Below, piece by piece: positions 1 to 64,000 of a stretch of 64,000 nucleotides of DNA. A program made the translations under genes and the position numbers. The DNA comes from Aerococcus urinaeequi. Its GTDB lineage: Bacteria; Bacillota; Bacilli; Lactobacillales; Aerococcaceae. The stretch spans positions 1,426,001-1,490,000 of the forward strand of contig NZ_CP014162.1 of NCBI RefSeq assembly GCF_001543205.1. The letters run 5' to 3'. Within the stretch, counting starts at the first letter, position 1, and each line of letters opens with the position of its first letter. The notes under the pieces were generated by a model. That model saw nothing but the letters and a program-made list of their open reading frames with translations, made no database searches and was not told where the DNA came from.

Positions 1-1149
1 GCGGACCAAGCCAGCACATTTTCCTCAATGTCTGTAGATATGAACCAAACAGCACCATCAACACCAGAAGAATATAATGCAGAAGATATGGTGCAAGCAT
101 TTACGGACAACCGCGGGGAAACAACAGCGCTTCATTACTTATACTACCTGCAAAGTGTAGAACAAGTGCCAACCATCTCAATTGCCCGTACCCAAGCAGA
201 CCAAGAAGCTTGGACAACAACTATCAGTGACCGTTTAAATGAAATTGGCTTTGACGACACAAGTGTTAACTCAGTTGACTGGACAGAAATTACTTCCGCC
301 GAAGCAGTTGAACAATACTCTAGTAACTTAACTGAAGCCAACCCACAATTACTGATTATCCCAACTTTCGTAGAAGAAGATTATGAAGCTGAAATCTCTG
401 AAGAAGACCATTTAGCGAATATTGAAGAATTATTCAATACCATTCGTATGGACTTGCCTTCTGCCTTAATCGTCTTTGCGCAATACCCAGCTTCAAGTCA
501 AGAAATGTCTGAAGACGAAGACTACGTAACTTATAACGACAACACTTTATCAGCTATGCAAGAAGCAGGCTACAATGTTTATGATGTCAACACTGCTTAC
601 AGCGAAGCACGTAATAACTCAGAAAGCTTAAACCTTGAAAATAGCTTTACAGATGAAGGTTTCTCTGAAGAAGCGAGTCAATTAATGGCTAACACTTTAA
701 TGGCCCAAATTGAAGATACGCAAATCAATGCCACTGATGGTTATGACGGCGCAAATGAAGACGTTGCTGAAATGCAAGCGGAACTAGATGCTCAAGCAGA
801 ATCAGAATCGATCGCAGCGGAAGAACAAGCATCATTAGATGCAGAAGCTGAATCAATTGCAGCAGAAGAACAAGCATCAATCGATGCTGAAAATGCTTCT
901 ATTGCCGAATCAGAATCAATCGCAGCGGAAGAATCGGCAGCAGCTGAAGCGGCATATATTTCAGAATCAATTGCAGCAGAAGAAGCGGCGGCTGAAGAAG
1001 ATTACTACTACTCTGAACCAGAACCTGATTACGGTTGGTCTGAGTCGAGTGAATCATCAAGTGAATCATCAAGTGAAGCAGCTGATACATCTCAAGAGAG
1101 TGTTATTGAAGAAGAATCTACTTCAGATGAAACATCTGTTTCAGAATAA
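1..1149 (+). CDS. SGNH/GDSL hydrolase-like secreted protein, 5' end outside window
   Basis: The frame is open from base 1, so the ATG at 28 is probably internal and the N-terminus, with any signal peptide and catalytic Ser block, lies outside the window. The visible N-terminal two thirds read like the second half of an SGNH hydrolase: a hydrophobic strand LLIIPTF, then an amphipathic helix and a second strand ALIVFAQYP. After about residue 240 (counting from the ATG at 28) the protein turns into low-complexity Ala/Glu/Ser sequence with repeats of the type ESIAAEE, then a Ser/Glu tail. Such a tail suggests an extracellular linker or spacer; no LPXTG motif is visible at the C-terminus. A hairpin terminator follows. 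The SGNH assignment is by pattern only; no catalytic Asp-His pair was located with certainty. Confidence 0.6.
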   Translation, partial: ADQASTFSSMSVDMNQTAPSTPEEYNAEDMVQAFTDNRGETTALHYLYYLQSVEQVPTISIARTQADQEAWTTTISDRLNEIGFDDTSVNSVDWTEITSAEAVEQYSSNLTEANPQLLIIPTFVEEDYEAEISEEDHLANIEELFNTIRMDLPSALIVFAQYPASSQEMSEDEDYVTYNDNTLSAMQEAGYNVYDVNTAYSEARNNSESLNLENSFTDEGFSEEASQLMANTLMAQIEDTQINATDGYDGANEDVAEMQAELDAQAESESIAAEEQASLDAEAESIAAEEQASIDAENASIAESESIAAEESAAAEAAYISESIAAEEAAAEEDYYYSEPEPDYGWSESSESSSESSSEAADTSQESVIEEESTSDETSVSE

Positions 1150-1184
1150 TCAATTCAGCATGATTTCAAGTAATATAACAAGAT

Positions 1185-1281
1185 AAAACACCTTAAAAGG
1201 GCACCCACATTCACTGATATAACCAAAAAATGGTGATATTGTACTGAATGGACGGGAATTCACCTTTTAGGGTGTTTTTTG
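1185..1281 (+). terminator. Long nested hairpin terminator after the SGNH-like gene
   Basis: Outer arms 1185-1200 and 1264-1279 pair almost completely (A/C-rich arm against CCTTTTAGGGTGTTTT) and end in a T-run. The loop holds a second imperfect inverted repeat (CATTCA at about 1209 and TGAATG at about 1245). This is larger than an ordinary terminator. Confidence 0.65.
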
Positions 1282-1368
1282 TAGTCTTTTAGGAGGAAAG
1301 TCGATAAAATAAAGATGATAAACTTAATGTAAATCAGACATTTTTCGAGCTGAAGAAAAGAGGCAATT

Positions 1369-3357
1369 ATGGCAAAAGATATTGCAACTATCCAAGAGAT
1401 TTTTGATTTAATTGAAACGGCAGATCCTGAATTAATTAGTCTGCGCATGCGCGAAACCATGGAGTCGGATGCTTTTGATAAGGCTTATTACTATGACGGA
1501 TTTCTCGGCTACTCTTACTCAAAAACCAGTACGCTCTTACGTATTTGGACCCCAACAGCGATTGATGTTGAATTACTCTTATACAAATCGGACACGTCTG
1601 ACGAATATGAAGCTATCCAGATGGAAGAAGAACTAGAAACTGGTACCTACGTCGTTCGTTTAGAAGGTGATTACAAAAATGTTCCTTATATGTACCGGAT
1701 TTTCTTCCCTAATTCCACCGTTGAAATCACCCAAGACCCATACTCACAAGCCGTTACCGTTAATGGCGCCCGTTCTGTCATTGTCGATTTAGATGAAGGT
1801 TACCCAGATGACTGGGAAGATGACAAACGCCCACCGTTTGCTAACGCACGTGATGCCATCATCTATGAAGCAAGTGTCCGGGACCTGACCTCCAATATCA
1901 ATTCGGGTGTACCCAAGGAAAAACGCGGTAAATTTGCTGGCCTTGCGCTAAGTGGCACTAAAACAGCCAACGAATTTGCCACCGGTTTAGATTATATTGC
2001 CGACTTAGGGATTACTCACCTGCAGTTAATGCCAATGGCTGATTTTGTAACGGTCGATGAATTGTCTGATCGACCAGATAATTACAACTGGGGCTATGAC
2101 CCCATGCATTACAATGTGCCAGAGGGTTCCTACTCAATGTCGCCTAGAGATCCAGTAGCCAGATTGAAAGAAATGCGGGAAATGGTCCAAGCCTTGCATG
2201 CCAAAGGACTTCGCGTCGTGATGGACGTTGTCTACAACCATGTTTATGAACATGAACGTCATCCGCTTGGTCTAACTGTTCCTTACTACTATTTCCGCTA
2301 CAACATAAATGGCGATTTATCGAATGGGTCAGGTGTAGGAAATGAGACGGATTCAACTCGTTTGATGTTCCGCCGTTACATGATCGAATCCATTACTTAC
2401 TGGGCTGAAGAATTCCATATTGATGGTTTCCGCTTCGATTTAATGGGCCTTCACGACATTGAAACCCTGAATTTAATCCGCGAAGCCCTAGATAAGATTG
2501 ATCCATCCATTTTAATGTATGGTGAAGGTTGGGACCTAGAGACCCTTTTATCTTCTGACAAAAAGGCTATCCTTCGTAATGCTTATAAAACCCCTCGTAT
2601 TTCTTACTTTAATGACCAACTCCGCGATCAAGTACGTGGATCGGACTACGGGGACGCAACGGATCCAGGTTTTATCACGGGTAAATTTATGACAGAACAA
2701 GCCGTCCTTGCATCATTCTTAGGCGGGGGTAACTTGTCAAAACGTGATGCCAACGTGACCCAAGCCCAACAACTAATCCAATATATTGAAGTGCATGATA
2801 ACTATACTTTACGGGATAAAATTGCCTTGTCTCACGGTGAAGAACCAGTCAGACTGCGTAAAAGACGACAACTATTAGGGAATTCGATTATCGCCTTGTC
2901 AGCCGGTATTCCGTTCTTCCATTCTGGTCAAGAATTCTTCCGGACCAAGCATGGGGTAAGAGATTCCTATAACTCAGGTGACGAAATCAACTGCATGGAC
3001 TGGGATTTAATGGCTTCAAATTATGATGCAGTTAACTACTTTAAGGGGTTATTGGCATTGCGGAAGAAATACCCATTCTTTACAGAGAAAAACCAGCAAA
3101 CATTTTTTGAAAATGTAACCGTGATTAAGTCAGACTACCAAATCATAGGCGTGCATTACCACGGCCTAGGACATGAATTAGTAGTGATTTTTAACGGCCA
3201 ATTGAATGATGTAAAAGTATGGATACCAGAAGGTGGCTGGCGACCAATTGCCCGCGATAACAAAATGGTTGGCGATGACTTTGCGGATTTAATCAAAGGT
3301 AATGAGGATGTTAATGTACCAATTCTTTCTACCTTGATTTTAGAAAGAGTGGAATAA
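1369..3357 (+). CDS. pulA: Type I pullulanase (glycogen/maltodextrin debranching)
   Basis: Hydrolyses alpha-1,6 branch points in glycogen, limit dextrins or pullulan. The protein has 662 residues. An N-terminal beta-sandwich of the CBM48 type covers about residues 35-145. The GH13 catalytic domain follows with the pullulanase signature YNWGYDP at 239-245, region I DVVYNH at 286-291, region II GFRFD ending in the nucleophile Asp357, region III with acid/base Glu386 in GEGW, and region IV HDN at 476-478. No signal peptide is visible, so the enzyme is probably cytoplasmic, acting on stored glycogen or imported dextrins; the long multi-domain secreted pullulanases of streptococci look different. 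The start is supported by an AAGAGG Shine-Dalgarno-like site just upstream. It is flanked by a terminator upstream and seems monocistronic. Confidence 0.93.
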   Translation: MAKDIATIQEIFDLIETADPELISLRMRETMESDAFDKAYYYDGFLGYSYSKTSTLLRIWTPTAIDVELLLYKSDTSDEYEAIQMEEELETGTYVVRLEGDYKNVPYMYRIFFPNSTVEITQDPYSQAVTVNGARSVIVDLDEGYPDDWEDDKRPPFANARDAIIYEASVRDLTSNINSGVPKEKRGKFAGLALSGTKTANEFATGLDYIADLGITHLQLMPMADFVTVDELSDRPDNYNWGYDPMHYNVPEGSYSMSPRDPVARLKEMREMVQALHAKGLRVVMDVVYNHVYEHERHPLGLTVPYYYFRYNINGDLSNGSGVGNETDSTRLMFRRYMIESITYWAEEFHIDGFRFDLMGLHDIETLNLIREALDKIDPSILMYGEGWDLETLLSSDKKAILRNAYKTPRISYFNDQLRDQVRGSDYGDATDPGFITGKFMTEQAVLASFLGGGNLSKRDANVTQAQQLIQYIEVHDNYTLRDKIALSHGEEPVRLRKRRQLLGNSIIALSAGIPFFHSGQEFFRTKHGVRDSYNSGDEINCMDWDLMASNYDAVNYFKGLLALRKKYPFFTEKNQQTFFENVTVIKSDYQIIGVHYHGLGHELVVIFNGQLNDVKVWIPEGGWRPIARDNKMVGDDFADLIKGNEDVNVPILSTLILERVE

Positions 3358-3696
3358 TAGTTAATGATAGAAAAGCTCCAGTCTTGCCTCTAGAATGTGC
3401 CCTTTTCTAACATGGCTACTAATCATATAAAGGTGAACGCTATTAAAGAAATAAAGTAAGTTATACGCTTGTCTAAAATCAGTAGAATGAGGCTACTAGT
3501 TATCTTGGTGCATTTCATGATAAAAGCACCTATGATTCGATGCGTGACCTTAATTATCGCGGGCCTTTCTAAAGTATTTCGAATTTGCATAATTAATAAT
3601 AGTTTTGAACTTAATAACCACTTATTTTACTAGTATGCCAACTTGCTACAATTGGTAGCTGTGTTGAAGCGGACTTAATAAATTAACTGCACATTC
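3358..3696. other. Gene-free stretch after pulA
   Basis: About 340 bases without a convincing gene on either strand. One weak inverted repeat (TAGAAAAG near 3367 with CTTTTCTA near 3402) could be part of a pulA terminator but has no T-run. Confidence 0.4.
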
Positions 3697-3740
3697 AAAA
3701 AAAGGAGGGGTTGAGACTGTTGTCTCGACCTCTCCTTTTG
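3697..3740 (-). terminator. Terminator of the minus-strand exporter gene
   Basis: Arms 3701-3717 and 3722-3738 form a 17-bp stem with a few G-U pairs and a four-base loop. Read on the minus strand it ends in a run of seven T, so it terminates the gene transcribed leftward from 4866. Confidence 0.85.
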
Positions 3741-3774
3741 AAATGGCGCATATTATGTTTTTGTGACATGTGAG

Positions 3775-4866
3775 TTATTCGATGCCTTCTAGTGAGTCTG
3801 CTTGGTATTCGTCTTCGTCATGGTGGATTCTATATGAACGAATCAGGGTGTTTAGTTTAATTAATGACTCTTCGTAAGATACCAATTGGCCGGTGATCAA
3901 CATTAAGGCGTTTGATCGTTCGAATTCTTCTTGGGTGGCGGTTTGTTTAATGGCTGCGTATTCGAAAATAGAGTCCATTAAGTCTTGCCGGTAAACTTGA
4001 GTTGGCTGGAAGAAGTTCACTTCTAAAGGTGAGATTCGACCGTCAAATTTCAAGAAGATTTGTTCATGGGCTGAACATAGGGTTTCAATCCGTTCGCGGA
4101 TTTGGATCCGTAGTTCTTCTGGTAATTGGAACATGACATTGGTATGGGTATGTAAGACGGATAATAAGGCCAGTGCTTGTTCTAGTGAAACGATTAAAGC
4201 CCGGAAAACAACGAGTTTTCGTTTTAACATGGGTAGTTTTCGTTTAGACCATACGTTCTCATCTTTTAGGAGTGCGTATAGGCTGTGACTTTGTGCGATA
4301 CGATTTTCTGCCCAGGCGATATCTGAGGTTAGGGTAGAGTATTCGCCGTTTTTGCGAAGAATGGCTCTTAAACGCACTAAGATTTCACTAGAGGTTTTAT
4401 TGACTTCTTCGTATAGAATGGCGTCGTATTTAGGTGGCAAAACAAAGACGTTTACTAATAGGGAAACGGTCACCCCAAGTAATGACTCAACCACACGGGC
4501 GATGGCAGAGGTGATAATCATATCTTGGTCGCGCAGCATAATCACAACAAGGGTAATGGTTGCTAAGGTGATAACGTTGGCCATATTTAAAGCCCGCAAA
4601 ATCCCGATAAAAATCGTCACGGTCACTCCGATAATAATAGGGGAATTACCGAAAAAGTTCACCATGACTACAGCAACGATACCTCCAAGTATCGCCGCCA
4701 TAACACGGTTGAAGAAGGTATCGATAGATCCTCTAACAGTTTGTTGTAAACCGATGATGGCAGTAAAGGCAGGGATGACAGGTTCAACAAAGGGTAACCA
4801 GTCAGCAATTAAAATACTGAGCATTACCCCAAGACCTGTCTTAAACATCCTGGCACCAAGTTTCAT
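3775..4866 (-). CDS. Aromatic acid exporter family (ArAE_1) membrane protein
   Basis: The protein has 363 residues: an N-terminal hydrophobic half with about five to six membrane segments between residues 10 and 145, then a long soluble, largely helical C-terminal half. This is the layout of the ArAE_1 family (formerly DUF939) with its own C-terminal domain, related to the p-hydroxybenzoic acid efflux protein family. The substrate in Firmicutes homologues is not established. The start ATG has an AAAGGA site about ten bases upstream. It lies 120 bases downstream of proC on the same strand with no strong terminator between, so read-through from proC is possible. Confidence 0.8.
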   Translation of the reverse strand: MKLGARMFKTGLGVMLSILIADWLPFVEPVIPAFTAIIGLQQTVRGSIDTFFNRVMAAILGGIVAVVMVNFFGNSPIIIGVTVTIFIGILRALNMANVITLATITLVVIMLRDQDMIITSAIARVVESLLGVTVSLLVNVFVLPPKYDAILYEEVNKTSSEILVRLRAILRKNGEYSTLTSDIAWAENRIAQSHSLYALLKDENVWSKRKLPMLKRKLVVFRALIVSLEQALALLSVLHTHTNVMFQLPEELRIQIRERIETLCSAHEQIFLKFDGRISPLEVNFFQPTQVYRQDLMDSIFEYAAIKQTATQEEFERSNALMLITGQLVSYEESLIKLNTLIRSYRIHHDEDEYQADSLEGIE

Positions 4867-4986
4867 TTTTATTCAATCCTTTTTAATGTTCTTCATCATT
4901 TTGTAGTATCTCTTCAACTATCCATATTACTAGGCAATGGCCCTGAAAGCTAGCAATAAAAGCAAGTTTTCAGCAATTTACACAAA

Positions 4987-5796
4987 TTATAAACTTTCCG
5001 ACTTTTCAATACCCGCAATCATCGTTTCGATAATTGTTGAGCGCAGGTTCATTGATTCAGCAGTACGAACTTCTTCAATTGTTGTTCCACCTGGTGTACA
5101 GACCGCATCCTTCAAAGCGCCAGGGTGTAAGTCCGATTCAATCGCCAACTGAGCTGCCCCCTTAACCGCTTGTTTTGCAAAGGATAAGGCTTGAGGTCTA
5201 GTTAATCCTTTTGCCACACCAGCATCCGCCATCGCTTCAATAATCATGAAGACAATCGCTGGACTCGAACCTGCAATCCCTGTAAAGGCGTCCAACTGGT
5301 TCTCGGTCAACTGTTCCGCTGACCCAAAAGTATGGAGAATTTGCATAATTAAATCCTTATCCACTGTCGATAAGTTTTCATTGTAGACAACACCGGAAAT
5401 TCCTTCCCCAACTTGCGCTGGAATATTAGGCATTACCCGAGCGAATTTCGCAGAATCCCCTAGCTGTACAGCTGCGTCCGCCAAACTGTAGCCCGTCGCA
5501 ACCGAAATCACAATCGTTTCCGCAGTGAGTGTTGGTTTGATTTCATCCACCACATCCTTGATTAAATAAGGTTTTACCGCAAGGATAACCACGTCCGCGT
5601 CCTTAGCCGCCTCCTTATTATCTGTCAAAATGGCGAAACCATACTTAGCTGAGTCCGCTTCAGCTTTTTCAGGGTTAGCCCGTGAACCAGCAATCAGTTG
5701 GTTATCAATCTCGTCCGATTGTACCAAGCCGTTTAAAATTGCTGTTCCCATATTGCCTAGTCCGATAATGGCAATCTTTTTATCTATTTGTCTCAT
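4987..5796 (-). CDS. proC: Pyrroline-5-carboxylate reductase
   Basis: Catalyses the last step of proline synthesis, the NAD(P)H-dependent reduction of 1-pyrroline-5-carboxylate. The 269-residue length is typical. The N-terminal Rossmann fold shows GLGNMG at 12-17, and the C-terminal helical domain carries the family signature around LHPGALKDAVCTPGGTT with the following Glu-rich helix. A strong AAGGAAGG ribosome-binding site precedes the ATG. No proA/proB genes are next to it, so it stands apart from the rest of the pathway here. Its reading is clear; only the operon link to the downstream exporter is uncertain. Confidence 0.95.
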   Translation of the reverse strand: MRQIDKKIAIIGLGNMGTAILNGLVQSDEIDNQLIAGSRANPEKAEADSAKYGFAILTDNKEAAKDADVVILAVKPYLIKDVVDEIKPTLTAETIVISVATGYSLADAAVQLGDSAKFARVMPNIPAQVGEGISGVVYNENLSTVDKDLIMQILHTFGSAEQLTENQLDAFTGIAGSSPAIVFMIIEAMADAGVAKGLTRPQALSFAKQAVKGAAQLAIESDLHPGALKDAVCTPGGTTIEEVRTAESMNLRSTIIETMIAGIEKSESL

Positions 5797-5888
5797 ATAC
5801 TGTGCCTTCCTTCTTTAACTGAAAATTTTGTACATTAGAATACTTTCATTTTAGCATAAGTTCCGCCACTACACGACAAAGTAAAAGC

Positions 5889-5919
5889 TTGCCTAGTTAA
5901 AGCCAAGTTCAGTTATAAT
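5889..5919 (+). promoter_or_regulatory. Candidate promoter for the 5953 membrane protein
   Basis: A perfect -10 TATAAT lies at 5914-5919 with a weak -35 TTGCCT at 5889-5894 (19-base spacing). It is about 34 bases upstream of the start codon. Confidence 0.45.
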
Positions 5920-5952
5920 AGAGTCACCACTAAAAAGGAGCGATTCATTTAA

Positions 5953-6765
5953 ATGTTTCCAATACACTATGTGAAAGACATGTTCAGTCCAGCTAATATC
6001 TTCTACCACCGTCACCTAATGACCTGGTGGAAGTCAATCCTTGTAATGGTTGTCTGGTCGATTATCATGACCTGGCCCTTTGCCAGAAGTTTCGAGCCCG
6101 TTGAAGACGGGACAGTTAATAATGCCTTTGAAGAATTACAGACCATTATCCCAGAAGAAACAGTCAGCGAATTATCGAATTTTACCTATGATAATGGTGC
6201 CTTTCTATCAGACAAGTCGGATATTGTTATTGACGGTGGCCAATTACAAGTAGTCATTTTCCCCAGTGCAGATAATTTAGACAGCTATTTAAAGGGGACT
6301 GACAAGTTGCTCTTGATCCTGCAAGACCAATTCGTGTATCAAACAGACCAAGATACGCGCTATACAGCTAATCTACCATTAGACTTGAATGACTATATGA
6401 CTGATAATGCGACTTTTATCGAAAGTTTAAGGGTCAGCTATCAAACGGAAGTGAATACCCAAAGTAAGCAGATCCTGGTCATGACCCGTCAGCTGACCAT
6501 CTTTATTCTTGGTTTAGGGGGCTTAATGATTATTGTTTCACGGTTGAATATTTTACAAAAACACAAATTCCATGACTTATTCTCCTTCCAATACTGTTTA
6601 GGCATGGTCGCAACCGCCATGGGATTACCTGCAATTATCGCCATTATTGTCGGCTTTTATACCACAAGTGTCAGTGTGATGATCCCCATCTTATGGGTTG
6701 GGACGATTGTCATGCTCTGCCTATCCTACCGACAAACAAAATTTATCCGAACAGACACCATTTAA
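5953..6765 (+). CDS. Membrane protein, DUF1189-like
   Basis: The protein has 270 residues. One membrane segment lies near the N-terminus (about residues 26-42), an extracytoplasmic-looking soluble stretch of about 130 residues follows, and three further membrane segments lie in the last 100 residues. This one-plus-three topology, with the short N-terminal FSP...I..RH segment, resembles the DUF1189 family, whose role is unknown, but I am not certain of the family. The AAGGAG site at 5935-5940 supports the start. Nothing in the neighbourhood gives a function; it is flanked by proC on the other strand and by an oxidoreductase with its own promoter. Confidence 0.6.
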   Translation: MFPIHYVKDMFSPANIFYHRHLMTWWKSILVMVVWSIIMTWPFARSFEPVEDGTVNNAFEELQTIIPEETVSELSNFTYDNGAFLSDKSDIVIDGGQLQVVIFPSADNLDSYLKGTDKLLLILQDQFVYQTDQDTRYTANLPLDLNDYMTDNATFIESLRVSYQTEVNTQSKQILVMTRQLTIFILGLGGLMIIVSRLNILQKHKFHDLFSFQYCLGMVATAMGLPAIIAIIVGFYTTSVSVMIPILWVGTIVMLCLSYRQTKFIRTDTI

Positions 6766-6826
6766 GTCTGGGACCAGATATTTCGATGGAACAGATGCTT
6801 TTGTTTCCATTTGACCAGAAAACAAG

Positions 6827-6859
6827 TATAATTTTACCAGTAACAAGAAAACGTTTTCT
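6827..6859 (+). promoter_or_regulatory. -10 element with cre-like operator before the aldo/keto reductase
   Basis: TATAAT at 6827-6832 is followed by a perfect 14-base palindrome AGAAAACGTTTTCT at 6846-6859, which matches the CcpA cre consensus TGWAANCGNTNWCA at 12 of 14 positions. The site would overlap the start of the transcript, a position that usually means catabolite repression. The -35 is weak. Confidence 0.55.
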
Positions 6860-6882
6860 CAAACTGAATCGGAGGTAAATAT

Positions 6883-7827
6883 ATGAAACATATCTCATTA
6901 GGGCAAAATGGTTTAACAGCACCCAATCTAGCAGTAGGTTGTATGCGGATTGAAGGTAAATCAGTAGAAGAAGTCCAAGACTTAATCCAACAATCCTATG
7001 ACGCAGGATTAACCTTCTTCGACCACGCAGACATTTACGCAAGAGAAAGAGGTGGGGCGGAAAAATTATTCGGCCAAGCCTTTGCCGGCTTAGACATCCC
7101 AAGAGAAAATATCATTCTGCAGTCTAAAGTAGGTATTTACCTACCAGGAACCTATAACAATAACGAACAAAATTTCTTCGACTTATCAAAAGAGCATATC
7201 TTACAATCGGTAGATGAATCTTTAGAAAGACTACAAACAGATTATCTAGACATTCTACTATTACATCGTAACGATGCTCTATGGGAACCAGAAGAAATCG
7301 CAGAAGCCTTCGATATATTGGAAACGAGCGGTAAAGTTCGACATTTCGGTGTAAGTAACCATACGCCAATTCAAGTTGATCTATTGAAGAAATATGTCAA
7401 ACAAGATTTAGTTGCTAACCAAATCCAATTATCTCCAGCCCACACACTGGCGCTTGATTATGGTTTCAGTGTAAATACCAAAGCTGACGAAGGGGTGAAC
7501 CGTGGTGGGGAACTAATCGATTATGCAAGGCTGCATGATATGGCAATCCAAGCTTGGTCACCAATTCAAGGAGAAAATGGGGTAATATTCAGCGATTCTT
7601 CCTATAAAGACTTGAATGATAAGCTAAGCGAAATCGGTGGCCGTTATGGTTTAGACAATGAAGCTGCAGCTATTGCATGGTTACTCAGAATTCCAGGGAA
7701 TACTCAAGTTGTCTTAGGAACTACCAATATCGATCGGATTTTAAATTATGCCAAAGCGAGCGATATTCAATTTACCCGTCAAGAATGGTATGAAATCTAT
7801 CAGAGTGCAGGAAATAGACTGCCGTAA
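6883..7827 (+). CDS. Aldo/keto reductase, YdhF-like
   Basis: A 314-residue NADPH-dependent oxidoreductase of the aldo/keto reductase (AKR) TIM-barrel fold. The conserved catalytic tetrad is visible as Asp47, Tyr52, Lys82 and His128. The C-terminal cofactor-binding strand VVLGTTNIDRI is also typical. The substrate cannot be read from sequence. A GGAGG site precedes the ATG, and a cre-like palindrome sits in the promoter, so expression is likely linked to carbon source. It is a single-gene unit closed by a strong terminator. Confidence 0.88.
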   Translation: MKHISLGQNGLTAPNLAVGCMRIEGKSVEEVQDLIQQSYDAGLTFFDHADIYARERGGAEKLFGQAFAGLDIPRENIILQSKVGIYLPGTYNNNEQNFFDLSKEHILQSVDESLERLQTDYLDILLLHRNDALWEPEEIAEAFDILETSGKVRHFGVSNHTPIQVDLLKKYVKQDLVANQIQLSPAHTLALDYGFSVNTKADEGVNRGGELIDYARLHDMAIQAWSPIQGENGVIFSDSSYKDLNDKLSEIGGRYGLDNEAAAIAWLLRIPGNTQVVLGTTNIDRILNYAKASDIQFTRQEWYEIYQSAGNRLP

Positions 7828-7837
7828 AATGCATAAA

Positions 7838-7886
7838 AATAATAAAAGAACGCAAATCTATCAAGGGTTGGCGTTCTTTTATTATT
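7838..7886 (+). terminator. Terminator of the aldo/keto reductase
   Basis: Arms 7838-7853 and 7871-7886 form a perfect 16-bp stem (AATAATAAAAGAACGC and its complement); the A/T ends could make it work in both directions. Confidence 0.85.
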
Positions 7887-7925
7887 TGAATAAACAATTT
7901 TTTTGGATTTTTATTTAATTTGCGC

Positions 7926-8237
7926 TTGTATAGAAATAGAATACTTGCTATAATTCTTGTTACGGAAATAGTTCTGAGAGGGACATTTCGAGCAAATATT
8001 TTTGAAAAATACTTATTGACATTCTGATTTATATCATGGTATTGTTAAGTAGTTGTCGGGAGCGCTATTTTAGTTCTCAAAACAGACAAAAATATTTCTT
8101 AAATTACTTGTTGACAAGACGTCAATTAGTAAGGTAAGATAACCAAGTCGCTTCATTAAGGAAACAAGTATTCAACAAAATGTTGAAAAACTTTTTGAAA
8201 GTTTCGCTTGACAGTTCTTGAATGAAGATGATATGAT
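7926..8237 (+). promoter_or_regulatory. Four candidate tandem rRNA operon promoters
   Basis: P1: TTGTAT 7926-7931, 17 bases, TATAAT 7949-7954 with an extended TG. P2: TTGACA 8016-8021, 18 bases, TATTGT 8040-8045, also with an upstream TG. P3: TTGACA 8111-8116, 18 bases, TAAGAT 8135-8140. P4: TTGACA 8208-8213, 18 bases, TATGAT 8232-8237. All lie in the 500 bases before 16S, which otherwise hold no gene. Confidence 0.7.
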
Positions 8238-8280
8238 ATACGAGTTGCTGCAAGGCGACGAAATAGACCTTTGAAAACTG

Positions 8281-8330
8281 AACAAAGAAGACAAACCAAA
8301 AATTGTGTATGGAATCATTTGATTCCAACA
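8281..8330 (+). other. 16S rRNA leader, 5' half of processing stem
   Basis: The leader segment GAACAAAGAAGAC...ATTGTGTATGGAATC is largely complementary to 9960-9995 just after 16S (GGAATACACAAT and TTCTTCTTTGTT). The two halves would form the RNase III processing stem around 16S. Confidence 0.65.
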
Positions 8331-8399
8331 ATTAAAAGTAGTGAGAACTACTATAAATAAGTCAGCAAACTTTAATGAGCAATCAAGCTCATGAAAATC

Positions 8400-9955
<1,556 letters not shown>

Positions 9956-10043
9956 AATATAACGGAATACACAATAGGTTCAATTCTTCTTTGTTTAGTT
10001 TTGAGAGGTCTATACTATATTTTTATAGTAATGGAAGCCAATC

Positions 10044-10117
10044 GGGCCTGTAGCTCAGCTGGTTAGAGCGTCCGCCTGATAAGCGGGAGGTCGATGGTTC
10101 GAGTCCATTCAGGCCCA
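10044..10117 (+). tRNA. tRNA-Ile (GAT)
   Basis: A 74-base cloverleaf in the 16S-23S spacer. Acceptor GGGCCTG pairs with CAGGCCC, discriminator A; anticodon GAT; T-loop GTTCGAGTC. No encoded CCA. Confidence 0.98.
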
Positions 10118-10163
10118 TTCCAGAAATGGAATAAGAAATACATATATAAATATATCCAGCCAT

Positions 10164-10236
10164 GGGGGATTAGCTCAGCTGGGAGAGCGCCTGCTTTGCA
10201 CGCAGGAGGTCAGCGGTTCGATCCCGCTATTCTCCA
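10164..10236 (+). tRNA. tRNA-Ala (TGC)
   Basis: A 73-base cloverleaf, second tRNA of the spacer. Acceptor GGGGGAT pairs with ATTCTCC, discriminator A; anticodon TGC; no encoded CCA. It is followed by the boxA-like TGTTCTTTGAAAACTG. Confidence 0.98.
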
Positions 10237-10263
10237 TAGCAACCATTAAAATTAGGTTGCCAT

Positions 10264-10280
10264 TTTGTTCTTTGAAAACT
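10264..10280 (+). promoter_or_regulatory. boxA-like antitermination site in the 16S-23S spacer
   Basis: TTGTTCTTTGAAAACTG resembles the NusB/NusE-binding boxA of rRNA operons. A related CTTTGAAAACTGAAC block is in the 16S leader near 8270. Confidence 0.5.
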
Positions 10281-10430
10281 GAATACTGTAAGTAATAAAC
10301 CTCTTATTTAATTATTTTCTACCAGGAGATAATTAATATAAGAAATTCCAATTTTACCAAGAGTAAAAAACCAATAAAAGTAAGCAAATTACTTTTCGCG
10401 AATCATACAACTTAACCAATGGTTAAGTGA

Positions 10431-13322
<2,892 letters not shown>

Positions 13323-13400
13323 AATGGATATAAGATTGTATGATGGAATGGTAGACGACTTACAGATTCAGTTTTGAGCGAACAAAAGCTCATATAAATA

Positions 13401-13521
13401 TTGTGTGGTAATGATGGCAAGAAGGACACACCTGTTCCCATCTCGAACACAGAAGTTAAGCTTCTTAGCGCCGAATGTAGTTGGGGGTTTCCCCCTGTGA
13501 GACTAGGACGTCGCCATGCAA
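13401..13521 (+). rRNA. rrf: 5S ribosomal RNA
   Basis: About 120 bases with the conserved core ACACCTGTTCCCATCTCGAA and GAACACAGAAGTTAAGC. Ends TTGTGTG and CATGCAA pair (two G-U), setting the limits. Confidence 0.96.
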
Positions 13522-13530
13522 TATTTTTAT

Positions 13531-13604
13531 TCCGCAATAGCTCAGTTGGTAGTAGCGCTTGACTGTTAATCAAGATGTCGTAGGTTCGAGTCCTACTTGC
13601 GGAG
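13531..13604 (+). tRNA. tRNA-Asn (GTT)
   Basis: 74 bases; acceptor TCCGCAA with TTGCGGA, discriminator G; anticodon GTT. First of twelve tRNAs after 5S. Confidence 0.97.
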
Positions 13605-13624
13605 TTGGTAGAGTTCCTTGCCTT

Positions 13625-13711
13625 GGAGAGTTGTCCGAGAGGCCGAAGGAGCACGATTGGAAATCGTGTAAACAGGAAACTGTTTCGAGGGTTCGAATCC
13701 CTTACTCTCCG
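13625..13711 (+). tRNA. tRNA-Ser (GGA)
   Basis: 87 bases with a long variable arm (TAAACAGGAAACTGTTTC region); acceptor GGAGAGT with ACTCTCC, discriminator G; anticodon GGA. Confidence 0.97.
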
Positions 13712-13727
13712 TAAAAACTTATTTTAT

Positions 13728-13799
13728 GGCCCGTTGGTCAAGCGGTTAAGACACCGCCCTTTCACGGCGGTAACACGGGTTCGAGTCCCGTACGGGTCA
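13728..13799 (+). tRNA. tRNA-Glu (TTC)
   Basis: 72 bases; acceptor GGCCCGT with ACGGGTC, discriminator A; anticodon TTC in loop TTTCAC. Confidence 0.97.
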
Positions 13800-13807
13800 T
13801 TATTCTA

Positions 13808-13880
13808 GGAGAATTAGCTCAGCTGGGAGAGCGTCTGCCTTACAAGCAGGATGTCGGGGGTTCGAGCCCCTCATTCTCCA
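13808..13880 (+). tRNA. tRNA-Val (TAC)
   Basis: 73 bases; acceptor GGAGAAT with ATTCTCC, discriminator A; anticodon TAC. Confidence 0.97.
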
Positions 13881-13905
13881 TTAGAATTTTGTTTTACAAA
13901 TAACT

Positions 13906-13978
13906 GGTCCCGTAGTGTAGCGGTTATCACGCCTCCCTGTCACGGAGGAGATCGCGGGTTCGATTCCCGTCGGGACCG
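13906..13978 (+). tRNA. tRNA-Asp (GTC)
   Basis: 73 bases; acceptor GGTCCCG with CGGGACC, discriminator G; anticodon GTC. Confidence 0.97.
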
Positions 13979-14001
13979 TTAGTTTAAAATATTATTAATA
14001 T

Positions 14002-14074
14002 GGTCTGATAGCTCAGTTGGTAGAGCACTTGATTGAAGCTCAAGGTGTCGGCAGTTCAAATCTGTCTCGGACCA
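14002..14074 (+). tRNA. tRNA-Phe (GAA)
   Basis: 73 bases; acceptor GGTCTGA with TCGGACC, discriminator A; anticodon stem CTTGA/TCAAG with loop TTGAAGC, hence anticodon GAA. Confidence 0.95.
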
Positions 14075-14077
14075 TAC

Positions 14078-14158
14078 GGAGGGATAGCGAAGTGGCCAAA
14101 CGCAGCGGACTGTAAATCCGTTCCTTCGGGTTCGAAGGTTCAAATCCTTCTCCCTCCA
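14078..14158 (+). tRNA. tRNA-Tyr (GTA)
   Basis: 81 bases with a long variable arm; acceptor GGAGGGA with TCCCTCC, discriminator A; anticodon GTA. It starts three bases after tRNA-Phe ends. Confidence 0.97.
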
Positions 14159-14192
14159 TTTATCTTTTTAAACTATGGGATATTACTTGGAT

Positions 14193-14263
14193 AGGGACAT
14201 AGTTAAACGGTATAACTACGGTCTCCAAAACCGTCATTGTGGGTTCGATTCCTACTGTCCCTG
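14193..14263 (+). tRNA. tRNA-Trp (CCA)
   Basis: 71 bases; acceptor AGGGACA with TGTCCCT, discriminator G; anticodon CCA in loop CTCCAAA. Confidence 0.97.
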
Positions 14264-14285
14264 TTTTTACTAATATTATTATTTT

Positions 14286-14359
14286 GGCGGGTGTGGCGAA
14301 GTGGTTAACGCATCGGTTTGTGGCACCGACACTCGTGGGTTCGATTCCCATCACTCGCC
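14286..14359 (+). tRNA. tRNA-His (GTG)
   Basis: 74 bases including the extra G at position -1 (14286) that faces C73, the histidine identity element; acceptor GCGGGTG with CACTCGC; anticodon GTG. Confidence 0.97.
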
Positions 14360-14368
14360 CTTTTTTAT

Positions 14369-14440
14369 TGGGATATAGCCAAGCGGTAAGGCAACAGACT
14401 TTGACTCTGTCATGCGTTGGTTCGAATCCAGCTATCCCAG
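14369..14440 (+). tRNA. tRNA-Gln (TTG)
   Basis: 72 bases; acceptor TGGGATA with TATCCCA, discriminator G; anticodon TTG in loop CTTTGAC. Confidence 0.97.
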
Positions 14441-14453
14441 TTTTTTTATTTAT

Positions 14454-14524
<71 letters not shown>

Positions 14525-14564
14525 TTCACGCTTTTTGAAAGACATGCAAATATTATATTGATTT

Positions 14565-14648
14565 GCCGGTGTGGCGGAATTGGCAGACGCGCTGGACTCA
14601 AAATCCAGTGTCCTCACGGACGTGCCGGTTCAAGCCCGGCCACCGGTA
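14565..14648 (+). tRNA. tRNA-Leu (CAA)
   Basis: 84 bases with a long variable arm; acceptor GCCGGTG with CACCGGT (one G-U pair), discriminator A; anticodon CAA in loop CTCAAAA. Last tRNA of the operon. Confidence 0.96.
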
Positions 14649-14655
14649 TACTTAG

Positions 14656-14692
14656 AGCATAAACGTGTTTCTTGCGTTGATGCTTTTTTTTT
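14656..14692 (+). terminator. Terminator of the rRNA-tRNA operon
   Basis: Arms AGCATAAACG 14656-14665 and CGTTGATGCT 14675-14684 pair with one mismatch and run into nine T. Confidence 0.85.
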
Positions 14693-14772
14693 AATTATTT
14701 TAGTACTGGTCTTAGATACCATAATAGAGTTACAACATACATATTACATAGGGAATAAGGTGAAGATACATA

Positions 14773-15081
14773 ATGGAAATAAGTGAACTTATTTTAAGAA
14801 GTAATAATATTAGAGAAAAGTACCATCATTTAGAGATTAAAAATCATAGCGAAAAATGGACAATTGAAGAAGATCTACTTGCTCTTTCAAATGATATAGG
14901 TAATTTGAATCGACTTGTTATGACAAAGATGGGTAGATATTATGATGAGACACCTTATAATTTAGAACAAAAGTTAGCTGAAAATATTTGGTGGTTAATT
15001 GAATTATCAACTCGGTTGAACATTGATATAGAATCGGAACTAGTAACATTTTTAGAACAAAAGGAACAGTTATTAGATTAG
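14773..15081 (+). CDS. MazG-like nucleotide pyrophosphohydrolase family protein
   Basis: A 102-residue, all-helical protein. The segments YHHLE, KWTIEEDLLALSNDIG, and KLAENIWWLIELSTRLNIDIE fit the small MazG-like family, in which two helices with acidic residues bind Mg and an NTP is cleaved to NMP and pyrophosphate. The EExxE metal motif is partly kept (EED at about residues 34-36). It is likely a house-cleaning or unknown-role enzyme. It starts 124 bases after tRNA-Leu, after the operon terminator, and has its own terminator downstream. Confidence 0.7.
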   Translation: MEISELILRSNNIREKYHHLEIKNHSEKWTIEEDLLALSNDIGNLNRLVMTKMGRYYDETPYNLEQKLAENIWWLIELSTRLNIDIESELVTFLEQKEQLLD

Positions 15082-15099
15082 TTACAATCAAATTTATGT

Positions 15100-15119
15100 A
15101 CTTCGCCTACCGAGACGTT
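15100..15119 (+). repeat. First copy of putative LytTR operator repeat
   Basis: This 20-base stretch (ACTTCGCCTA at its start, CGTT at its end) resembles 15342-15360: ACTTCGC, then TA, then CGTT after about six variable bases. It lies between the MazG-like stop codon and its terminator. Confidence 0.35.
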
Positions 15120-15184
15120 TTTACCCGTGAACTAAAAATGTTAGAAAGCTATATGGTCGAATGGTCATCAAAATACTTTTTATT

Positions 15185-15228
15185 AAACAGTACAAACATT
15201 GACTTAACATTGTTTGTACTGTTTTTTT
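15185..15228 (+). terminator. Terminator after the MazG-like gene
   Basis: Arms around 15186-15198 and 15211-15222 (AACAGTACAAAC with GTTTGTACTGTT) form a perfect 12-bp stem followed by seven T. Confidence 0.88.
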
Positions 15229-15341
15229 GTTGGATATATTATGATAGAAGAAGTGTACTATATTTCAGGGGAAACTATCCGTTAATCTTGCGTTGGTATT
15301 TTTTTTATACCTTTTTTTGCATTTGAGATTTGATTCAATGC

Positions 15342-15387
15342 ACTTCGCTAAGGATGCGTTGATTTTAATATTTAGCAAACGTAAAAT
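15342..15387 (+). promoter_or_regulatory. LytTR operon promoter with upstream operator-like repeat
   Basis: The promoter TTGATT 15359-15364, 17 bases, TAAAAT 15382-15387 is well formed. Its -35 is directly abutted by the repeat copy ACTTCGCTAAGGATGCGTT at 15342-15360. A regulator site in this place usually activates, and the gene product just downstream is a LytTR DNA-binding protein, so autoregulation is a reasonable inference. Confidence 0.5.
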
Positions 15388-15417
15388 GGGTTATAACAAA
15401 TTGAAAGAAGGGTATGA

Positions 15418-15855
15418 ATGAAATTATTACTGAAAGAAGATGCCAATATTGAAGAAACGATGATAGAAGTGACTTATAAAACATATGATCGTAAACTTCA
15501 GCAATTGATTAATTTAGTAGAAGAAAAGAATATTGATTTACCGGGTAAGTATCAAGGTGAGACGCATTTTATCAATATGAAAGATGTTTGCTATATAGAA
15601 AGTGTGGATAACCTCACATTCTTATACACAGACCAACTAGTATTTGAAAGTAAAGAGAAACTCTATTTTTTTGAAGAACGGTTATTAAATACTAGTTTCT
15701 TGCGGATAAGTAAAAACACACTTTTAAATATGGATTATCTAAAAAGTGTTTCGGTACTGCCGAATTACAAATTGGAAGCTAAATTACTGAATTTAGAAAA
15801 ATTAGTGATCAATCGTCATTATACAAAGAACATTAAAGCATATCTAAACATATAA
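15418..15855 (+). CDS. LytTR-family DNA-binding transcriptional regulator
   Basis: The 145-residue protein has no receiver domain; residues about 1-45 form a short lead and residues about 50-145 form the LytTR beta-type DNA-binding domain (HFINMKDVCYIESVDN, then FLRISKNTLLNMDYLKSV and LVINRHYTKNIKAYL). It lies 13 bases upstream of a DUF3021 membrane protein. This pairing is widespread in Lactobacillales, where the membrane partner usually restrains the regulator. A well-formed promoter with an adjacent repeat precedes it. Targets other than its own promoter are unknown. Confidence 0.9.
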   Translation: MKLLLKEDANIEETMIEVTYKTYDRKLQQLINLVEEKNIDLPGKYQGETHFINMKDVCYIESVDNLTFLYTDQLVFESKEKLYFFEERLLNTSFLRISKNTLLNMDYLKSVSVLPNYKLEAKLLNLEKLVINRHYTKNIKAYLNI

Positions 15856-15868
15856 AGGAGAGCATCAA

Positions 15869-16276
15869 ATGAAAAACTTTTTGAATTATAATCTTGCTAA
15901 TATGACATATATTTACTCAGTACTAGTTTTACTAAGTGCTATTTCCTCAGCTATTGGAACCGAGAATAAAAATATTTCAAGTTTGGATTTGATTCTAATC
16001 GCGGTATTGGTTTTATTAATGACTATAATTGCCAATATAGTGGCTACTATCGATTTTAAAACAGCTATTCAGTATCACCTTGCTAACATTTCTGCTCAAC
16101 TAGGGGGATTAATCCTCCTCCAAGTTATCTTCACACCCAAACCGATAAATGTTATACCATTACTTGGGAATATAATGGTTTTCTTATTGATATATCTTTC
16201 AGTTTATAAGATCCATAAAAATAGAATGGAATACTTGGCTACAGAAATAAATCGTAAACTTGGATACAAGCAATAA
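15869..16276 (+). CDS. DUF3021 family membrane protein, partner of the LytTR regulator
   Basis: 135 residues with four predicted membrane helices (about 12-30, 41-62, 75-90 and 98-118) and a charged C-terminal tail. The size, topology and position straight after a LytTR gene identify the DUF3021 family. It most likely senses a membrane signal or holds the regulator inactive. An AAAGGAGAG ribosome-binding site sits nine bases before the ATG. Function is inferred from related LytTR-membrane pairs, not seen here. Confidence 0.8.
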   Translation: MKNFLNYNLANMTYIYSVLVLLSAISSAIGTENKNISSLDLILIAVLVLLMTIIANIVATIDFKTAIQYHLANISAQLGGLILLQVIFTPKPINVIPLLGNIMVFLLIYLSVYKIHKNRMEYLATEINRKLGYKQ

Positions 16277-16442
16277 CAAATTTATTTATCTATAATGAAG
16301 CATGAGTAAGGTGCCATTCATGTCTGAAAAAATGTTTTTAATAATTATCTATAACCTCTTTTTTTTATTTTGATTTCATTGTATTGGATGAAACGCATGC
16401 CATATCAAGGAGTTATTTTTCAAATTCTCAGGGCCAATTCTG

Positions 16443-16448
16443 TATAAT
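16443..16448 (+). promoter_or_regulatory. -10 element of the chromate transporter operon
   Basis: TATAAT at 16443-16448 lies 44 bases before the ATG at 16492. This rules out the in-frame upstream ATG at 16384 as the start. The -35 is weak. Confidence 0.45.
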
Positions 16449-16491
16449 GGAGGGTGAAGATAAGATACGGATTTTATGGGGAGGGAGTCTT

Positions 16492-17079
16492 ATGGAGAAT
16501 AAACAATCAGATAATCAGTTAGCGATTTTACGGCAATTATTTATGTCGACCCTTATTTTGTCTGCTTTCACTTTTGGTGGGGGTTATGTGATTATCACCT
16601 TGATGCGGAAGACTTTTGTGGATGAATTGGGTTGGATTGATAAAGATGAGATGTTTGATTTGGTGGCGATTGCCCAGTCGGCACCGGGTGCCATTGCGGT
16701 TAATGGAGCGATTGTAATTGGTTATAAGTTGGCAGGGTTGGCAGGCGTTTTAACGGCTGTGGTTGCAACGATTATCCCGCCGTCTACCATTATCACCCTG
16801 ATTTCTTTCTTCTATGACGCTTTTCGGTCTAATGTCTGGATTTCCTTGTTACTAGAAGGGATGCAGGCAGGGGTGGCTGCAGTCATTGTGGCGGTAGTCT
16901 TTCAAATGGGGAAAGAGGTCACTGACACCAAGAATCCATGGTTAATTACGGCCATGTTCCTGGCTTTTGTGGCCAATTATATCTTCGACATCAATGTGGT
17001 CTTGATTATTTTAATGGCTGCAGCTTTAGGTTTGGGTAAATTCTTGATTGACCATTTTAAAGGAGGGAAAAAGGCATGA
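16492..17079 (+). CDS. Chromate transporter family protein, first half
   Basis: A 195-residue membrane protein with the CHR family N-terminal motif FTFGGGYVII and the APGAIAVNGA segment. It represents one half of the bipartite (short-chain) chromate transporter; the next gene is the other half. The ATG at 16492 is chosen because GGGAGGGAG precedes it by a good spacing and a -10 element lies just upstream. Many members in Firmicutes are of unknown anion specificity, so chromate efflux should be read as the family name. The gene overlaps the next by four bases (ATGA). Confidence 0.88.
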   Translation: MENKQSDNQLAILRQLFMSTLILSAFTFGGGYVIITLMRKTFVDELGWIDKDEMFDLVAIAQSAPGAIAVNGAIVIGYKLAGLAGVLTAVVATIIPPSTIITLISFFYDAFRSNVWISLLLEGMQAGVAAVIVAVVFQMGKEVTDTKNPWLITAMFLAFVANYIFDINVVLIILMAAALGLGKFLIDHFKGGKKA

Positions 17080-17645
17080 TCTATCTACAACTGTTTCTTT
17101 CTTTTTTAAAGGTGGGTGCTTTTAGCTTTGGGGGTGGGTATGCGGCCTTACCTTTAATCCAGGATGAAATTGTGACCAACCACCAATGGTTAAGCCAGCA
17201 AGAGTTTACGGACTTGATTACCATTTCCCAAATGACGCCAGGTCCGATTGCTATAAATTCGGCGACTTTTGTGGGCAATCAGATTGCGGGTATACCAGGT
17301 GGGATTGTGGCGACGCTTGGATCGGTCTTTCCATCGATTATTTTGGTAACCATTTTGGCCTATGTTTACATGAAATACCGGAATTTGGATTCATTGCAGT
17401 ATGTTCTAAAAGCTCTTCGTCCAGCGGTTGTGGCTATGATTGCGACGGCTGGGATGTCTATTCTAGTGACGAGCTTTTGGGGCGACCAAGTGGTGGGGGT
17501 ACAAACCATCAACATCGTTGCGATTGTCATTTTTGCTATATGTTTAACTTTATTATTTAAAACCAAGTGGGACCCGGTGGTGATTATGCTATTGGCTGGG
17601 GTCTTGAATGTGGTGGCTTATTTAGCACAAGGATTAGTTTTTTAA
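17076..17645 (+). CDS. Chromate transporter family protein, second half
   Basis: 189 residues, five to six membrane helices. The N-terminal FSFGGGYAALPLI and MTPGPIAINSATFVG motifs mirror those of the upstream gene, as expected for two halves that arose by duplication and act as a heterodimer with opposite topology. The ATGA overlap with the first half indicates translational coupling. Substrate is not proven from sequence. Confidence 0.88.
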   Translation: MIYLQLFLSFLKVGAFSFGGGYAALPLIQDEIVTNHQWLSQQEFTDLITISQMTPGPIAINSATFVGNQIAGIPGGIVATLGSVFPSIILVTILAYVYMKYRNLDSLQYVLKALRPAVVAMIATAGMSILVTSFWGDQVVGVQTINIVAIVIFAICLTLLFKTKWDPVVIMLLAGVLNVVAYLAQGLVF

Positions 17646-17738
17646 TTAAAGTCAGGATTAGTCAAGTCGTATTTCTTTCTAGTTCAAGATGCACCGGCTA
17701 TAATAGTAGGGAGCATAAGAATAGAGAGGATGTTTTTT

Positions 17739-18743
17739 GTGGAATTAGGCGTGCACGATTTAGTGACGATAAATAAAGGGGAATCGGCTGAGGGTGCGGT
17801 TGAACGTACCATGCGATTTGTCCAAGAGATTGAGAAAATGAATTATAACCGGTATTGGTTTGCGGAACATCATAATATGCCAAGTTTGGCGTCGGTTTCA
17901 CCGGAGATGTTGGTGGCTTATGCGGCGGCTAAAACGGACCGCATTCATTTGGGTACGGGCGGTACTATGATTATGCATTATTCACCACTGAAGATTGCAG
18001 AAAACTTTAAGTTGCTGACGGCTTTAGCACCAGGACGGATTGATATTGGGCTAGGACGGGCACCGGGTTCAGGACCTGATGAGATTAAGGCACTAGCTGA
18101 AGGGCGGCCACAAACCTTTACAGACATGTATGATAAAATCCAAGTCATTTTAGATTATTTGGCGGATAAACAAGCACCTGATTTTTATGGTAAGGTCCGG
18201 GCCATGCCACAAAACCTCAAGCACCTGACTGAACCTTGGATGCTAGGGTCTTCAGGTCAATCAGCCATGGTGACGGCACAAATGGGCTTGGGTTATGCCT
18301 TTGCTAAATTCTTTGGGATTGAAACGGATCCGGACGTTTTTAAATTGTACCGGGACCGGTTTGAGCCGAGTGCATTTTTCCAAAAACCCAAAGTCATGGT
18401 GTCTTATATGATCATTGTGGGCGAAACAGATGAGGAAGCAGATTATTTAGCTAAGCCCATTGAATTGATGCAAATGGGGATTCGAACTGGTCAACTCTTG
18501 CCGAATATGAGTCCTGAAGAAGCCAAAGACTATAGTTTAGGAGCAGGCGCACAAGCTATATTGGATGATTATCTAGCTAAGCGATTTATTATTAAGGGAT
18601 CAAAAGAAACGGTGAAAGCTATTTTAGATGATGAAATTGAAAGTCTAGGTATCGATGAAATCTTAGTTTACGCACCAATTTTTGATGAAGACAAGCGGCT
18701 ACAATCATACCGTTATTTAGCGGAGATGTTTGATAAAATTTAA
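17739..18743 (+). CDS. LLM class flavin-dependent oxidoreductase
   Basis: Luciferase-like monooxygenase of the bacterial TIM-barrel family, 334 residues, using FMN. The family marks RYWFAEHHNMP and GRIDIGLGRAPGSG are present, as is the C-terminal helix ending in LAEMFDKI. I chose GTG at 17739 because AGAGAGG lies nine bases upstream; the ATG at 17730 overlaps that site and is less likely. The substrate is unknown; relatives are annotated only as MsnO8-like or alkanal monooxygenase-like. A strong terminator follows. Confidence 0.88.
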   Translation: MELGVHDLVTINKGESAEGAVERTMRFVQEIEKMNYNRYWFAEHHNMPSLASVSPEMLVAYAAAKTDRIHLGTGGTMIMHYSPLKIAENFKLLTALAPGRIDIGLGRAPGSGPDEIKALAEGRPQTFTDMYDKIQVILDYLADKQAPDFYGKVRAMPQNLKHLTEPWMLGSSGQSAMVTAQMGLGYAFAKFFGIETDPDVFKLYRDRFEPSAFFQKPKVMVSYMIIVGETDEEADYLAKPIELMQMGIRTGQLLPNMSPEEAKDYSLGAGAQAILDDYLAKRFIIKGSKETVKAILDDEIESLGIDEILVYAPIFDEDKRLQSYRYLAEMFDKI

Positions 18744-18772
18744 TTTGGTTAAGCGATAACGATATATTATGT

Positions 18773-18803
18773 GGGAACTGTCTGCTGATGGTTCCCTTTT
18801 TTT
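18773..18803 (+). terminator. Terminator of the flavin oxidoreductase
   Basis: GGGAAC 18773-18778 pairs with GTTCCC 18791-18796, followed by seven T. Confidence 0.8.
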
Positions 18804-19126
18804 ATGGACGAAAAATGGCAGTTTTTTGAAAGCCAAATTGTCCGGCAAATAAGAATTTCAACAAATTAAATACCTTGCTGACAGAAAGGTATATTGTGTA
18901 CTACACTTATCGAAGCAGTTCAATTGATTAGTTTTAATATCAATAATTCAGAAAAGGTTTTTGATTATGAAATATAGATAACCAGCGTTGGAGAAGGTGT
19001 CTGAAGAGACGAAATATTCAACTTTTTTGATTTGGAAAAGGGTTGTTATTTTTTCAAAAATAAGTTGCAAGGAATGTGATAGTTAATTTCGATTAATTTT
19101 GATATAAATTCAAAAAACACCAATCA
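18804..19126. other. Gene-free stretch before the methionine T-box
   Basis: About 320 A/T-rich bases. No gene, strong hairpin or repeat could be supported. Confidence 0.4.
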
Positions 19127-19155
19127 TTGACAGGTTTAATTGATTTGGATAATAT
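19127..19155 (+). promoter_or_regulatory. Promoter of the T-box leader and MetQ-like gene
   Basis: TTGACA 19127-19132, 17 bases, TAATAT 19150-19155. Transcription would begin near 19162, just ahead of T-box Stem I. Confidence 0.7.
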
Positions 19156-19161
19156 TTAGAT

Positions 19162-19452
19162 AGACATTACCGAAGACGGGATAAGTAAATAGGCATCAAT
19201 TTAAGAGAGGTTTCGTTTGGTGAAAGAAACTATTGATAAGCATTGAAGATGGTCCTTGAGGTTGAAGTGATTCGAGTGACAATTCGTCATAAGATGAACT
19301 CGTGTGGCGCCGTTATCCGCTAGCCCTATTTTATATTTTTAATATGATGCGGGGATAAGGGAAAGAAGTTCTTTCTGAATTAAGGTGGTACCACGTGAAA
19401 TACGTCCTTAGTCGAGATAGCTAGTTTAGCTGTTTGGACTAAGGACTTTTTT
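19162..19452 (+). promoter_or_regulatory. T-box riboswitch, AUG specifier (methionine)
   Basis: Shows the Stem I marks AGTA (near 19183) and AGAGAGG...GGTG (19204-19222), the specifier codon ATG at 19249-19251 in GAAGATGG, and the T-box proper AAGGTGGTACCACG at 19382-19395. The terminator arms GTCCTTAGTC 19404-19413 and GACTAAGGAC 19437-19446 end in six T; the first arm also serves the antiterminator. The AUG specifier and the MetQ-like gene downstream agree on tRNA-Met. Confidence 0.92.
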
Positions 19453-19485
19453 ATTGAAAAAATAGGAAAATGAAAAGGGGAAATA

Positions 19486-20325
19486 ATGATGAAAAAATTG
19501 GTTAAATTAATTGGATTTACTTTAGGTGCTTCATTGCTTTTAGCTGCATGTGGTAGTGGGGAAGATACCACCGTAAAAGTTGGCCTTGTAGGTGATGATA
19601 CAACAGTTTGGGATAGCGTCGCTGAACGAGCTAAAGAAGAATACGATATAGATATTGAGTTGGTTAAATTTAATGACTATAATACACCCAATGACGCATT
19701 AGCAGACGGTTCAGTTGATTTGAATTCATTTCAAACAATCATCTTCATGAATAACTATGAGGAAGCTTCTGGGAATGATTTCACTCCAATCGGTAATACA
19801 ATCATTACACCTCTAGGGATTTATTCTGAAAAACATGAATCAATTGAAGGAATTGGTAAAGGACAATCAGTGGCCATTCCAAATGATGTAACGAATGGTG
19901 GTCGTTCTTTAAACTTATTACAAGAGGCTGGCTTTATCACACTTGATGAAGAAGCGTCTGCATCATTTACACCAACTGTTGATGATATTACAGAGAATCC
20001 GTATAATTTAGATATTCAAGAAGTTGATGCAGCACAAACTGCCCGTTCAGTTAACGATGTTGACTTCTCAGTGATTAATGGTGGTTATGCAGTGGACGCA
20101 GGTTACTATCCTCAAGAGGATGCCTTATTCTTAGAGCCAAATTCTGAATCAGCTCAACAATATATTAATGTAATTGCTGCTAGAACAGATGAAGCTGATA
20201 GTGAAACATTTAAACAAATTGTAGAAATATACCAAACAGAAGAAACGGCAACTTTAATTGACGAGGTATATCACGGTGGTCAAGTACCTGCATGGGATGA
20301 CTACGGTTTTGCACCAGTTGAATAA
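19486..20325 (+). CDS. MetQ/NlpA-family substrate-binding lipoprotein (orphan)
   Basis: 279 residues with a lipoprotein signal peptide and lipobox LLLAAC (Cys about residue 22). The mature part follows the MetQ/NlpA fold, with VKVGLVGDD near the start, LNSFQTI, and VAIPNDVTNGGRSL, in which the family binds methionine or a derivative. No permease or ATPase gene is next to it, so it must share a transporter made elsewhere, possibly MetN-MetP at 40-41.5 kb. A methionine-type T-box controls it, which independently supports a methionine-related ligand. A bidirectional terminator separates it from the convergent DAHP synthase gene. Confidence 0.9.
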   Translation: MMKKLVKLIGFTLGASLLLAACGSGEDTTVKVGLVGDDTTVWDSVAERAKEEYDIDIELVKFNDYNTPNDALADGSVDLNSFQTIIFMNNYEEASGNDFTPIGNTIITPLGIYSEKHESIEGIGKGQSVAIPNDVTNGGRSLNLLQEAGFITLDEEASASFTPTVDDITENPYNLDIQEVDAAQTARSVNDVDFSVINGGYAVDAGYYPQEDALFLEPNSESAQQYINVIAARTDEADSETFKQIVEIYQTEETATLIDEVYHGGQVPAWDDYGFAPVE

Positions 20326-20382
20326 TATCTGACCTATCTGCAGTTATATAGAAATATTCGTCAATTCGTGAACTTTATCAAA

Positions 20383-20427
20383 AAAACGAGCTACTTGAAT
20401 TAAAAAATTCATGAGCTCGTTTTTTCT
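20383..20427. terminator. Bidirectional terminator between MetQ-like gene and DAHP synthase
   Basis: AAAACGAGCT at 20383-20392 pairs with AGCTCGTTTT near 20413-20422, with inner pairing TGAATT/AATTCA. A-run on the left and T-run on the right let it act on both convergent genes. Confidence 0.88.
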
Positions 20428-20446
20428 TGTTTGTTATGATACATTT

Positions 20447-21478
20447 TTAAACATTTTCGGCGATGTAACGTACTAATTGTTCTGATTTTTCCCAACCTAG
20501 ACATGGATCAGTGATTGATTGACCAAATACGTCGCCACCTGGTTCTTGACGGCCATCTTGTAAGTATGATTCGATCATGAAACCGCGAACGTAAGCTTTG
20601 ATGTCTTCGTTCCATTGACGGTTTTGTAAGACTTCTTGAACTATTCGGATTTGATCCAAGTAGTTTTTACCAGAGTTGTCATGGTTTGTGTCGATCACAA
20701 CAAATGGGTTATGGTAGTCTTCTTTTTTGTAGTTATTGATGGTTTTTATTAGGTCTTCGTAGTGGTAGTTTGGCACTACTTCTTTATTTTCAAGTGTACC
20801 CCCACGCAAGATAATATGGGCATAAGGGTTACCACTTGTTAATACTTCTTGACCTGAATACATTAACTCTTGTGGTTTTTGCGCCGCATGTAGGGCGTTA
20901 AAGGTCACAGTTAGGTTACCTGATGTCGGGTTTTTTAAACCAACAGGGCAGTCTAAACCAGAAGCAACGAAACGGTGTTGTTGGTTTTCAACAGAACGAG
21001 CACCTACAGCGTGATAAGATACTAAGTCTTCAACAAATTGTAAGTTATCTGGGTATAACATTTCGTCTGCAGTTGTCATGCCTGTTTCAGTGATAACACG
21101 ACGGTGCATGTTACGAACAGCTTTCATACCGCGGATTAAGCTTGTTTCACCAGTTGGATCTTGTTGGTGTAACATGCCTTTATAACCGTCACCATTTGTA
21201 CGTGGTTTGTTGGTATAAACACGTTGTACAATAAAGACTTTATCTTTCACTTCTTCTTGTAATTTGGCTAAACGGTGTGCATATTCAACTACTGCTTCCT
21301 CGTTATCAGCGGAACATGGTCCGATAATTAATAAGAAACGATCGTCCTCACCAGACATAATTGCACGTAATTCTTCATCGCGCGCTTCTTTAATTGCATT
21401 CTCTTCATCAGTTAACTTTGCATGTGACTTGATCACATCAAAATCAACAGTTTCACTTATTGGTTTAAAGCTCATCAT
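20447..21478 (-). CDS. 3-deoxy-7-phosphoheptulonate synthase (DAHP synthase, type I)
   Basis: Condenses phosphoenolpyruvate with erythrose 4-phosphate, the first step of the shikimate pathway. 343 residues, close to the E. coli AroF/G/H class. Visible motifs are IIGPCSADN, the KPRT phosphate-binding block in TNKPRTNGDGY, the ILRGG block, the metal and substrate site DTNHDNSGK, and GQSITDPCLGWE at the C-terminus. The first of two ATGs is used because GGAGGG precedes it. No other aro genes lie nearby. Which amino acid inhibits the enzyme cannot be read from sequence. Confidence 0.95.
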   Translation of the reverse strand: MMSFKPISETVDFDVIKSHAKLTDEENAIKEARDEELRAIMSGEDDRFLLIIGPCSADNEEAVVEYAHRLAKLQEEVKDKVFIVQRVYTNKPRTNGDGYKGMLHQQDPTGETSLIRGMKAVRNMHRRVITETGMTTADEMLYPDNLQFVEDLVSYHAVGARSVENQQHRFVASGLDCPVGLKNPTSGNLTVTFNALHAAQKPQELMYSGQEVLTSGNPYAHIILRGGTLENKEVVPNYHYEDLIKTINNYKKEDYHNPFVVIDTNHDNSGKNYLDQIRIVQEVLQNRQWNEDIKAYVRGFMIESYLQDGRQEPGGDVFGQSITDPCLGWEKSEQLVRYIAENV

Positions 21479-21654
21479 TTACCCTCCTGTAATCATAGCT
21501 CTAAGTATATTCTAACAAATTTGTAACCAAATAGCATTGTTTATCAACATTTCTTGTTAATTCTGCAGTTATCCTTTTAGTGAAATAATTGAAAACGCAT
21601 TCCTAATCTATTATTATCATGATATACGACATTTTGAACGGGGGACGAGTAACT

Positions 21655-22248
21655 ATGACAACAAAAATATACTTAATGCGCCACGGGCAAACATTATTTA
21701 ACAAGCTGCATAAGATCCAAGGGGCATCGGATTCACCACTAACTGCTAAGGGTATTCGCCAAGCTGAAATTGCGCGCGATCATTTTGAACGTGAAGGGAT
21801 TACTTTTGACGTAGCCTACGCATCAACATCAGAACGTGCCAGTGATACATTAGAAATTGTTTTTGGACAAAATAAAGACTACCACCGCTTGAAGTCATTG
21901 AAAGAATGGGACTTTGGTACATTTGAGGCAGAATCAGAACATTTAAACCCGCCTTTGCCATATGGAGATTTTTTTGCGGGTTATCAAGGTGAAAGAGAAG
22001 TAGATTTTAGAAAACGAATTAGCCAAGCCGTTCAAGAAATTGCGGACAACCATCCCGACCAAACGGTCTTAATTGTTAGTCACGGAGCTGCCATCGCACA
22101 ATTCTTTAAAGATAAAACTAACTTTGAAGGCTCTATTTCAAAAGAAATTGGCTTTACAAACTGTTCAGCTTTGATTTTCGATTACCAGGATGGGGCTTTT
22201 GAGTACGTCGATGTTCTAAATCATGACTATAGTGAGTTAGCAGATTAA
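21655..22248 (+). CDS. Histidine phosphatase family protein
   Basis: 197 residues of the phosphoglycerate mutase/acid phosphatase branch. The phosphohistidine motif MRHGQTLFN gives His10 as nucleophile; the second catalytic histidine is His143 in VSHGAAI. The ATG at 21655 is preferred over the in-frame ATG 36 bases upstream because GGGGGACGAG lies at proper distance. Members dephosphorylate many small metabolites, so no substrate is assigned. Confidence 0.88.
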   Translation: MTTKIYLMRHGQTLFNKLHKIQGASDSPLTAKGIRQAEIARDHFEREGITFDVAYASTSERASDTLEIVFGQNKDYHRLKSLKEWDFGTFEAESEHLNPPLPYGDFFAGYQGEREVDFRKRISQAVQEIADNHPDQTVLIVSHGAAIAQFFKDKTNFEGSISKEIGFTNCSALIFDYQDGAFEYVDVLNHDYSELAD

Positions 22249-22283
22249 GGAAGCAGAAAAATTATCAATATTTTTGTAGGTTT

Positions 22284-22317
22284 AAGGCTTGTAGGATAAG
22301 ACTACAGGTCTTTTTTT
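22284..22317 (+). terminator. Terminator of the histidine phosphatase gene
   Basis: AAGGCTTGTAG at 22284-22294 pairs with CTACAGGTCT at 22302-22311 (two G-U) and runs into seven T. Confidence 0.82.
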
Positions 22318-22346
22318 GCAATTAAATCTTGAAAATATTTTTAATA

Positions 22347-22390
22347 TGTAAGCGATTTCTATTGACTGAATCATTTTGTACCCTTATAAT
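22347..22390 (+). promoter_or_regulatory. Promoter with cre site for the GH1/PTS operon
   Basis: TTGACT 22362-22367, exactly 17 bases, TATAAT 22385-22390. A cre candidate TGTAAGCGATTTCT at 22347-22360 matches TGWAANCGNTNWCA at 13 of 14 positions and ends one base before the -35. Confidence 0.75.
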
Positions 22391-22400
22391 TGTTTTCAGA

Positions 22401-22477
22401 GATGACAATTCGTTTGTTTGTGTAGATAGAATTATTGAGGGAATATTTTTTTCTCAAAATGTGTAAGCGGTGTCATC
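22401..22477 (+). promoter_or_regulatory. Leader inverted repeat with a perfect cre
   Basis: TGTAAGCGGTGTCA at 22462-22475 matches the cre consensus at all 14 positions. GATGACA 22401-22407 and TGTCATC 22471-22477 are complementary and could also form an RNA hairpin or a dyad for the GntR regulator encoded downstream. It is 25-100 bases before the GH1 start. Confidence 0.7.
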
Positions 22478-22500
22478 GAAAGAAGGGTGGAGATGGTTGA

Positions 22501-23916
<1,416 letters not shown>

Positions 23917-23934
23917 TAATTGGGAGGTGGTTTC

Positions 23935-24639
23935 ATGGTTAAATATAAAAAAATAGCACAGGAAATCACCAACTACATTGTAGACAACCAGATGAAACGA
24001 CACGATAAATTACCAGTGATTGATGAGATGGCCATTGATTTCAATGCCAGCAAGTCAACCATCGTCAAGGCTCTAGATATTCTAGAAGCCAAGGGGCAAA
24101 TTTATCAGGTCCAAGGGTCGGGGATATTTGTACGAGATGTCCATATTCCTGGAAAAATCAACTTAAACCGTCCTGAAGGGCTGAGTCGAACCCTAGTCGG
24201 TGCGACCATTGTGAGTCGGGTGGTTAAGGTTGAAATCATTAAACCGAATGCTACTATTCAAGAATATCTTGAATGTGACCCAGATGAAGATATTTATATG
24301 GTAGAACGGACCCGATATATTAAAGGGGAGATTCATTCCTATGAAAAGTCTTACTTTAGAAAGAAATACGTCCGTTATATGAACGAGCAGATTGCTAGAG
24401 GATCTATTTTTACCTATTTGGAAGATAACTTAGATCTGACGCCTAGCTTTTCAAACGCCTTCTTCCAGGTGAAGCAAATGGGCGTTGAAGTTGCTAGCTA
24501 CCTGGAGTGTTCGCCCGAAACATATGGCTTAGAATTGATTAACCAGTTTTTCCTATCTAATGGGGCCATATTCGACTATAGCGTCTTGTGGTACAGCCCA
24601 GACCATGCCCAGTTCTTCGTACCATCTAACTTTTACTAA
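23935..24639 (+). CDS. GntR-family regulator with UTRA domain
   Basis: 234 residues. An N-terminal winged helix-turn-helix (about 1-65, with MAIDFNASKSTIVKALDILEAKGQIYQVQGSGIFV) is followed by a UTRA ligand-binding domain (about 85-230). This class, including BglR-type proteins, senses sugar phosphates. The ATG at 23935 follows GGGAGG; the in-frame TTG at 23920 overlaps that site and is rejected. Its place inside the operon, 18 bases after GH1, suggests it controls the operon, perhaps through the dyad at 22401-22477. Confidence 0.9.
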   Translation: MVKYKKIAQEITNYIVDNQMKRHDKLPVIDEMAIDFNASKSTIVKALDILEAKGQIYQVQGSGIFVRDVHIPGKINLNRPEGLSRTLVGATIVSRVVKVEIIKPNATIQEYLECDPDEDIYMVERTRYIKGEIHSYEKSYFRKKYVRYMNEQIARGSIFTYLEDNLDLTPSFSNAFFQVKQMGVEVASYLECSPETYGLELINQFFLSNGAIFDYSVLWYSPDHAQFFVPSNFY

Positions 24640-24669
24640 AACAATTTAATTTATATTGGAGGAATTATT

Positions 24670-25014
24670 ATGAAAAAAGCACTTATCATTTGTAACGCAG
24701 GGATGTCATCATCATTAATGGCGAAGAAGGCAACTGACTTCTTTAAAACGAAAAATGTGCCAATTGAACTCGACGCAACCACTGTAAGTAAGTCATCTGA
24801 ATTCTTTAAAAAAGGCGAGTTTGACTTATACCTAGTGTCACCGCAAATCAAAATGTACTATGACCAAATCGCCAAAGAAGCAGAAGCAGCGAATAAATTA
24901 GTTGCCAATATCCCACCACAAGCATATATCCCAACAGAAGATGGGGTATCTAACTTAGCCAAATTGACCTTCACTGAATTGAAACCTTTGTTACAAGCTG
25001 AAAAGAACGGATAA
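24670..25014 (+). CDS. PTS lactose/cellobiose-family IIB component
   Basis: 114 residues. The phosphocysteine Cys9 sits in the N-terminal loop CNAGMSSS, as in cellobiose IIB enzymes. It accepts phosphate from the IIA protein encoded next and passes it to the sugar bound by IIC. TTGGAGG ribosome-binding site precedes the ATG. Operon gene order is GH1, GntR, IIB, IIA, small membrane protein, IIC. Confidence 0.93.
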   Translation: MKKALIICNAGMSSSLMAKKATDFFKTKNVPIELDATTVSKSSEFFKKGEFDLYLVSPQIKMYYDQIAKEAEAANKLVANIPPQAYIPTEDGVSNLAKLTFTELKPLLQAEKNG

Positions 25015-25030
25015 GAGGGGAGGATAAGCA

Positions 25031-25348
25031 ATGGAATCAGCAGAAATTCAAACAATCGCATTTACCATCATTTTACATGCGGGAAATGGTCGGACATTAG
25101 TCCATGAAAGTTTCCCATTAATGCGTGCTGGTAAGTATGAAGAGGCAGAGGCGAAATTAAAGGAAGCGAATGATGCATTAGTTGAAGCGCATAATGCGCA
25201 AACTGACTTATTACATCAATACGCGAATGGTGAAGATATCAATATGGAAATTATCATGGTACATGCACAGGATCATTTGATGACCTCAACGACCCTGCGT
25301 GAAATGGCAGTTGAAATGTTGGAAATGTATAAGGTAATGAAGGCTTAA
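25031..25348 (+). CDS. PTS lactose/cellobiose-family IIA component
   Basis: 105 residues, helical trimer-forming family. The phosphorylated histidine is His78 and the metal-binding aspartate is Asp81, both in VHAQDHLM. It takes phosphate from HPr. A GAGGGGAGG ribosome-binding site precedes the ATG, and the gene is 16 bases after IIB. Confidence 0.93.
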   Translation: MESAEIQTIAFTIILHAGNGRTLVHESFPLMRAGKYEEAEAKLKEANDALVEAHNAQTDLLHQYANGEDINMEIIMVHAQDHLMTSTTLREMAVEMLEMYKVMKA

Positions 25349-25382
25349 AGTTAGGATAACTAGAGAAAAGGATGCGGTTGAC

Positions 25383-25880
25383 GTGGCAAGAAGTAAAGAA
25401 ATTAAGAAACATGAAAAAGAATTGGCTTTGCGGAATTTTAGGTTTAATCGTTTCCTCTTTATTCGTTATGCTTTAGCCTTTAGTGTCATTGCTAATTTAT
25501 ATTGGCTGTTTATGAACTTGTTTACCCAAGTTTCATCAATCATCCTACCGGGTGCGATGGTGGTACTTGGTGGTATGGCCGCATTTGAATACTTGCGGAT
25601 TTACTGGACCCATCAAAATACATTGAAGTTTTCAAAAATCTATTTCCAAACACAAATTGTTGTAAATGTCCTTTTATTTTTTGCAACTTTTAATGAATCC
25701 GTATTCAGTTATTTATATCCCTTCTTAGGGGTGTCAAACGAAGCAATATTACTTGTTTACATTATCCTGGGAGTGGGGTTAGTGGTAGCAGGTATATCTT
25801 TATTCAAAGTGCTACGAATCGCTAAAAATAAAGATAAGAAATATCAATATATTCAACGATATGAAAAATACACATCTTAA
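25383..25880 (+). CDS. Small membrane protein of the cellobiose-type PTS operon
   Basis: 165 residues with a basic N-terminus and about four membrane segments (approximately 28-47, 52-70, 88-105 and 120-142), and a basic C-terminal tail. I do not recognise a characterised family, although small membrane proteins at this place in cellobiose PTS operons occur in related bacteria. The start is GTG with AAAAGGA about ten bases upstream. The position between IIA and IIC suggests a role with the transporter. Confidence 0.7.
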   Translation: MARSKEIKKHEKELALRNFRFNRFLFIRYALAFSVIANLYWLFMNLFTQVSSIILPGAMVVLGGMAAFEYLRIYWTHQNTLKFSKIYFQTQIVVNVLLFFATFNESVFSYLYPFLGVSNEAILLVYIILGVGLVVAGISLFKVLRIAKNKDKKYQYIQRYEKYTS

Positions 25881-25915
25881 CTGATGAAAAAATTTGAAGA
25901 AAAGAGTTGTTGAAC

Positions 25916-27307
25916 ATGTCTGAAGAAAATAAATCTACCGGCTTTTTTGGTATCTTAGAAAAATATATTATGAACCCCTTAGGTAAATTGGCGACAACTA
26001 AATTTGTACGTGCCATTATGAATACGGGTATTGCCGTTATTCCATTTACCATTGTTGGGTCAATGTTCTTGGTATTAAACGTTTTACCAACAGCTATTCC
26101 AGCTTTACAGGGTATTTATGACGCAACGATTGGTAACTTCACACAATTATACATGCTAGCCAATACAGCCACTATGGGTGTGCTTGCCTTATACTTCTCA
26201 GTAGTTTTAGGGTATGAGTTTACAAAAGTTTACGTTGACGACGATGGCATCGACATGAACCCAGTCAACGGTGCCTTACTATCACTTTTTGCCTTCTTAA
26301 TGGCTATCCCACAATTGGTTTGGGAAGACGGCGCGATGGTTCGTACAACTGAAATTACTGATGCTTCAACTATTATTAATGGTTGGGCAATGGGTGGTGA
26401 CGGGGTAACGCGTTTTGGTACCATTGGTATCTTTACAGCCATCATCATGGGTGTTTTAGCGGTTCAATTATACCGTCTATGTATTGTAAACAACTGGGTA
26501 ATTAAAATGCCAGATGCAGTGCCGCAAGGTGTTGCTAACTCATTTACTGCCCTAGTACCTACTTTCGTTATTGCCTTCACAGTAATTATCTTAAACGGTG
26601 CCTTAGTAATGTTCGGTACTGACTTGTTCCAATTGATCCAAGCACCATTTGGATTCGTAACGCAAATCACGGGCACTTACATCGGGGTACTGGTTATCGT
26701 ATTCTTAATCCATGCTTTGTGGAGCGTTGGTATTCACGGTTCTACCATCATTTCTTCCTTAGTTCAACCAATCTTATTAGCGAATATGGCTGAGAATGCT
26801 GCTGGTGGGAACCACGTCTTAGCGGGTGAGTTCTGGAACTCATACGTTATCGTCGGTGGTGCTGGTGCGACTTTAGGTTTAACTATTTTCCTTGCCTTCT
26901 TTGCTCGTTCAGAGCAATTGAAAGCTTTAGGTAAAACAGCTATCGTCCCAGCATTCTTCAACATTAACGAGCCGATTATCTTCGGGGTACCAATGATCTA
27001 TAACCCATCGATGTTTATTCCGTTTATCGGTGCGCCAATGGTTGCCGCTACAATCGGTTACTTTGGTACACAACTAGGTTTCGTAAACAATATTATTGCA
27101 CAATCACCATGGCCAATGCCTGTTGGTATCGCAGCATTTATCGGTACAACTGACTGGCGTGCAATTATTCTAGCAGTGATCTGTGTGGTTGCAGCCTTCG
27201 CTGTTTACTACCCATTCGTTACTAAATACGACAAAGCCTTATTTGTAGAAGAGCAAGAGCGTGAAGCTGCAGCAGAAGGCGATGATGACGACTTCTTTAG
27301 CTTCTAA
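25916..27307 (+). CDS. PTS lactose/cellobiose-family IIC permease
   Basis: 463 residues, about ten membrane helices. The family motifs HALWSVGIHGS and NINEPIIFGVPMIYNP, which form the sugar-binding part, are present. The acidic C-terminus ends EGDDDDFFSF. The ATG at 25916 is preferred over the in-frame TTG at 25907. The sugar is most likely a beta-diglucoside, judging from the GH1 gene in the operon. Confidence 0.93.
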   Translation: MSEENKSTGFFGILEKYIMNPLGKLATTKFVRAIMNTGIAVIPFTIVGSMFLVLNVLPTAIPALQGIYDATIGNFTQLYMLANTATMGVLALYFSVVLGYEFTKVYVDDDGIDMNPVNGALLSLFAFLMAIPQLVWEDGAMVRTTEITDASTIINGWAMGGDGVTRFGTIGIFTAIIMGVLAVQLYRLCIVNNWVIKMPDAVPQGVANSFTALVPTFVIAFTVIILNGALVMFGTDLFQLIQAPFGFVTQITGTYIGVLVIVFLIHALWSVGIHGSTIISSLVQPILLANMAENAAGGNHVLAGEFWNSYVIVGGAGATLGLTIFLAFFARSEQLKALGKTAIVPAFFNINEPIIFGVPMIYNPSMFIPFIGAPMVAATIGYFGTQLGFVNNIIAQSPWPMPVGIAAFIGTTDWRAIILAVICVVAAFAVYYPFVTKYDKALFVEEQEREAAAEGDDDDFFSF

Positions 27308-27337
27308 TATGGCTTAATGCATTTAAATATAAGAAAA

Positions 27338-27373
27338 AGAAAGGTGATTGCGCTTGACGCAATCACCTTTTTG
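27338..27373. terminator. Terminator between the PTS operon and the aldo/keto reductase
   Basis: AAAGGTGATTGCG 27340-27352 and CGCAATCACCTTT 27358-27370 pair perfectly; A-rich on the left and T-run on the right, so probably bidirectional. Confidence 0.88.
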
Positions 27374-27384
27374 AATACAATATT

Positions 27385-28374
27385 TTAATTGTTGTTAGCC
27401 ATCACACCAACTAGTGGATGGGGTGAATACAATTCTTCTAAATAGTGAATGTCTTCAGCTGTCAACTTTAAGTTGACAGCAGCTACGGCACCATCAATAT
27501 GGTGGACTTTGGTTGCCCCAACAACAGGGGCAGTGGCCTTGGTCAATAGCCAGGCAAGGGATACTTCGGTCATAGTGACCTGGTATTTTTCCGCGATTTC
27601 ATGGACGCGTTGGATAATCTCCTGATCTTGAACAGCAGTATCTTGGTACTTACTTTTAGCGAAGTTGTCCAGGTTCATTCGCTGGCTACTATTGTCCCCT
27701 GCTAGTCTTGATAGACGGCCAGAAGCAAGGGCAGAGTAGGGTGTGAGTGCAATATTATTTTCATTTGCGAACCGGTTCATTTCCCGTTCTTCTTCTCTGA
27801 AAATCAAATTGTAATGGCCTTGGATAGACACAAATTCGGTCAGTTTATGCGCACGGGCGTAGGCGTTAGCGGTGGCAATCTGGTAGGCATAGGCGTTAGA
27901 AATACCGATATATCTGGTTTTGCCAGCCTTAACCAAGCTGTCTAAGGCCTCCATAATGTCTTCCATGGGGGTGTGGTAGTCCCACATGTGGTAAATATAG
28001 AGGTCGACGTAATCCATGCCAAGGTTATTTAAACTGGCATTGAGTGACCCTTCGATATGGTCTCGGGCTGAAACCTTATTTTGGCGCTCTTCTTCTGTCC
28101 GGGGGAGGAATTTTGTGGCAATGACCACATCGCCTCGCTTGGCTAATTGACTGAGGGCCTTACCAACGTACTGTTCACTAGTCCCGCCTTGGTAGGCGAT
28201 GGCCGTATCGAAAAAGTTAATGCCTTGGTCTAAGGCATGACTGATAATCGCGGTCGTGGCTTCTTGGTCTAAAGTCCAAGCGTGTCCGCCTTTGTTTGGG
28301 TCACCAAAGCCCATACAGCCAAGGCAAATACGGGAAACAGACAAGTTTGAATTACCTAATTGTACATAGTCCAT
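27385..28374 (-). CDS. Aldo/keto reductase
   Basis: 329-residue NADPH-dependent aldo/keto reductase. The tetrad is visible as Asp56, Tyr61, Lys88 and His129. The N-terminal part with LGCMGFGDPNKGGHAWTL resembles the group of AKRs often annotated as YakC- or AKR13-like. AAAGGAG precedes the ATG. It is 39 bases downstream of a HAD phosphatase gene and likely shares its promoter and cre site. Confidence 0.88.
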   Translation of the reverse strand: MDYVQLGNSNLSVSRICLGCMGFGDPNKGGHAWTLDQEATTAIISHALDQGINFFDTAIAYQGGTSEQYVGKALSQLAKRGDVVIATKFLPRTEEERQNKVSARDHIEGSLNASLNNLGMDYVDLYIYHMWDYHTPMEDIMEALDSLVKAGKTRYIGISNAYAYQIATANAYARAHKLTEFVSIQGHYNLIFREEEREMNRFANENNIALTPYSALASGRLSRLAGDNSSQRMNLDNFAKSKYQDTAVQDQEIIQRVHEIAEKYQVTMTEVSLAWLLTKATAPVVGATKVHHIDGAVAAVNLKLTAEDIHYLEELYSPHPLVGVMANNN

Positions 28375-28413
28375 GGTGGTTAGCTCCTTTTATAACTAGT
28401 CGAATAAAATAAA

Positions 28414-29250
28414 TCAAATCAAACCGAAATGTTTGAAGGCATTGTATAAGCCGTTATCTTCAGCGGCATCTGTGATGTAGTCCGCAGCAGCCTTGATTTC
28501 ACCGCCACCATTCCCCATAGCAACACCCGTTTCACAGATGTTAAACATAGGGATATCAATTTTAGCGTCACCGAATGCGAAGGTGTCTTTTGGATCGACA
28601 TTTTCATGGGCCAATAAGTCTTGGATGGCCGTTTCCTTAGTGATGTTGGCTAGGGCCACGTCACCAAATAGGGCATGCTCACCGCGTCCACCCCAAGTGC
28701 CGACTTGGTAGTCTTTGAAAGCTTCTTTGGCATCTAAATAGTCTTGGTAAGATTCAAGGACGAAGGAGATCTTGTTGATATCATCTCTGTATAAGTTTTG
28801 ATCAAACAACATGTCTGGGAAGATAGATTCTACTGACGCGTCTTGTGCATTATCTTTTCCTTTGTAAGCGACATAAGATTGGACAGTTTGACGGCCGCGT
28901 TCTCTAAAGTTTTTAGACCCATATAAGCCAGAATTTGATTCCAAATAAAATTCTAAATTACGGTCTAGTAACCAGTCGACGATTTTGCGGGTTTCTTCGC
29001 CTGTTAAATGCTTGTGGTAGATTACTTCATCCGCCAATTCGATGTAGTTACCGTTCCCGCCAACATAGCCGTCAAAGCCGATGTCTAGGATTTCTTTGTA
29101 CATTTCGGCTTTGGACCGGCCAGTCACTGTGAATACCTTGTGGCCATTAGCTTGGGCTTGATGGATAGCTTCGACTGCGGATTCTGGAAGGACGTTTTCA
29201 TAAGAAACTAAAGTCCCATCTACATCTAGAAAAATATACTTACTTGTCAT
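28414..29250 (-). CDS. Cof-type HAD-IIB hydrolase
   Basis: 278 residues. HAD motif I is DVDGTL at residues 9-14 with nucleophile Asp9, motif II the VTGRSK segment, and motif IV FGDAKIDIPMF. The cap between motifs II and III is of the IIB type. Members dephosphorylate sugar phosphates and nucleotides. The co-transcribed aldo/keto reductase, promoter and cre site link it to carbon metabolism. AAGGAGT precedes the ATG. Confidence 0.9.
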   Translation of the reverse strand: MTSKYIFLDVDGTLVSYENVLPESAVEAIHQAQANGHKVFTVTGRSKAEMYKEILDIGFDGYVGGNGNYIELADEVIYHKHLTGEETRKIVDWLLDRNLEFYLESNSGLYGSKNFRERGRQTVQSYVAYKGKDNAQDASVESIFPDMLFDQNLYRDDINKISFVLESYQDYLDAKEAFKDYQVGTWGGRGEHALFGDVALANITKETAIQDLLAHENVDPKDTFAFGDAKIDIPMFNICETGVAMGNGGGEIKAAADYITDAAEDNGLYNAFKHFGLI

Positions 29251-29293
29251 AAATCATACTCCTTTTTCGATTATGTTTGATCGAATGTTGAAA

Positions 29294-29351
29294 GTAAAGC
29301 GTTTTCAAACTTTACATGCTAATGATAGCCGATAACGTTCATATAAGTCAA
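29294..29351 (-). promoter_or_regulatory. Promoter and cre-like site of the HAD/AKR operon
   Basis: On the minus strand TTGACT (29346-29351) and TATCAT (29322-29327) are 18 bases apart. A cre-like site, TGAAAACGCTTTAC on the minus strand (29294-29307, 12 of 14), lies downstream of the start of transcription, a roadblock position. Confidence 0.5.
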
Positions 29352-29451
29352 ATTGTATGGTTCTAATTATTTGATTCAGTAAAGGTTGAAAAAGAAACCG
29401 GTAACATGATATATTACTCTACATAAGATAAAAATGTTTGGGGGTGGCAGC

Positions 29452-30282
29452 GTGCAAATTGTTCGTATATTTAATAACAATGCGGTACTAGCGCTTGATG
29501 AAGAGGACGACGAAGTGGTCGTAATGGGTAAAGGTCTAGGTTTTAGTCAACATGTGGGCAACGTGGTGGATGAAAGTAAGATTGAAAAGATTTTTAAAGA
29601 AAACGCGGTGGATATATCGGTTGAGGAATTATTTGTGACCTTGTCCACCCCTGAAATCGATAGTCTGCTAGCCATTATAGACCTAGCCACGACGAGTCTT
29701 GACGAGAAATACCAGGCCAACTTGTATATCACCTTGGCGGACCATATTCATTTTGCCTTGGAACGGTTTGAAAAAGGGCTCGTTATCACGAATCCACTGG
29801 CTTGGAATATTCGTCGGCTATTTCCAGATGAGTATCATATTGGTTTTAAAGCGCTAGATATTATTCAAGCCAATCTTGGCGTCAGGTTGCCGGATGATGA
29901 AGCCTCTTCAATTGCCTTGCATTTGGTGAACGCCCGGATGAACCAAGGTGAGATGAGTCAGACTATGGAAACGGTGAAAATTGTCCGGGGGATTTTAGAA
30001 GTGGTTACCCTCTTTTTCGGTCAGAAATTTGATACCGAATCTATTGCCTATAACCGGTTTATGACCCACTTGCAGTACTTTGCCTTGCGGGTGATTCAGG
30101 GGGAAGCGCAGAATGGGTCAGGTCAATTTCTCTATGACCAAGTCAAAGAAAATTATCCTAAAGCCATGGCTTGTGCAGAGAAAATCGATGACTACATTTA
30201 CCATCAGTACGCCTATCGGATTACAGCGGAAGAGAAATCTTACTTGGCTATTCATGTAAACCGGCTGATTGAGTCTAATTAA
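29452..30282 (+). CDS. BglG/LicT-family transcription antiterminator
   Basis: 276 residues: N-terminal RNA-binding CAT domain (about 1-55, VRIFNNNAVLAL), then two PTS regulation domains (about 65-165 and 172-276). PTS-dependent phosphorylation of PRD histidines controls dimerisation and RNA binding. I chose GTG at 29452 since GGGGGTGG precedes it and it matches the usual family start; the ATG at 29434 would precede the ribosome-binding site. Its likely target is the RAT hairpin at 32320, before the beta-glucoside PTS gene, although an aminotransferase unit is inserted between. No RAT is seen before the antiterminator gene itself. Confidence 0.92.
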   Translation: MQIVRIFNNNAVLALDEEDDEVVVMGKGLGFSQHVGNVVDESKIEKIFKENAVDISVEELFVTLSTPEIDSLLAIIDLATTSLDEKYQANLYITLADHIHFALERFEKGLVITNPLAWNIRRLFPDEYHIGFKALDIIQANLGVRLPDDEASSIALHLVNARMNQGEMSQTMETVKIVRGILEVVTLFFGQKFDTESIAYNRFMTHLQYFALRVIQGEAQNGSGQFLYDQVKENYPKAMACAEKIDDYIYHQYAYRITAEEKSYLAIHVNRLIESN

Positions 30283-30446
30283 TAGCATCGAATGAATAAT
30301 TGGGAAAAGAGCATACAAGGTCAATACAATGATCTCATTTTTTGAAACATATCGTCTAGTATTCTGATAGGCGAATGCTTTCAAACGGTGAGATTTTTTG
30401 TTTTTCAGAAATTATGACGAAATACTTTACAATAAAAACAAAAAAG

Positions 30447-30475
30447 TTGACAGGACGCCTTAAAAACAATAGAAT
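30447..30475 (+). promoter_or_regulatory. Promoter of the second T-box leader
   Basis: TTGACA 30447-30452, 17 bases, TAGAAT 30470-30475, a near-consensus sigma-A promoter. Confidence 0.78.
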
Positions 30476-30481
30476 TCTCAT

Positions 30482-30772
30482 CATAATGTAATATATTTTT
30501 AATTTAAAAAAGCTTTGAAGAGAAGAGTAACTGAATTATTTTCTGATGCAGAGAACCCTTGGATGGTGAAAGAGGGACTGAAAATATAAGTGAAGATGAG
30601 CTCTGAGCAACCAAGCGGTTAACGCCTCTTGGTCGGTCGCAACCGTTATATTGCCGGGTTCTATTTGGAACCCTGGAGGTGCTATGTTCATAGCATAAAT
30701 TTGGGTGGTAACACGAAAAGCATTTTCGTCCCTTCATTGTACGGATGACGTATGGTGGAGGGGCTTTTTTTT
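30482..30772 (+). promoter_or_regulatory. T-box riboswitch, AUG specifier (methionine), before aminotransferase
   Basis: AGTA near 30525 and GGTG near 30564 mark Stem I. The putative specifier ATG is at 30596-30598 in GAAGATGAGC. The T-box TGGGTGGTAACACG is at 30702-30715. The terminator arms at about 30728-30743 and 30749-30764 pair over 16 bases with several G-U pairs and run into eight T. The block ATGAGCTCTGAGC is shared with the third T-box at 43157, which supports the same specificity. Confidence 0.88.
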
Positions 30773-30829
30773 CAATCAGCGTAAATATAAGGACAAAAGC
30801 TAGGAAAGATTCGGAAAAGGAGTATTTCA

Positions 30830-32032
30830 ATGACAAACAATTTTGCGAAACGAACTATCGGACTTCAGACGTCTCCCTTAAGAGAGAACGCCAAAAAAGC
30901 AGGGACAGATCCCAACACAATTTCTTTCTCGTTTGGTTATCCATCAAAAGATGCCTACCCAATAGACACATTGAGACAGATATCTGATAATCTTTATGAT
31001 AATGAAGAGCCAGATTCTTATTTACAATATGGTCAAACGGAAGGAGTCCCAGAACTAAGAGAAGCCTTAAAAGAAAGATTAGCGAAAAAAATCCAGTTAG
31101 AAACAGACGAAGATTTAATCATCACTTCCGGTGCTACCCAAGGGATTGCACTTTCGGTCAAGTTATTTTGTAATGAAGGGGATATAGTTTTATGTGAGGC
31201 GCAAACCTTTCACGGAGCAGTGACTTCTATCAAATCAAACGGCGCTATACCAGAAGGAATTCCGAGAACAACAAGCTCTAATATCGATTTTGATTATTTA
31301 GAAAAAAGACTTAGTGAAGATGTGGATAAACGGATTAAATTGCTGTACTTAATTCCGACCTTCCAAAATCCTTTAGGCACAAGTCTTACTTTAGAAGAGC
31401 GAAAGACCATCTATGAATTAGCTAAAAAATATGATGTCGTTATCATAGAAGACGATCCATACGGCGAATTACAGTATACAGGCGAAGTGATCCCGCGCAT
31501 TAAGTCGCTTGATGAGGATGGTCGCGTAATCTATGTGGGTTCTTTTTCAAAAATCCTCGCACCTAGTACGCGTTTAGGTTTTATGATTGCTTCAAGTGAC
31601 ATTCTTGAAAAAGTGATCGTCTTAAAACAAGTGGCAGACTCCCATACCAACAACTATTGGCAACGAGTCTTACTGGGCTTTATCAAAGAATACGACTTTG
31701 AAGGCCATGTGGCTTTTTTGAAAGACTATTACGGTCAGAAATGCCAACTTATGGTCGACAAGTTAAATGAAATGCCATCAGAATATATTGATTTTACGGT
31801 ACCAACAGGTGGTTATTTTATCAATTGTCAGCTTAAAGAAGATGTGGATATTGAGGCCTTCTACCAGTATTTGGCGGACCGTCATGTGGTGGTGATTCAC
31901 GGTAATGTGATGAGCGTAGACCATGTTGGCTTCGAAGATAATTTTCGGTTGAATTTCACAAGACCGTCCACTGAGGATATTGAAAAAGGGATTGAAGTCA
32001 TCAAAGAAGCTCTGATAGTAGCAAAAAAATAA
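30830..32032 (+). CDS. PLP-dependent aminotransferase (class I/II, MocR/AAT-I type)
   Basis: 400 residues, fold-type I aminotransferase. The PLP-binding lysine is Lys241 in SFSKILAPSTRLG; the cofactor contacts TSGATQGI and EDDPYGEL are also present. No N-terminal HTH is fused, so this is an enzyme and not a MocR regulator. The methionine-type T-box upstream suggests a role in methionine or branched/aromatic amino acid transamination, for example recycling of 2-oxo-4-methylthiobutyrate; that is inference. Start follows AAAAGGAG. It is inserted between the BglG gene and its probable target operon. Confidence 0.9.
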   Translation: MTNNFAKRTIGLQTSPLRENAKKAGTDPNTISFSFGYPSKDAYPIDTLRQISDNLYDNEEPDSYLQYGQTEGVPELREALKERLAKKIQLETDEDLIITSGATQGIALSVKLFCNEGDIVLCEAQTFHGAVTSIKSNGAIPEGIPRTTSSNIDFDYLEKRLSEDVDKRIKLLYLIPTFQNPLGTSLTLEERKTIYELAKKYDVVIIEDDPYGELQYTGEVIPRIKSLDEDGRVIYVGSFSKILAPSTRLGFMIASSDILEKVIVLKQVADSHTNNYWQRVLLGFIKEYDFEGHVAFLKDYYGQKCQLMVDKLNEMPSEYIDFTVPTGGYFINCQLKEDVDIEAFYQYLADRHVVVIHGNVMSVDHVGFEDNFRLNFTRPSTEDIEKGIEVIKEALIVAKK

Positions 32033-32243
32033 TGAATTACTACCTACCAGCTAAGGAGATAAACTTTGGCAGCATTAAAGCGATTTACCAACACCAATTT
32101 AAAGAAAAATACCTTAACCATTTAGGGTCTGGTGAATGATGATAGTATGGAATCGCCAATTTTTTAGAGACCTTATCACCTGTCAATAAGCGGGCTATGA
32201 TCACTTTTGTATGCCACCGAGCATTTAATTTCCGCAAAAAGGA
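32033..32243. other. Gene-free stretch after the aminotransferase
   Basis: About 210 bases. An AAGGAG site near 32054 precedes a short broken frame with stops, unrecognised; no terminator was clearly found. Confidence 0.35.
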
Positions 32244-32295
32244 TTGCCTTTTCCAAAAGACCGTGATAAACTAAAAGTATAGTTAAGCGCTTACA
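32244..32295 (+). promoter_or_regulatory. Promoter and cre-like site of the bglP operon
   Basis: TTGCCT 32244-32249, 17 bases, extended -10 TGATAAACT (TAAACT at 32267-32272). GTTAAGCGCTTACA at 32282-32295 is a near-palindromic cre-like site (12 of 14) at the start of the transcript. Confidence 0.6.
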
Positions 32296-32319
32296 TAAAA
32301 ATAACATACATTCCACTAC

Positions 32320-32351
32320 GGATTGTTACTGGTCAGCAGGCAAAACCTAAA
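32320..32351 (+). promoter_or_regulatory. RAT, ribonucleic antiterminator for a BglG-type protein
   Basis: The 32-base element begins GGATTGTTACTGG and ends CAGGCAAAACCTAAA, a clear match to LicT/BglG RAT sequences, with the two asymmetric internal loops preserved. It overlaps the first arm of the terminator that follows. Confidence 0.92.
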
Positions 32352-32415
32352 TGGAAACATAGTAGAGAGGGAGACTCTTTCTTTTTGGCTATGTTTTTGT
32401 TTGGGTTTTTTTATA
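32345..32415 (+). terminator. RAT-controlled leader terminator before bglP
   Basis: AACCTAAA 32345-32352 and GGAAACATAG about 32354-32363 pair with CTATGTTTTT and TTTGGGTT (about 32388-32408), ending in a T-run. The mutually exclusive overlap with the RAT is the standard antitermination switch. Confidence 0.85.
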
Positions 32416-32453
32416 CGAAAAAAGCTATAAAAGAAAGAAAAGAGGGTTTAGAA

Positions 32454-34439
32454 ATGGCAATAAAAGATTACAAAGCTCTTGCAAACGATATTGTAAAAAA
32501 TGTCGGTGGCGAAGAGAATGTCGATGGGTTACGGCATTGTGTAACCCGGTTACGGTTCAATTTAAAGGATGAATCAAAGGCTAATACGGATACCATCAAA
32601 GGTTTAGATGGGGTCGTAACAGTCATGAAAGCATCCGGCCAATACCAAGTAGTCATTGGGAATGAAGTAGCAGATGTTTATGAAGCTATCGTTGATACCA
32701 CTAAGCTTGGTGGAGACGAAGCGAGTGGAAGCAGTAACAATGCACCTGAAGACGATGACCGTAAACTTGCGGACAAAGCCATCGACTTCATCTCGGGTGT
32801 ATTCCAACCCTTCTTGATGCCTCTTGCAGCAACAGGGATGATCAAGGGTATCGTGGCTATTTTAGGAACATTTGGCTTAAACGCTACCAACAGTGGTTTA
32901 TATTTACTGCTTCAAGTAGCTGGGGACGGGTTCTTCCAGTATCTACCAGTTATGGTTGCCTTAACGACGGCTAGAAAATTGAAGATGAATGTATTTACGG
33001 CATTAGCCATCGCAGTAGCTTTCCTCCATCCGGCCCTATCAACTTCAATGACCAACGACGTTTTATACACCTTATTTGAAGGGACACCCTTTGCTTCAGA
33101 TATTTATTCAACGGTCTTTGGCCTACCGGTTATCTTACCGTCAAATGGTTACTTCTCAGCAATCATTCCAATCATTGTTGCGGTATGGTTAGGGTCTCGT
33201 CTTGAAAAATGGTTCAAGCAACGCATTCCTTCTACAGTGAATTCATTCCTAACACCATTCTTTACGATTATCATCGCTGTACCAATCGCCTTGATGGTTG
33301 TTGGACCAGTTGCCACATGGGCAGCCAGCCTAATCGGCGTATTCTTCACTTGGTTACAAGGGGTATCACCATTAGTCTTCGGTGCTTTACTAGCCGCTTC
33401 TTGGCAGTTATTAGTGATCTTCGGGTTACACTGGGGTATCATCCCAATTACCTACTTACTATTAGCTGAAACGGGTTTAAACCCACTTGGGCCACTAATG
33501 CAAATTTCAACATTCGGTATCCTTGGGGTTCTATTAGCTATGTTAATTAAGGGTAATGAGAAGAAACTCAGAGATATCGCCATTCCTGGTGCGATTTCGA
33601 CCTTATTCGGGGTGACTGAGCCAGTTATCTATGGGATTATGATTCCACTGAGACGTCCATTCATCTATGCCATTATCGCCAACATCTTTGCCGGTGCTTA
33701 TGCAGGTGCCATGGATACCTTGGCTTACCGTACTGGTGGTTTAGGCATTTTCAGTTTAATGAACATGATCGACAACGAAGGGAACTTAGGGGCTAACTTC
33801 TGGAACGTGGCCATTTCTTATGCCATCGCCGTCGCCATTGGTTTTATCCTACAAATGGTTTTCCCAGTGAATCGTTTGGAAGAAGAGTTACCAGCCGAAG
33901 CATTAGCAGCAGGTGACGCTTCGGGAAATGAACCATCAGCATCTCAAGCTGTGGTTTCTGACGCTGAAATGGCAGCTTCTGCCAAGGAAGAAATTATCGC
34001 TAGCCCCTTAGTGGGTGACATTTTGCCATTAAGTGCGGTCGCTGACGAAGTATTCGCCAGTGGTGCTTTAGGCAAAGGGGTTGCTATTCAACCAAGCGAG
34101 GGGAAAGTCCTAGCACCAGCCAATGGAACAGTTTCTGTACTATTTCCAACGGGACACGCAGTCGGGATTACGACGGATACTGGGGTTGAATTGTTGATTC
34201 ATATTGGCTTGGATACGGTGAATCTTGATGGTCGCGGTTATACAAGTCATGTGGAAAAAGGGCAAAAAGTTTCAGCTGGGGATTTACTGGTCGAGTTTGA
34301 TATCGCTACCATCAATGAAGCTGGTTATGATACCATTACTCCTGTAATAGTGACCAATACGGATAACTTTACGGATGTATTAACTACGAATGAGCCGGTT
34401 GTCGCTCGAAATGATTATTTATTTACTATTGTTAAGTAA
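32454..34439 (+). CDS. bglP: Beta-glucoside PTS enzyme IIBCA
   Basis: Imports and phosphorylates beta-glucosides. 661 residues with domain order IIB (about 1-85, phosphocysteine Cys29 in RHCVTRLRF), IIC (about 105-480, membrane), and IIA (about 520-661, active His583 in LLIHIGLDTV). The ATG at 32454 follows AGAGGG; an in-frame ATG at 32385 lies inside the leader terminator and cannot be the start. RAT/terminator and a cre-like site control it. This IIBCA layout is the same as in BglP/BglF, which also phosphorylate their cognate antiterminator. It is followed 18 bases later by a GH1 gene. Confidence 0.95.
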   Translation: MAIKDYKALANDIVKNVGGEENVDGLRHCVTRLRFNLKDESKANTDTIKGLDGVVTVMKASGQYQVVIGNEVADVYEAIVDTTKLGGDEASGSSNNAPEDDDRKLADKAIDFISGVFQPFLMPLAATGMIKGIVAILGTFGLNATNSGLYLLLQVAGDGFFQYLPVMVALTTARKLKMNVFTALAIAVAFLHPALSTSMTNDVLYTLFEGTPFASDIYSTVFGLPVILPSNGYFSAIIPIIVAVWLGSRLEKWFKQRIPSTVNSFLTPFFTIIIAVPIALMVVGPVATWAASLIGVFFTWLQGVSPLVFGALLAASWQLLVIFGLHWGIIPITYLLLAETGLNPLGPLMQISTFGILGVLLAMLIKGNEKKLRDIAIPGAISTLFGVTEPVIYGIMIPLRRPFIYAIIANIFAGAYAGAMDTLAYRTGGLGIFSLMNMIDNEGNLGANFWNVAISYAIAVAIGFILQMVFPVNRLEEELPAEALAAGDASGNEPSASQAVVSDAEMAASAKEEIIASPLVGDILPLSAVADEVFASGALGKGVAIQPSEGKVLAPANGTVSVLFPTGHAVGITTDTGVELLIHIGLDTVNLDGRGYTSHVEKGQKVSAGDLLVEFDIATINEAGYDTITPVIVTNTDNFTDVLTTNEPVVARNDYLFTIVK

Positions 34440-35897
<1,458 letters not shown>

Positions 35898-35920
35898 TTA
35901 TCCAAGTTATATTTGAATTT

Positions 35921-35956
35921 CCAAGCCACTCTTTCTATTTAAAGGTGGCTTTTTTA
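35921..35956 (+). terminator. Terminator of the bglP operon
   Basis: AAGCCACT and AGGTGGCTT pair, followed by T6. Confidence 0.8.
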
Positions 35957-36034
35957 TTTTAGAAAATAAAATGGTCATAGCAAGGGACAAAAATATATAA
36001 ATCGCTCACATTAAAACTTAGTAAGATTATAAAT

Positions 36035-36189
36035 AAGGAGGGGGCCTTTCCAGTAGAACGACACAACATCGTCATGAAACAGCTCTTGCTTTCCTCTCCA
36101 AAAGGCATCAATGTGACGGACTTGTATGACCCCTTTTATCTTGGCAAAAACCCCAACATTATTTGTACGGGCATAATCGTTTAAAGTGG
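36035..36189 (+). other. Short unrecognised frame in the gap before the third GH1 gene
   Basis: An open frame runs from about 36032 to a TAA near 36182 with the internal segment PVERHNIVMKQLLLSSPKG (ATG at 36074). An AAGGAGG sits at 36036-36042. I do not recognise it; it may be a remnant or chance. Confidence 0.2.
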
Positions 36190-36202
36190 TGATTATTTTA
36201 CA

Positions 36203-36216
36203 AGAAAGCGTTTTAA
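36203..36216 (+). promoter_or_regulatory. cre-like site before the third GH1 gene
   Basis: AGAAAGCGTTTTAA has the cre core AAAGCGTTTT; flanks are imperfect. It lies 64 bases before the start codon. Confidence 0.4.
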
Positions 36217-36228
36217 TGGTATGGTTAG

Positions 36229-37698
<1,470 letters not shown>

Positions 37699-37708
37699 TC
37701 CCTAGATT

Positions 37709-37748
37709 AAGGCTGGATAGTCGAGGAAAACGGCTATCCGGTTTTTTT
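37709..37748 (+). terminator. Terminator of the third GH1 gene
   Basis: GGCTGGATAG 37711-37720 and CTATCCGGTT 37734-37743 pair with G-U, followed by T7. Confidence 0.82.
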
Positions 37749-37948
37749 ATTTGGCTGACATTATTCAGAAAGAAATTTTTTAATTGACGTTAGTGAAAGA
37801 AATGCGGGTGTTTTCTGGGAAAGATTTTAAAAGACCGGTTTCGAGGTAAATTGGACTTTCTTTCTATTAAAGTTATATAATGCAGTCAATCGCACAAGAC
37901 TGAATTGTTAAAAACTAGTAAAGTAGGGCAATGTTTGGAGGGTAAACG

Positions 37949-38287
37949 ATGAATAAACATGATGTAAACCGTAAAGGGACTGAGGACGATCATTCATTTC
38001 GAAATGTCTATAAAATTGAAATCAGTGGCTTACATGGGAATAACTACGACGAATTAGACGACAATAATTTGAAAATCAGTATTAAAAGTATCCTATTGAA
38101 GGTTGTCGTATCCCTGCTTGTGGGTGTCATTACTTTCTTTATTTTTAAAGAAGATATGTGGTCTACAGATACCAAGGCAGCTTCCTTGGCTAGCATCTAT
38201 TTTATTGTGACAACGCTGGTTGTGAGCTATTTAGGCACAATCTTAGTGGACCTATTATTCGGTCGGAAAAAGAAAAGCAAGAAATAA
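37949..38287 (+). CDS. Small membrane protein of unknown function
   Basis: 112 residues: a hydrophilic N-terminal half, two membrane segments (about 52-70 and 78-102), and a basic tail GRKKKSKK. No family recognised. A -10 TATAAT lies at 37876-37881 and GGAGGG precedes the ATG, so it looks like a real gene. It lies 185 bases before the L,D-transpeptidase. Confidence 0.65.
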   Translation: MNKHDVNRKGTEDDHSFRNVYKIEISGLHGNNYDELDDNNLKISIKSILLKVVVSLLVGVITFFIFKEDMWSTDTKAASLASIYFIVTTLVVSYLGTILVDLLFGRKKKSKK

Positions 38288-38472
38288 GCTGACTGAGTGA
38301 TTGACTAGTTTTTTATAGTCAAAGGGGTGGCTATGTCGCCAATGAGGGGCTTGTCAATTGGGGGTGATTTTTAAAAATATGATAAATTTATTAATGTTAC
38401 AGAAATGTTACAAGAAATAAGGTACAATAGGTGAAAGCTTTAAAAGAGTCAATTGGGAAGGGAGATAATTGA

Positions 38473-39858
38473 ATGAAGAAAGTTTCGATGTGGGTATTGG
38501 GGGTAGTCTTAGCATTATTAATAGTGGGCTACGGTGTAGGTGTGTATTATTATCAATCACATTTCTTACCGGCGACGACTGTTTCTAATGTAAATGTCAG
38601 TGGGATGACAAAGTCTGACGCGGAAGCTGCAGTAGCCAAGGCCAATAATGAACGTACCATGAAAATTACAGACCAAGGTCAAGAAGTGGCTACGATGAAT
38701 TTACAAGAAGCCGGCTTTCAACCAGCAGAAAATGACTCGTTTGATACGCTGCTAAAACAACAAACGACTTTCACATGGCCAGTAGAATTTGTTAGCAATG
38801 CTTTAAAATCAGTAGATGCTAATGAGAATAATGAATGGACAGTTGATCGTGATACCTTTAAGGCATATTTTAATCAATTAAATATTGAGCAAGAAGAGAG
38901 AAAACCGTCAACTAATGCGCAAGTCGTGATTAATGATGATACTAAGGCTGTGGAAGTAGTTCCTGAAACTCAAGGAACGGAGGTTTCAGCAGATTCGTTA
39001 GCGGATGCTATCTTATCAAAAGTTAAATCGGGCGCAAGTGAATTGGCCTTATCTGATGCCTATGTGAAGCCATCAGTGACAAGCGATGATGAAGCTATTC
39101 AAACGACGAAAGCTAAATTGGAAAATATTTTATCAGCGACAATTGGATTACAAATTGAAGATGAAGTGGTGAATATTCCAAGTGAAACGCTGGCTGCATG
39201 GGTAAGTACGAATGATCAAGGAGAAGTTCAAGTAGATGAAGAGGCAATTGATCAATACTTGTATGAATGGAACGTTGAAAATGCTGGTTTAAATCAAGAC
39301 CATCAATTCCAATCTACTGAATCAGGTGAAGTTACGGTGACATCTGGTATTTATGGTTGGTATATTGAGCGTGAAATGACTACACAATTGGTTTCTGAAG
39401 CTGTTCTTTCTGGTGAAGATACAGTCGTTGAACCAAATATTTGGGGTGGCGGCTATAATCAAGATGATTTCTTCGGTACATCTTATATTGAAGTAGATTT
39501 AAGTAAACAAAAGATGTTTGTTTATATTGATGGTGAACAAAAAATTGCTACTGATATCGTAAGTGGGAATACAGGTACTGACACGGTGCCAGGCGCTTAT
39601 GAAATCTGGAACATGGAAAATCCATCTGTTTTAAAAGGGTACAATCCAAGAACGCAAAAAGATTATGCACAACCAGTAGATTATTGGATGGCCTTTGACT
39701 TTACGGGACAAGGAATCCATGACGCCGACTGGCAATCAAACTTTGGTGGAGATGCTTACCAACAAAATGGTTCTCTAGGTTGTATTAATACACCGCCAAC
39801 AACAATGGCAGAAGTTTACGAATTAGCTTATATTGGCTTACCAGTTATCGTATTTTAA
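38473..39858 (+). CDS. L,D-transpeptidase with peptidoglycan-binding region
   Basis: 461 residues with an uncleaved N-terminal membrane anchor (about 6-26). Residues about 40-330 form the repeated peptidoglycan-binding region (PF12229-like), and about 335-461 form the YkuD catalytic domain. The active cysteine is Cys437 in the variant motif SLGCIN (usual SHGCIN), with His416 in GIHDADW. It would form 3-3 cross-links in peptidoglycan or attach proteins outside the cell. The Leu in place of the usual His of the motif is a moderate deviation. A terminator follows. Confidence 0.92.
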   Translation: MKKVSMWVLGVVLALLIVGYGVGVYYYQSHFLPATTVSNVNVSGMTKSDAEAAVAKANNERTMKITDQGQEVATMNLQEAGFQPAENDSFDTLLKQQTTFTWPVEFVSNALKSVDANENNEWTVDRDTFKAYFNQLNIEQEERKPSTNAQVVINDDTKAVEVVPETQGTEVSADSLADAILSKVKSGASELALSDAYVKPSVTSDDEAIQTTKAKLENILSATIGLQIEDEVVNIPSETLAAWVSTNDQGEVQVDEEAIDQYLYEWNVENAGLNQDHQFQSTESGEVTVTSGIYGWYIEREMTTQLVSEAVLSGEDTVVEPNIWGGGYNQDDFFGTSYIEVDLSKQKMFVYIDGEQKIATDIVSGNTGTDTVPGAYEIWNMENPSVLKGYNPRTQKDYAQPVDYWMAFDFTGQGIHDADWQSNFGGDAYQQNGSLGCINTPPTTMAEVYELAYIGLPVIVF

Positions 39859-39880
39859 AAAGAATAGCCTATAAACTACT

Positions 39881-39912
39881 AAGGTCGAGAAATTATTTTC
39901 TCGACCTTTTTT
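39881..39912 (+). terminator. Terminator of the L,D-transpeptidase
   Basis: AAGGTCGAGAAA with TTTCTCGACCTT, short loop, then T6. Confidence 0.88.
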
Positions 39913-39971
39913 CTATCTGTATAAATAGTTATATAACAGAATGCCCACAAAAGTATAACAGTAAAATGTGC

Positions 39972-40000
39972 TAGACAGCAATAAAAAATGCTGGTAATAT
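39972..40000 (+). promoter_or_regulatory. Promoter of the metNPQ operon
   Basis: TAGACA 39972-39977, 17 bases, TAATAT 39995-40000 with an extended TG at 39992-39993. The leader to the ATG at 40034 is too short for a T-box. Confidence 0.55.
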
Positions 40001-40033
40001 GAAACACAAGATGTAGAAGAAGGTGAAAGATAC

Positions 40034-40780
40034 ATGATTGAATTTAAGCAAGTAGCGAAAGAATTTATGAATAGTGGTAACCGCATACAAGCGCTCGACC
40101 AAGTGACACTAACCATTCAAGATCAAGAAATATTTGGTTTGGTTGGCGAGAGTGGTGCGGGTAAGTCAACTTTGCTACGATTCATTAATGCTTTAGAAAG
40201 ACCCACTTCGGGGCAGGTAGTTGTAGACGATGTCTCGGTGAATGAATTATCTGCTAAAGAACTACGGACCTTTCGAAAAGATATCAGCATGGTCTTTCAA
40301 CAATTCAATCTTCTCAATAACAAAACAGTGGCTGAGAATGTGGCTTTACCCTTGAGTCTACATAAATATGATAATCCCTTAACGGTAGATGAAGTGCTAG
40401 GGTTTGTGGGTTTGGCAGATAAGGGTAACCATTATCCAAGTCAATTGTCAGGTGGGCAGAAGCAACGAGTTGGTATTGCTCGAGCTTTAATAACACGTCC
40501 TAAATTCTTATTAGCTGACGAGCCTACATCGGCTTTAGATACGCGAACTACGGGTGAAATTGTTAAGGTTTTAAAGGCAGCTTATGATGCTTATCCTATG
40601 ACCATGATTGTGGTGACACATGAGTTAGAAGTGATTAAGGCATTGTGTCAAAGAGCAGCTATATTAGAAAATGGACAAGTCAGTCAAGTGCTAGCAGTTC
40701 AATCAGATATACAAGCTGTTTCTGACAATAGCCAATCTTACGCTCAACAGGTCTTGGAGGTGCTAGCAGGTCATGAATAA
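40034..40780 (+). CDS. metN: Methionine ABC transporter ATPase, short form
   Basis: ABC ATPase of 248 residues. Walker A GESGAGKST at 38-46, signature [15 protein letters not shown], Walker B and D-loop [11 protein letters not shown]. The following permease and MetQ lipoprotein identify it as MetN. Classical MetN is near 340 residues and ends in a NIL domain that binds methionine and shuts the transporter; here the ATPase core is followed by only a short tail, so there is no room for the NIL domain. It overlaps the permease gene by eight bases, indicating coupling. Confidence 0.9.
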   Translation: MIEFKQVAKEFMNSGNRIQALDQVTLTIQDQEIFGLVGESGAGKSTLLRFINALERPTSGQVVVDDVSVNELSAKELRTFRKDISMVFQQFNLLNNKTVAENVALPLSLHKYDNPLTVDEVLGFVGLADKGNHYPSQLSGGQKQRVGIARALITRPKFLLADEPTSALDTRTTGEIVKVLKAAYDAYPMTMIVVTHELEVIKALCQRAAILENGQVSQVLAVQSDIQAVSDNSQSYAQQVLEVLAGHE

Positions 40781-41456
40781 CTTACAAGTTTATTGGGAAC
40801 GGTTGCTTGATTTTATGCCTGATATCATTGAAAGTCTTGGCGAGACAGGTATTATGATGGGATTCGCTATGATAGCGGCGATTATTTTAGGTTTGCCTTT
40901 AGGTACCTTTTTATTTTTAACTAATGAGGGTAATCCACGAGCAAATAAAGTTGTCTATCAGATTTTGTCCTTCATCGTTAATATTATCCGGTCATTTCCC
41001 TTCTTACTTTTGGTGGTATCTATGCAACCATTAATTCGAGCGACTTATGGTCGTGCGACAGGGGACCCAGTAGCTGCATCATTTCCGATGATGGTGATTG
41101 CCATCGCGCTCTATGCCCGATTTGTTGAGCAGTCTTTAATGGATGTAGACCGGGGCGTCTTGGAAACAGCGGATGCTTTAGGGGCTAATACTTGGCAATT
41201 GGTAACCAAATTCTTATTCGTGGAAGCCAAGTCATCCTTGATTATTGGCTATACAACGGCTTTTGTGTCTTTCATTTCCTACTCAACGATTATGGGGGTT
41301 GTCGGCGGAGGGGGTATAGGTGACTTCGCCATTCGCTATGGCTACCAGCGTTATGAAACCGACATGATGTACACGGCTATCGTTTTGATTATTGTGATCG
41401 TACAAGTTTGTCAGTGGTTAGGACTTAAACTAGCTAAGAAAGTCGACCACCGTTAA
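40773..41456 (+). CDS. metP: Methionine ABC transporter permease
   Basis: 227 residues with about five membrane helices and the EAA loop ETADALGANTWQLVTKFL that contacts the ATPase. The MetI/MetP family has this size. Overlaps metN by eight bases. Confidence 0.92.
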   Translation: MNNLQVYWERLLDFMPDIIESLGETGIMMGFAMIAAIILGLPLGTFLFLTNEGNPRANKVVYQILSFIVNIIRSFPFLLLVVSMQPLIRATYGRATGDPVAASFPMMVIAIALYARFVEQSLMDVDRGVLETADALGANTWQLVTKFLFVEAKSSLIIGYTTAFVSFISYSTIMGVVGGGGIGDFAIRYGYQRYETDMMYTAIVLIIVIVQVCQWLGLKLAKKVDHR

Positions 41457-41567
41457 GTTAGTGGTTGTTGAGGCACCATTCATTGGAAAATAGTTTTATT
41501 TTCCTTAAGTTAGCGCCAGCTTAAAATATGGTAATCTTTTTTACAAAAAAATTTGGAGGTAAGGTTT

Positions 41568-42419
41568 ATGAAGAAAGGTTTATTGTTTACAGGGGTATTT
41601 TCAGCAGGTTTGTTGCTTGCGGCATGTGGGAACGGGAGTGAAAGCGCTGAGTCAACGGCGACTGAATCAGCAGCTTCAAGTGAAGATACAGTAATCAAAG
41701 TGGCGTCTCATACGACACCAATGACTGATATCGTGGAATTAGCTGCTGAAGTGGTGGAAGAACCCTACACAATTGAATTGGTAGAAGTGTCCGATAATAT
41801 TCAATACAACGAAGCGGTTTTAAATGATGAAGCGGATGCATCTTTTGCCCAACATGAACCATTTATGGAAGTTTTTAATGAAGAACGTAACGGTGACTTA
41901 GTAGCTATTCAACCGATTTACAATGCTGTCGTTGGTTTCTATGCACCAGCATATGAAAGTATTGAGGATATTGAAGATGGCGCAGAAGTGGCTATTCCAA
42001 GTGATATGACCAATGAAGCGCGTGCTTTACATATTTTAGACGCTCAAGGTTTGATTGACGTACCGGATGAAACTTTTGTAACAGTTGATGATATTACGGA
42101 AAATGACAAAAACCTAAACTTTACCCATGTCGACTTGTTGAATTTAAATGCTTCGTATCAAGATGGTGTGGACTTAGTCTTTAACTACCCAACTTATATT
42201 TCAGAAATTGGTTTAACACCAGAAGAGGCGTTATTCCTTGAAGAAGACGATTCTAACCGTTTCGCCTTACAAATCGTAACTCGTGAAGGCAATGCAGATT
42301 TAGAAAAAATACAAGCATTGAAAGCAGCCTTTACCTCACAAGAAGTCTATGACTATTTAGAAGAACTAGCTGCAAGTGGTCACTTAGAACCAGCCTTCGA
42401 AAATCCTTCAGAACAATAA
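41568..42419 (+). CDS. metQ: Methionine-binding lipoprotein MetQ
   Basis: 283 residues. Signal peptide with lipobox LLLAAC, then a Ser/Glu/Ala-rich linker and the NlpA/MetQ fold (VKVASHTTPM, VAIPSDMTNEARAL). The ATG at 41568 is used because TTGGAGG lies just upstream; the in-frame TTG at 41553 is part of that site. It completes metNPQ after a 111-base gap. Confidence 0.92.
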   Translation: MKKGLLFTGVFSAGLLLAACGNGSESAESTATESAASSEDTVIKVASHTTPMTDIVELAAEVVEEPYTIELVEVSDNIQYNEAVLNDEADASFAQHEPFMEVFNEERNGDLVAIQPIYNAVVGFYAPAYESIEDIEDGAEVAIPSDMTNEARALHILDAQGLIDVPDETFVTVDDITENDKNLNFTHVDLLNLNASYQDGVDLVFNYPTYISEIGLTPEEALFLEEDDSNRFALQIVTREGNADLEKIQALKAAFTSQEVYDYLEELAASGHLEPAFENPSEQ

Positions 42420-42627
42420 TTTGAACCAGTAATTAAGTAAGATTTCGGCTTATACTTTATCTATCATTGCCTTAAAAAGCAGTGGGCATGCTAGGTAAGC
42501 TCCGTCTGAAACTCTTTCTAGTAGAGATTAATAGGCTAACTTAATAAGTAAAAGCTATTAATGGCACGTTACTTATTATTGTTCAAGGCATTCTTCAATT
42601 ATGAGAAACAAATATTTTGTAACATAG

Positions 42628-42658
42628 GCGTGATCATCAATTGGTCATGTCTTTTTTT
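42628..42658 (+). terminator. First hairpin terminator in the 42.4-43.1 kb gap
   Basis: GGCGTGATCA 42628-42637 and TGGTCATGTC 42642-42651 pair (three G-U), followed by T7. It probably ends metNPQ. Confidence 0.78.
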
Positions 42659-42795
42659 AGGTCATTTTTGATAGGTGCTTACTATTGATCGCTTATTCAG
42701 GTCAAATGATAACCGGAAAAGTTTATCAAGTTTTTTGTCAAAAGTCTGACAAATACTGATATTAGGGTGTTTTTTAATGAATATGATTTGCTTAA

Positions 42796-42839
42796 AAGGC
42801 ACATAAAATACAATAATTGTGTTTTATGTACCTTTTTTT
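42796..42839 (+). terminator. Second hairpin terminator in the gap
   Basis: ACATAAAATACA and TGTGTTTTATGT pair around a small loop, followed by CCT7. No coding gene lies between it and the first terminator. Confidence 0.75.
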
Positions 42840-42923
42840 GATCGCTATTTTTGCCACTTCTATATCAGTGATGATAGCGGTTAACGATTAAAAGAAGATG
42901 ATAATTAGATGAAAACCTAAGAG

Positions 42924-42947
42924 GGATAAAGGGTTTTGTCCTTTTTT
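42924..42947 (+). terminator. Third hairpin terminator in the gap
   Basis: GGATAAA 42924-42930 and TTTGTCC 42935-42941 form a compact stem with loop GGGT, followed by T6. Confidence 0.65.
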
Positions 42948-43069
42948 CAAAAAAAGGCGATCAGACGAAAGTGAATTCATTGATTGTTTTTCCTAGGCAG
43001 TAATATTGATGTAGATGCATGAGATTTGTTAAATTTACTGCAAGCAAAAGTTGCAAATCTTTTTTATAA

Positions 43070-43350
43070 CCAATTGCTTTGATGAGTAGAGTAATTATGC
43101 AGGTAATCCACAGCGAGTCTGAATTTGGTGAAATCAGATGTTTACCGGTAATGAAAATGAGCTCTGAGCATCTAGTCAGTGAAAGCTGGTTAGACGGGTG
43201 GGACCGTTATTTCTTTCAGTATGTAAGGTATTTACTGGATAAGAGATTGCTCGCGAGGGCAATTTGAATAAGGGTGGCACCGCGATTGTTAACCAATCGC
43301 CCCTTCCTAATAGACAAGGTTGTTTATTAGGGAGGGGTTTTTATTTTTCA
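43070..43350 (+). promoter_or_regulatory. T-box riboswitch, AUG specifier (methionine), before Tcy-like operon
   Basis: Stem I marks: AGTA at 43083-43086 and GGTG near 43127. The specifier ATG is at 43157-43159 in GAAAATGAGC. The T-box AGGGTGGCACCGCG is at 43271-43284. Terminator arms 43300-43312 and 43325-43337 (CCCCTTCCTAATA type) are followed by a T-rich tail. A promoter must lie upstream, but I could not choose one with confidence. Confidence 0.92.
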
Positions 43351-43408
43351 AAAAATGTCTAGACGTATGAAATCAGTGAAAGCAATCACCAAAGAAAGAG
43401 GTAAGAAT

Positions 43409-43975
43409 ATGACAAAAGTAACTTTAATTGTAGGCGCAAATTCATTATCTTCACGACTGAATGGTTTGGTGGCCTATGCCCAGCAGGTGTTATTCGAATA
43501 TAAGATTCAAACGCAGGTGATTCAGGTCCATATGTTACCAGCTGAAGCTTTGATGACGGCGGACTATACGGATAAGACGATTCAAGCGGTCAACCAACAG
43601 GTATTGAATTCAGATGGGGTTTTGGTATTTACGCCAATCTTTCAAGGAAGCTACTCAGGGATTTTAAAGGCATATCTTGATGTATTGCCGCCAAAGGCGC
43701 TGCAGGACAAGGTGGTTTATGGCTTGGGATTAGGTGGGTCGAAACACCACTTGTTGGCCTTACAATATGCTTTGGAGCCTGTCTTGAAGGAACTGGGTAC
43801 AGAAGAATTGTTACAGTCAACCTTTGCAACGCAAGACCAAGTAGTGAAAGATGGTAGAGATTTTATTATCGAAGACAGTGTAACCAATCGAATAGATGAA
43901 CAACTTTATAGATTTACCAGCCGTATCGGCCATGAGGTTATTAAGGAGGAAGCAAGATGGGAAAAGATCGTATAA
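43409..43975 (+). CDS. NADPH-dependent FMN reductase family protein (SsuE-like)
   Basis: 188-residue flavodoxin-like protein. The FMN-phosphate loop GANSLSSRLNG, and the TPIFQGSYSGILKAYLDVLP and YGLGLGGSKHHLLAL segments fit the SsuE/FMN reductase family that supplies reduced flavin to sulfonate or thioether monooxygenases. No such monooxygenase is next to it, so its partner is elsewhere or another electron acceptor is used. The ATG at 43409 follows AGAGGTAAG; the ATG at 43355 sits against the T-box terminator and has no such site. First gene of the operon. Confidence 0.85.
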   Translation: MTKVTLIVGANSLSSRLNGLVAYAQQVLFEYKIQTQVIQVHMLPAEALMTADYTDKTIQAVNQQVLNSDGVLVFTPIFQGSYSGILKAYLDVLPPKALQDKVVYGLGLGGSKHHLLALQYALEPVLKELGTEELLQSTFATQDQVVKDGRDFIIEDSVTNRIDEQLYRFTSRIGHEVIKEEARWEKIV

Positions 43976-44517
43976 GAATTGCTACTAAAGAGGACGCACC
44001 AGCATATTTAGCCCTTATTCAAGAGTCATTCCAAGAGGTGAAGGATTTAGGTATTGATTGGCCGTCAACAAACGCTACGTTAGAATCGGTCACTGAAAAT
44101 ATTGAAACGGGGATTGCTTTAGTCTTAGAGCGGGATGACCAGTTAATTTCAACCATCACGATTCGACAACCCTGGGAAAATAACAGCCCCATTTCACATT
44201 ATCCTTTCTTGTGGTGGTTTGCGACTGCGAACGAATTTAAGGGACAAGGGATTGGGAAGAAATTCCTGAAACAAGTGGAAGAGGAATTCTTGGTGAAAAC
44301 CTTAAAAGCACCAGCCTATGTCTTAGGAACTTCTGGTAAGAGACATCCATGGTTACTGGATATGTATTTGAGAAATGGCTACCAAGTCTTAGGCACAAGA
44401 GAAGATTCGAATGATATCGGGGTTTCCTTGTATAAGGTCTTGATTCCCGAACGGTTTGATGAAAGCGTCCTTCGGGTTGAAGCACCTTATTATGAGTACC
44501 AAGATTTGACCATTTAA
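43957..44517 (+). CDS. GNAT-family N-acetyltransferase
   Basis: 186 residues. The acetyl-CoA site is FKGQGIGKKFLKQVEEEF with the usual R/QxxGxG/A signature. It overlaps the FMN reductase gene by 19 bases and has AAGGAGG at the right distance. In Bacillus the tcyJKLMN operon also carries an acetyltransferase (YtmI/SnaA-type) that modifies S-alkyl cysteine derivatives; the same role here is inferred from context. Confidence 0.85.
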   Translation: MGKDRIRIATKEDAPAYLALIQESFQEVKDLGIDWPSTNATLESVTENIETGIALVLERDDQLISTITIRQPWENNSPISHYPFLWWFATANEFKGQGIGKKFLKQVEEEFLVKTLKAPAYVLGTSGKRHPWLLDMYLRNGYQVLGTREDSNDIGVSLYKVLIPERFDESVLRVEAPYYEYQDLTI

Positions 44518-44600
44518 TGATTTTAAATTTTAGTGAATGAAATGATAGTGATGGCTGAATAGCCGACTTAACAGTTCCAACAAATAGGAGGAGAAAACTC

Positions 44601-45380
44601 ATGTCAGAATTTTTTAAATGGGAATATGTTGTATCATTTTTCCCGAAAATATTATCCGCACTCCCTACGACACTAGCCATTGTGGCAGTTGCCACTGCAG
44701 TCGGAATGGTACTCGGCTTGGCCATTGCTTTTGTGAGAATTGAAAAAGTGCCAGTCTTGTCACAAATTAGTCAGGTGTTCGTGTCTTTCATCAGAGGTAC
44801 GCCAATTCTAGTGCAATTGTTCTTAATTTATTACGGGCTACCGATTGTCTTTACGGCTTTAGCCAATATTGAAAAGATTGACTATGTTTACATTACATAC
44901 GGTTTGAGTACGGCGGCCTTTTTCTCAGAAATCTTTCGGTCAGCGATTTCAAGTGTCGCAACCGACCAGAAGGAAGCGGCAGCCTCTGTTGGCTTGACCA
45001 AACTGCAAACCTACCGCCGAATCATTTTGCCACAAGCAGTACGGATCGCTATTCCTGCTACAGGAACCATGATTGTAAGCCTATTGCAAGATACATCACT
45101 GGCCTTCTCACTAGGGGTTATCGATGTGATCGGGAAGGTTCGGGCCCTAGCAGCCTTAACGTATCGGTCGCTTGAAGGGTATTTCGTGGCAGCCATCATC
45201 TTCATCGTCTTATCTATCGTCTTGGAGCGGGTATTTGCTTGGTTAACCAAACGATTCCAATTCCAATCAAAAGCGAAAACAGAAGTGGCACAAGCTGGAC
45301 TTGATCCAGAGATTTTAATTAAAAATGATGAACTATTTAATACATATACACTTAAAAGTGGAAAAGGGGAGACCTACTAA
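44601..45380 (+). CDS. Amino acid ABC permease (TcyL/TcyM-like), first
   Basis: 259 residues, about five membrane helices, with the HisMQ-family conserved RGTPILVQLF and the EAA loop EAAASVGLTKLQTYRRIILPQAVRIAIP. It belongs to the polar amino acid permease family; as two permeases are encoded in the operon, the channel is probably a heterodimer. GGAGGAG precedes the ATG. The stop overlaps the next start by one base. Confidence 0.92.
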   Translation: MSEFFKWEYVVSFFPKILSALPTTLAIVAVATAVGMVLGLAIAFVRIEKVPVLSQISQVFVSFIRGTPILVQLFLIYYGLPIVFTALANIEKIDYVYITYGLSTAAFFSEIFRSAISSVATDQKEAAASVGLTKLQTYRRIILPQAVRIAIPATGTMIVSLLQDTSLAFSLGVIDVIGKVRALAALTYRSLEGYFVAAIIFIVLSIVLERVFAWLTKRFQFQSKAKTEVAQAGLDPEILIKNDELFNTYTLKSGKGETY

Positions 45381-46213
45381 TGAAGAAGAAACCAACTTTT
45401 TTACGATGGGGATTATTAACTTTTGCAGCAACAGCAGTCCTTGCAGCTTGCGGGTCAGCTGAAGCAACGGATGAAGACGCAGCAGCATCCTCTAATCCAG
45501 ATGCAGAGACAGTTGTCGTTGGGACAGGGAATGCCTACCAACCATTTGTTTACTTAGATGAAAATGGCGAATTAACAGGATATGATGTGGCTGTCCTTGA
45601 AGCAATTGACGAAAAATTAGACGACTACAATTTTGAATATGAATCTTCTGATTTCAAGAATATCTTGACCTCATTGTCAGCTGGGAAGATTGATTTAGCG
45701 GCCCACCAATATGAATACAATGATGAACGAGCGGAGAAATACCTGTACGGGGAGGTGGGCTATACCGACTATACCCTATATATTGTCAATATTGCAGGTG
45801 ACAAGCAATATGCAACTTTAGATGACCTACAAGGGAAGAAAGTATTCGCTTCACCAGGATCTAACGTGGCTTACTTATTGGAACAATATAACAGTGAACA
45901 TGAAAATGCAGACGAACAAATCTCCATTATTTATAACGAAGGTGCCAATGAAATCTTTGTTTCAGGCTTACAAAACGGGACCGCTGATGCAGGGATTTTA
46001 ACTAAATACGATACCAACAAATACAATGAACAATTCGACGCCAACTTAGAAATTGCCTCTGAACCGATTTCGGTATCAAAAACCTATTTCTTGTATGACA
46101 AGGTTGACGAAGAGTTGAAAGAGGCTGTTGACGGTGCCTTACAAGAGTTGATTGATGACGGGACTTTGGCAGAATTATCGGTTGAATACTTAGGTGACGA
46201 TTACACCAAATAG
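45380..46213 (+). CDS. Amino acid-binding lipoprotein (TcyJ/K-like), copy 1
   Basis: 277 residues. Lipobox VLAAC at about residue 25, linker with Ala/Asp/Ser, then SBP_bac_3 fold (YLDENGELTGYDVAVLEAID, AAHQYEYNDERAEKYLYGE). The sequence resembles Bacillus TcyJ/TcyK, which bind cystine and related sulfur amino acids. It is first of three tandem paralogues. Compared with copy 2 over a 90-residue block starting NPDAET only nine positions differ, pointing to a recent duplication. Confidence 0.92.
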   Translation: MKKKPTFLRWGLLTFAATAVLAACGSAEATDEDAAASSNPDAETVVVGTGNAYQPFVYLDENGELTGYDVAVLEAIDEKLDDYNFEYESSDFKNILTSLSAGKIDLAAHQYEYNDERAEKYLYGEVGYTDYTLYIVNIAGDKQYATLDDLQGKKVFASPGSNVAYLLEQYNSEHENADEQISIIYNEGANEIFVSGLQNGTADAGILTKYDTNKYNEQFDANLEIASEPISVSKTYFLYDKVDEELKEAVDGALQELIDDGTLAELSVEYLGDDYTK

Positions 46214-46238
46214 AAGAGGAAAAGGTGGACAGCACAGT

Positions 46239-47078
46239 ATGCAGAAAATTTTTGGCAATAAAATTAAAAAACGGTTTGTGTTAACGGGTATTGCCTCAGC
46301 CTTATTACTTGGGGCTTGCGGGAATGCGGATGCTTCAGAAGACGACCAAGAATCGGCGGCCAATCCGGATGCAGAAACGATTGTTGTTGGGACTGGGAAT
46401 GCCTACCAACCATTTGTTTACTTAGATGAAAATGGCGAATTAGAAGGTTATGACGTGGCCGTTTTGAAGGCCGTCGATGAAAAATTAGACCAATATAACT
46501 TTGAATACGAGTCGTCAGACTTCAAGAATATCTTGACTTCCCTACAAGCTGGGAAAGTTGATTTAGCGGCCCACCAATACCAATACAATGATGAACGAGC
46601 GGAAAAATATCTCTTTGGTGAAGTTGGCTATAACAATATCACCTTACATATTATTTCGATTGAAGGTGAGGGCGAATACAACAGCTTAGACGACCTACAA
46701 GGGAAAAATGTGATCGCCTCACCAGGAGCTAATGAAGCCCATGTTGTTGAAGAATACAATAGCGAACACGGGGAAGATGAACAAATCAACATCGTCTATA
46801 ACGAAGGTGGTAGTGAAATCTTTATCTCCAGCCTACAAAACGGTACGGCTGATGCAGGAATCCTAAAAGAATATGACGGTAACAAATACAACGAACAATT
46901 CGATGCCAACTTGGCCATCTCAGAAGAACCAGTTAGTGGTTCAAAAGCCAATTTCTTATATAGAAAAGGCGAGGAAGAATTACAGCAAGCCGTTGATGGC
47001 GCTGTCCAAGAGTTGATTGATGAAGGAACTTTAGCAGAATTATCCATCGAATATTTAGGCGATGATTATACACAATAA
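46239..47078 (+). CDS. Amino acid-binding lipoprotein (TcyJ/K-like), copy 2
   Basis: 279 residues. Lipobox LLLGAC. It is almost identical in its central part to copy 1, with variation concentrated near the signal peptide, in the HIISIEGEGEYNSLD segment, and around the ligand-binding GANEAHVVEEYNS region. The start at ATG 46239 follows AAAGGTGG; the longer in-frame start at 46194 would overlap copy 1. It probably loads the same permease pair with a somewhat different ligand or affinity. Confidence 0.9.
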   Translation: MQKIFGNKIKKRFVLTGIASALLLGACGNADASEDDQESAANPDAETIVVGTGNAYQPFVYLDENGELEGYDVAVLKAVDEKLDQYNFEYESSDFKNILTSLQAGKVDLAAHQYQYNDERAEKYLFGEVGYNNITLHIISIEGEGEYNSLDDLQGKNVIASPGANEAHVVEEYNSEHGEDEQINIVYNEGGSEIFISSLQNGTADAGILKEYDGNKYNEQFDANLAISEEPVSGSKANFLYRKGEEELQQAVDGAVQELIDEGTLAELSIEYLGDDYTQ

Positions 47079-47105
47079 AAGTGAGAAAGTGGGATTTAGA
47101 ATATT

Positions 47106-47936
47106 ATGAAGAAAATGATACAAGCAAGATTCAAAAAACAGTTTATATTTACGGGTATTGCCTCAGCCTTTTTACTAGCAGCTTGCGGATCAGCTGAAGC
47201 AACTGATGAAGAAGCCACAGCTAATCCAGATGCAGAAACCATTATTGTGGGAACAGGAAATGCTTACCAACCCTTTGTTTACCTAGATGAAAATGAAGAC
47301 TTACAAGGTTATGATATTGAAGTCTTGCGGGCAGTGGACGAAAAGTTAGACCAATACGACTTTGAATATGAATCTATGGACTTCAAAAATATCCTAACCT
47401 CACTTTCAGCCGACAAGGTCCAACTTGCAGCCCACAACTACGCTTATAACGACGAGCGCGGGGCCAAATACCTATACGGGGAAGAAGCCTACAACAATTA
47501 CGCCCACCATATCGCAGCCGATGAATCTACCGGTCAAGTTTACCAATCTTTAGATGACCTTAAAGGCAAAAAGGTATTTGCATCCCCAGCTAGCGAGGTA
47601 GCCAATATTTTAGAGACCTATAACGCTGAAAATGACGATGCTATAGAAATTGTCTACAGTGAAGTGAATGGTGAATTATTGGTCTCTGGTCTACAAAATG
47701 GAACAGCAGACGCAGCCATTTTGACAAAATTTGACGTTGATAAATACAACGAGCAATTCGATATCAACCTACAAGCCTCAGATGAAGCCCTAAAAACTGC
47801 TGGTATCTACTACGTCTTCCAACAAGGTGATGAAGAATTACAAACAGCCGTAGACGGGGCTATCAAAGAATTACGAGAAGAAGGGACCTTATCAGATCTT
47901 TCAATCGAAATCCTTGGCGCTGACTACACCGAATAA
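47106..47936 (+). CDS. Amino acid-binding lipoprotein (TcyJ/K-like), copy 3
   Basis: 276 residues. Lipobox LLAAC. The most diverged of the three; it shares NPDAETIIVGTGNAYQPFVY and the DERGAKYLYGE block but differs in the binding lobe (LAAHNYAYNDERG rather than LAAHQYEYNDERA). The Gln to Asn change in this block lies near the expected ligand site, so a different ligand is plausible. 18 bases before the second permease. Confidence 0.9.
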   Translation: MKKMIQARFKKQFIFTGIASAFLLAACGSAEATDEEATANPDAETIIVGTGNAYQPFVYLDENEDLQGYDIEVLRAVDEKLDQYDFEYESMDFKNILTSLSADKVQLAAHNYAYNDERGAKYLYGEEAYNNYAHHIAADESTGQVYQSLDDLKGKKVFASPASEVANILETYNAENDDAIEIVYSEVNGELLVSGLQNGTADAAILTKFDVDKYNEQFDINLQASDEALKTAGIYYVFQQGDEELQTAVDGAIKELREEGTLSDLSIEILGADYTE

Positions 47937-47954
47937 AGAAAGGAGGGCGCCACA

Positions 47955-48668
47955 ATGCCCATCGATTTTACAGCAATAGTAGAAGCCTTTAAAGCGGCCG
48001 TTCCATTTATCCCAGTCACCTTACGCTTGGCCTTCATTCCCTTATTCATCGGGATGATCTTTGGCCTACTCATCGCACTGGCACGTTTCTTCCAAGTGCC
48101 TGTCTTAAGCAAATTTCTCGCGGGTCTAATTACCATTGGAAAAGGGGTACCAGTTGTTCTAAGTTTAATGGTTGCTTACCTACTTTTCTCAGACTTGTTC
48201 GATCAAGTAGCCACTAGCTTAAGCTTGCCGATACGTTTTTCAGATATCAACCGTGAATACATTGGCATTTTTGTCCTTAGTTTCACGGCAACCATTTCCC
48301 TTTCGGAGATTTTTCGTGGTGCCTTATCTGCCATTCCAAAAGACCAATGGGATGCAGCGGCATCCATTGGTTTGACCCAATTTCAAACCATTGCCCGGGT
48401 CATTTTCCCACAAATGATCCCCATCGCATTACCCATGATTTGTAGTCAATTAATCGTCTTAATCAAGGCATCTTCATTGGTATCCTTGGTCTCAGTGGTC
48501 GATGTCTTGAACGGGGCTTTAATTACAGCGACAACAAGCTATACCTTCCTAGAATCTTATATCGCAGCAGCCGTCATTTATTGGGGGCTGTCGATTACAG
48601 TGGAACAAGCATCGCAATTATTTGAACGCAACTACACCAGAAAATTTGTGAAAGGAAGTGCCCTATGA
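47955..48668 (+). CDS. Amino acid ABC permease (TcyL/TcyM-like), second
   Basis: 237 residues, about five membrane helices, HisMQ family, EAA loop [29 protein letters not shown]. Acts with the first permease and the ATPase. Its stop codon overlaps the ATPase start by four bases (ATGA). AAAGGAGG precedes the ATG. Confidence 0.92.
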
Positions 48669-49408
48669 TACAAGTTGAAAACATCCACAAAAAATTTGAT
48701 CAAAATGAAATCCTTAAAGGGATCGATTTAACCATTAACCAAGGTGAGGTGGTCGTAATTATTGGCCCATCTGGTTCAGGGAAGACCACCTTCCTTCGCT
48801 GCCTAAACTTTTTAGAGCGTGCGGATAAAGGACATCTGAAAATTGGTGACCAACAAGTAGACTTTGAAAAAGTTTCTAAGAAAGAAATTCTAGATATTCG
48901 TAAGAAAACGGCTATGGTTTTCCAACAATATGCACTATTTTCAAACCGGACGGCTTTAGAAAATGTCATTGAAGGTTTAGTGATTGCTCGTAAAGTGCCT
49001 AAGAAAGAAGCGACAGAAAAAGGGCGTGACCTCTTAGCTAAGGTTGGCTTGGAAGGGAAAGAGGACCACTATCCACATGAACTTTCAGGTGGGCAACAAC
49101 AACGGGTGGGGATAGCGCGTGCTTTAGCCCTGAACCCAGAAGTTATTCTATTTGATGAACCAACATCGGCCTTAGACCCAGAATTAGTAGGGGAAACCCT
49201 GGAAGTCATTAAAGATGTAGCCCAAAGCGGGTCTACTTTAGTCATTGTGACCCATGAAATGCAATTTGCTTATGAAGTTGCAGATAGAGTCATCTTTATG
49301 GAAAATGGCGTCATTGTTGAACAAGGGACACCTGAAGAAGTATTTGATAATACTCAAGAAGAAAGAACGCAAAACTTCCTGAAAAGAACTGCTGTATTTG
49401 CACGTTAG
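48665..49408 (+). CDS. Amino acid ABC transporter ATPase (TcyN-like)
   Basis: 247 residues. Walker [10 protein letters not shown] at 34-42, signature [15 protein letters not shown], Walker [13 protein letters not shown]. Polar amino acid class, closest in context to TcyN. It is the only ATPase of the operon and energises the whole transporter. Confidence 0.94.
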
Positions 49409-49712
49409 ACTTTTGATAAACAGTTTGTAATGTCTAATGTGCATGCTAAAGATATCTTCCTTTTATATAGAATTATTTGCAATTGATTGTGTTAGTTCTT
49501 TGTGTTCAACGACTATGGTCCGTCTTGAATAGGCAGGGGCAATCTTAAAAATGAACATCTGAAACGTAAGATTGCTTTCAACGCTATGTCACAGGTATGA
49601 TCTGATATCTTGCCTAACTGTTTAATAATGGTCAAAAACGTTTTACGATACATATCTATCTCATAAGATGTGTGTGAATAGAATTTGCAAGCTTAATCAA
49701 ATTTATCGATAA
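49409..49712. other. Gap after the Tcy-like operon with one unexplained hairpin
   Basis: About 300 bases with no supported gene. GCAATCTTA 49539-49547 and TAAGATTGC 49567-49575 form a perfect 9-bp stem with a 19-base loop but no T-run. Confidence 0.4.
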
Positions 49713-49751
49713 CAAAAAACCGCTATCCTTTTCAGAGGTGGCGGTTTTTTG
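49713..49751. terminator. Terminator of the alanine dehydrogenase gene, probably bidirectional
   Basis: AAAAAACCGC and GCGGTTTTTT flank an inner imperfect stem (TATCC/GGTG). A-run left and T-run right let it work on both strands; the minus-strand gene ends 21 bases away. Confidence 0.85.
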
Positions 49752-49771
49752 TTGCTGATAACAGCTTTAAT

Positions 49772-50884
49772 TTATTTGTTTAGTAGGTCTTGGATTGGTG
49801 TGTAGTCACGGTTTTGTGATTCGGCTACACCTTCGTGGGTCAGGTGACCTTGGTAGGTGTTGATGCCTGTTAGAATAGTTTCGCTGTTTTTGGCAGCTGC
49901 CTCTACACCTTGGTTAATGATTTGGTTGGCAAATTTCATTGTGGCGTTTGTTAAGGCCAATGTTGAGGTACGTGGTACTGCACCCGGGATATTAGCTACT
50001 GTGTAGTGGGTTACCCCATGTTTTACATAGACTGGGTCTTGGTGGGTTGTTGGGTGAGAGGTTTCAAAGTTACCACCTTGGTCAACGGCGATATCCACCA
50101 ATACTGATCCAGCTTTCATGGTCTGAACCATTTCTTCGGATACGAGTACCGGCGCGCGACGACCAGTGACTAATACAGACCCAACGACAACATCCGCGTC
50201 TTTGAGGACTTGACGGATATTTTCTTCGTTGGACATTAAGGTAGTAACTTTGCCGTTTAAGATGTCTTCTAGTTGAGCGAGGCGACCAGTATTGACGTCT
50301 AAAATCGTTACGCGAGCGCCCATGCCAACAGCTATTTTGGCTGCGTTGTAACCAACGGTACCACCACCAATGACAACGACATGACCGGATGCAACTCCTG
50401 GTACACCTGAAAGTAAGATTCCAGAACCGCCGTTTTGTTTTTCCAGATAATGGGCACCAATTTGGATAGCCATTCGTCCAGCAACTTCAGACATAGGTGT
50501 TAGTAGGGGCAGGCTGCCGTTTTCCACCATGGTTTCGTATGCGATAGCCGTCACTTTATGGTCTAACAGCGCGTCAGTTAGTTCAAGTTCTGGCGCTAAA
50601 TGGAAGTAGGCAAACAGAATCAAGCCTTCGTGGAAGTAGTCGTATTCAGACGCTAACGGTTCTTTGACTTTGATAACCATCTCGCTGGCCCAAATTGTAG
50701 CTGGTTGATCTTCAATGCGCGCACCAGCTGCAGCATATTCGTCGTCTGTAAAGCCCGCGCCGTCACCAGCACCCGCTTCAACCAATACATCGTGACCATT
50801 ATTGACCAAAGTTCGTACATTACCAGGCGTTAAACCAACGCGGTCCTCTTGCGCCTTAATCTCTCTTGGTATACCAATCTGCAT
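49772..50884 (-). CDS. ald: Alanine dehydrogenase
   Basis: Interconverts L-alanine with pyruvate and ammonia using NAD. 370 residues. Active-site residues Arg15, Lys74 and His95 are in place, and the NAD fold shows VIGGGTVGYNAAKIA. The ATG chosen (50884) follows AAGAAGGA; the in-frame codon 42 bases further upstream has no site. Gene order suggests it lies just downstream of the YkvI-like transporter gene (77-base gap), both leftward, so they may form a unit that takes up and uses an amino acid. Confidence 0.96.
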   Translation of the reverse strand: MQIGIPREIKAQEDRVGLTPGNVRTLVNNGHDVLVEAGAGDGAGFTDDEYAAAGARIEDQPATIWASEMVIKVKEPLASEYDYFHEGLILFAYFHLAPELELTDALLDHKVTAIAYETMVENGSLPLLTPMSEVAGRMAIQIGAHYLEKQNGGSGILLSGVPGVASGHVVVIGGGTVGYNAAKIAVGMGARVTILDVNTGRLAQLEDILNGKVTTLMSNEENIRQVLKDADVVVGSVLVTGRRAPVLVSEEMVQTMKAGSVLVDIAVDQGGNFETSHPTTHQDPVYVKHGVTHYTVANIPGAVPRTSTLALTNATMKFANQIINQGVEAAAKNSETILTGINTYQGHLTHEGVAESQNRDYTPIQDLLNK

Positions 50885-50961
50885 GTAAACATCCTTCTTT
50901 CTATTTAATGTTTGTATCAAAATCATTATACCACGAAAAGAACAATTCCCAAATTCACCTA

Positions 50962-52074
50962 TTATTTGGCTAATAGTCTAGTTAAAGCACGCCAAATCAT
51001 CATAAACAAGAAAACAATCCCAAAATAACCAGCCACCACATAAACGATATTAACAAGTTGGTCAAAAGGTAGAAATAAGCCGATTGCCGTCGCGATGAAA
51101 CCTAAAACGGCCGTCGCTAACTTATTACTTATTGTGCCATCAGACGTTACGGATGCTGCCACATTCCACAACATGGACACAACCGTCGAGTAAATCGCCA
51201 ATAGGATGATCACGATGAAGGCATAGCCAAGCCAAGGATGAAGTTGGTTAGCGATGGTTAAAGTCGGTACTTGTACACCCGCAATCAGTGAGAATGCCCC
51301 CATAAAAGCCATGTATAGGATGAAAATTCCCAGGGCATAGATCCCAGATGAGAAAAGAGCTGCTGCCTTCGTTTCTGTCTGGTTATTGGCTTGAATACCA
51401 ATTTGGGCAATAAAACCAGCGTTTAACATAATGATCAAGCCCACATAGTTTAAAGCGGACACCAACCAATTTCCAGAGGCAGCTTGAATAGTGCCTGAAG
51501 CTACGGCATTTTGGACCATAACAGAAGCTTGATCAAGGTCACCGTTATTGGTGAATAAACTGAGTAAACCTAATACAATGGCAAAACCGGCAATCGTCGG
51601 GCCAATATTTCCTAAAATCCTGGTGATTTTGTCCATACCCAACATCACGGTTAGGGCGGAAGCGATATACATGAAACCAGATCCTATATATACGGGGACA
51701 CCAAATTGTTGTTGGATGGTGGCACCTGCGCCAGCAACCATTACGGCATAGGTTAAAAATAGGGTGATTAAGGCGATGTATTTATACAAGCCACCGATCT
51801 TATCACCGGCAAATACCTTGAAAACGTCATTTGGACTATCTAGGTTTTCTTTGCTGGCTAAACCTGCTTTAAAGAAGGCATCGCATGAAAAGCCTACTGT
51901 TAGGAAGGTGGCGATGACCCCTAAAATACCTGTCCATTCGTGGGCTACAAAGTATTGCATAATTTCCTGACCGGTCGCAAATCCTGAACCGATTAAGGTC
52001 GCAGTCATCGCGCCAGCCATCACAAAGACTAGCCCCCAATTGGTCGTACTAGTGTGTTTTTTATTGTCTTTCAT
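50962..52074 (-). CDS. YkvI-family membrane protein (amino acid transporter-like)
   Basis: 370 residues, ten to eleven membrane helices, LeuT-type fold class. The N-terminal GSGFATGQEIMQYF segment is the family mark of YkvI, a group near the branched-chain and alanine/sodium transporters but without a proven substrate. The ATG at 52074 has AAAGGA at six bases; the upstream in-frame start at 52089 is weaker. The neighbouring ald gene makes alanine a reasonable guess for the substrate. Confidence 0.82.
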   Translation of the reverse strand: MKDNKKHTSTTNWGLVFVMAGAMTATLIGSGFATGQEIMQYFVAHEWTGILGVIATFLTVGFSCDAFFKAGLASKENLDSPNDVFKVFAGDKIGGLYKYIALITLFLTYAVMVAGAGATIQQQFGVPVYIGSGFMYIASALTVMLGMDKITRILGNIGPTIAGFAIVLGLLSLFTNNGDLDQASVMVQNAVASGTIQAASGNWLVSALNYVGLIIMLNAGFIAQIGIQANNQTETKAAALFSSGIYALGIFILYMAFMGAFSLIAGVQVPTLTIANQLHPWLGYAFIVIILLAIYSTVVSMLWNVAASVTSDGTISNKLATAVLGFIATAIGLFLPFDQLVNIVYVVAGYFGIVFLFMMIWRALTRLLAK

Positions 52075-52226
52075 AGTCAATCCTTTCAAACCGATTTAGA
52101 TGTAATTACATCTAACGGCGATGATTTTTCTTTTTTACTAATAAATATCATAACAAAATTTAGGACCGGTGTAGATAAAAAGGCAATGAAGGCAATCATT
52201 AGAAGGGACCGAATAACTTTCAAATA

Positions 52227-52235
52227 TGATATAAT
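52227..52235 (+). promoter_or_regulatory. Extended -10 promoter of trmL
   Basis: TGATATAAT (TATAAT at 52230-52235) lies about 75 bases before the trmL start; no good -35. Confidence 0.45.
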
Positions 52236-52307
52236 TAATGGGCGAAAGAAGCCATTTGGTTTCATATACGTGATGAAAACAGTATTTATATAGAAAGAAG
52301 CGACATA

Positions 52308-52823
52308 ATGACTAACCATATTGTATTATTTGAACCAGAAATTCCAGCAAATACAGGAAATATTGCCCGTACTTGTGCAGCGACTGATACCCACCTACAT
52401 TTGATTGAGCCTTTAGGGTTTAAAACAGATGACAAGCATTTAAAACGTGCTGGGTTGGACTATTGGAATGCTGTAGATATTACTTACCATGCGAATCTAG
52501 ACGCCTTCATGGCATATCTAGGCGACAAGCAATTATATTTAGTAACAAAATTTGCTAACCATGTGTATTCAGATATTGACTACGGTAATAATGATCAAGA
52601 CCAAGATATCTTCTTGATGTTTGGAAAAGAAACAACAGGATTGCCTGAAGAGTTTATGCGTGCGCATGAAGACAAATGCATTCGTATTCCAATGGATGAT
52701 ACCCATGTTCGTTCATTGAACTTATCGAATTGTGCGGCCTTGGTGATTTATGAAGTACAACGTCAACAATCTTTTAATAAGTTAGAGTTGACCCACCATT
52801 ATGAAAATGACAAATTAGATTAA
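52308..52823 (+). CDS. trmL: tRNA (cytidine(34)-2'-O)-methyltransferase TrmL
   Basis: 171-residue SPOUT methyltransferase. The knot motifs EPEIPANTGNIARTC, FGKETTGLPEE, and RIPMDDTHVRSLNLSNCAALVIYE match TrmL (YibK), which methylates the wobble ribose of tRNA-Leu. It is followed by a hairpin terminator. Confidence 0.95.
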   Translation: MTNHIVLFEPEIPANTGNIARTCAATDTHLHLIEPLGFKTDDKHLKRAGLDYWNAVDITYHANLDAFMAYLGDKQLYLVTKFANHVYSDIDYGNNDQDQDIFLMFGKETTGLPEEFMRAHEDKCIRIPMDDTHVRSLNLSNCAALVIYEVQRQQSFNKLELTHHYENDKLD

Positions 52824-52828
52824 TCCAA

Positions 52829-52872
52829 CTAAGCGTGGTTAGGACAAACAAATCCTGATAACGCTTTTTTTT
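52829..52872 (+). terminator. Terminator of trmL
   Basis: AGCGT..TTAGGA and TCCTGA..ACGCT pair around a short A-rich loop and are followed by T8. Confidence 0.75.
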
Positions 52873-52944
52873 GTATCATAAGTTATCAAGAAAATTGGCG
52901 GTCTTTGGTTTCATGTCTTCTTTATCATTACCTTAAAATCAGGA

Positions 52945-53160
52945 TGTGATTCAGGGCGTTCAGGCTGGTAACACTGGAAGGAATATGCCGTGGCAAGTTT
53001 ACTTGCTACAAATATTCCTGAAGTGGAGACCTGCTTGCCCTGTAGAGCTCAACTTGCAGTGGCACCGCTAGGGCGTGATAGGAAATCCCTCACCTCGGGC
53101 TAAATGGCACTACTAAATTTTCCACCCCAAGTATCAGTAGTATTTTGATACTTTTCAAAG
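52945..53160. ncRNA. Candidate structured RNA of unknown type
   Basis: A segmented hairpin spans 52953-53041: AGGGC/GCCCT, CAGG/CCTG, CACT/AGTG, AGGAATAT/ATATTCCT and GCAAGT/ACTTGC nest in order around loop TT. A second hairpin GTGA/TCAC (53075-53093) nests in AGTG 53058/CACT 53108, and a terminator-like stem AAGTATCA/TGATACTT is at 53129-53153. TGGCACCGC at 53060-53068 matches the T-box core on the plus strand, but a specifier stem and T-run terminator are missing. No family was recognised and the strand is not certain. No ORF covers it. Confidence 0.4.
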
Positions 53161-53480
53161 ATATGTACTACTTATAAGGCTTACTATACTTAATTTCCAA
53201 AACAAACGTGGAAAAGAATCATCATTTAAACAAGGGTAAATACAGGCAAGTAAATGCATAAATTTCAATATTGATTTTACTGCAAGTTTTACTAATTACG
53301 TGTGCCTTGCTTTCCATGTAGAGTCACCGTTGAAATTATGAACCACTCCTAGTATCTCCCTTAGGTAGATTTACTAGCTTCAATAGGCATTATTTTCCCG
53401 ATAATACTGATAATAGAGCCACTAAAATCCTGCTATAAACCAATTTTCTACCATATGATGCCTACTTCCTATAATCTTAA
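53161..53480. other. Gene-free stretch before the DUF4153 gene
   Basis: About 320 bases with no supported gene or strong hairpin. Confidence 0.4.
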
Positions 53481-53489
53481 TGATATAAT
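53481..53489 (+). promoter_or_regulatory. Extended -10 promoter of the DUF4153 gene
   Basis: TGATATAAT at 53481-53489, with no evident -35; the start codon lies about 50 bases downstream. Confidence 0.5.
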
Positions 53490-53541
53490 AGATGGATAAT
53501 AAAGTGATTTCAAAATCTATTTACCAATTTGGGAGGTGCTG

Positions 53542-55296
53542 ATGATGCGGAGGTTTCAATCTCTAGATGAATGGAAGGGTAGTTTACTACGATTTCCAAT
53601 GGTAGTCGTGTTCGGTTTTATTGCGGCTACACTATCCATGTACGTGGAACGTATGCCTTACGACCAGCCGACGATGATGGCTGAGGTGGGGATTTATGCT
53701 AGTACGGTCGGCATGTTGCTGGCGACTGTGGTCCAGGTGGCTTATGAGCGTTTTTTGAAAGATGGCAGTCGGGTTCAGGCGCTTGGCCTTCAAGGTGTGG
53801 CCGGCTTTGGGGCAGTCGTTTATTACCTCTTTGCCAGTCGGACGGGGGATTTCTACTCTAGCCACCTGTTTACCCGAACCAATATTGCCATGTTCTTGCT
53901 AACTTTATTGATTATTTGGCTACCATCGATTAAGAATGAAGGGCTGGATTTTGCCCAGAGTTTCCGGATTTGGTTTAAGTCTTTCTTCGTGTCGGCGGTT
54001 TATACCGGTATCTTAATGATCGGCATTAGCTTGGTCTTGGCTGGTTGGTCCATCCTAATCTCTAATGTTGAGGGTGAATTGTATTGGGATATCTTTTCGG
54101 TACTTATATACATTTTCTTCCCTTGGTACATCTTGTCTCAGCAGTCAGTATTCTCCCGACCTTTTGTCGAAGAAGAAGGTAAGATGTCATCTGATGTCAG
54201 CAAATTCTTAGATGTCCTTTTAACCAAAATATTTATCCCAATTGTAACGGTGTATACGGTGATTATTTTCATCTATTTCTTCTCGACATTGGGTAATTGG
54301 ACGGATATTACGATTGAAATTGTGATGGTGTCCTACTTGGTGGTGGGCTGGATGGTTCTCTTCTTAGTAGCAGCGATTGAACGGGCTTTTGTGGTCCGGT
54401 TTACTCAGATTTATGCGGTGGCAGTTCTGATTGCCTCGGTATTTCAAATTTACCGGTCAGTCATCTATTCTAATGTATATGGGGTGACCATGAGTCGGTA
54501 TATGTTGATTCTCTTCTGCTCGATTTCAGCTGTTGGGGCGATTTTATACCTGATGAAAAATGAGTGGTTGCCGCTGGTGCTTGCGGCCGGTTTATTTGTG
54601 GCTATGATGCCACCTGTTGATGCGATTTCTGTGTCAGCAGCTAGCCAAGGGGAAATAGTCAATGATATTATTACTGACTATCCTGATTTGATAACGGACG
54701 GCCAATTGCAATTAACCCCGGAAAATGTAGACCAGTTGGATGAAACGACGGCCCAGAAAATGAAGCAATCGCTGAGATATTTAGATAAGTACAATGAATT
54801 AGGGCGGGTGTCGTCAATACCAGAAGATTTTGATGTCTACCAGGACTTGCGGGCCTTTGACGGGGTTCATACGGACGATGACTATGACTATTCAGATAGT
54901 TATTATTTCTCAGCCCACTTAAACTTTGACGAAGGGTCTTCAACTGCCTTTGCAAGTAGTGGTGGCGGTGAATTGGTCTTATTGAATGCTAACGATAGCC
55001 CGGTGACTTTCACTGCTTTAGGTAAAAATTTTAACCATGAAATGGTGGACGTGACTAGGTTACAAGTGACCGATAAGGATAGCGGTGAAGCCTTAACCTT
55101 TGACCTATCTGGTCTTGAGGATTTAACGGAAGCGGAGAATATTTCTTTAACGATTGACCAAGCGACATTTAGCCAAGAATCTGATTCTTATACGGCTACC
55201 TTGGTGGTCCAAGACTTCTCTATCTATTCGTCAAGTGGTGTGGACAGTGACCGGACGGGGTCAGGCTATTTTATCTTGATACTGTCTGAAAAATAA
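53542..55296 (+). CDS. DUF4153 family membrane protein
   Basis: 584 residues. About eleven to twelve membrane helices occupy residues 15-370, after which about 210 residues form a soluble, acidic, extracytoplasmic-looking domain that ends in beta-rich sequence. The helical segments FIPIVTVYTVIIFIYFFSTL and YGVTMSRYMLILFCS match the DUF4153 family, whose function is not known. The start is one of two adjacent ATGs after GGGAGG. No partner genes; closed by a terminator. Confidence 0.8.
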   Translation: MMRRFQSLDEWKGSLLRFPMVVVFGFIAATLSMYVERMPYDQPTMMAEVGIYASTVGMLLATVVQVAYERFLKDGSRVQALGLQGVAGFGAVVYYLFASRTGDFYSSHLFTRTNIAMFLLTLLIIWLPSIKNEGLDFAQSFRIWFKSFFVSAVYTGILMIGISLVLAGWSILISNVEGELYWDIFSVLIYIFFPWYILSQQSVFSRPFVEEEGKMSSDVSKFLDVLLTKIFIPIVTVYTVIIFIYFFSTLGNWTDITIEIVMVSYLVVGWMVLFLVAAIERAFVVRFTQIYAVAVLIASVFQIYRSVIYSNVYGVTMSRYMLILFCSISAVGAILYLMKNEWLPLVLAAGLFVAMMPPVDAISVSAASQGEIVNDIITDYPDLITDGQLQLTPENVDQLDETTAQKMKQSLRYLDKYNELGRVSSIPEDFDVYQDLRAFDGVHTDDDYDYSDSYYFSAHLNFDEGSSTAFASSGGGELVLLNANDSPVTFTALGKNFNHEMVDVTRLQVTDKDSGEALTFDLSGLEDLTEAENISLTIDQATFSQESDSYTATLVVQDFSIYSSSGVDSDRTGSGYFILILSEK

Positions 55297-55316
55297 ATGT
55301 TAATTTGAATGAGGGC

Positions 55317-55363
55317 AAGTAGCTGGCAATTTTTGTAAAAGAAAATGCTGGTTACTTTTTTTG
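55317..55363 (+). terminator. Terminator of the DUF4153 gene
   Basis: AAGTAGCTGGCA and TGCTGGTTACTT pair over 12 bases (several G-U), followed by T7. Confidence 0.8.
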
Positions 55364-55575
55364 CTATCTTACTAAATTTATGTTAATAATCGCTTTATCC
55401 TATTGTGCTTTGTTTTGCAGCGTGCGAGAATAGGTTAAAATGTCCGGCTGATCGCTTTTTAGGGCAGACATTTTTTGCAATATCCAACCAGAGTCTGAGT
55501 GATTGTATGGGATTTCTGGTAAAATAGTAATGAAAAATGGAAAATACTGTAGACAAATAAGATAGGAAGAAAACA

Positions 55576-57669
55576 ATGCGAAATAATTTTGAATCGAATG
55601 ATCGAGATATGTATTCGGATGATTCAAATCCCACTTTGTGGCAAAAGTTCCGCAGCTTGTGGCAACGATATCGGATTACCCGATGGTTGATTTTGATCAT
55701 CTTGGCTTTTGGATTTGTCTTGGAATCCTATTTACTAATAGGGGCTAAAACGACTGATGTGAGTGACTTGCCGGCAAAACTGCAAGTGACAACGGAGTTT
55801 TATGACCAAGACGGCGAGTATGCTGGTGAAATATCCAATGATGCCGGTACCTATGTTGAATTGGCAGATATATCGACCAATATTCAAGATGCGGTCATTT
55901 CAACAGAGGATAAACGATTTTATGACCACCAGGGATTTGATCCTATTGGGATTGCCCGTGCGGCTTTTGGTTATTTAACAAGTGGACAAATTGTCGGAGG
56001 TGGGTCAACCATTACCCAGCAATTAGTGAAGAATGCCTTTTTGGACAATGACCAGTCCTTGATGCGTAAGTTAAAAGAGTTATTCTTGGCATTTGAAATC
56101 GAGAAGAATTATACAAAAGATGAAATTTTAGAAATGTATTTAAATAATGCCTACTTCGGTAACGGTGCTTATGGAGTAGAGGATGCCAGCTTGAAATACT
56201 TTGGGGTGTCAGCATCCGAGGTGACTGTTGATAATGCAGCGGTCATTGCCGGTGCCTTGAAAGGACCAACCCTGTATAACCCAGTGGATGATTATGATGC
56301 GACGGTGGAACGCCGTAATACCATTTTACAATTAATGGCCGATAATGAATTCATCACACAAGAGGAAGTCGATGCCGCGATCAATACAGAATTGGTGCAA
56401 ATGAACAATGACACCTCTAGCGATACCTATGCTTATCCTTATTACTTCGATGCGGTAATCAATGAGGCAATCGATAAATACGGCTTATCTGAAGAAGATA
56501 TTATGAACGGTAATTACAAGATTTATACCAACTTAAATCAAGCTTACCAAACGGGACTAGAGGCTTCATATGAGAATACATCGCTATTCCCAACGTCGCC
56601 ATCTGGTGAATTGGCCCAATCAGCGTCCGTTGTGATGGACCCAGCAACTGGTGGGGTAATGGCCTCAGTCGGTGGTACCGGTGACTATTCATTTAGGGGC
56701 TTTAACCGGGCGACACAAATTTCAAGAAGCCCAGCCTCAACCATCAAACCATTATTGGTTTATGCCCTAGCCTTGGAAAAGGGCTACACTGCTCAATCTG
56801 TCATCCCTGATGAAGAACTGTCATACGGAACAGAAAACTATACGCCACAAAACTGGAACTTTGAATCTGTGGGGGAAATTCTACTATGGGATGCCGTGGC
56901 TAAGTCGAAAAATACGTCAGCTGTTTGGTTGATGAATGAACTTGGTGTGAATGCGGCCGTATCCAAATTAGATGACTTTGGGATTCCATATAGTGATGCC
57001 GATAAGAACTTGAGTTTAGCTTTAGGTTCATTCACGGATGGCGGGGTATCGCCACTGCAAATGGCCTCTGCCTATTCTGCTTTCGCTAACGGTGGGGTGC
57101 GTTCTGAAGGTCAATATATTACCCGAATTGAAGACCAACAAGGGAATGTGGTTGTTGAAGAACAAGAACCGGTTCAAAACCAAGCAGTATCAGAAGAAGT
57201 AGCAGACGAGATGACTGCTATTCTAATGTCTGTTTACGATGAAGGTGGTACTGGTTCGACTATGGAACCTGAAGGATACGAGATTGCTGGTAAGACAGGT
57301 TCAGCTGAATCTGCAAACTTCTCTTCAGGAAACAAAGATGAATGGGATATTGCCTATACACCAGATGTGGTCATTGCCACATGGTTTGGATTTGATGATA
57401 CCGATGAAGATACTTACTTATGGTATCAGTCAGAAGGGTCATCTAAATTGGCCTTCTCAGACATCCTAGAGGGTATCTTGAATGCCAGCCCAGGAACTGA
57501 ACTTACGGTGCAATCAGCTTATGATGAGTACAACCAAATTCAATCTGAAGAAGCTGCAGCATCTGAAGAGTCATCGTCTGAGGAATCAACTTCTGACAGT
57601 GAATCAACAGGGGGATCAGTCTTTGATTCTGTACAAGAATTCTTCCAAGGATTATTTGGCGGACAATAG
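55576..57669 (+). CDS. pbp1A: Class A penicillin-binding protein (PBP1A type)
   Basis: 697 residues. Cytoplasmic N-tail, membrane anchor (about 37-56), GT51 glycosyltransferase domain with catalytic Glu111 in STEDKRFYDHQGFD, and a transpeptidase domain with SxxK Ser388-Lys391 in SPASTIKP, SKN 444-446, and KTG 573-575. It polymerises and cross-links peptidoglycan outside the membrane. The last about 50 residues are a Ser/Glu-rich tail (SEEAAASEESSSEEST), similar in style to the tail of the first protein in this window. No recU gene precedes it, unlike in many Firmicutes. Confidence 0.95.
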   Translation: MRNNFESNDRDMYSDDSNPTLWQKFRSLWQRYRITRWLILIILAFGFVLESYLLIGAKTTDVSDLPAKLQVTTEFYDQDGEYAGEISNDAGTYVELADISTNIQDAVISTEDKRFYDHQGFDPIGIARAAFGYLTSGQIVGGGSTITQQLVKNAFLDNDQSLMRKLKELFLAFEIEKNYTKDEILEMYLNNAYFGNGAYGVEDASLKYFGVSASEVTVDNAAVIAGALKGPTLYNPVDDYDATVERRNTILQLMADNEFITQEEVDAAINTELVQMNNDTSSDTYAYPYYFDAVINEAIDKYGLSEEDIMNGNYKIYTNLNQAYQTGLEASYENTSLFPTSPSGELAQSASVVMDPATGGVMASVGGTGDYSFRGFNRATQISRSPASTIKPLLVYALALEKGYTAQSVIPDEELSYGTENYTPQNWNFESVGEILLWDAVAKSKNTSAVWLMNELGVNAAVSKLDDFGIPYSDADKNLSLALGSFTDGGVSPLQMASAYSAFANGGVRSEGQYITRIEDQQGNVVVEEQEPVQNQAVSEEVADEMTAILMSVYDEGGTGSTMEPEGYEIAGKTGSAESANFSSGNKDEWDIAYTPDVVIATWFGFDDTDEDTYLWYQSEGSSKLAFSDILEGILNASPGTELTVQSAYDEYNQIQSEEAAASEESSSEESTSDSESTGGSVFDSVQEFFQGLFGGQ

Positions 57670-57847
57670 GCCACCCCCCTTTGGCTTTCAATGATTCTGA
57701 AAGCATGTTATATTGGAAAATGTAGTTGAAAAGAAGCGGCGCGACATTAAGTCGCCTGACGCTCGATTTGATAACTATTGTTAAATAGCAACTAAGGACG
57801 TGACCCAGTTGTCACATACCTAAGAACATTTTTGAGGAGTGAACATT
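57670..57847. other. Intergenic stretch after the PBP with small hairpins
   Basis: GCTTTCA/TGAAAGC (57682-57702), GGCGCGAC/GTCGCC (about 57737-57755), and GTGAC/GTCAC (57800-57815) are present, none with a T-run. Confidence 0.35.
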
Positions 57848-58222
57848 TTGTCAAATATTTACGATACAATTAACCAATTAGAACGCGACATTCGTGAAGA
57901 AGCAGCTTATAAAGATTTAGTAGCAGCTGTTGAAGCATTAAAAAATGACCAAGAAGCATTCGATATCTACACTGAATTCCGTGCGTTACAATCAAGCTTC
58001 CAATTCAAGGCTCAATTAGGGCAAGAAATTACTGAAGAAGATGAAAAAAATGCTAACGAATTACAAGAGAAATTAGCGAACAACGAAGTAATTTCTAGCT
58101 TGATGGATAAAGAGCGTGCTTTAAACACTTTAGTTGAAGACATTAACAAAGGTGTTTCTGGTCCAATCAACGAAGTATACCAATCATTAGCAGAACAAGC
58201 AGAAGGACAAACAGAAGCGTAG
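57848..58222 (+). CDS. YlbF/YmcA family (YheA-like, UPF0342) protein
   Basis: 124 residues, all helical, of the YheA group. Segments such as IREEAAYKDLVAAVEALKND and FQFKAQLGQEITEED match. The family takes part in RNase Y/competence-related complexes in Bacillus for YlbF/YmcA; YheA itself has no assigned role. The start is TTG at 57848 because GAGGAG lies eight bases upstream, and the longer in-frame GTG overlaps that site. It is just upstream of yhaO-yhaN-yhaM, as yheA is in Bacillus. Confidence 0.85.
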   Translation: MSNIYDTINQLERDIREEAAYKDLVAAVEALKNDQEAFDIYTEFRALQSSFQFKAQLGQEITEEDEKNANELQEKLANNEVISSLMDKERALNTLVEDINKGVSGPINEVYQSLAEQAEGQTEA

Positions 58223-58286
58223 TTCTAGTTGATTGGCAAAAATTAAATTAAAAGCGAAGCTAGTTTAACAGAGGCTTCAAGCTTAA

Positions 58287-58319
58287 AAGAGGGCGAGATG
58301 ATCATCTCGCTCTTTTTTT
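58287..58319 (+). terminator. Terminator after the YheA-like gene
   Basis: The perfect inverted repeat AAGAGGGCGAGATGA (58286-58300) / TCATCTCGCTCTT is followed by T7. Confidence 0.9.
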
Positions 58320-58469
58320 ATGGTTATTTTGCCAAGTTTTAGATTCTTTAAAATCCTTTAAGACGGCGTCATCTTTCACAAGTTTCTGGTCTGTATGTTA
58401 AAATAAGAATAAGGCAATTTAACAATTTCTAAGCAAAATGCCAATAAATTTATGAACGGAGTAATCAAT

Positions 58470-59747
58470 ATGGTGAGATTTATACACACAGCAGATTTGC
58501 ATTTGGACCAGACCTTCAAAAATTTACCAATCAAAGACGATTACTTGCAATATGCTTTATCAGAAGCAACTTTAAATTCATTCGACAACTTAATTCAAAC
58601 AGCGATTAATGAACAAGTAGACTTTTTCTTAATTGCCGGTGATATCTACCATGGGGCGCGTGCTACTTTGCGTGCGCAATTTGCCTTTTCCAACGGGATG
58701 CAACGGTTAGCTGACGCGGATATTCCAGTATACATGATTTACGGTAACCACGACTTCGATGCTGACGCTGATCACCGCTTGAAATTACCTAAGAATGTCT
58801 ATATTTTCGGGGCTGAACCTGAAACGAAATACCTATCAACACCAGCTGGGGAAAGTGTGGCTATCACAGGTTTCTCTTATGACCAGCAATGGATTTCAGA
58901 AGACCGTTCAGAGGCCTATCCGAATCGTGACACCTTAGTCGACTACCACATCGGGTTGCTACACGGAGACAATTCATCTACTGATGGGCAAAAGCGGTAT
59001 GCACCTTTTAACCCAAGTCAATTAGCTAGCCACGGCTATGACTACTGGGCGCTTGGTCACATTCATAAAGGACAAGTGATCTATGAAAATCCTGCTATGG
59101 TGTACCCAGGAAACATTCAAGGGGCTAGCTTCAAGGAAGACGGGGCTAAAGGCGCCTTAATCGTTAACTTAGCTAAGGGCGTCCCAGCTGAATTAGAATT
59201 TATTGAAACAGCTGAATGGCAATTTCAACATTCAACTCGTGATCTAGGTCCAGTTAACAGTCTAGATACCTTACGTAACAACATTGAAACGGCCTTGCAT
59301 GAACATATCATGTTCGCAAAAGATGAGGCAGTCAATGTAATTTCTCGCATGACCTTCCTGACAGACGGAAATGAAGAGGCGCTTTACTGGTGGAATACCT
59401 ATGCGGAAGAGTTATTGGAACAATTACAATGGTCTCTTCGCAATCAAAATGCCAGTCGTGAACAGAAAGTCTACTTGGTTTCACTTGATATTGAGGTGAA
59501 AGATCAGGCTGTATGGTCACCTTCACCAGTCTTCAACGAGAGCATGAAACAAGCCTTCAAAAATATTGTCGAAGACACTGACCAATACCAAAAAGTCATT
59601 GAAGACCTTGAGAAGAACGGACAATGGCAGCGACTAATTGGTTCTGCAATCGACCCAGACCAATTCAAGGCAGATATTTTGGCCAAGGCGAAAGAGAAAA
59701 TCATTTTAGAGCAAGCAAGTTATAGCCAGGAACAAAGGAGATTTTAG
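58470..59747 (+). CDS. yhaO: DNA repair exonuclease/metallophosphoesterase YhaO
   Basis: 425 residues, SbcD/Mre11-like. The calcineurin-type metal motifs HTADLHLD, AGDIYHG, YGNHDFD, LLHGDN and LGHIHKG are all present, and the capping domain follows. The ATG at 58470 comes after ACGGAGTAA; the upstream in-frame ATG at 58452 includes that site. Partner of YhaN, three bases downstream, in the manner of SbcCD. Confidence 0.92.
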   Translation: MVRFIHTADLHLDQTFKNLPIKDDYLQYALSEATLNSFDNLIQTAINEQVDFFLIAGDIYHGARATLRAQFAFSNGMQRLADADIPVYMIYGNHDFDADADHRLKLPKNVYIFGAEPETKYLSTPAGESVAITGFSYDQQWISEDRSEAYPNRDTLVDYHIGLLHGDNSSTDGQKRYAPFNPSQLASHGYDYWALGHIHKGQVIYENPAMVYPGNIQGASFKEDGAKGALIVNLAKGVPAELEFIETAEWQFQHSTRDLGPVNSLDTLRNNIETALHEHIMFAKDEAVNVISRMTFLTDGNEEALYWWNTYAEELLEQLQWSLRNQNASREQKVYLVSLDIEVKDQAVWSPSPVFNESMKQAFKNIVEDTDQYQKVIEDLEKNGQWQRLIGSAIDPDQFKADILAKAKEKIILEQASYSQEQRRF

Positions 59748-59749
59748 CC

Positions 59750-62497
59750 ATGCATATTCAACGCTTTGAGATTTTTGGGTATGGAAAATGGGTTGACCAA
59801 TCCTTCCAGCTAACACCCAATTTAAATATTTTTTCTGGTTTGAATGGGTCAGGAAAAACCACCCTAATGTCATTTCTATTAAGTGTCATGTTTGGTTTCC
59901 CAAACACACGCCGTAAAAATGCTAGAAATTATGATACCAATGATAATATCAAATACGGTGGCCGTTTATACCTTACAAATACTAAATACGGGGATGTCAT
60001 GATTGAACGAACCAAAACAAATGGCAAACAACAACTGACTTACACAATTAACGAAGGGGAGAAACAAGTCACAAACGATGTTTCTTTCTTGTGGAATGAT
60101 TTAAGTAAGACAGATTACCTTGCCTACTTCGGTTTTTCAGAAGAAGATTTAATGGACTTTGTGTGGGATGATGAAGAAGACTTTGCTAAAAGTTTGATGT
60201 CAATTGGGATGTCGGGACGCCAAGTCTTAACCGATATCACTCCTCATATGGCTAAACAGGCTGAAGAAATCTACAAGCCAAACGGTAAGAACCCAGTCTT
60301 AAACCAAAAGATCCAAGAGATTGAAACAGCTGAAGGCAGACTAACAAAGGCGCAAGATAAGGAAGCAGCTTACTTTGATTTACGCCAATCCTATGAGCAA
60401 GAAGCTAGTCGTTTAAGCCGTCTGCAAACCAGCTTAAAGGACGCAACAAGTGGTGAAATTCAACTGGAATTAGCCAACCAACAGTCTACATCAATGAACG
60501 AATATCTACAATTGCATGATGAACTGGAATCATTTGAATTTGTGGACTTTGAACCTGAATTGGCCAATAAATGGTTACAACATGAAAATCAAAGCCAACA
60601 CATTACCCAACAATTGGCCGAATTAACGGACGAAAATGATGGGCTAGCAGCAGATGATCAAACTGCTGCAGGCAATTCTTCTGGTATGGACTGGATTTTG
60701 AACCATCCAAATGTCAGTGAACAAATGGTGGTTGAAGCCCGTGCCTTTAGAGACCGTATGCGTCAGAACGAAGAATTCAGTCAAGAATTGATTGAACGTC
60801 GTTATGAGAAGCAACGGTTAATGTCCTTACTTGGTGCTGAAGAAATGGCCGAGTTACCGGATGAATTATCCGCAGATGAAAGATCTTATTGGCAACAACG
60901 ATACAAAGAATTAGAAAACAAACGCATTTTCTATAACCATAGCCAAAGTGATATGACAAACTTATCTGAAAAGGCTAGCTCTTTGGAAAATGAATACACT
61001 CAGTTATCTTATGAACGGGATGAACTTGAGGCTAATGGCCGACAAGATGACCGTTGGATCCGCTTATTTGGTAGTGTCCTTGCAGGAATGGGGATTGTCT
61101 TACTCGTTGCTTACTTTGTGACGTCAATGACCTTCCTATTTGGTGCTGGTGTGACAGCGACTATCGCAGGTATTATTATTTTGATTATTGGTATGATGGT
61201 ACAAAATGCCAAGTTAAAACAATATGAAGATAAACTTGAAGCCTATGATTTAGATTTAGAAGACATTCAATCTGAATTAAACGAAGTCCACCGCAACAAA
61301 GAAATTCAAGAAGAACAATTAGTCCATTTATCTGATGAATCAACCGATATTGTGACTGAATTAGATAAATTATTAGCAGAAAAAGGTGGTTCTTCAAATA
61401 TTTCTTCTCAAGTATGGTTAGAAGATACTTATGTAGATGAAATATTTAACCTAGACCACAAAATCCAACAGTTAGAAATGACCCTTGGTGTCTCTAACTT
61501 TGGTAAAGCCCACGAACAACAATGGGCTGAATATGCTAATTCACTAGAAGTTGGGGAAATCAGCGAAGATGCCTACTTCCAACAATTTGAAGATGACTAT
61601 TTAGCTTTAAGACGTCAACAAGCGGACCAAGACTATGCTTCATATGAAGAACAAAGTCGCGCCAACCGTCGTCAACAATTACAAGCAGAATTATCTGCTA
61701 TTAAGGCTGACCAAGAGCGAATCCTTGATCAATATAATTACCGGTCTGGTGACGAGTTACTAGCAGCCATTGACCAGCAAAAACAAATGAAACAAAAACA
61801 AAATCGTCATGATATCTTAGCTAACCACTTAGACTTAAACTTGGCCATCTACTTACAACAAGACCGTCCAGTCGACCAACAATTAACTGACTTACGTCAA
61901 AAGATTGCGGACATGGAAACAGAAATTGCGGACCTAACTCGGTCAACTGCTGACAAACGTAGCCAAATCCAGGAGATTGCTAGCGAGGGTATGGCACCAG
62001 ATTTATTGCAAGCTTATCAAGCACAAGTGGATGAAGCTTATCAAATGTCTGTTGAATGGGCAGCCAACAAGTTGGCCATTGCGACCTTTGAAAAGGCCAC
62101 TGTTGGGGAATCGTCAGATGTCAAAGAACGTGTTTTAACAAACGCATCGCGGTTCTTGGTTGATTTATCGGATAGCCGTTTGACCAATTTAGCCTTTAGT
62201 GAAGAGGGGATGACGGTTCGTCTAGCGGATGATTCTGAAGTGTCTGTAAACCAATTGTCTCGCGGTGAGAAAGCCTTATTATTCGTAGCTATGCGGTTCG
62301 CCTTTATGGATGCACAGCTTGGTAACATTGAATTACCGATCATTATTGATGAAGCCTTCTCACATTTAGACCGTAAATACCGGTCAAACATTTACCGCTT
62401 CTTACAAAAATTCGCGGCATCGCACCAAATTATTTTCTTCACGGTTGATGACACCTTGTTAGACCTTGTAGAAGCGCCAGCGCAACACGTACTCTAG
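59750..62497 (+). CDS. yhaN: SbcC/Rad50-like ATPase YhaN
   Basis: 915 residues. Walker A GLNGSGKTT at 30-38; long coiled-coil regions (about 170-430 and 485-760); two hydrophobic segments at about 438-482 that could anchor it in the membrane, a feature of YhaN; the ABC signature SRGEK at 837-841, and Walker B LPIIIDEAF near the C-terminus. Acts with YhaO in DNA end processing. AAAGGAG overlaps the yhaO stop, indicating coupling. Confidence 0.93.
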   Translation: MHIQRFEIFGYGKWVDQSFQLTPNLNIFSGLNGSGKTTLMSFLLSVMFGFPNTRRKNARNYDTNDNIKYGGRLYLTNTKYGDVMIERTKTNGKQQLTYTINEGEKQVTNDVSFLWNDLSKTDYLAYFGFSEEDLMDFVWDDEEDFAKSLMSIGMSGRQVLTDITPHMAKQAEEIYKPNGKNPVLNQKIQEIETAEGRLTKAQDKEAAYFDLRQSYEQEASRLSRLQTSLKDATSGEIQLELANQQSTSMNEYLQLHDELESFEFVDFEPELANKWLQHENQSQHITQQLAELTDENDGLAADDQTAAGNSSGMDWILNHPNVSEQMVVEARAFRDRMRQNEEFSQELIERRYEKQRLMSLLGAEEMAELPDELSADERSYWQQRYKELENKRIFYNHSQSDMTNLSEKASSLENEYTQLSYERDELEANGRQDDRWIRLFGSVLAGMGIVLLVAYFVTSMTFLFGAGVTATIAGIIILIIGMMVQNAKLKQYEDKLEAYDLDLEDIQSELNEVHRNKEIQEEQLVHLSDESTDIVTELDKLLAEKGGSSNISSQVWLEDTYVDEIFNLDHKIQQLEMTLGVSNFGKAHEQQWAEYANSLEVGEISEDAYFQQFEDDYLALRRQQADQDYASYEEQSRANRRQQLQAELSAIKADQERILDQYNYRSGDELLAAIDQQKQMKQKQNRHDILANHLDLNLAIYLQQDRPVDQQLTDLRQKIADMETEIADLTRSTADKRSQIQEIASEGMAPDLLQAYQAQVDEAYQMSVEWAANKLAIATFEKATVGESSDVKERVLTNASRFLVDLSDSRLTNLAFSEEGMTVRLADDSEVSVNQLSRGEKALLFVAMRFAFMDAQLGNIELPIIIDEAFSHLDRKYRSNIYRFLQKFAASHQIIFFTVDDTLLDLVEAPAQHVL

Positions 62498-62521
62498 ACG
62501 TGTGCGATAGAAAGGATACAC

Positions 62522-63565
62522 ATGGACAACTTACAACTTTTTGATGTGGCTTTAGACCAAAATTTCGATATCTTTGTATTGATTAAAGTTGCCGAAGTAC
62601 GGGAAGACCGTAACGGTAAAAAGTACATCTCATTCACATTCCAAGACCGGTCTGGCTCAATCGAGGGCAAGTTTTGGGGAGCAACTGACGAAGATATTGA
62701 ACAATATACTTCTGGCCAAGTAGTTGCCTTAGCGGGTAAACGAGAACTTTATAACGGGAAACCACAAGTTCGTATTAATGGTCTTCGCCTAGCCACTGAC
62801 GGGGAACCCAATGATCCCTCTGACTATGTTGAACGTGGGCCAATGACCAGAACGGAAATGGTGAACGAAGTATTGGCTGCAGTGGAAGGTTTTGAAAATA
62901 CCACCATTGACGCCATCGTTCGTTACTTATTACGTGAAGTGTCATGGGATTTCTTTACCTACCCAGCAGCGAAGAAGAACCACCACGCCTATGTAGGTGG
63001 TTTAGGCTTTCATACCATTTCAATGCTTCGCTTAGCCCAAGCCGTTGTCAGCCAATACGATAACATCAACAAAGACTTATTGTATGCTGGTGTGATTATT
63101 CATGATATCGGCAAAACAGTTGAATTCACTGATCCGATGTCTACTGAATATACTGTTGAGGGGAATCTTATTGGACATATCTCAATTGTCGAAGAGATGA
63201 TAACTCTTGCCGTTGATAAATTAGGGTTCGACCAGTACAGCGAAGACGTTGTCTTGTTGAAACATATGGTATTAGCCCACCACGGTAAACAAGAATGGGG
63301 TAGCCCAGTGTCACCGCATTTATTAGAAGCTGAAATCCTACATCATTTAGACAACTTAGATGCTTCTATTCAAATGATGACAACTGCATTGGACCATACA
63401 GAACCTGGCGAATTTTCAGCCCGCATTTTCGGTATGGACAACCGGGCTTTCTATAAACCTAAAGGGCAAGTTGCTAGCGAAAAAAATCAAAATCAAGAGA
63501 CAGAAAACGAGGAAATTACCCTAGATTTCCAAGGGTCAAATGATGACCTACCATTTTTTGAATAA
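62522..63565 (+). CDS. yhaM: 3'-5' exoribonuclease YhaM
   Basis: 347 residues: N-terminal OB fold (about 10-100) and HD phosphohydrolase domain with HDIGK from His194. YhaM degrades single-stranded RNA and short DNA from the 3' end with Mn. GAAAGGA precedes the ATG. Gene order yhaO-yhaN-yhaM matches Bacillus. It is closed by a strong terminator. Confidence 0.94.
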   Translation: MDNLQLFDVALDQNFDIFVLIKVAEVREDRNGKKYISFTFQDRSGSIEGKFWGATDEDIEQYTSGQVVALAGKRELYNGKPQVRINGLRLATDGEPNDPSDYVERGPMTRTEMVNEVLAAVEGFENTTIDAIVRYLLREVSWDFFTYPAAKKNHHAYVGGLGFHTISMLRLAQAVVSQYDNINKDLLYAGVIIHDIGKTVEFTDPMSTEYTVEGNLIGHISIVEEMITLAVDKLGFDQYSEDVVLLKHMVLAHHGKQEWGSPVSPHLLEAEILHHLDNLDASIQMMTTALDHTEPGEFSARIFGMDNRAFYKPKGQVASEKNQNQETENEEITLDFQGSNDDLPFFE

Positions 63566-63581
63566 AGCATTATAATAAGAG

Positions 63582-63632
63582 AACCAAGTCTTTACCTGCA
63601 AGCAATCAGGTAAAGACTTGGTTTCTTTTTTT
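63582..63632 (+). terminator. Terminator of yhaONM
   Basis: AACCAAGTCTTTACCTG 63582-63598 and its perfect complement 63607-63623, then T-rich tail. Confidence 0.93.
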
Positions 63633-63689
63633 GCATAAATTTCCTGTAAATTTCGAATTTACGCAAACAATATCCCAATTCTACAGAAA

Positions 63690-64000
63690 TTAACATGGGC
63701 GTGATATTCTGTACTACTGCGAAGAAAATGTACTTTATGATGCCTTGATTGAGTTAGGCGATGAAGTGGCGCCAGTAGCCAAGTTACATGGAGCGACTAC
63801 GGGTAAATAGTGACGATTGGGGATATCCAAGTTTTTTCCAATAGTCAGACCACGAGATTAAAGGTATTGCGAGCATTTTTATCCAAACGCCTGAAGCCAA
63901 ATTTGTCCATACGGGCGACTTTCGTTTGACGGGCTACCATCCTGAAAAAGTCGATCAGTGAGAACGGGCTATCAATCAATTTGAACCAGCTTATGCTAAG
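63690..64000 (+). pseudogene. Decayed MBL-fold (metallo-beta-lactamase) hydrolase
   Basis: A frame from 63848 reads DHEIKGIASIFIQTPEAKF and HTGDFRLTGYHPEKV, the third-motif Asp/His block and the fourth-motif HTGDF of an MBL-fold exonuclease-like protein. Upstream in the same gene direction are stops (TAG-TGA at 63808-63813, TAG at 63842), and a TGA at 63959-63961 interrupts the frame after HPEKVDQ. The gene is therefore broken, with its 3' end beyond the window. Confidence 0.75.

Follow-up and report, generated by a model that had tools for sequence, protein, structure and literature searches.

A T-box-led Tcy-type operon of Aerococcus urinaeequi and its probable role as the importer side of an S-alkylcysteine/cystine salvage system divided in two

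The operon at positions 43070-49408 of the window, a 64,000-nucleotide stretch of the Aerococcus urinaeequi genome (contig NZ_CP014162.1, positions 1,426,001 to 1,490,000), probably forms the uptake half of an S-alkylcysteine/cystine salvage system that belongs to the Bacillus snaA-tcyJKLMN-cmoOIJ type but is split in this genome. It consists of a T-box leader and eight genes, the last ending at 49408, and includes three tandem family-3 receptors. This assignment draws on gene content, homology, the homology of two leaders and the linkage of both halves in relatives, all of which were observed directly. The system is of a known kind; what sets it apart is its division into two gene groups, the twin T-box leaders, and the presence of three receptors instead of one or two. 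In Bacillus the known salvage route is controlled by CymR and LysR-type regulators; in Aerococcus it is tied to probable methionine-type RNA control.

The first-pass annotation had described a T-box followed by a reductase, a GNAT protein, a permease, three receptors, a second permease and an ATPase, and this order was confirmed by the Rfam match, the open reading frames and the Pfam families. All features are on the forward strand. The first gene encodes an NAD(P)H-dependent FMN reductase (43409..43975; PF03358, 2.5e-23); the longest reading frame begins at 43355, and in our reading of the printed sequence 43409 is the likelier start. The enzyme is 69% identical to the reductase of L031, an undivided tcy-cmo cluster of Enterococcus sp. 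CU12B, and likely supplies FMNH2 to CmoO/CmoJ-type monooxygenases. The overlapping GNAT acetyltransferase (43957..44517; PF00583, 3.7e-07) is a candidate SnaA-like S-alkylcysteine N-acetyltransferase that is 80% identical to the GNATs of undivided clusters L031 and L199; a comparison with the PDB gave no match at E 0.001 or better. Two permeases of the polar amino acid type (44601..45380 and 47955..48668; both PF00528) flank the receptors SBP1 (45380..46213), SBP2 (46239..47078, its start taken from the sequence itself) and SBP3 (47106..47936). The top NCBIfam model for permease 1 is the cystine permease PRK15100, at 152.5 bits and below its cut-off of 300. The TcyN-like ATPase (48665..49408) matches the TcyN model best, at 347.9 bits and below the cut-off of 406, and is 82-94% identical to the ATPases of clusters L028, L029 and L031. 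The two permeases and the TcyN-type ATPase thus belong to the expected families and are 72-82% identical to their L031 counterparts, while the equivalog cut-offs of the best models are not reached by receptors, permeases, ATPase or reductase. Three of the seven gene junctions are overlaps, another three leave 18-27 nt between the genes, and the one between GNAT and permease 1 is 83 nt.

The enzymes of the second half lie outside the window in a cmo operon encoding a CmoO-like protein, a glutaredoxin and CmoJ (G000:C1:1401736-1404312; L082:7737-10313), ~65 kb from the uptake operon. CmoJ matches YtnJ at E 1.6e-203. The LLM protein is of the MsnO8 type and exceeds its family cut-off, the glutaredoxin-like protein is below its cut-offs, and both were placed as CmoO and CmoI by gene order. 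The leaders of the two operons are 83% identical, against a median of 65% to the other 26 leaders of the genome. The parts are found in two T-box operons rather than one; the arrangement differs, not the parts. No N-acetylcysteine deacetylase is linked, and a single unlinked M20 amidohydrolase exceeds its family cut-off (286.7 versus 153.75 bits). The earlier suggestion that enzymes of the uptake operon process S-modified cysteines after import holds in one respect: because the CmoO/glutaredoxin/CmoJ operon sits behind a near-copy of the leader, the S-modified cysteine reading is much strengthened and these compounds are the likeliest substrates. The C-S cleaving enzymes, however, are not in the uptake operon. 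Two observations weigh against the assignment. Relative to genome G005, the cmo half is 97-99.5% identical and the uptake half 72-92%, and the two halves therefore have partly separate histories. Genome G006 (93% complete) carries the cmo half with no receptor match at E 1e-40.

We infer every reaction, ligand and regulatory response of the salvage model from sequence. At low methionine, uncharged tRNA-Met would pair with the leader AUG, the antiterminator would form and the uptake operon would be transcribed, while the second leader would simultaneously switch on the CmoO-like monooxygenase, glutaredoxin and CmoJ. Cystine, S-modified cysteines and mixed-disulfide cysteines would enter through one importer, built of two permeases and one ATPase and served by three TcyK-family receptors. 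The GNAT would N-acetylate the S-modified cysteine, the FMN reductase would provide reduced flavin, CmoO would form the sulfoxide and CmoJ would cleave the C-S bond. The glutaredoxin would then reduce the sulfenic acid and a deacetylase would free cysteine, which could feed methionine synthesis. The chemistry is that of the S-alkylcysteine salvage pathway as given in excerpts of PMC10863075 and PMC12757645, and the name snaA-tcyJKLMN-cmoOIJ and a wider ligand range appear in an excerpt of PMC11487621.

Comparison with known systems places the Aerococcus genes close to the Bacillus operon, with which they share a GNAT-family gene, TcyK-family receptors, two permeases, one ATPase and, elsewhere in the genome, the CmoO-like, glutaredoxin and CmoJ genes in the same order. 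Aerococcus differs in being split into two operons with T-box leaders, in having no LysR gene adjoining the window operon, in the FMN reductase at the head of the operon, in three receptors as opposed to two, and in having no deacetylase linked. The Listeria monocytogenes ytmI operon with TcyKLMN, as presented in part of PMC9239247, likewise has an FMN reductase, a TcyK-type receptor, two permeases, an ATPase and YtmO, but as one operon with one receptor and YtlI (LysR type) plus CymR/CodY control. The Lactobacillus paracasei yckJ-yckK-metC genes (PMC6004538) also combine a polar amino acid importer of the cystine type with Met T-box control, which in Aerococcus is probable; they have one receptor gene, another downstream enzyme, and, within the unit, neither acetyltransferase nor FMN reductase.

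Undivided tcy-cmo clusters were found beside a divergent LysR gene at L031, L199, L200, L201 and L202. The clusters of L031, G077, G092 and G295 have the gene order of Aerococcus from FMN reductase to ATPase, with proteins 63-85% identical to the Aerococcus ones in L031 and G077, but differ in the LysR gene, in the cmo genes directly downstream, and in carrying one (L031) or two receptors. The undivided clusters gave no T-box match, either in Enterococcus CU12B or in the order relatives that have one, four of five examined. Those five, fetched in addition to the Aerococcus clusters, were taken from the 28 genomes of the order in which CmoJ gave a hit; four are undivided beside LysR and the fifth, G150, has a related cluster with a SAM riboswitch (79.1 bits) upstream, which counts in favour of a methionine signal. 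The control element in front of related gene sets thus varies between a LysR gene, a SAM riboswitch and a T-box. Within the family, CmoJ at a level of at least 98% occurs in 5 of 76 genomes, and the four genomes with receptors above 440 bits are all among these five. Relatives often carry two receptors with contrasting pocket residues; at L202 both precede the permeases.

The three receptors are distinct genes, SBP2 and SBP3 being 70% and 61% identical to SBP1, and a duplication introduced in assembly was ruled out on these identities (61-70%). Each has a lipobox-like Cys. Receptor trees were built from 36, 31 and 29 rows, excluding L131 (the same ORF as L130), L035 (by position and identity a near-copy of L034) and L037. 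All three receptors fall in a TcyK clade (20 rows, support 100/99), separate from E. coli TcyJ, GlnH, ArtJ, ArtI, HisJ and ArgT and from ten other family-3 receptors of the genome, with a program warning of long branches that include the TcyK row. A glutamine, arginine or histidine receptor identity was rejected on this placement, and the grouping with glutamine or arginine receptors that the first-pass annotation had named as refuting its reading did not occur. The YtmK/TcyK structures 4gvo and 2o1m rank first in the PDB for all three, in that order for SBP2 and reversed for SBP3, with a large gap before the third hit; 4gvo is the Listeria monocytogenes receptor. Tree and ranking bear out the proposed Tcy kinship, and the sequences support the proposal that three receptors would feed one transporter. 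Streptococcal GshT (PDB titles 4c0r, 4eq9), which presumably feeds the cystine importer TcyBC, differs as a glutathione receptor and gave lower sequence scores than TcyK.

Control was assessed from the leader. The T-box (43070..43307) matches Rfam RF00230 over its full length with 108.1 bits and E 6.3e-23 (gathering score 93), and an intrinsic terminator that would compete with the antiterminator (43299..43338) has an 18-pair stem followed by a T run. Folding of the terminator part, 43250-43345, gives -39.8 kcal/mol (z -5.15), a stability reached by 0 of 200 shuffles. Folded by itself, the complete leader is hardly more stable than its shuffles (z -1.34; 22 of 200 equally stable), so that the terminator part alone stands out, and a promoter scan gave 12 matches, fewer than the shuffle mean of 18.1, and was uninformative. 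Reading of the sequence locates the specifier loop GAAAAUGA at 43153-43160, with AUG at 43157-43159, and the T-box bulge UGGC at 43275-43278, with N = C at 43278. The motif GAARAUGR occurs in seven of the 27 T-box leaders of the genome, including those of the uptake and cmo operons, and four of the remaining five are upstream of a MetA, MetY, MetQ or S-methylmethionine-permease-like gene; by this comparison AUG is in the specifier register. The leader counts exclude a weak match in G009 (L087; 71% over 99 bases), which the leader alignment could not accommodate; L035 was omitted from the Rfam rerun. The N base is U in all five other GAARAUGR leaders and A in the orthologous leader of A. agrisoli. 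The C of the uptake operon is not complementary to the discriminator of tRNA-Met, for which U is favoured: the CAU-anticodon tRNAs found in the genome all have A73 in the printed sequence. The gene names proS, hisS, thrS, ribF and hrcA were assigned by reading the printed sequence. Since leaders of the proS-, hisS- and thrS-like genes mismatch as well, an N-base match is not an absolute requirement. Control by methionine starvation, as first proposed, is therefore likely from the specifier register, while the N base speaks against it; given the mismatch, our claim goes no further than that the leader probably works like a Met T-box.

Sister leaders within the same genomes have either UGC, with an N base matching tRNA-Cys, or AUG, and are still 73-83% identical. 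Support in the leader tree is weak (1 of 15 inner branches starred), and the tree does not give the order of Cys and Met types. A genome that carries closely related leaders of both specifier types, Cys-like and Met-like, offers a direct test of how a T-box changes its amino acid, and such a pair matters because, according to part of PMC3771891, an AUG to UGC swap in Staphylococcus aureus did not switch the tRNA bound.

Other readings of leader and genes were weighed against the salvage system. An AAU specifier sensing tRNA-Asn would explain the N base, since C pairs with G73 of tRNA-Asn. We rejected this as very improbable: the loop GAAAAUGA agrees with the GAARAUGR register of the MetA, MetY and MetQ leaders, L002 has an identical loop and flanks but a G where the first A of AAU would be, the A. 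agrisoli orthologue has N = A, N mismatches are also seen at the proS-, hisS- and thrS-like leaders, and asparagine control would make no evident metabolic sense here. Assimilation of sulfonates, with the FMN reductase and importer serving taurine or alkanesulfonates, was part of the first-pass annotation and is the least credible reading. Among the models, SsuE comes closest to the reductase, but at 154.3 bits against a cut-off of 164.05 the enzyme is not an SsuE equivalog. The receptors are TcyK-clade amino acid receptors, the cleaving enzyme of the cmo operon is CmoJ/YtnJ, which reaches 54.3 bits on the alkanesulfonate monooxygenase model (cut-off 518.2), and no family match exceeds a sulfonate cut-off in either operon. 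Two-component LLM monooxygenases require reduced FMN, and the Aerococcus operons agree in the order of reductase and GNAT with the clusters of Enterococcus CU12B, G077, G092, G295 and G081, which also include CmoO-glutaredoxin-CmoJ. Both points argue against a plain high-affinity cystine/cysteine importer in which reductase and GNAT are passengers or have another role and the likeness of the leaders reflects shared sulfur control. We regard that alternative as unlikely, although the loci fetched from three g19 genomes, out of 11 that gave a receptor hit, run permease-receptor-permease-ATPase and have no matches to the enzymes in the stretches covered, and although PMC9239247 gives cystine, with a KD of about 13 uM, and cysteine as ligands of Listeria TcyK, but not methionine.

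The remaining alternative concerns the receptors only and is compatible with the salvage system: they may be redundant copies that raise dosage for the same ligand. Membership in one clade at 61-70% identity would fit this, as would copy numbers that often shift (one, two or three within the genus). Against it, putative pocket positions differ among the three. SBP1 has TcyK-like pocket residues (E112); by putative LAO pocket positions, SBP2 has Q, A and K at 72, 120 and 161, and SBP3 has an A-type pocket with N, A and E at 70, 72 and 121. PDB titles list D11, Y14, F52, S69, S70, S72, R77, Q122 and D161 of LAO as mutated sites only; 117, 120 and 121 are further putative pocket positions. The predicted structure of SBP1 has a mean pLDDT of 77.8 and a pTM of 0.72; pocket residues were assigned by sequence. 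Position 72 is E in one copy and A in the other at all seven two-receptor loci examined, and wherever dS was computable dN/dS lies well below 1, so the copies are kept. We consider the dosage explanation rather doubtful. A more specific version of the salvage reading is advanced tentatively: one importer might be served by three pocket chemistries and so take up three classes of cysteine derivatives, with a T-box re-tuned between cysteine and methionine that would link both salvage halves to methionine status. Paralogous receptors with contrasting pocket residues lend themselves to the study of how the members of a receptor family diverge when all of them serve a single translocator. The operons of G013 and G014 lack an equivalent of SBP2, whose residue set is absent from every other row examined; SBP3 groups with G013_b, G014_b, A. 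agrisoli_b, 1KP-2016, CU12B and G077_b. A single clade for all ten A-type receptors, a group picked after the tree and residue table were seen, was rejected (p-AU 7e-43), but no longer once G081_a had been left out (p 0.065). By sequence, it is supported that the A-type residue arose at least twice, and more origins are not supported.

The first-pass annotation had placed a T-box-controlled transport operon at 43070-49408, and these coordinates proved right: a T-box leader (43070-43307, forward strand; Rfam RF00230, 108.1 bits against a gathering score of 93) is followed by eight genes on the same strand, the last ending at 49408. Fold and stem/T-run analysis located a strong terminator after the leader (43299-43338, forward strand). 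Pfam and NCBIfam gave the gene order as FMN reductase, GNAT acetyltransferase, permease, three SBP_bac_3 lipoproteins (SBP1, SBP2 and SBP3, in gene order), permease, and ATPase. The seven junctions comprise three overlaps, three gaps of 18-27 nt, and an 83 nt gap between the GNAT gene and permease 1. Relative to SBP1, identity is 70% for SBP2 and 61% for SBP3. The genome is a single contig of 2.01 Mb, and the closest named loci are those of Aerococcus agrisoli and Aerococcus sp. 1KP-2016. Immediately upstream lies a methionine-type importer (ATPase, permease, MetQ-like; 40034-42419), ahead of which no T-box match at gathering score was found.

Among the other 26 T-box leaders of the genome, the nearest to the window leader is L012 (83% identical; median 65%), which lies outside the window at G000:C1:1401414-1401646. 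It precedes genes for an MsnO8-type monooxygenase, a glutaredoxin-like protein, and an NtaA/DmoA-type monooxygenase that matches YtnJ/CmoJ at E 1.6e-203; we take YtnJ to be CmoJ. These genes, the cmo half of the system, share the order cmoO-cmoI-cmoJ with the Bacillus system. In the Bacillus route (PMC10863075), an S-alkylcysteine is acetylated and converted by CmoO to the sulfoxide; CmoJ then splits this to give a sulfenic acid, which is reduced and deacetylated. In B. subtilis, the deacetylation of N-acetylcysteine is shared among three redundant enzymes (PMC12757645). One M20 amidohydrolase above the family cut-off is encoded in the Aerococcus urinaeequi genome, unlinked to either operon. 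Its neighbors are, judging by their sequences, presumably ribF-like and hrcA-like genes. Between this genome and 1KP-2016 (G005), identity reaches 97-99.5% in the cmo half (L123 vs L082) but only 72-92% in the uptake half, which suggests that Aerococcus species have recently exchanged the cmo region.

In Enterococcus sp. CU12B (L031) both halves form a single row of reductase, GNAT, permease, receptor, permease, ATPase, CmoO-, glutaredoxin-, and CmoJ-like genes, accompanied by a divergent LysR-type gene. Of 395 genomes of the order, 28 carry a CmoJ relative at E 1e-150 or better, and the clusters of five of these (G077, G092, G295, G081, and G150) were inspected. L199, L200, and L201 (G077, G092, and G295) repeat the CU12B-type row but with two receptors, and in L202 (G081), which has the full set of parts, both receptors precede the permeases; the divergent LysR-type gene is present in all four. 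None of the five undivided clusters (L031 and L199 to L202) has an Rfam T-box at gathering score. The related cluster of G150 (L203) has a different gene order, with a SAM riboswitch upstream (79.1 bits). In five Bacillus-type loci (L030, L032, L033, L034, and L036) receptor, permeases, ATPase, and GNAT are present, joined in three loci by reductase, YtmO-like, and glutaredoxin genes, and none of the five has an Rfam T-box match. Within the family, CmoJ is found at 98% or more in five of 76 genomes (a sixth genome has a match of 36% identity). Scores with the receptor profile exceed 440 bits in four genomes, all among those five, and are 224-240 bits in 11 that belong to genus g19.

The specifier-loop motif GAARAUGR occurs in seven of the 27 leaders of the genome (the window's, L012, L002, L005, L006, L008, and L011). 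Because L005, L006, L008, and L011 precede MetY-type, S-methylmethionine-permease-like, MetA, and MetQ genes, of which MetY and MetA pass a cut-off and the other two do not, the motif supports AUG as the probable specifier of the window leader; L002 precedes an aminotransferase gene. The bulge base after UGG, which faces tRNA discriminator base 73, counts against a tRNA-Met reading. It is C in the window leader, L012, and all nine aligned Aerococcus leaders of these two types, and A in the A. agrisoli orthologue. The CAU-anticodon tRNAs carry A73, read from the printed sequence, which would favor U, the base found in the other five AUG leaders. The pairing rule is loose in this genome, since the leaders of proS-, hisS-, and thrS-like genes are also mismatched. 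A specifier alone does not prove the tRNA either, as an AUG to UGC swap in S. aureus left the bound tRNA unchanged (PMC3771891). A precedent comes from L. paracasei, where a methionine T-box stands ahead of an importer of the cystine type (PMC6004538).

The second-nearest leader, L014 (76% identical), is of a type present in five genomes, with UGC as specifier by our placement and A at the bulge position, pairing with U73 of tRNA-Cys. Together with its module it lies outside the window beside the cmo operon (L082:10727-14707, equal to G000:C1:1404726-1408706). Downstream are an ATPase, a permease, a receptor, and a second NtaA/CmoJ-type monooxygenase (50% identical), which make up a second importer/monooxygenase module, probably under Cys control. 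In genome G013 (L120:5037-7266), the ATPase and permease of this module have no match in the stretch, the receptor matches over 64% only, and the monooxygenase matches in full.

Three receptor copies are present in the window operon, two in the operons of G013, G014, and A. agrisoli, and one in 1KP-2016; G077 also has an SBP1/SBP3-like pair. In two trees the SBP1 group has SBP2 as its sister (support 99/95 and 91/84). Because SBP2 differs from that group by ~30% while SBP1 orthologues differ by ~5%, either it is older than the divergence from G013 and G014, with probable loss in those two genomes, or it evolved fast. At the equivalent of LAO receptor position 72, a putative pocket position, all seven two-receptor loci compared pair one E receptor (TcyK-like) with one A receptor, and the window operon has E in SBP1, Q in SBP2, and A in SBP3. 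Q72, A120, and K161 of SBP2 are absent from the other 30 rows of the receptor comparison, and E122 is shared with G081_b. From these sequences we infer that the three receptors may bind different ligands; alternatively, the extra copies would serve dosage. dN/dS is low for SBP1-SBP2 (0.201/1.56), and dS is saturated for SBP1-SBP3. The orthologous operon of G013 is probably impaired: a transposase-like ORF of 439 aa, presumably of DDE type, separates permease 1 from the first receptor (L118:5470-6789), and permease 1 has an altered end.

Nothing is new about the importer, the enzymes, or the salvage chemistry. New, as far as we have seen, are the division into two operons behind twin T-box leaders, the family of Met- and Cys-type leaders, and a third type of receptor. 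The open-licence literature yielded no T-box linked to tcyK, ytmK, cmoJ, ytnJ, or tcyL, and for Aerococcus T-box riboswitches only a histidine study; an earlier mention elsewhere is possible. The function of the system is well supported by homology; its ligands, the sensed tRNA, and co-regulation remain predictions.

Another AUG-type T-box (108.8 bits) precedes a class I/II aminotransferase at window 30506-32032, a methionine-linked candidate whose closest NCBIfam model, the MocR-like PdxR, scores below its cut-off. A T-box (93.5 bits) with GAAGAUGG precedes a MetQ-type receptor at window 19164-20325; its close upstream neighbor (17730-18743) is an LLM monooxygenase of the MsnO8 type. At G000:C1:1791634-1792122, a tandem pair of leaders (L004 and L015), both with CGC-like specifiers, is followed by genes that we take from their sequences to be N-acetylglutamate kinase-like and ornithine carbamoyltransferase-like.
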